In this document: piece by piece, positions 1-20,296 of the stretch
How the letters are laid out: each line of letters starts with the position of its first letter
Numbering within the stretch: the first letter of the stretch is position 1
Source of the DNA: a virus
Length of the DNA: 20,296 nt
Direction: 5' to 3' (one strand)
Virus record (IMG/VR): IMGVR_UViG_3300015241_000145
Span: 1 to 20,296 of that record
The notes under the pieces: model-generated
The model's input: the letters and a program-made list of their open reading frames with translations, nothing else
The model's database searches: none
Told to the model about the DNA's origin: nothing
Made by a program: the position numbers and the translations under genes

Positions 1-40
1 GAGGTGTGCATAGCGATTCGCTAAACAAAGCACTCTTCAG

Positions 41-73
41 CCCGCTGGCGCAGCAAGCCCCAGCGGGATTTTT
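41..73 (+). terminator. Rho-independent terminator upstream of hisI
   Basis: An 8-bp perfect stem, CCCGCTGG at 41-48 pairing with CCAGCGGG at 60-67, encloses an 11-nt loop and is followed by A then five Ts at 69-73. This is the classic intrinsic terminator form for plus-strand transcription arriving from the left. It would insulate the hisI cassette from the preceding operon. Confidence 0.75.
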
Positions 74-103
74 ATTTGGGGAACGTTTTTAGGAGAAGAC
101 ACC

Positions 104-631
104 GTGGAGATTGAGTTTCAGAAAAGCGGCGGACTGGTACCGGCCATCATCCAGGACGAGCACACTGGCGACGTGCTGATGCTCGGCTTCATGAATCCGG
201 AGTCCCTCGCCGAGACACAACGCACTGGTGAGGTGGTGTTCTTCAGCCGCTCGCGCAACAAGCTTTGGAAGAAGGGCGAGTCGAGCGGCCATGTGTTGCG
301 GGTCCGCGAAATGCGCGTGGATTGCGACGCCGATGCGCTCCTCGTGCGTGTCGAAGCCGTCGGGCCGGGCGTCTGTCATGAGGGCTACCGGAGTTGCTTT
401 TTCCGGAAACTGGAACCAGATGGAAAAGCTGCGGTTGGAACCGGGGCAAGCTGTCGAATGCCAGAGGTGCCATGTTTTTACGATCAACGTCGAGCACCAT
501 CATGTGGCACCGAGGCAGTTTTTCGAGGATGCGGACGATTGGCCGACGATTGCGTTGTGTCAGAGTTGCCATGTACGTTGGCATCAAGTCATGAATGCTC
601 GCATCTCAATTCCCCCTCAGACTCCCCCTGA
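104..631 (+). CDS. hisI: Phosphoribosyl-AMP cyclohydrolase (HisI domain) with unusual C-terminal extension
   Basis: HisI opens the adenine ring of N1-(5-phosphoribosyl)-AMP in histidine biosynthesis, using Zn and Mg. The first ~105 residues match the family closely. FSRSRNKLWKKGESSGH lies at residues 47-63, the metal-binding DCDAD at 73-77, and the remaining zinc-type cysteines are C91 (GPGVCH) and C98 (RSCFF), so the active site looks complete. The GTG start at 104 has AGGAG at 91-95. Family members usually end soon after the CFF motif. Here the frame runs about 70 residues further into Cys-rich sequence that resembles no known domain and overlaps another readable frame from 420, so the tail may be non-native (lost stop or frameshift). 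There are no other his genes nearby; an auxiliary or anti-defence role is possible. Family call is firm, phage role unknown. Confidence 0.9.
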   Translation: MEIEFQKSGGLVPAIIQDEHTGDVLMLGFMNPESLAETQRTGEVVFFSRSRNKLWKKGESSGHVLRVREMRVDCDADALLVRVEAVGPGVCHEGYRSCFFRKLEPDGKAAVGTGASCRMPEVPCFYDQRRAPSCGTEAVFRGCGRLADDCVVSELPCTLASSHECSHLNSPSDSP

Positions 632-659
632 CAATACGAAAAAGCCCCAAGGAACGTAG
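420..659 (+). CDS. Small HNH-like zinc-binding protein
   Basis: A 79-residue protein in a different frame from hisI. It shows C14-x2-C17, then EHHHVAPRQF (residues 25-34), then C47-x2-C50-H51 and W54-H55. This CxxC / HHH / CxxCH..WH layout is that of small HNH nucleases with structural zinc knuckles. The usual central Asn before the second CxxC is not obvious (WPTIALC occupies the place), so catalysis is uncertain. It overlaps the last 212 nt of the hisI frame. The HNH-like frame is the more protein-like of the two over that interval, which suggests it is the genuine gene there. Its last residues read into a hairpin at 643-673. No strong Shine-Dalgarno precedes the ATG at 420, so expression may depend on coupling to hisI. 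Confidence 0.6.
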   Translation: MEKLRLEPGQAVECQRCHVFTINVEHHHVAPRQFFEDADDWPTIALCQSCHVRWHQVMNARISIPPQTPPDNTKKPQGT

Positions 660-673
660 GTTCCGCTGGGGCT
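643..673 (-). terminator. Hairpin with minus-strand terminator polarity
   Basis: AGCCCCA (643-649) pairs with TGGGGCT (667-673), and an inner GGAAC/GTTCC arm closes a 4-nt loop. The run of As before it at 639-643 becomes a T-run on the minus strand, so the polarity is that of a minus-strand intrinsic terminator. No convincing minus-strand gene lies to its right. On the plus strand the stem could still end or slow transcription of the hisI cassette. Confidence 0.5.
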
Positions 674-698
674 AAGTCTGCTTCGTGGGTACTGGACA

Positions 699-714
699 CC
701 GGGGTCGCCCCCGG
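699..714. other. Short GC-rich stem-loop
   Basis: CCGGGG (699-704) can pair with CCCCGG (709-714) around a 4-nt loop, in the 80-nt gap before the next gene. There is no T-run. Its role is unknown; it could be part of the leader of the following operon. Confidence 0.3.
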
Positions 715-739
715 CGCAACCGATATAGGAAAAACCGCC

Positions 740-1078
740 ATGAATGACAAGACACCCAAATCGATGTGGGGACCGTGGTCGACGGACCTGCGCGACCCGG
801 CCGAGCGTATGGCGCAGCTCCGCAGCCTGCGGACGCTCGTGCATGTGCTGGTCGGCATGCGCACGCGCGATTACAGCGACAGCGTCAAGCATCTGGAGCA
901 TGCGTTGCGTGTTTGTGAATCTGCCGTCAGGATTTACGGCGTCGATGTCTTTCTCGACAGTGGACCGCTCGCCGATGCCCGCGCGCTGTTCGATGCGTTG
1001 CCGTCGGGTCGCGCGCGCGACGTCATCGCGACGTTCGCTGTGCTGCATGAGCCCTTGACTCTATCGAAAGAGGAGTGA
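740..1078 (+). CDS. Phage protein of unknown function, 112 aa
   Basis: Starts at ATG 740 with AGGA at 727-730. The product is mostly alpha-helical by composition, with a Trp/Pro-rich start (SMWGPWSTDLRDP), a helical middle (residues ~20-60) and a charged C-terminus. No motif I recognise. It opens the plus-strand run of small genes after the hisI cassette. Codon use and GC match the phage background. Confidence 0.7.
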   Translation: MNDKTPKSMWGPWSTDLRDPAERMAQLRSLRTLVHVLVGMRTRDYSDSVKHLEHALRVCESAVRIYGVDVFLDSGPLADARALFDALPSGRARDVIATFAVLHEPLTLSKEE

Positions 1079-1090
1079 TATCAAAAATTC

Positions 1091-1246
1091 ATGTTGATCC
1101 GCATGACCCCGAAAGACGGCAGGCACGAAATCGTCCTCGATCCGATCGTTCTCAGGACACCGGAGCAGGTCGATGAGCAAATTCGCTATCTTGAGACGGT
1201 GAAGGATATGTTGTGGCCGCCGGAGGATACGAAGGACAATGGCTGA
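1091..1246 (+). CDS. Small protein of unknown function, 51 aa
   Basis: ATG at 1091 encodes 51 residues. GAGGAG lies further upstream than usual (about 15 nt); the ATG at 1103 is an alternative start. The product is charged, with a likely helix around residues 24-40, and ends in an acidic PPEDTKDNG tail. Its last 8 nt overlap the start of the next gene, which is typical of coupled phage genes. Function unknown. Confidence 0.5.
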   Translation: MLIRMTPKDGRHEIVLDPIVLRTPEQVDEQIRYLETVKDMLWPPEDTKDNG

Positions 1247-1358
1247 CTTCGTGCGCGGCTTTCAGTTTGTGATGCAGACCGATCCTCTGTTGGGGTGGTT
1301 CATTGTGGTCGTGTTAGGCATTTCGATCGTATGCCTGCTTTGGGAAGTGGCGAAGTGA
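1239..1358 (+). CDS. Small single-pass membrane protein, 39 aa
   Basis: ATG 1239 to TGA 1356-1358. Residues ~17-36 form one hydrophobic segment rich in I, V, L, W and F, followed by a short polar end (EVAK). There is no signal peptidase site. It overlaps the upstream gene by 8 nt and the downstream gene by 4 nt (GTGA), so all three are probably translationally coupled. A role at the inner membrane is likely, but nothing identifies it as holin, spanin or exclusion protein. Confidence 0.55.
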   Translation: MADFVRGFQFVMQTDPLLGWFIVVVLGISIVCLLWEVAK

Positions 1359-1570
1359 TCTGGACGATCGTCGTTAACGTCCTGGTCACGACCGCAACAT
1401 TCTGGGGATGGTGGATTTTTACCGAGGCTCAAGATCGCCGCTACCGCAACCGCATGTGGCGAGAGTACTGGGATTGGAAACATGAGACGCCAACGCCGCA
1501 CCTCCGTCGGCCGTATGGAGACCAACAAGATCAAGCGCAGCGCCGAGCAGCGCGCCAGGGACACACATAA
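1355..1570 (+). CDS. Small membrane protein, 71 aa
   Basis: I place the start at GTG 1355, which overlaps the previous stop as GTGA; a longer frame would start at 1295 inside the upstream gene. The N-terminus (residues ~2-23) is a hydrophobic, Trp-rich membrane segment ending WGWWIF. A strongly basic and aromatic cytoplasmic tail follows. The last 89 nt overlap the next gene, so the tail may be partly overprinted. Function unknown. Confidence 0.5.
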   Translation: MIWTIVVNVLVTTATFWGWWIFTEAQDRRYRNRMWREYWDWKHETPTPHLRRPYGDQQDQAQRRAARQGHT

Positions 1571-1940
1571 GCAGGTCCAGGACCTGATCGCGTCGGTCAA
1601 TGAGAGTGTACAGGGGCGCGGAGACGAATACGGCATCCCAGACGCGATGCTGGAACTTGATGCCGCTCTGCGCCTCGCCATGCTCACCGGCCACGCTGGC
1701 GCCGCCGTGTCGGCCATCATGGGCAAGTGCAAGCTTCAGGGCCTGATCATCGATCGCTCCGTTGCCGCCGTCGGTAAGCCGGGGGATTTCACCCAACCTC
1801 AGTCCATCGACGACATCGTTGAAGACATGAGGGAGAATCTTGGGTCACGGACGGTTGAGCGATTCGTCGAGCTTCTGCGTGGCTTGGGGATTACGTATCA
1901 GGGTGATGAACAGGTGCTTGATGGGAAAGCGCAAGAGTAA
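1482..1940 (+). CDS. Putative small terminase-like phage protein
   Basis: 152 residues. The stretch TGHAGAAVSAIMGKCKLQGL (residues 69-88), followed by IDRS, resembles the recurring 'G.. AAVSAI..KA.LAGL.VDR' segment seen in small terminase-like and adjacent proteins of alphaproteobacterial phages. The basic N-terminus (residues 1-30) could bind DNA. A downstream ATG at 1515 is an alternative start but has no ribosome site. It lies about 3.2 kb before terL, farther than is usual for a terS-terL pair, so the assignment is tentative. It overlaps the next gene by 20 nt. Confidence 0.5.
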   Translation: MRRQRRTSVGRMETNKIKRSAEQRARDTHKQVQDLIASVNESVQGRGDEYGIPDAMLELDAALRLAMLTGHAGAAVSAIMGKCKLQGLIIDRSVAAVGKPGDFTQPQSIDDIVEDMRENLGSRTVERFVELLRGLGITYQGDEQVLDGKAQE

Positions 1941-2118
1941 ACAGCAAATCGATGACGAGAGGCTGAAAAAACTTTGGCCTACAGCCATACTTGATAAGGA
2001 CATGGCCGTGCATCTTGGTCATCATCGTGGAGTTCTGAGACGGCGTGCCGAATTTTTGGGTTTACCACCACGTCGTGTGGCAAGAGGCGGATTGGATGGA
2101 CAAGCCGAAAAGGATTAA
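1921..2118 (+). CDS. Small GcrA/homeodomain-like helix-turn-helix protein
   Basis: 65 residues. The pattern DERLKKLWP (residues 12-20), a DMAVHLGHHRG turn (28-38) and RRRAEFLGLPPRR (40-52) follows the layout of the N-terminal DNA-binding part of GcrA-type proteins ('W..E....LKKLW..G.S...IA..LG...R.AV..K..RLGL..R'). The C-terminal part of GcrA is missing. This suggests a small DNA-binding regulator or a small-terminase-like DNA recogniser. The ATG overlaps the end of the previous gene. Confidence 0.6.
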   Translation: MGKRKSKQQIDDERLKKLWPTAILDKDMAVHLGHHRGVLRRRAEFLGLPPRRVARGGLDGQAEKD

Positions 2119-2614
2119 CGTCACACAGGTGCGATATCGTGAAGCGCTCCAGAAGATAGCCAACGGCACCACTGACCCTGTCGAAGTGGCGCGCGAGGCC
2201 ATACGTGAGCATCGGGCCGAGCGGCGCCGTAATCTCGTCGGTGTCCGCTTCACACGCCTGCAAGTGATCCTCTATGCCGGCATGCGGCAGCGCCAGGACG
2301 GTAAATGGTTGCGCAAGCGGGCGACGTGGCTTTGCATCTGCGATTGCGGTACCCTCTGCCGCATCGAGGGCAATGCGCTGATGGCTGGTAGCACCAAGTC
2401 GTGCGGCTGCCTGCATTCAGACCAGATGCAACGATTCTACAAGCACGGCCGCTACGCCAAGAAGTTGATACCGCCGGTTCAGATCGAGGTGAGCCAGCTA
2501 ACCACGAAAGGAGCTTCGCTCCATGATTTCGTTTCAAGAATACAAAAAGCTGGAGATCAGGGACAAGCTGAAGTTCTGGATCGACCTGCCGCACGGAACG
2601 TTGATGCCGCCTGA
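2096..2614 (+). CDS. Zinc-ribbon phage protein (CxCxC...SCGCL type)
   Basis: ATG at 2096 is preferred over a frame start at 2045 because AGAGG lies 8 nt upstream (2083-2087). The 172-residue product has a helical N-terminus (residues 10-42), then VGVRFTRLQV (48-57) and the cysteine motif WLCICDCG (78-85), C88 and KSCGCLHS (101-108). The 'RF.RL.V ... W.C.CDCG ... G..KSCGCL' pattern is common in phage proteins that carry this zinc-binding unit, sometimes fused to HNH or AP2 domains; neither is seen here. The last ~30 residues overlap the next gene and may be non-conserved. Confidence 0.65.
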   Translation: MDKPKRINVTQVRYREALQKIANGTTDPVEVAREAIREHRAERRRNLVGVRFTRLQVILYAGMRQRQDGKWLRKRATWLCICDCGTLCRIEGNALMAGSTKSCGCLHSDQMQRFYKHGRYAKKLIPPVQIEVSQLTTKGASLHDFVSRIQKAGDQGQAEVLDRPAARNVDAA

Positions 2615-2765
2615 CGGTTGGCCGAACGTCGGCGAGTGGGATCAGCATATCCGCGACGTCAGTAAGGAGGCGCTCGAAGAGATCGTGTTCCTGCGGTCTG
2701 TTGCTGGCGCCGTCAGCAGGGGACCTGACTTAAACCAACTGAGGAAGCTGCAAGGCAAGCAATGA
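2523..2765 (+). CDS. Conserved-type small phage protein, 80 aa
   Basis: ATG 2523 has AGGAG at 2508-2512, a good ribosome site. The product begins with an aromatic/charged stretch (ISFQEYKKLE), has a Pro-rich middle (LPHGTLMPPDGWPNVGEWD is residues 22-40) and ends helical. No recognised domain. It overlaps the upstream gene by 92 nt in another frame and the next gene as ATGA. Confidence 0.6.
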   Translation: MISFQEYKKLEIRDKLKFWIDLPHGTLMPPDGWPNVGEWDQHIRDVSKEALEEIVFLRSVAGAVSRGPDLNQLRKLQGKQ

Positions 2766-2950
2766 GGGTCGTTCACGATCGTCACCGCATTGCGCGGCGC
2801 GGCTGGCGGGCCAACAAGGCACTTGCACCTGATAATGTAACCGTTGCGCCGTCGCGTTTCGGACCGGTATCTCAGCGGACCCTCAACCGCATGCTGACGA
2901 CGCGGCGCAACAAGAAAATGAAGATCACACTGCCGGAGGTGAAGTTCTAG
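2762..2950 (+). CDS. Small basic protein, 62 aa
   Basis: Begins as ATGA on the previous stop and ends on TAG at 2948-2950, sharing its final G with the GTG of the methyltransferase gene. Strongly basic (many R, K, H), which is consistent with nucleic-acid binding. Its 3' end contains the GGAGG (2935-2939) that serves the downstream gene. Function unknown. Confidence 0.55.
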   Translation: MRVVHDRHRIARRGWRANKALAPDNVTVAPSRFGPVSQRTLNRMLTTRRNKKMKITLPEVKF

Positions 2951-3564
2951 TGCTCGCCCCGCCTGACCTTCTACCGCCATGGCATCCGTTCGGCGGGCTG
3001 CGCGAGCGTGGCTATGGCGCCATCCTCGCCGACCCGCCGTGGCATTTCAAAACCTACAACGAGAAGGGCCGCAACCGATGTCCGGACTGGAAGAGGTTCA
3101 AGGGTTCTCCGTGCAGGCATTACGAGACGATGACTCTGTCGACAATAAAGTCTATTCCGGTATCACAACTTGCGCTGCCCAACTGCATATTATTCCTTTG
3201 GGGGTGCTGGGCTACACTCCCGCACGCAATGGAAGCTATCGATGCGTGGGGCTTCGCGTACAAGACGGCAGCTTTTGTGTGGTGCAAGTCTGGCCGGATG
3301 GGGCTTGGTTACTGGACCAGGCAAAATACCGAGTTCTGCTTGCTCGCGACGAAGGGGAAGCCGCAGAGGCTGTCCAAGGCGGTCGTCCAGGGGATCACGG
3401 CGCCCAGGCGCCTGCACAGTCAAAAGCCTGATGAAGTCCGCGAGCGCATTGAACAGCTCGTCGCCGGTCCTTATGTTGAATTGTTCGCACGCAGCTCGCG
3501 CCCCGGCTGGGACTCCTGGGGCGATCAGGATGGAAAACTAAATGTCACCCACAAAGACGATTAA
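2950..3564 (+). CDS. MT-A70 family adenine-N6 DNA methyltransferase
   Basis: 204 residues starting at GTG 2950, with GGAGG 10 nt upstream. The catalytic DPPW sits at residues 28-31 (ILADPPWHFKTY). FLWGCWATLPHAMEAIDAWG (82-101), FVWCKSG and the TRQNTEFCLLATKG segment (123-136) are family-typical, as are HSQKP (156-160) and a final PYVELFARSSRPGWDSWG. MT-A70 enzymes transfer a methyl group from SAM to adenine N6. Single-domain phage versions are thought to methylate the phage genome at short motifs or interfere with host restriction. No cognate endonuclease is adjacent, so this looks like an orphan methyltransferase. Confidence 0.93.
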   Translation: MLAPPDLLPPWHPFGGLRERGYGAILADPPWHFKTYNEKGRNRCPDWKRFKGSPCRHYETMTLSTIKSIPVSQLALPNCILFLWGCWATLPHAMEAIDAWGFAYKTAAFVWCKSGRMGLGYWTRQNTEFCLLATKGKPQRLSKAVVQGITAPRRLHSQKPDEVRERIEQLVAGPYVELFARSSRPGWDSWGDQDGKLNVTHKDD

Positions 3565-3727
3565 CCTCGAAGACTTGAAGTTGCGTGTCAATCAATTCAA
3601 CGCGCTCGAACTGCCGGGCCAGCCGAAGTCGATGCACATGGGCACATCTTTTCTCGTCAACGACCTATGGCGCGCTCTCAAGGACAAGGTCGAGGCCGAC
3701 AAGGCGCGCGAAAAGGAGAAGAAATGA
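3542..3727 (+). CDS. Conserved small phage protein, 61 aa
   Basis: The middle, FNALELPGQPKSMHMGTSFL (residues 19-38), is a pattern I associate with a small conserved protein of alphaproteobacterial phages and prophages of unknown role. It is flanked by a helical N-terminus and a Lys/Glu-rich C-terminal helix. It overlaps the methyltransferase gene by 23 nt, and its last codons supply AGGAG for the next start. Confidence 0.65.
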   Translation: MSPTKTINLEDLKLRVNQFNALELPGQPKSMHMGTSFLVNDLWRALKDKVEADKAREKEKK

Positions 3728-3831
3728 AACCTTCCTTCCCGCGCCTTAGGTGCGACGACTGCGGAGCCATCATGGATCGGATTCCAGATAAGCCCTTTTG
3801 GCTTTTGGGTTTGCCTATGTTGCTGGTTTGA
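3724..3831 (+). CDS. Very small CxxC protein, 35 aa
   Basis: ATGA overlap with the upstream stop and a strong AGGAGAAGAA ribosome site (3714-3723). The product has one RCDDCG motif (residues 9-14), then a hydrophobic C-terminus ending WLLGLPMLLV. It could be a half zinc knuckle that dimerises, or the truncated head of a longer zinc-ribbon protein. Low certainty because of size. Confidence 0.45.
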   Translation: MKPSFPRLRCDDCGAIMDRIPDKPFWLLGLPMLLV

Positions 3832-3865
3832 AGCTCTAGCTAGACAAGAAGAACCACCACCAACC

Positions 3866-4270
3866 ATGACTGAGGACATCGCGGGGCTGATCAAGCGAGC
3901 AAACGATGGGAGTATCAACACTGATCGCGCCGAAGACAGAAAGCTATTTGCTGAACTTGGGGATGCCCTTCGCGCGCAGGCTCAGGAGATCGAGAGGTGG
4001 AAGTCCATCCACAGTACCAGCGATGTCATGCACCTGGAAAAAACTGAGTTTATGCTGAACCAGAAGGAAGCCGAGCGCGACCAAATGATCCGCGTCGCGA
4101 AGATATGGCAAGAGCGCTATGAAGAAGCCATTGAAGGACAAATCGCCATCCGGTCGAAGACGATTGAGGCGCATATCGAAGTTCTGAGAGAGTTGCTGCC
4201 AGAAGGTGCGGCTTCTCTTGCAGAGAAAGCCATCCGCGCTCTCGCTCCGAAGGATGAAGCCAAGGCATGA
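3866..4270 (+). CDS. Coiled-coil phage protein, 134 aa
   Basis: Highly helical and charged. Residues ~20-115 are rich in E, K, A, Q and I, with heptad-like spacing and no cysteines. No enzyme motif. The start at ATG 3866 lacks a clear Shine-Dalgarno after the 34-nt gap (3832-3865). It ends in an ATGA overlap with the next gene. Function unknown. Confidence 0.7.
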   Translation: MTEDIAGLIKRANDGSINTDRAEDRKLFAELGDALRAQAQEIERWKSIHSTSDVMHLEKTEFMLNQKEAERDQMIRVAKIWQERYEEAIEGQIAIRSKTIEAHIEVLRELLPEGAASLAEKAIRALAPKDEAKA

Positions 4271-4470
4271 CAGTCGCCCTCGATGCCTTCCCTGCCGACA
4301 TCGCCGTCGGGCCACCTGTCGGCGGTATGTCGAAGGCCGAGGTGATGGTCGAGCTGCAAAGCTACAAGCCTCTCACTGCCAGGGATGTACGCACCGACGA
4401 GCCCTGGATGGAGCGGCGCCGCCGGTTGTGGCAGCGCCTTGACCGGTTCAACGATGGGAGATCACCATGA
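4267..4470 (+). CDS. Small phage protein, 67 aa
   Basis: ATGA overlap on both sides (4267 and 4467), so it is almost certainly translated within the chain. The N-terminus is hydrophobic and Pro/Gly-rich (residues 1-20). The C-terminal half is basic and helical (WMERRRRLWQRLDRF, 47-61). No recognised family. Confidence 0.65.
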   Translation: MTVALDAFPADIAVGPPVGGMSKAEVMVELQSYKPLTARDVRTDEPWMERRRRLWQRLDRFNDGRSP

Positions 4471-4880
4471 GCCGATCTGGTTACAGCGACGAGTACGAAG
4501 AAACCGTCAACCTATGGCGTGGCACGGTGGCGCGCGCGATCAAAGGTAAACGCGGGCAAGCGTTCCTCAAGGAAATGCTCGGCGCGCTCGACGCCTTGCC
4601 TGAGAAGAAACTGGTCGCTAATGAGCTTGTCGAGAAGGACGGCTGCGTTTGTGCCCTCGGCGCCGTTGGTCGCGCGCGCGGCATGGACATGAAGGATATC
4701 GATCCGGAAGATCATGAGGGTGTGGCGCACAAGTTCGGCATGGCACATGCGCTCGCTTGCGAGGTGATGTACGTCAACGACGAGATGGGGCCTTACACTC
4801 GGACCGAGACGTCCGAGGAACGCTTCGTCCGAGTGCGGGCTTGGGTTGCTGAGAAGATCAATTCTCCAGTCGGAAGTTGA
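4467..4880 (+). CDS. Conserved phage/prophage protein of unknown function, 137 aa
   Basis: The segment RGKRGQAFL-type (here KGKRGQAFLKEMLGALDALP, residues 27-46), then VCALGAVGRARGMDM (61-75), and a C-terminal ERFVRVRAWVAEKI belong to a family I have seen repeatedly in phage and prophage regions of alphaproteobacteria without an assigned function. Start at ATG 4467 (ATGA overlap). Its 3' end overlaps the minus-strand gene's end by 23 nt (4858-4880), a tail-to-tail arrangement. Confidence 0.75.
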   Translation: MSRSGYSDEYEETVNLWRGTVARAIKGKRGQAFLKEMLGALDALPEKKLVANELVEKDGCVCALGAVGRARGMDMKDIDPEDHEGVAHKFGMAHALACEVMYVNDEMGPYTRTETSEERFVRVRAWVAEKINSPVGS

Positions 4881-5184
4881 TCGTCGCCCGCATCGCGACG
4901 AGCTGGAACTCCATCATCCGCAGCATGACCTTGGACAGCTCGATGATGGCTGTGGCCGAGGCGTCATACTCACCCAGGCGCTCGCGTTCATCCACGAACG
5001 CTCGCATCCCCTTGACGTAGGCATCGGCCTGCTCGACCATGTTGAGCAGGGCTGTCATCGAGCCAATGGCGTCGAGCTTGGCATGAGAGACTGACGCTAT
5101 TTGCGCCATCACGGCGTTGGCGTCTTCACGCAGCTTCTCGAACATTTGCGAATTGCGACCTGCTTCTAGTATCTTCGAGTCCAT
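4858..5184 (-). CDS. Minus-strand helical protein, 108 aa
   Basis: Start chosen at the ATG complementary to 5182-5184 because it is preceded on the minus strand by AAAGGAGACGAC, an excellent ribosome site; a longer frame to 5244 lacks one. The product is almost all helical, with a methionine-rich middle and end (for example SKVMLRMMEFQLVAMRA at residues 84-100). No cysteines or enzyme motif. It fills a 300-nt interval with no plus-strand gene. Its ATG shares the palindrome CATG with the likely terL start. Possible roles are an antisense-strand regulator or an accessory gene; function unknown. Confidence 0.75.
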   Translation of the reverse strand: MDSKILEAGRNSQMFEKLREDANAVMAQIASVSHAKLDAIGSMTALLNMVEQADAYVKGMRAFVDERERLGEYDASATAIIELSKVMLRMMEFQLVAMRATINFRLEN

Positions 5185-5185
5185 G
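5182..5185. other. Shared CATG: divergent start codons
   Basis: The four bases CATG hold the minus-strand ATG of the 108-residue gene (5184 to 5182) and the likely plus-strand ATG of terL (5183-5185). The minus-strand start has a good ribosome site and the plus-strand start does not. terL translation therefore competes with, or depends on, structure in this small region. Confidence 0.5.
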
Positions 5186-6934
5186 TCGTCTCCTTTCGAA
5201 ATTGTTGTTCGCAACGCTGCCCGGGCCGCCGAGATGGGGACCAAGCAGCTTTGCGAGGAATCGCTGATCGAGCTGACCGCCTATCTGTGGGACGTCGCCG
5301 ACCCTGGCGAGCCGCTGGTGGGCGGCTGGGCCATGGATGCCATAGCCGACCACCTGGAGGCAACCTTTTATGACCACATCAAACGGCTTCTTATCACTGT
5401 TCCGCCCGGATTCTCGAAATCGTCACTCACAAATGTTTTCTTCCCGCTCTGGGTCTGGCTGCGAACACCACATGCCAGATTTATCGGGGCCAGCTACGAG
5501 TCCGGCATCCCGGAGCGCGATAACCTCAAGTGCCGTCGACTCATCCAACACGAGAAGTGGCAGCGATTTTGGTCAGATCGCTTCTCCCTCATCGTCCCCA
5601 CCACTGTGGAGCGCTTTGAGAACGACCACACCGGATGGAAAATGGCCACCGCCGTCGGCGCCAAGCTCCTCGGCTACCGCGGTAACTACATCATCATCGA
5701 CGACGCCAACGATCCCTCCATCGAGCATCAGTCCGGCGCCAAGCGCATTCAAGCGGTTCGTTGGTTTCGCGAGGTGGTTCCTACGCGACTGAACAACATG
5801 AGTCGTGACAAGATCATCGCCATCCAGCAACGGCTTCATATGGAAGACGTCGCCGGTACCGCGCTGAGCCTGGAGCACGAGAACTACGTCCACCTCAACA
5901 TCCCGATGGAGTACGAGCCGCGGACCTACATCAACGCCTGGGCGCCGCCGGACGCGGACGATCCCGACGGCCCTGACCAGATCGTCACTCTGTTCGACGA
6001 GACTGCCGAGGCGGCCGTAGCTCTCAATCCAGATGTCATCTACTGGCAGGACCCGCGCACCGAGCCCGGCGAGCTGGCATGGCCTGAGCGGTTCACTGCA
6101 AAGATGGTGGCAGTGCTCAAGAAGACGCTGGGCAAGACCATGTCGTCGGCCCAGCTCCAGCAGCGCCCGGTGCCGCGCGGCGGCAACATCATCAGGACCG
6201 AGAGCTGGAAATTGTGGGACAAAGAGATTTATCCAACATTTTCCTATATCCTCGCCACGCTCGACACCGCCTACACCGAGAAGACATCGAACGATCCGTC
6301 GGGCATCGCCATCTGGGGCCTGTTCTACGACAACACCGGAATGGTCGACGTCCGCCTCGTCGATCGCCTGGGGCGCCAGCTTCCGCTGATGGAGGAGGAG
6401 GGCAATCCCAAGGTCATGCTGATCTACGCCTGGACAGATCATTTCGAATTAAATGATCTCGTCCGTCGGGTTCTGCATACCTGCACCAAGAATCAGATCA
6501 ACTACGGGCTTGAACTGCAAGGCATGCCGCGGTTTCCGGTCGACACGCTGGTGATCGAGGGCAAGGCCTCCGGCCTGAGCGTCCAGCAGGAAATCACGCG
6601 CCTGCTGTCGCTCGGCCGCGGGCGCACGCTCAACGTCGAGATGCTGCCGGCAAAATTATTACGGGATGACAAATTGTCGCGGCTGGTTTCTGTCTCTCAT
6701 TTATTTGAGAACGAGGTTGTTTACGCTCCTGACAAGGAGTTTGCTGGCAAAGTGATCGATCAAGTCGGGAACTTCCCTTACACGACCCATGACGAGTACG
6801 TGGACTGTACCTCCATGGCGATGCGCTGGTTCCGCGACCATGGCTTCGCCCCGACCCGCGAGGAGCTGTTCGAGGAGGCCGACAACGCCGTGGCGTTCAG
6901 GCAGAAGCTGAAGCCGCTGTACGGAGGAATTTGA
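5183..6934 (+). CDS. terL: Terminase large subunit (TerL)
   Basis: The packaging motor ATPase and nuclease, which acts at the portal. From ATG 5183 it has 583 residues. The Walker A-type loop is VPPGFSKSS (73-81, with K79), the Walker B is YIIIDD (169-174), and IIAIQQRLHMEDVAG (211-225) is the coupling segment typical of this terminase family. The C-terminal RNase H-like nuclease shows TLDTAYTEK (359-367, D361), VIEGKASG (457-464, E459) and HDEYVDC (536-542, D541) as metal-binding acids. A TTG at 5117 and an ATG at 5234 are other possible starts; family similarity begins near residue 24, so the exact start is uncertain. It is followed directly by the recombinase gene (TGATG). Confidence 0.95.
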   Translation: MSSPFEIVVRNAARAAEMGTKQLCEESLIELTAYLWDVADPGEPLVGGWAMDAIADHLEATFYDHIKRLLITVPPGFSKSSLTNVFFPLWVWLRTPHARFIGASYESGIPERDNLKCRRLIQHEKWQRFWSDRFSLIVPTTVERFENDHTGWKMATAVGAKLLGYRGNYIIIDDANDPSIEHQSGAKRIQAVRWFREVVPTRLNNMSRDKIIAIQQRLHMEDVAGTALSLEHENYVHLNIPMEYEPRTYINAWAPPDADDPDGPDQIVTLFDETAEAAVALNPDVIYWQDPRTEPGELAWPERFTAKMVAVLKKTLGKTMSSAQLQQRPVPRGGNIIRTESWKLWDKEIYPTFSYILATLDTAYTEKTSNDPSGIAIWGLFYDNTGMVDVRLVDRLGRQLPLMEEEGNPKVMLIYAWTDHFELNDLVRRVLHTCTKNQINYGLELQGMPRFPVDTLVIEGKASGLSVQQEITRLLSLGRGRTLNVEMLPAKLLRDDKLSRLVSVSHLFENEVVYAPDKEFAGKVIDQVGNFPYTTHDEYVDCTSMAMRWFRDHGFAPTREELFEEADNAVAFRQKLKPLYGGI

Positions 6935-7821
6935 TGAAAAACAAACTGGAGCTAGCAATTAGCACATCGACATCATTCGACAGCGCATGGAAGGATTTTT
7001 ACAGGTGGGCGAGAAGTAGAGGATTTGTGCCAATACCCACTTCTCAATGGGTACTCGCCGATTACATCTTCTATCTTTTGGAGGATCAAAACCTCAGCAT
7101 CTCAACTGTCTTACGAAAATTAACATCTATCAAATATAGGAATCTGGAGTGGTATGGGCACATTGTAGACGATGAGTGCTTTCGTGGAATCCTGAATATT
7201 TTGCACACCCAATTCTATCGCCAACCAAAAAGAGCGGAGCCATTAACGCCTGTGCAAATCAAGAAAATAGCTGACTATCTACAGCCGCATGACCGAGCTT
7301 TACTCTTGACAGGATTTATGGGGGCGTTGAGACGATCGGAAATCGTAGCCTTGAATCCTGATGATATTATTCGTACCGAACGCGGCGCTTTGATTCTGAT
7401 TCGAAAATCTAAAGGTGACCAGGAAGCTAAAGGCCAGCAGGTTGAAGTTTACCGTGGGTCTGATGCAAGATATTGTTGCCTGTCTGCGATGGAGGAGTGG
7501 TTTGGGGTTAAGGAGATTCATGCAGGCGAGCCAATTTTTCGGCGCATCCGTCGGGGCGATCATCCTGGCACTGCCGATGATCGCTTGACGGGACAAAGCG
7601 TGACAAAGTTTGTCAAAGAGTGGGTTCCGCTAGTCGGTCTCAATCCTGATTTGTACAGTGCAAATTCACTACGTTCGGGGAGAGCAAGTTCGATTGGATT
7701 CAAGGGTGGTAGCATTTGGGGAATCAGAACGATTCTTAGACACCTCACCCCCACACTTGAGGAAACGTACGCCAGACGCCGAAACAGAGCCGCTGATGTT
7801 AGAGCCTTAAGGTCATTGTAA
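6934..7821 (+). CDS. Tyrosine recombinase / integrase, embedded in packaging operon
   Basis: 295 residues. The SAM-like N-terminal core-binding domain covers about residues 10-100 and the catalytic domain about 104-290. Catalytic residues are R133 (GALRRSE), probable K160 (RKSKGDQ), R247, H270 (ILRHLTP) and the nucleophile Y279 (EETYARR). The box II His of the usual HxxR is Asn (N244, ANSLRSGRA), an unusual change that may lower activity. The gene is AT-richer than its neighbours: 26 of 60 bases at 7021-7080 and 21 of 60 at 7081-7140 are G or C. It begins on the terL stop with GGAGGA upstream and abuts the next gene. No attachment site was seen. Likely a transferred gene. Confidence 0.9.
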   Translation: MKNKLELAISTSTSFDSAWKDFYRWARSRGFVPIPTSQWVLADYIFYLLEDQNLSISTVLRKLTSIKYRNLEWYGHIVDDECFRGILNILHTQFYRQPKRAEPLTPVQIKKIADYLQPHDRALLLTGFMGALRRSEIVALNPDDIIRTERGALILIRKSKGDQEAKGQQVEVYRGSDARYCCLSAMEEWFGVKEIHAGEPIFRRIRRGDHPGTADDRLTGQSVTKFVKEWVPLVGLNPDLYSANSLRSGRASSIGFKGGSIWGIRTILRHLTPTLEETYARRRNRAADVRALRSL

Positions 7822-8067
7822 ATGCAAAACAAACTGATCTGGGTGTACCAGAACGGCCGCATGTCGCCGCAGCTCTGCCACGACGCGCCGGATCACAAGA
7901 CCATCGGGATGGCCAGGGTCGTAGCCAATTTCAACTTGACCGTCGATGATCTCAAGCTGAGCTTCGATGAGCTGGTCGCCAAGTATCCGGCGCCGAGCGC
8001 GGTCGAAGCCGAGGTGATTCCACCGTCGGTGCCCCTCCTTCGGCAGCCGGGATTTCCACCGGTCTGA
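7822..8067 (+). CDS. Small phage protein, 81 aa
   Basis: ATG directly follows the recombinase TAA with no spacer; AAGG at 7809-7812 is a modest ribosome site. The product starts LIWVYQNGRMSPQL (residues 5-18), has a mixed middle and a Pro-rich C-terminus (PPSVPLLRQPGFPPV, 67-81). GC returns to the phage average here. No recognised domain. A long frame on the other strand (7813-8457) is judged to be its shadow. Confidence 0.65.
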   Translation: MQNKLIWVYQNGRMSPQLCHDAPDHKTIGMARVVANFNLTVDDLKLSFDELVAKYPAPSAVEAEVIPPSVPLLRQPGFPPV

Positions 8068-8106
8068 TGTGATATGCTCAACTCGTTGAAAGCGGAGAAT
8101 CTGTAA

Positions 8107-8553
8107 ATGTTTAGCTGGTGGCACCGGCATCATCCTCCATCGAACTTCCCGCCGGCACCCGCTTTCATCAAGCGCTTGACGCTGCGCGTCAGCTATAATC
8201 CGAGGAGCAAAATAGCCATGTCGACCGTTCTTCTTGAGTGGACCGATCCAACCGTCCGGACCGATACTCCACCGACTGCCCTGCCGCCCGCCGAGATCAT
8301 GGAAATCGATGTTTTCGATTTTCCTGACACTCCCGGCGTTCCTACGATCAACACGCAAATCGGCACCGTTCCCGGTCCCGGAACGTCGTTTATGACCGGA
8401 GTTCTCGACGTCGGCGTCCACCGCTTTACCGTCCAGGTGCGCGACACCACCGGACACGTCTCAGCGCCGTCGAATGTGGCGACTGTGACCGTGCCGGCAA
8501 CTCAGGCGCCGCCGGCCGCCGTCACTGACCTGCGGGCTACCCTCCAGCCCTGA
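8107..8553 (+). CDS. Ig/fibronectin III-like phage protein
   Basis: 148 residues. Residues ~38-130 read as a beta-sandwich: VLLEWTDP (41-48), IMEIDVFDF (64-72), then HRFTVQVRDTTGHVSAPSN (105-123) and VATVTVP, the last matching the closing strands of fibronectin type III folds. The first ~30 residues are basic and Pro-rich. Ig and FnIII domains in phages usually sit on virion surfaces and bind host glycans or decorate heads and tails. Position just before the portal gene fits a structural role. GGAG at 8094-8097 supports the start. Confidence 0.7.
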   Translation: MFSWWHRHHPPSNFPPAPAFIKRLTLRVSYNPRSKIAMSTVLLEWTDPTVRTDTPPTALPPAEIMEIDVFDFPDTPGVPTINTQIGTVPGPGTSFMTGVLDVGVHRFTVQVRDTTGHVSAPSNVATVTVPATQAPPAAVTDLRATLQP

Positions 8554-8587
8554 GCCATGTTAGCCTTCCGGGCCACTGGAGCGCACC

Positions 8588-11074
8588 ATGGCCCGGTCTA
8601 CCAATGTCATCCCGTTAGACGCCTACCAGAGCCGCCTGCGGCTGGCCCACGGCAAGCAGGATGCCCAAGACGTCCGCCGTGACGAGCACCGGCGCGCCCA
8701 AGGGCTCCCGGACAAGACCGGACGACCGCTCAACGCCCGCGGCAAGGACTCATTCACCAGTAAGGACGCGGCCGACATCGGCACCATGCGTCCGGACATG
8801 AACTCTCCAGCCAATGAGCCGATTGTTGGCGACTCGATCGTCGACATCGCCCAAGGCGTTGCGATGCCGGTCAATCGTGCCGGTGACGCCAAGTCGATCG
8901 AGCTGGGCGACGGCAGCGTCATCATCGATCTCAACCCGTTCTCAAGCGTCGACATCGACGAGCGCGAGGATGGTGAGGAGCGCGGCTTTGCCGACAACCT
9001 CGCTGACGACATCGATGAGATGGAATTGGCCGCGATATCGGCCGAAACCCTGGAGGGCATCAGGCAAGATGAAGAAAGCCGCCGCGACGTCCTCGACACA
9101 CGCCAAAAAGGCATCAAGCTCCTCGGCCTCAAGATCGAGGAGCCGCGCGGAGATGTCGGCACGTCTTCTGCGCCGCTTGAAGGAATGTCCACTGTGCGGC
9201 ATACCCTTCTCCTCGAAGCATGCGCCAGCTTCCAGGCAGGAGCACGTGCTGAGCTGCTACCATCGGAAGGTCCTGTCAAAGTTAGAGTTGACTTACCTCC
9301 GGGCGCCCAGCCAGCACAACCTGGACAGCCTCCTCAAGGGCTTGGCCAGCAGCCGCTCGATGAACTCGGTGAAGCTCTCCAGAAGGACATGAACCACTAT
9401 CTGACGACGACCGCGTCAGAGTACGTTCCCGATACCGACCGCATGCTGTTCATCGTAGGATTCTCAGGCGATGGATTCAAAAAGCTCTACCACGACCCCC
9501 TCAAGCGACGACCGATGTCTGTCTCTGTCGATCCCGAAGACCTCATCGTCAGCAACATGGCGACTGATATCGAGAGCTGCGGACGAGTTACGCACCGTAT
9601 GCGGATGCGACGTTCGCTCCTTCGACGAATGCAGATCATCGGTGCTTACCGCGACGTGCATATCCAACAGGCTGCGGTCGCGGACACACCCGATGCGGTG
9701 AAGCAGGAGATCGCCGATGTCGTCGGCGCCAAGCCGGAGCCGATGCGGCCCAAGGACGTCGATTACACGCTGTTCGAGTGCTATTGCGAGCTGGACATCG
9801 ACGCATTCGCACCGCCGCAGTTCAAGGGCAAGGCGCTGCCTTTGCCCTACCGCGTGACGATCGAGAAGGACTCAAAACAGATTCTCGAAATCTCGCGCAA
9901 CTGGAAGAAAGACGATCCGCTGTGTCAAGCGCGACAGACATTCGTGCAATATCCATTCATCCCGGCTCTTGGGTTCTACAGCCTCGGATTCTTGCATTTG
10001 TTGGGCAACACGACACTTGCCCTCACTGCGGCTACGCGGGAGATGCTCGACGCCGGTATGTTCGCGAACTTCCCTGGCTTCGTGTACGCCAAGCAAGTCG
10101 GGCGGCAGCTTACGAATCAGTTCCGCTGCCCGCCGGGCGGCGGCGTCGCGATTGATCTTCCCGCCGGCATGACGGTGCAGCAGGTCGTGATGCCGCTGCC
10201 CTACAAGGAAGTCGGCCCGGCTTTCCCCGCCTTCATCCAGCATGTCGAGCAGAATGGCCGCCAGCTCGCGATGGTGAGCAACGCTCCGGTCGCCGAAGGC
10301 AAGCAGGATGCTCCTGTGGGCACCACGCTGGCGCTGATCGAGCAGCAGACCAAGGTGCTTGGCTCGGCCTTCAAGCGTCTGCACATCGCGCAATCGCGCG
10401 AGTTCAAGCTTCTCGTCGATCTCTTCAAGGAAGACCCCGAGGCGATGTGGCGCCACAACGAGCGCCCGCAGATGAACTGGACGAAAAAGCAGTTCCTCTC
10501 GGCCTTGCAGCGCTACGAGCTGGTCCCGGTCGCCGATCCGAACAATCCGACCAGCCTGCACCGCATGGCCAAAGCTGCCATGCTCAAGACGCTCCAAGCG
10601 GCCAACCCCGGCATCTACGATCCGATCGCGGTCGACCGCCGCGTGCTGACCATGGCGGCCATCGATCCGGAAGGGCTGTTCAAGGGACCGGCGCCTGCGG
10701 CGCCCGACCCCATGATGATGCTCCTGCAAGCGAAGATTCAGCTTGAGAACCTGAAATTGCAGCAGAAGGACAAGGAGCTTCAGCTCAAAGCTGCGACCGC
10801 GGCGATGCAGCAGCAGGGCAAGGCTGCCGACCGTTCGTCCCAGGAGCGCGTCGAGCTGCTCAAGCAGGACATCGTCAAGATGGAGCAGCAGTCCCAGCTC
10901 GTGCTATCTGGGCTCAAGCACAACGCCGACATGATCATGCACGTGCATGGCCAGATGGCCAAGACGGCCGGCGGACCTTCGGCCTTCCCAGGCAAACCCG
11001 GCGGTGACGGCAGCTCGCCGGGGATGCAGCAGGAGACCGAGCACAAACCGACGTCAACAGGAGTTGTTGACTAA
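8588..11074 (+). CDS. Portal protein (P22-like, large)
   Basis: 828 residues. The dodecameric channel at one head vertex through which TerL pumps DNA. Support: position after terL, size in the range of P22-type portals, the segment FECYCELDIDAF (396-407) with PYRVTI, a GFYSLGFLHLLGN stretch (462-474), and SNAPVAEGKQDAPVGTTLAL, all patterns of this portal group. The N-terminal ~200 residues are acidic and variable. The C-terminus (709-789) is a long Gln/Lys-rich coiled coil of the portal-barrel kind, followed by a Gly/Pro tail. Start ATG 8588 lacks a perfect ribosome site (GGAGC at 8579-8583). Confidence 0.88.
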   Translation: MARSTNVIPLDAYQSRLRLAHGKQDAQDVRRDEHRRAQGLPDKTGRPLNARGKDSFTSKDAADIGTMRPDMNSPANEPIVGDSIVDIAQGVAMPVNRAGDAKSIELGDGSVIIDLNPFSSVDIDEREDGEERGFADNLADDIDEMELAAISAETLEGIRQDEESRRDVLDTRQKGIKLLGLKIEEPRGDVGTSSAPLEGMSTVRHTLLLEACASFQAGARAELLPSEGPVKVRVDLPPGAQPAQPGQPPQGLGQQPLDELGEALQKDMNHYLTTTASEYVPDTDRMLFIVGFSGDGFKKLYHDPLKRRPMSVSVDPEDLIVSNMATDIESCGRVTHRMRMRRSLLRRMQIIGAYRDVHIQQAAVADTPDAVKQEIADVVGAKPEPMRPKDVDYTLFECYCELDIDAFAPPQFKGKALPLPYRVTIEKDSKQILEISRNWKKDDPLCQARQTFVQYPFIPALGFYSLGFLHLLGNTTLALTAATREMLDAGMFANFPGFVYAKQVGRQLTNQFRCPPGGGVAIDLPAGMTVQQVVMPLPYKEVGPAFPAFIQHVEQNGRQLAMVSNAPVAEGKQDAPVGTTLALIEQQTKVLGSAFKRLHIAQSREFKLLVDLFKEDPEAMWRHNERPQMNWTKKQFLSALQRYELVPVADPNNPTSLHRMAKAAMLKTLQAANPGIYDPIAVDRRVLTMAAIDPEGLFKGPAPAAPDPMMMLLQAKIQLENLKLQQKDKELQLKAATAAMQQQGKAADRSSQERVELLKQDIVKMEQQSQLVLSGLKHNADMIMHVHGQMAKTAGGPSAFPGKPGGDGSSPGMQQETEHKPTSTGVVD

Positions 11075-11098
11075 ACCATCTAAAGCAAGGACCGAATC

Positions 11099-11431
11099 AT
11101 GGACGAAGCGGGAACGGTGCGTGAACAGGTAAAGTCGAGCTTACCACAGTGGCGGTCGCACAAGATCGTGCGCGCGGCGCCGATTCGGGCGATCTACAAG
11201 TCTGGCGTTACCAATGAGATGGAGGATACCTCGATTGAGGCTCGGCCGTGGATCGTCTACCTCGACGGTTATCCGTCATTCCAAGTGGACGCCAAGGTAT
11301 TTGCCCGCTACTTTCCGCAACCCGGCGACTATTTTGTCGTTTACGACGACGGCTACGAGTCCGTGTCACCCAAAAAGGCCTTCGAGGAAGGCTATACCTG
11401 CCTTGAGGGCAAACCTGCGGTGGGAGCGTGA
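11099..11431 (+). CDS. Conserved phage protein, 110 aa
   Basis: WRSHKIVRAAPI (residues 18-29), then PWIVYLDG and FARYFPQPGDYFVVYDDGYE (68-87), followed by SVSPKKAFEEGYT. This 'PQPG.Y.V.Y.DGY.S.SP..AFE.GYT' ending is shared by a family common next to phage portal or head genes; function not assigned. It lies 24 nt after the portal and ends in a GTGATG junction with the next gene. Confidence 0.75.
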   Translation: MDEAGTVREQVKSSLPQWRSHKIVRAAPIRAIYKSGVTNEMEDTSIEARPWIVYLDGYPSFQVDAKVFARYFPQPGDYFVVYDDGYESVSPKKAFEEGYTCLEGKPAVGA

Positions 11432-11664
11432 TGCCTGTTCCGCTCCACAACATGCGCGACCTGCTGATGCCCGGCCTTATGGCGAACCGGGCCGAATACA
11501 CGGCCATGATGTCGGTGTGGGAGAATGAGTTCGCTGTGGCGGCTATCGACACCGCCATCCTTCCCGTTGTGTCGCCGGTGGCTGCGGTTGCTGCCGCGGC
11601 TGCGGCGGCTGTGATCCGGAACCAGGTGGTGACCCGCAGGTTCCTACCTTGGAGGCGTGAGTGA
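11431..11664 (+). CDS. Capsid-N-terminus-like small membrane protein
   Basis: 77 residues from ATG 11431 (a GTG at 11428 is also possible). The first 16 residues, MPVPLHNMRDLLMPGL, match the major capsid protein's first 16, MPIALPAIRDLLLPGL, at 10 positions. Tyr23 and Trp30 are also at the same positions in both. The rest is a hydrophobic segment (about residues 38-62) with a run of alanines, and a basic end (RRFLPWRRE). This looks like a partial duplication of the capsid N-terminus fused to a membrane anchor. Role unknown: a decoy, an assembly or nucleation factor, or a homing peptide are all possible. Confidence 0.65.
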   Translation: MPVPLHNMRDLLMPGLMANRAEYTAMMSVWENEFAVAAIDTAILPVVSPVAAVAAAAAAAVIRNQVVTRRFLPWRRE

Positions 11665-11867
11665 CCACGAACGTCGAACCGATTCTACAATTCTTCGAGT
11701 ACGGTCATCTGCCGCCACATCTTGGGCAGGTCTCGGAGATGTTCTTTCAACTCGCGCATGATATCGTCCACCGGTGCCCCCGTTGTGCCGAGCGCACCGT
11801 GGCGCTGCGTAAGCTCCTCGAAGCCAAGGACGCCGCGGTGCGATCTGTGATATACAAGGAGGCGTGA
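11661..11867 (+). CDS. Acb2/Tad1-like small hairpin protein (candidate)
   Basis: 68 residues, GTG start overlapping the previous stop as GTGA, with GGAGG at 11651-11655. The pattern FFEYGHLPPHL (residues 11-21), LAHDI (32-36), then ERTVALRKLLEAKDAAVRS (44-62) is a widespread small phage family. Its helical-hairpin layout (Y..L.P, LA..I, P..ER..AL.KL.EA..AA.R) resembles the Acb2/Tad1 hairpin family, whose studied members soak up cyclic nucleotide signals of CBASS or Thoeris. That link is from memory of the family and is not shown here; binding residues were not verified. Confidence 0.55.
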   Translation: MTTNVEPILQFFEYGHLPPHLGQVSEMFFQLAHDIVHRCPRCAERTVALRKLLEAKDAAVRSVIYKEA

Positions 11868-12089
11868 GTGGAATCCGGGAGCGCCCATAGGAATCATCCT
11901 GGTGCGCGTGAGGCACATCCGGACGGCAGTCCGAAAAATGTGTGCAGGACGTGTGTGAGTTTTTCGCAAAAAAGCGATTTGGGGTATGGTGACTGCAAAT
12001 TTCACAAAAATCTCAATATGTGGTTTGGAAATTGCGACGATTGGTGGCCACTGAAGGAGCAGACTGATGGCACATCCGCACAAGGCTGA
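11868..12089 (+). CDS. Four-cysteine metal-site protein, 73 aa
   Basis: GTG 11868 directly follows the previous TGA, with AAGGAGG at 11856-11862. Cysteines are C26, C29, C43 and C56 (spacing CxxC-x13-C-x12-C), followed by CDDWWP. The spacing is close to that of high-potential iron-sulfur proteins (CxxC-x13-16-C-x13-C), but a structural zinc site is equally possible. The N-terminus is His-rich and charged. It overlaps the next gene by 23 nt. Confidence 0.6.
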   Translation: MESGSAHRNHPGAREAHPDGSPKNVCRTCVSFSQKSDLGYGDCKFHKNLNMWFGNCDDWWPLKEQTDGTSAQG

Positions 12090-13260
12090 GGCCCACGCGT
12101 CCAGCCGCGACAAGTTCCAGGCCATCACCGGTCACCGCGGTGGAGGGCACGCCCATGGCGGTAGTTCGCATCTCAAAAAAGCAGGCAAAGATGGTGTTCT
12201 CGAAACGTGGTCGGGGCACCACAAAACCCATCGGAAGGCCGAAGAACGTGCTCATGGTGGTCGCGCTAAAGCGCGAGCCGACCGGCACCGCCGGGCCAGC
12301 GGCGGCAAGGAAGACATGAAGGTTACGCTGACCGGTCCAGCCAAAGGCCCACATACTAAGAAACCGGTCGAGACTCCGACCAAGGAAAATCCTTTCCCTT
12401 CGATGATTACGACGGATGCCGGTGATTGGTACAAGCGTCTGCAAGGCCGTGATAAGAAATCAAATTCAGGCTTCTCCAAGCAGGACTTGGAGGGCATGGT
12501 GCATGGCAAGCGCGGCGGCAAGATGAAGCGCGGCGGTCGTGCCCTCGGCGGCGCCAAGAATGCCGACGACTGGGGTGACGAGGATTCGACCCGTCAGACC
12601 ATCCCGGTCAAGGAGAAGCCGGTGCAGTCATCGAAGGGTGATGCCTCCAACCGCAAGCGGTGGACCTACGATCCGCCGCAATACGAGGATTGGGGCATGC
12701 ACCCAGCGAGCGGCCGCAAGAAATACGCCCGCGGCGGCAAGGCTCCTGGCAAGGTGATCATCAACGTCAACGCGGCTGGAGCGCGGCCACCGCCGGCTAG
12801 GCCGCCGGTGATGCCGCCGCCAGCCCCACCGCCTGCTGGTCCGCCCCCGGGTGGTCCGCCCCCTGGCGGTGCTCCACCGATGCCGCCTCCGGGCGGCGGG
12901 GCGCCTCCTGGCGCCAACCCTTTGGCCGCCATCAAGGGCGGCATGGGCTTCGCACGCGGCGGCAAGGCCGGGCCGCAGCACCCAAACCCAGGCGGCGGTC
13001 CCCGCGGCGGCGATTCCAAGTACGATCTCGCCGGTTGGCGCAAGTATGCGGCCACGGATCGCGAGAAGCGCATGTCCGGCAAGGCCGGGATGACGCAAGC
13101 CTACACTAAGAAGATCGGCGACGACGGTTCGCTCGATGTCCAGCCGGTGAAGCAGGGCCGGACCAGCCGCGCCAGCGGCGGGCGCATGACGGCCGGTACG
13201 TTCTCCGGCGTGGGGCGGCTTGAGCAGGCCCACATCTCGGCCAGGGACCGCCATCGGTGA
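12067..13260 (+). CDS. Basic RGGK-repeat and proline-rich protein
   Basis: 397 residues with AAGGAG upstream (12054-12059). Extremely basic. It carries scattered glycine-pair motifs: AHGGRA (62-67), ASGGKE (77-82), KRGGKMKRGG (148-157), ARGGKA (221-226 and 297-301 region) and ASGGRM (369-374). Residues 241-281 are a Pro/Gly tract of PPGG units. There is no enzyme domain and the product is likely disordered. Similar RGG/KGG-rich small proteins occur in the head regions of alphaproteobacterial phages. It could bind DNA inside the head or be injected; function is inferred only from position and charge. Confidence 0.75.
   Translation: MAHPHKAEAHASSRDKFQAITGHRGGGHAHGGSSHLKKAGKDGVLETWSGHHKTHRKAEERAHGGRAKARADRHRRASGGKEDMKVTLTGPAKGPHTKKPVETPTKENPFPSMITTDAGDWYKRLQGRDKKSNSGFSKQDLEGMVHGKRGGKMKRGGRALGGAKNADDWGDEDSTRQTIPVKEKPVQSSKGDASNRKRWTYDPPQYEDWGMHPASGRKKYARGGKAPGKVIINVNAAGARPPPARPPVMPPPAPPPAGPPPGGPPPGGAPPMPPPGGGAPPGANPLAAIKGGMGFARGGKAGPQHPNPGGGPRGGDSKYDLAGWRKYAATDREKRMSGKAGMTQAYTKKIGDDGSLDVQPVKQGRTSRASGGRMTAGTFSGVGRLEQAHISARDRHR
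12787..12909. repeat. Low-complexity CCGCC-rich tract encoding PPGG repeats
   Basis: Imperfect short repeats of CCG/CCC/GGC codons giving Pro-Pro-Gly-Gly units inside the basic protein gene. It also opens long reading frames on the opposite strand. Such tracts are prone to length change by slippage, so the copy number may vary between relatives. Confidence 0.7.
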
Positions 13261-13514
13261 TGGCCGTCCACCATGCCAGCCAGCCTCCTTGGATGGGGGC
13301 TGGTGCCATTCCCAATCGCTACGCCCCGCCACCGCTGAGACAACCGCCGAGCTGGCCTGAAATCCTTGGCGTTTCTCCGCTGGCCGACAAAGTTGCCATC
13401 AAGGCCGCGTTCCGCCGGAAGGCGCAGCAATTCCATCCCGACCACGGCGGCACCGATTACCAGATGCGGTTGATCATCGGCGCCTACAAGGAGGCAATGC
13501 GCCGTGTGCGGTGA
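13260..13514 (+). CDS. Small J-domain (DnaJ-like) protein
   Basis: 84 residues, ATG sharing the A of the previous TGA (TGATG). A Pro-rich lead (1-31) precedes a J domain: SWPEILGVSP (31-40), AIKAAFRRKAQQF (46-58), the invariant HPD (59-61), HGGTDYQMRLIIGAYKEAM (62-80). J domains stimulate the ATPase of Hsp70 (DnaK). No Gly/Phe, zinc-finger or substrate-binding regions follow, so it could recruit host DnaK to phage substrates only through its short N-terminus. A GroES-like gene follows three genes on. Confidence 0.85.
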   Translation: MAVHHASQPPWMGAGAIPNRYAPPPLRQPPSWPEILGVSPLADKVAIKAAFRRKAQQFHPDHGGTDYQMRLIIGAYKEAMRRVR

Positions 13515-13602
13515 AGTCCTTGAGCATTTTATGGGTTTCTGGAGCGTCGTCGGTGCGATGGCGCTGTTGTTCTGGGGGCTCTACTGGGTGTCCCGTGCAT
13601 AA
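13504..13602 (+). CDS. Tiny membrane protein, 32 aa
   Basis: GTG at 13504 has AAGGAGG at 13489-13495, a strong ribosome site. The 32 residues contain a single hydrophobic helix (about residues 10-29, Trp/Leu/Val/Ala rich) after a polar start. It overlaps the J-domain gene by 11 nt. Function unknown. Confidence 0.5.
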   Translation: MCGEVLEHFMGFWSVVGAMALLFWGLYWVSRA

Positions 13603-13810
13603 CATCTGGTACGGGCATCTGGCCCGCCGGCTTGACGAGAGGCACCGGGAGAAGGCTAAATACCTCGTCGACGGCGGCGCCCCGGACTATCCGTCATACA
13701 AATTCCAGGTTGGATATCTTCAGGGACTCGCCGATGCTCTCCTTGAAGCCGAGGAGGTAGACCGCGAACAAATGGGAATGTCGCCTCATGCCCCTCGCCC
13801 TACCACATGA
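13595..13810 (+). CDS. Conserved small phage protein, 71 aa
   Basis: I choose GTG 13595 because the longer frame to 13511 covers the tiny membrane gene with low-complexity Ser/Cys/Arg sequence. From 13595 the product begins HNIWYGHLARRLDERHREKA (residues 2-21), then GGAPDYPSYKFQVGYLQGLA, typical of small helical phage proteins ('L..rl..R..e.a..L..G.apd...Y...vGylrGL.dAL') found near head or connector genes. It overlaps the next gene by 23 nt. Confidence 0.6.
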   Translation: MHNIWYGHLARRLDERHREKAKYLVDGGAPDYPSYKFQVGYLQGLADALLEAEEVDREQMGMSPHAPRPTT

Positions 13811-14210
13811 AGCCGTCAAGAAATACTCTCAGATCACCGATCTGAAACAGTACATCGCCGAAGTCTTCAAGCAGGTCATGCCTGACCTGATGGATATCAC
13901 CCTCAACCGTGTTCTGTGCGCGGCCTACATCGCCAGCGAGAAGACAGCCGGCGGCATCATCAAGCCGCAGGATCTTGTCGCCGAGGATATTTGGCAGGGC
14001 AAAGCCGCGCTGGTGCTCAAGCCTGGACCGTCGGCGTTTCTGGATTCTCCCGAAGTCACCTTCCACGGCTTCATCGTCAATCCGGGCGATTGGGTGACGT
14101 TCAAGGTCGGCAACTCGTCGCAGATCGAGATCAGGGGATATCCCTGCCGCATCGTGGCCGATCACTTCATCGAGTCCAGGGTTCTCGATCCGAGGGCGGT
14201 GACATCGTGA
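13788..14210 (+). CDS. GroES-like co-chaperonin
   Basis: 140 residues. The central segment NRVLCAAYIASEKTAGGIIK (40-59) matches GroES (the 'DRVLV......EKTAGGI.LP' strand and mobile-loop region), followed by the beta-strand pattern GKAALVLKPGP (71-81), VNPGDWVTFKVGNSSQIEI (97-115) and YPCRIVADHFIES (118-130), the usual closing strands. Phage co-chaperonins (gp31 type) fold the capsid protein through host GroEL. Residues 1-38 form a helical extension absent from bacterial GroES. Location near scaffold and capsid genes supports this. Confidence 0.75.
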   Translation: MPLALPHEAVKKYSQITDLKQYIAEVFKQVMPDLMDITLNRVLCAAYIASEKTAGGIIKPQDLVAEDIWQGKAALVLKPGPSAFLDSPEVTFHGFIVNPGDWVTFKVGNSSQIEIRGYPCRIVADHFIESRVLDPRAVTS

Positions 14211-14665
14211 GCGAGCGAAGCGAGCGGCCGAGTAGTGCTGGCACAGCCAAAAATGCGCTGAAGCAGGGCTACGCCAAAGGCGCTGCCGCCAAGGTCAAGC
14301 GTGACGCCTTCCTCTACATCGACGGCAAAGGCGCCGACACCGGGCAGTGTTCCTCGTGCAAGCTATGGGTCAAGGGCGCCGACGTCTGCATCATCCACGG
14401 CATGCACGTCACGATCAAAGGCACGGCCTCGTGCGGGCTCTATGTCCCCGGCAAGCCGGTGAATGCCGGGCTTGCTCAAGCCCTGGTCACGCCGGAGGAG
14501 TCGGGCCTCGTCGAGCGGAAGGTCCGTTGCCAGAATTGCAGATTCGCTTGGAGCGGTGCTACAGTATGCGGATTGTTCCAGAGTTTGAGCGAGCGCATGC
14601 CGGAGATTTTCGATCTCGACACCAAGATCGAGCCGCAAGGATGTTGCAACGCACAAAGTCCGTGA
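14207..14665 (+). CDS. Protein with two four-cysteine modules
   Basis: GTG 14207 overlaps the upstream TGA (GTGA). 152 residues. Module 1: C48, C51, C61, C76 (CxxC-x9-C-x14-C). Module 2: C108, C111, C121, and C146/C147. The starts of the modules align (CSSCKLWVKGADVC and CQNCRFAWSGATVC), so they look like an internal duplication. Spacing is compatible with a zinc site or an iron-sulfur site. The N-terminus is basic and Ser/Ala/Lys rich (1-30). Related in style to the 73-residue four-cysteine protein at 11868. Confidence 0.65.
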   Translation: MSERSERPSSAGTAKNALKQGYAKGAAAKVKRDAFLYIDGKGADTGQCSSCKLWVKGADVCIIHGMHVTIKGTASCGLYVPGKPVNAGLAQALVTPEESGLVERKVRCQNCRFAWSGATVCGLFQSLSERMPEIFDLDTKIEPQGCCNAQSP

Positions 14666-14673
14666 GGTGATCC

Positions 14674-15780
14674 ATGCCGCGCCAAAGGCCACTTCGTCAA
14701 CCGGTCAACCCAAACCTCCCTGATACGGGAGCGGTGATGGTCGATCTGAACGCCGCCGGCCCCGAACCGCCGCCCAGGATCGTCTATGGCTCGTCGGTAC
14801 CGGCTCTTGCCGGTGCCTCTTCGGCCGCGCAGCCCGGTGTGTTTGCGCACGGCGCCATCAACCCGGAAGTCACGGTCACCGCGCGCTCGGATGCGGTCGC
14901 GCCAGCGCAGTTCGATGGCGGCGACGATGAAGACCCTGCGGTTACACTCAAAAATACCCGCGAGCGCGCCAAGGAGCGCGACCGCGCCAAGGCGCTGGAG
15001 GCCGATCATGCCAGGGTAACGCAGTGGGGCCAGGATCAGGCCAACCGCGCCGCGCTCGCGACCCACGCGCTTGCGGAATCCCAGCTCGATACCATCGAGA
15101 CGGCAATCGCCGCAGCCGAGGGCGAGGCAGAAGCAGCGACCAATAGCTGGGCCGATGCCATGTCCAAGGGTGACTTCGTCACCGCCGGCAAAGCTCAGCG
15201 TCAGCAGCAGGATGCGCAATTCCGCATCAATACCCTCAAGGCCGGCAAGGACGAATTGGCGACCGAGGTACGCAAGAAGCCGCAGGCCGCCGCGCCGCCG
15301 CCGCCGTCGATGATGAGCAACGTCGAGGTTCAGTTGGCGCGGATGCCGAATCTGATCGACTCGGAGCGCCAGTGGATAAGGGATCACCCTGATTCGATGG
15401 AGAACCGGGAAAATCAGTTGCGGATGCAAACCGCGTTCCTCGATGCGACCAAGCGCAACATCACGCGAGGCTCGCCCGAGTATTTTGCGTTCTTCAACGA
15501 ACGCATGGGTTACGAAGATGATGGCGGGGACGGGGGTCAGGAGGAACCGGTGGCGCAACCGCAGCCGAGATCGAGGCAAAACGGAGGAGGCCCGCGCGTG
15601 TCAGCCCCTGTCGTTCGTTCCGGCGGCGGTACGCTGCGGCCGGGTCAATTCCTGCTGACAGAAAGGCAGAGGGAAGCCGCGCGGATATCCGGCATCGACG
15701 AAGTCACCTATGCGCGCGGATTGCAGCGCATGATGGAGGCAAAGTCGCAGGGCATGTATGGAGCCAGTGAGCAGAAATGA
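14674..15780 (+). CDS. Putative head scaffolding protein
   Basis: 368 residues, acidic, mostly helical. Pro/Ala-rich start (1-80), a coiled-coil Glu/Arg/Ala segment (92-200), a Pro break (203-212), then a C-terminal part with MPNLIDSERQWIRDHPD (224-240), NITRGSPEYFAFFNERMG (262-279) and LTERQREAARISGIDEVTY (328-346). 'LT..QREAA..SGI....YAR..' endings and 'I.RGS.EYF..' stretches recur in scaffold-like proteins upstream of phage capsid genes. It precedes the capsid gene by 3 kb. Assignment is by pattern and context, not by a diagnostic motif. Confidence 0.6.
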   Translation: MPRQRPLRQPVNPNLPDTGAVMVDLNAAGPEPPPRIVYGSSVPALAGASSAAQPGVFAHGAINPEVTVTARSDAVAPAQFDGGDDEDPAVTLKNTRERAKERDRAKALEADHARVTQWGQDQANRAALATHALAESQLDTIETAIAAAEGEAEAATNSWADAMSKGDFVTAGKAQRQQQDAQFRINTLKAGKDELATEVRKKPQAAAPPPPSMMSNVEVQLARMPNLIDSERQWIRDHPDSMENRENQLRMQTAFLDATKRNITRGSPEYFAFFNERMGYEDDGGDGGQEEPVAQPQPRSRQNGGGPRVSAPVVRSGGGTLRPGQFLLTERQREAARISGIDEVTYARGLQRMMEAKSQGMYGASEQK

Positions 15781-15959
15781 GCTGTATCCACGACTGGGCC
15801 GAGGTTGGCAAGCGGCGCTGGTGCCTGCGACCTTACGCTGATGGTGGTTGCGGCACGTTTCAGACCTATATCAAGGGGGAATGGTGTCCTCCACTGCCGG
15901 AGGATATCAAATTTCCCTTAGAAGGATCACCGCCATGTTCTTCCCGCCTTGGGACTTAA
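15777..15959 (+). CDS. Small cysteine-bearing phage protein, 60 aa
   Basis: ATGA overlap with the scaffold stop. Potential metal ligands are C3, H5, C16 and C25 (CIHDW...C...CGTFQ), a spacing used by small zinc knuckles. Its 3' end overlaps the next tiny gene in another frame. Function unknown. Confidence 0.6.
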   Translation: MSCIHDWAEVGKRRWCLRPYADGGCGTFQTYIKGEWCPPLPEDIKFPLEGSPPCSSRLGT

Positions 15960-16316
15960 TCCTCGTAATTTGTGTAATCTGGATTCTCGTACCGAAGTCC
16001 GCCCCTCGCGGATGGGGACCGGATTGAAGTTGTAGGTCTTAAGCTGGTCGGGTGATATCGGCGCTACCTCCTTGTTCTCGACACCCGTCAAGTGGTCGCG
16101 AATGTTGGCTTTCCACAAGACTTCGAGCAACGTCAGCGGCTGCATGCCTTTGCGGTACTCGACGTAAAAGTCGATCGCCGTATAATCGAGGAGAGCGTTG
16201 GACAGTTCTTGTCGGACAGATTTTGGTAGCCTGTCGAATGCTTCCATCCGCTGGGAGTAGGTTGACTCTGGCGCCTGGGGAATCCCACGGTTACTGTTTC
16301 GAATGTAGGAGGCCAT
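15927..16316 (-). CDS. Minus-strand phage protein, 129 aa
   Basis: The minus-strand product reads as a real protein: RMEAFDRLPKSVRQELSNAL (residues 23-42) is a pattern of small phage/prophage proteins ('AFD.LP..VR..L..A'), followed by IDFYVEYRKG (48-57), VLWKANIRDHL (66-76) and a basic C-terminus. No plus-strand gene occupies 16028-16314. The ribosome site is weak (GGTG). An internal ATG (residue 24) is an alternative start. Its ATG shares CATG with the next plus-strand start. Function unknown. Confidence 0.65.
   Translation of the reverse strand: MASYIRNSNRGIPQAPESTYSQRMEAFDRLPKSVRQELSNALLDYTAIDFYVEYRKGMQPLTLLEVLWKANIRDHLTGVENKEVAPISPDQLKTYNFNPVPIREGRTSVRESRLHKLRGLSPKAGRTWR
15935..16027 (+). 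CDS. Tiny membrane protein, 30 aa
   Basis: ATG 15935 has AGAAGGA at 15920-15926. The product is MFFPPW followed by a hydrophobic Ile/Val/Leu/Cys/Trp helix (residues 7-19) and a short polar tail (KSAPRGWGPD). It overlaps the previous gene by 25 nt and lies opposite the end of the minus-strand gene. Plausible as a single-pass inner-membrane peptide. Confidence 0.5.
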   Translation: MFFPPWDLILVICVIWILVPKSAPRGWGPD

Positions 16317-16317
16317 G
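16314..16317. other. Shared CATG: divergent start codons
   Basis: The minus-strand ATG (16316 to 16314) and a plus-strand ATG (16315-16317) lie in one CATG, with AGGAGG at 16307-16312 serving the plus side. The plus gene more likely uses the next ATG at 16318. The layout repeats that at 5182-5185. Confidence 0.45.
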
Positions 16318-16878
16318 ATGGCTACACCACGAGAACCAACACCGTTCGATCCAATGGCCGCGCCGCATCAAGCCGGAAAGCGTGTCCCTGAGCCCGGCCC
16401 GTCGCTGAAGCCGCAGCGCCATGTTCTACGGCCGATCGATGAATATGTCGAGTACGAGGAGGAAACCCAGCTCCGGATTCCGCGCAACGAATGGCCGGCG
16501 GGATATGCGCTCAAATGGGTCACCTTCGCAGTGTGGGGCCAGCCATTTCCGCAGGTCCGCGCGCGCAGCGAAAAAGGCGGCTGGGTTCCCGTCCACCAGG
16601 AGGATTTCGACGGCAGATACCGTGGCCGGTTCATGCCGGCGGAATACAATGGCGAGATCGTCGTTGACGGTCTTGTCCTGATGGCGCGACCGCAGTCCTG
16701 GGACGACAAGGCGGAAGCGATCAACCGGCGCCGGGCCATGCAACGCGTCCAGATCAAGGAGATGCAGCTCCGCATGGGCGATCTCTCCGGCGTGACGCTG
16801 GCATCTGACCATCCGACCGCGGTGCGTTCGAACATCGTCGAACGCTCTGTCGAGGCCATTGCGGTGCCGCAGAAATGA
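16318..16878 (+). CDS. Conserved head-region phage protein, 186 aa
   Basis: ATG 16318 is preferred over 16315 for spacing from AGGAGG (16307-16312). The N-terminus is Pro-rich and flexible. Residues ~52-150 (numbered from 16318) contain LRIPRNEWPAGYALKWVTFA, a 'GW.PV....F.GR' segment and VVDGLVLMARPQ, then a helical AINRRRAMQRVQ. This 'P.gY.y.Wv.....G......  ...gW.PV...  ...  .gLvLm.RP' pattern is a known phage family sited just before the capsid gene, with no assigned function. Confidence 0.7.
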   Translation: MATPREPTPFDPMAAPHQAGKRVPEPGPSLKPQRHVLRPIDEYVEYEEETQLRIPRNEWPAGYALKWVTFAVWGQPFPQVRARSEKGGWVPVHQEDFDGRYRGRFMPAEYNGEIVVDGLVLMARPQSWDDKAEAINRRRAMQRVQIKEMQLRMGDLSGVTLASDHPTAVRSNIVERSVEAIAVPQK

Positions 16879-17192
16879 CGCTCCTGTTCCTCAAAACTGA
16901 TGATGGTGCGGATCACCACGCCATCCTCAACACCAACACCATCTGCTTCATGGAGGGTACCGATCCCACTGACGAGTGGCCCGGCGGCACCAACACCAAA
17001 ATTCTGTTCGGTGGCGGTGGTGTGGTGCTCCATACGCCCTACAAGGTGATTGCCGACCAAATCGCCAAGGCAATCGAGCAGGGGTACGTGCTCAGCGAGC
17101 AGATCAACGAGGCGCGCCGCAAGATTGCCGTAGAAGACGGCCGCAAGATGATGAAGGAAGTAATGGAGCCGTTCCTTCACAATCACGATTGA
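16875..17192 (+). CDS. Small beta/helix phage protein, 105 aa
   Basis: ATGA overlap. The first ~60 residues are beta-rich: LLFLKTDDG (3-11), AILNTNTICFME (16-27), TNTKILFGGGGVVLHTPY (39-56), then a helical C-terminus. The strand pattern with a central 'LN...I.F.E' resembles FlbD-like proteins, but this is loose similarity. Function unknown. Confidence 0.65.
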   Translation: MTLLFLKTDDGADHHAILNTNTICFMEGTDPTDEWPGGTNTKILFGGGGVVLHTPYKVIADQIAKAIEQGYVLSEQINEARRKIAVEDGRKMMKEVMEPFLHNHD

Positions 17193-17193
17193 C

Positions 17194-17334
17194 ATGGAAA
17201 TCGCCTTCTATATGTCCTTCGAGGCTCTGTGGCACCGCCGCGGAATCAAGCACTATTTTCGCCTGCAATTTCCTCGTTGGCCGTGGTGGAGACATAGTGT
17301 TGACGACCGGAGGAAGATGTGCGACAGAAATTAA
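17194..17334 (+). CDS. Small aromatic/basic protein, 46 aa
   Basis: ATG 17194, one nucleotide after the previous TGA; ends TAA immediately before the next ATG. Rich in Trp, Arg and His (FPRWPWWRHS, residues 27-36). Too short to assign. Kept because it fills the spacing exactly between two genes. Confidence 0.5.
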   Translation: MEIAFYMSFEALWHRRGIKHYFRLQFPRWPWWRHSVDDRRKMCDRN

Positions 17335-17547
17335 ATGACCAGCACAGAAACATCCGACGGCGTTGAATTTTCCTGCGACGTCTGCCACGACACCGTCATC
17401 AGCCCACCCAGGATGGCTCGCGGGTCTGATAAGCCTGATTTCATGTACTGCTGGGAACGCGCCAAGGAAAAAGGCTGGCGGGCTCGCAAGGCCATGAGCA
17501 AGGACGGCAGAACCGAATACTGGAGGCACATATGTCCGTCGTGCTAG
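17335..17547 (+). CDS. Small zinc-ribbon phage protein, 70 aa
   Basis: CxxC pairs C14/C17 and C67/C70, with RAKEKGWRARK (residues 42-52) and YWRHICPSC at the end. The 'C..C ... AKEKGW ... W.H.CP.C' pattern is a common phage zinc ribbon. GGAGG at 17310-17314 sits further upstream than ideal. Overlaps the next gene by 16 nt. Confidence 0.7.
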   Translation: MTSTETSDGVEFSCDVCHDTVISPPRMARGSDKPDFMYCWERAKEKGWRARKAMSKDGRTEYWRHICPSC

Positions 17548-17741
17548 CGCGCATGAGCGACCGCCAGAAGCAGGACATGACGATCGCTGCCCTGGCGCTC
17601 GTCGATGCGCTCGAAGATTATGCCTATACCCGCAAGGACGAAGACAAGAAACGCGTCACCGAGTGCCAGACCGGACTCTGCCTCATGACACGGAAGTTGC
17701 GAAAGGAATTTGGCCTTGAAGACGCTCCAGGAAGTCGTTGA
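17532..17741 (+). CDS. Small helical phage protein, 69 aa
   Basis: ATG 17532 with GGAGG at 17522-17526. The product is helical and charged (residues ~10-60) with two cysteines (C45, C50). No recognised domain. Overlaps the next gene. Confidence 0.6.
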   Translation: MSVVLARMSDRQKQDMTIAALALVDALEDYAYTRKDEDKKRVTECQTGLCLMTRKLRKEFGLEDAPGSR

Positions 17742-17922
17742 CATCAATCAGCCCCATGCCCCGGAGGGGGTGCATTTGGCGGCCGATTACATCAACGATT
17801 GCGTTGCGGTCTATAAGGGCGGAACGTTCCTGTGCGCCATCAGGCGCAAGGATATCGAAGATCAGCCCGGCGGCCATGGCGACTTCCGTCACCTGTTGAC
17901 GGAACACCTCGAACAGAGGTAG
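17710..17922 (+). CDS. Small phage protein, 70 aa
   Basis: Start is TTG at 17710 (an alternative TTG lies at 17716); AAAGGAA at 17702-17708 is close to it. The product starts LQEVVDINQPHAPEG (residues 6-20) and includes ADYINDCVAVYKGGTFLCAI, a short beta pattern. Its TAG stop overlaps the -10 of the promoter-like element. Function unknown. Confidence 0.55.
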   Translation: MALKTLQEVVDINQPHAPEGVHLAADYINDCVAVYKGGTFLCAIRRKDIEDQPGGHGDFRHLLTEHLEQR

Positions 17923-17925
17923 ACT
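17896..17925 (+). promoter_or_regulatory. Sigma-70-like promoter before capsid genes
   Basis: TTGACG (17896-17901) and TAGACT (17920-17925) are separated by 18 nt. The -35 matches 5 of 6 and the -10 matches 4 of 6 consensus positions. It lies at the very end of the preceding gene, in the first real gap for several kilobases, just before the head operon. Expected start near 17932. Confidence 0.5.
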
Positions 17926-17931
17926 TCTTTC

Positions 17932-18036
17932 CTATGACCGGGGCTCCACCGCGTTGGTGCTGTAGCTCCCAATCCTTCTGAGCGTTTCAGACGGCGGTCG
18001 GCCCCTGCACAGGGGACGCACCTTGCCGTCTTTTTT
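17932..18036 (+). ncRNA. Candidate structured leader or small RNA
   Basis: After the promoter-like element there are two possible structures. The first is GGGGCT (17940-17945) with AGCTCC (17964-17969), holding an inner CACC/GGTG helix. The second is AGACGGC (17989-17995) with GCCGTCT (18025-18031), enclosing a CCCCT/AGGGG hairpin and followed by TTTTTT at 18031-18036. No frame of note crosses it. It could be a ~105-nt small RNA, an attenuated leader for the capsid genes, or a terminator of upstream transcription. Confidence 0.4.
17989..18036 (+). terminator. Intrinsic terminator-like hairpin with T-run
   Basis: A 7-bp stem (AGACGGC/GCCGTCT) with an inner 5-bp hairpin (18002-18015) is followed by six Ts. 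The enclosed loop is large, so strength is uncertain. It could stop transcription from the small-gene region or form a regulated leader before the decoration and capsid genes. Confidence 0.55.
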
Positions 18037-18068
18037 GTGCCCGGGCTGCCGTCAACGGAGGCCGTCCC

Positions 18069-18734
18069 GTGGTCAATCAGATTGCACCGTTTGGCGTTCA
18101 GGACCTGACCCGGCGCGAGGGCGCGTCGCCGATGTTCGGTCTGTCCAGGGCCTTCATTTCATCGTCCGATCCGACCCCGATCTTCAGCGGCGATCTGGTG
18201 CAGGACCTGCCGACCGCACCGGCGAGCGGCAACTTCGGTCCCTACCTGACACAGGCATCGAGCGGTCTTTCCACCGCAAATGCCGCCTTCAAGGGAATCT
18301 TCCGTGGTTGCGAGTTCCTCAACCTTGCCGTCGGCAGGGTTCTGTGGTCGCCGTTCTGGCCCGGCGCCAGCGTCGGCGGTCCAAGCTCGCAGGCCGACCC
18401 GATCGCCTACTTCGCGGCCGATCCCGACATGCAATTCATCGCCCAGGCGACATCGGCCGCCATCATCGGCTCCAGCAACGTCGGCCAGAACATCACCGTG
18501 ACGGCCACTTCATCGCTCGGCAACACCATCACCGGGCAGTCGGCTATCGCGCTGGCGTCGTCTGTCGCTCCGTCGTCCGCGGCGGCGTCGCCATTCCGCA
18601 TCATCGATTTCTACTCGAACTACGCGCCGCCGGGCGGTTTCGTGAACGGCACCGACAACACCGCACCGGGCCAGATCGTCGTTGTTGGGCTGAACAACTT
18701 CGAGACTAACACGACTGCTGGTTCGTCCTCGTAA
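18069..18734 (+). CDS. Head decoration/stabilisation-like protein
   Basis: 221 residues from GTG 18069, with ACGGAGG at 18055-18061. The protein has a Pro/Ser-rich start, then IFSGDLVQDLPTA (38-50), ADPDMQFIAQATSAA (116-130), repeated short beta strands with SSLGNTITGQSAIAL (148-162), and QIVVVGLNNFETN (202-214). The 'DPd..F.aQ......  .vG.n......G....tG.S....' and closing 'vvV..N.h' layout is shared by proteins next to major capsid genes in many phages. It precedes the capsid gene by 11 nt. Role by context. Confidence 0.65.
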   Translation: MVNQIAPFGVQDLTRREGASPMFGLSRAFISSSDPTPIFSGDLVQDLPTAPASGNFGPYLTQASSGLSTANAAFKGIFRGCEFLNLAVGRVLWSPFWPGASVGGPSSQADPIAYFAADPDMQFIAQATSAAIIGSSNVGQNITVTATSSLGNTITGQSAIALASSVAPSSAAASPFRIIDFYSNYAPPGGFVNGTDNTAPGQIVVVGLNNFETNTTAGSSS

Positions 18735-18745
18735 GGAGCTGATCC

Positions 18746-19663
18746 ATGCCTATTGCACTACCGGCAATCCGCGATTTGCTCCTTCCTGGCCTCTGGGGCA
18801 TTTCTGGCCGCTACCCCATGATCGAGCGCCAATGGACCGGCATCTATCGGCAGACCGAGTCCGAGATGGCCCTCGAACGGCGCGCGGCCATGCGGTACAT
18901 GGGCTATGCCCAGCTCAAGCAGGAAGGTGGGCCTACCGCCTTCGACAACCGCGCCGGGCAGCGCTTCATCTACAACGCCGAGCACTTCGAAATCGGCCTC
19001 GGCTACGCGATCACCCGCAAGGCCATCGACGACAATCTCTACAAAGCAGAGTTCGGGCCGAGCAATGACGGCCTCATGGAATCCTTCAAGGAGACCGAGG
19101 AAGTCTACGCCGCCAACGTCATCAATCTGGCGAACGTCTTCAACCCGACGGTCCTTGGCGATGGCGTCCCGCTGATCAGCGCTACCGGCCACCCAATCGA
19201 CGGGGCCTTGGTCGCCAATCAGCCGAGCCCGGACGTCGATCTGAACGAAACGTCCCTCCTCAACGCCTGTATTCAAATACGGTCGACCTGGAAGGACAAC
19301 GCTGGCCTCAAGATTCACGCGCGCGGCCGCAAGCTGATTGTGCCGCCGAACTTGGAACCAATCGCCGTCCGCCTGTTCCGGTCGGAGCTGCGTGTCGGCA
19401 CCGGCAACAACGAAGTCAACGCTGTTCTTGGGATGGAGCAGTCCCTCAAGGACGGCTACATGGTGTATGATTACCTTACGTCGCCATTCGCTTGGTTCGT
19501 CCTGACGAATATCGACGGTCTGGTATTCTTCCACCGCAAGCACTTCGAGACCGACATGACCGTCGAGTTCTCGACCGACAACCTGCTGGTCAAAGGATAC
19601 CAGCGCTATGTCCCGTCCTACTACGAGTGGCGGGCGATCTGGGGGACGTTCCCGCTGAGCTGA
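18746..19663 (+). CDS. Major capsid protein (HK97-fold type)
   Basis: 305 residues with AAGGAG 18733-18738. The pattern ITRKAIDDNLY (89-99), then SFKETEEVYAANVINLA (113-129), LISATGHPIDG (143-153), RKLIVPPNLEPIAVRLF (195-211), YLTSPFAWFVLTN (243-255) and FSTDNLLVKGYQRY (275-288) is typical of gpT-like HK97-fold capsids ('AaNvlN.af', 'S..HP', 'KL.VPP.L...A..L', 'YL.d..aWFl', 'Ry..G'). The N-terminal 30 residues recur in the 11431 protein. Length fits a capsid of this kind without a long delta domain. Confidence 0.9.
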   Translation: MPIALPAIRDLLLPGLWGISGRYPMIERQWTGIYRQTESEMALERRAAMRYMGYAQLKQEGGPTAFDNRAGQRFIYNAEHFEIGLGYAITRKAIDDNLYKAEFGPSNDGLMESFKETEEVYAANVINLANVFNPTVLGDGVPLISATGHPIDGALVANQPSPDVDLNETSLLNACIQIRSTWKDNAGLKIHARGRKLIVPPNLEPIAVRLFRSELRVGTGNNEVNAVLGMEQSLKDGYMVYDYLTSPFAWFVLTNIDGLVFFHRKHFETDMTVEFSTDNLLVKGYQRYVPSYYEWRAIWGTFPLS

Positions 19664-19670
19664 GGCACCA

Positions 19671-19850
19671 ATGAAAGTCAGACGACACAGCACCAAGGAA
19701 GGTCAGCCGCCGCTGGCTATAAACGGAAACGGGATCAAATCCGGCAGTATCCCGCCGACCTTCGAGCAGATTCAGTCTGGTACCGGCGCGGCCGGTGCGA
19801 CGGGCGCCGTCCTGGTGAATTTCATCTGGGCGACGCTGATCAACAAGTGA
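19671..19850 (+). CDS. Small protein downstream of capsid, 59 aa
   Basis: ATG 19671 after 7 nt, TGA 19848-19850. A basic/polar start, a Gly/Ala/Thr-rich middle (TGAAGATGAVLVN, residues 38-50) and a hydrophobic end (FIWATLINK). No recognised family. It lies in the same orientation and spacing as the head genes, so it may be a minor head protein. Confidence 0.5.
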   Translation: MKVRRHSTKEGQPPLAINGNGIKSGSIPPTFEQIQSGTGAAGATGAVLVNFIWATLINK

Positions 19851-19857
19851 GGCGATC

Positions 19858-20274
19858 ATGAGCACACCGTGGGCACAAACGACCGTTCTAAGCTCCGGTA
19901 TCCAGAACTCGGTGCCGATCGCGCTCGATCCGCTGGCGAAAATGACGGCTGTGCAACTTACGTTTTCGTCGACTGGAGTCGGCGCGATTTTTGTCCAAGC
20001 GACGCTCGACACGCCAGCCTTTCAGTCTGGTGGCGCCGGCGGCGTTCTCCCGCAGCCGCAGCCGCTCTGGTCCACTGTCGGGTCGTCCAATGGTTTTATT
20101 TCAGCGACGTCAACTAGCAGCGGTTCTGGTGGCACCGTAGTTGCCCCCTTCGACAATTCAGCCATGTTTGTGCTGTTGCAGCCGGTTGCCGGTCTGAGAC
20201 TGAGTTCATCGGCAGTTGGCGCCATGTCGGTAGGAACCGTCACCGTCCGCGCCCTGCAATCCCCAGCCGCGTGA
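19858..20274 (+). CDS. Beta-rich virion-type protein, 138 aa
   Basis: 138 residues, Ser/Thr/Gly/Val-rich with alternating strands: AVQLTFSSTG (31-40), IFVQATLDTP (44-53), PLWSTVGSSNG and AMFVLLQPVAGLRLSS, ending VGTVTVRALQSPA. The 'V.Q.TLD.P.....  ..W ... aiRl......G.v...v.Q' order is seen in proteins just after phage capsid genes, thought to be surface or fibre components. Name left general. Confidence 0.6.
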   Translation: MSTPWAQTTVLSSGIQNSVPIALDPLAKMTAVQLTFSSTGVGAIFVQATLDTPAFQSGGAGGVLPQPQPLWSTVGSSNGFISATSTSSGSGGTVVAPFDNSAMFVLLQPVAGLRLSSSAVGAMSVGTVTVRALQSPAA

Positions 20275-20296
20275 TGATGGACAACCATACGGCGGC
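20274..20296 (+). CDS. Partial gene cut by window end
   Basis: ATG at 20274 (TGATG on the previous stop; another ATG at 20277) opens a frame MMDNHTA that runs off the window. Only seven codons are visible and no ribosome site is strong, so it is listed only because of the coupling junction typical of this operon. Confidence 0.3.

Follow-up and report, generated by a model that had tools for sequence, protein, structure and literature searches.

The small gene behind the portal gene and its surroundings

The window, by which we mean the whole stretch of DNA analysed here, is a 20.3-kb fragment (20,296 nucleotides) of a tailed soil phage, record IMGVR_UViG_3300015241_000145 of IMG/VR. The features on which this work depends are the following:

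5117-6934: terminase
8588..11074, + strand: portal protein, SU10-like (Pfam SU10_portal, 3.8e-13; PHROG 1216 portal, 2e-17)
11099..11431, + strand: 110-aa protein between the portal and the small gene, coupled to the small gene (PHROG 11049, 1.2e-16, unknown function)
11431..11664, + strand: small accessory protein of 77 aa, ORF coupled on both sides; lacking as an exact one-gene unit in the close twin L001
11431..11520, + strand: first 30 residues of the small protein, MPVPLHNMRDLLMPGLMANRAEYTAMMSVW, which resemble the N-arm of the major capsid protein (MCP) (BLASTP 12/30, E=3e-5; MCP profile matches)
11551..11619, + strand: Ala/Val-rich hydrophobic stretch, residues 41-63 of the small protein, a possible but doubtful membrane segment; the C-terminus after it is basic
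11661..11867, + strand: 68-aa protein coupled downstream of the small gene (PHROG 1761, 8.4e-23, unknown function)
14674-15780: scaffold-like protein, assigned by position and composition only
18746..19663, + strand: MCP, Mu gpT-like family (PHROG 371 major head protein, 3.1e-6)
18746..18835, + strand: N-terminal arm segment of the MCP, counterpart of the start of the small protein

The MCP (18746-19663) has homologues among annotated capsid proteins, and its match to the Pfam family Mu-like_gpT (0.0011) falls slightly short of the family cut-off. The nearest MCPs, with up to 99% identity, come from uncultured viral contigs. As two Bradyrhizobium genomes carry MCPs 54-55% identical to that of the window, the host of the phage is probably a relative of Bradyrhizobium.

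Several other genes of the window deserve mention. A phage integrase gene is located between the terminase and portal genes (6931-7821; Pfam Phage_integrase, 1.5e-6) and is probably a recent arrival, since its third-position GC is 0.46 against about 0.75 in the adjoining genes. The head operon also includes a DnaJ-domain protein (13257-13514; Pfam, 2.2e-7) and a GroES-like protein (13788-14210; PHROG, 1.2e-5), and most of the distant relatives have an annotated GroES-like gene at the same place. The first ORF (104-631) resembles, by eye, a HisI-type phosphoribosyl-AMP cyclohydrolase.

The initial annotation had placed a small protein at 11431-11664, and an ORF of 77 aa is indeed found there. 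The start codon lies over the stop codon of the 110-aa ORF before it (TGATG), its stop codon is linked in like manner to the start codon of the ORF after it (GTGA), and its GC by codon position (0.68/0.48/0.78) is similar to that of the other genes of the phage; a real gene is thus very likely. The full sequence of the protein is MPVPLHNMRDLLMPGLMANRAEYTAMMSVWENEFAVAAIDTAILPVVSPVAAVAAAAAAAVIRNQVVTRRFLPWRRE. No annotated family of PHROGs, Pfam or NCBIfam matched it, the search for relatives of the protein itself or of its C-terminal half in phage records, viral contigs and 84,980 species genomes returned none, and solved structures gave no sequence match for the small protein, the MCP or the MCP profile. 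For the 68-aa neighbour (11661-11867), a role as an Acb2-like nucleotide sponge was considered and rejected, as it found no support in Pfam, NCBIfam or the PDB.

The start of the small protein resembles the N-terminal arm of the capsid protein

The small protein had been claimed to share its N-terminus with the MCP, and the resemblance proved to be significant and anchored at the start of both proteins. By BLASTP, residues 1-30 align without gaps with 12/30 identities (M1, P2, L5, R9, D10, L11, L12, P14, G15, L16, Y23, and W30) and E=3e-5 for that one comparison. When 22,107 ORFs from 83 loci were searched with a profile of 79 MCP N-termini, the small protein was retrieved at E about 4e-4, the best unrelated match having an E of about 2. 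In addition, a profile of full-length MCPs (28 diverse sequences) scored the small protein at 14.0 bits, while 20,000 shuffles of it that preserve composition reached 8.2 at most.

The coverage of the full-length profile was restricted to residues 1-37. Unlike an HK97-fold MCP, the small protein has the arm only, and the body of the fold (E-loop, P and A domains) is missing after it. The arm of the MCP is almost invariant among close relatives and its core positions are kept in distant ones; in the wider family it reads approximately LxPGLN.LFG.EY, and the columns conserved family-wide (P14, G15, L16, and Y23) are all kept in the small protein, within the same ungapped alignment to the N-arm of this Mu gpT-like family.

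At the DNA level, identity over the 90 bases of the arm was 46/90, whereas 47.9 +/- 2.7 is expected from the two proteins. A recent gene duplication as the origin of the start of the small gene is disfavoured by this lack of excess nucleotide identity, and, as the DNA is no more alike than the proteins require, any duplication of the MCP arm would be old.

A separate observation concerns the MCP gene of the relative L078, whose start (10001-10050) has an in-frame TGA directly after LLLPGL, at the nearly invariant W17. This is the only stop in a frame that is otherwise open, and it may be a sequencing error, the mark of a broken gene, or a TGA read as Trp.

The same start is present on a second family of small proteins

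The profile of 79 MCP N-termini also found three more small proteins in relatives of the phage, designated here by their loci:

L017, 5610-5837: arm-bearing small protein of 75 aa
L037, 3123-3539: arm-bearing small protein of 138 aa
L054, opposite strand, upstream of the terminase: arm-bearing small protein

The motif is thus not limited to the window protein. The three proteins are mutually homologous through their bodies (L017 with L037, phmmer 1e-9; L054, 1.5e-10 against the profile of the other two), which look soluble and are unrelated to the body of the window protein. The latter shares with this family the N-terminal stretch of about 16 residues only: the profile of the three scored it at just 12.0 bits, its pairwise alignment with the L017 protein ends at residue 16, and the common C-terminal body of the family (LTR-E-I ... 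R-EAL) is missing from it. The recurrence of the capsid-like start on a second, unrelated family of small proteins is a finding of this analysis.

The spelling of the arm in the L017 and L037 proteins may track that of the MCPs. Position 9 is K both in the L017 small protein and in the MCP of the same locus, and the L037 protein has the variant spelling RN..LLPGLWA, as do the MCPs of the Bradyrhizobium-borne relatives; this agreement is suggestive only. Apart from the arm, the C-terminal part of the L037 protein (3123-3539) resembles, by eye, the product of a separate gene of L064 (2782-3033; DWWPD..I.RGE), which suggests a gene fusion in the post-portal slot.

Genomic position and distribution of the arm-bearing genes

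In L017 and L037 the arm-bearing gene is located directly behind the portal gene, and in the window one gene later, such that three of the four arm-bearing small genes have a place in the head operon behind the portal gene, L054 being the exception. L018 is without exactly the L017 gene, and there the stop of the portal gene and the next gene join at a single TAATG junction. Similarly, L001, with an MCP 99% identical to that of the window, is without exactly the window small gene, and a remnant of the start of the next gene directly abuts its 109-aa gene. That next gene, the 68-aa gene of PHROG 1761, is complete in the window (11661-11867) and in L017 (8923-9183), and in L001 it is represented by its first few codons only (3749-3775), beside the gap.

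An arm-bearing gene was present in 3 of the 41 loci that have the post-portal region. The profiles were also run on 12 complete phages of the wider group, from isolates or metagenomes, and found the MCP alone or nothing, so 0/12 had an arm-bearing small gene. The MCP-arm profile made from the wider group itself found MCPs only (Pelagibacter, Roseobacter, Caulobacter, Alcaligenes, cyanophage, and related records), and the arm profile of the window group found nothing in the wider-group records except one plasmid-borne MCP. The top match other than an MCP in two Bradyrhizobium genomes of 8.5-9 Mb reached 15.6 bits, against 21.3 for the window protein, and scans for DNA patterns of the DLLLPGLW and DLLMPGLM variants returned MCPs, the already known L054, and chance matches only. 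The arm-bearing small gene is therefore accessory and not core, gained or lost as a single unit, and its counts in the post-portal loci and in the complete phages of the wider group indicate that it is not a general assembly factor.

Discussion

Our tentative reading, to which we give somewhat less than an even chance, is that a small, non-essential, head-associated protein imitates the arm of the MCP and docks at the site of that arm in head assembly. Two unrelated small bodies with an MCP-like arm, encoded mostly in the head operon, would most simply be explained by a shared docking site. The arm of the small protein would take the site normally held by the MCP arm during assembly, which could be on a neighbouring capsid subunit, on the scaffold, or at the edge of the portal vertex, the place of the one missing pentamer. 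Docking would bring the C-terminal part, modelled as helical, into or onto the procapsid, such that the protein may either occupy a vacant arm site at the portal vertex or be carried into the procapsid. Both the binding to the partner of the MCP arm and the action in head assembly are our inference; the earlier proposal that the shared arm may bind the same partner fits the significant profile match and the recurrence on small proteins of relatives, two of which are encoded right after the portal. In the capsid of phage GP4, the layer on which the cement trimers rest is made of N-arms and E-loops from different capsomers (PMC9698820), and the arm is therefore an inter-subunit contact in that capsid. 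The structure model of the window MCP is too poor (mean pLDDT 44) to locate the contacts of its arm. A wider claim, possible although we think it unlikely, is that the phages of this group use the MCP N-arm as a portable docking tag, which at least two unrelated kinds of small accessory protein would have acquired at their N-terminus and by which they would reach the growing procapsid; the genes of these proteins would be exchanged one at a time in a slot behind the portal gene.

This arrangement recalls the capsid targeting sequence of the internal head proteins of T4 (Mullaney and Black, 1996, as cited in PMC9958956). It is also a short N-terminal segment on small accessory proteins of otherwise different sequence; however, the T4 sequence is a substrate of the head protease, whereas the segment of the small protein resembles the N-arm of the MCP itself. 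Neither a head protease gene nor a cleavage site was recognised among the window genes scanned. Encapsulin targeting peptides are short peptides that dock other proteins to an HK97-fold shell, as is proposed for the arm, but unlike the window arm they usually stand at the C-terminus and do not derive from the shell protein (PMC8346489).

Alternatively, the pattern MPxxLxxxRDLLxPGL could be a short amphipathic helix-turn start of independent origins and without a common partner. Most of the score comes from only about 16 residues, and similar strings do arise elsewhere, as NEIRDLLPPGL within an unrelated 76-aa protein of G006 and DLIMPGLM within a large protein of L125 (763-codon frame). These chance strings are internal, however, and that of G006 reached 10.6-11.8 bits against 19-24 bits for the three best start-anchored cases; the window match runs ungapped through W30, and four small proteins occur in one phage group whereas none of comparable score was found in 17.5 Mb of bacterial DNA. 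We thus consider convergence unlikely, although with an appreciable chance of being right.

The copy of the arm might instead interfere with another process, either by occupying a host defence protein that senses capsids or by poisoning the assembly of a co-infecting relative. We judge this rather improbable. Capsid proteins trigger known defences: CapRel-SJ46 binds freshly synthesised MCP, and Lit is activated by the Gol peptide of the T4 MCP (PMC9712102). The rare, single-gene accessory distribution is typical of genes acquired in conflicts, and it fits such a function as well as it fits docking. On the other hand, no capsid sensor described so far is known to recognise the N-arm in this MCP family, the lack of an annotated family match in PHROGs, Pfam or NCBIfam also weighs against a decoy, and the small protein, being encoded in the head operon, would probably be made no earlier than the MCP. 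Our literature search on capsid-arm decoys or paralogues gave nothing direct.

The initial annotation had also seen a hydrophobic anchor in the small protein and suggested that a capsid arm tethered to the membrane could start head assembly there. Portal initiation in T4 is membrane-bound and requires the phage chaperone gp40 (PMC9958956), and the small protein is like gp40 in being tied to the portal, by gene position, and in its possible hydrophobic segment. The hydrophobicity stood, with a Kyte-Doolittle maximum of 2.18 around residues 43-62, above the usual cut-off, and a basic tail after it, but the anchor is equivocal. The stretch is Ala-rich with two prolines, and the predicted insertion energy of the best 19-23-residue segment was +1.67 kcal/mol, no better than the +1.30 of the best segment of the portal protein (approximate values); furthermore, the arm-bearing protein of L017 is without a hydrophobic stretch (Kyte-Doolittle 0.38). 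A single-sequence AlphaFold model of the small protein has two long helices and says little (mean pLDDT 83, pTM 0.40). Membrane tethering is therefore doubtful. If the protein did span the membrane, the positive-inside rule would leave the basic C-terminus in the cytoplasm, which suggests an outward-facing arm, placed on the wrong side to nucleate heads. We hold assembly started from such a tether at the inner membrane to be very improbable.

We give an equally low chance to the reading of the gene as a relic without function, left by a partial MCP-gene duplication that happened long ago: the rare distribution and the abrupt end of the similarity past residue ~34, where a low-complexity GCN-rich stretch takes over, would fit, but the frame is intact, its GC by codon position is normal and it is tightly coupled to both neighbours, the arm is kept although the DNA is without excess identity, and the motif recurs on another protein family, the last two points also disfavouring a recent duplication.

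Docking at the site of the MCP arm is worth a bench test, as the arm recurs on a second protein family. Should the small protein prove to be a decoy, this would indicate that Bradyrhizobium-type hosts have a defence that senses the capsid arm. As a docking tag, the arm would be the equivalent of the T4 capsid targeting sequence, but free of a protease and taken from the coat protein itself; it would reveal what the MCP arm binds in assembly and would offer a natural tag to load proteins into HK97-fold shells.
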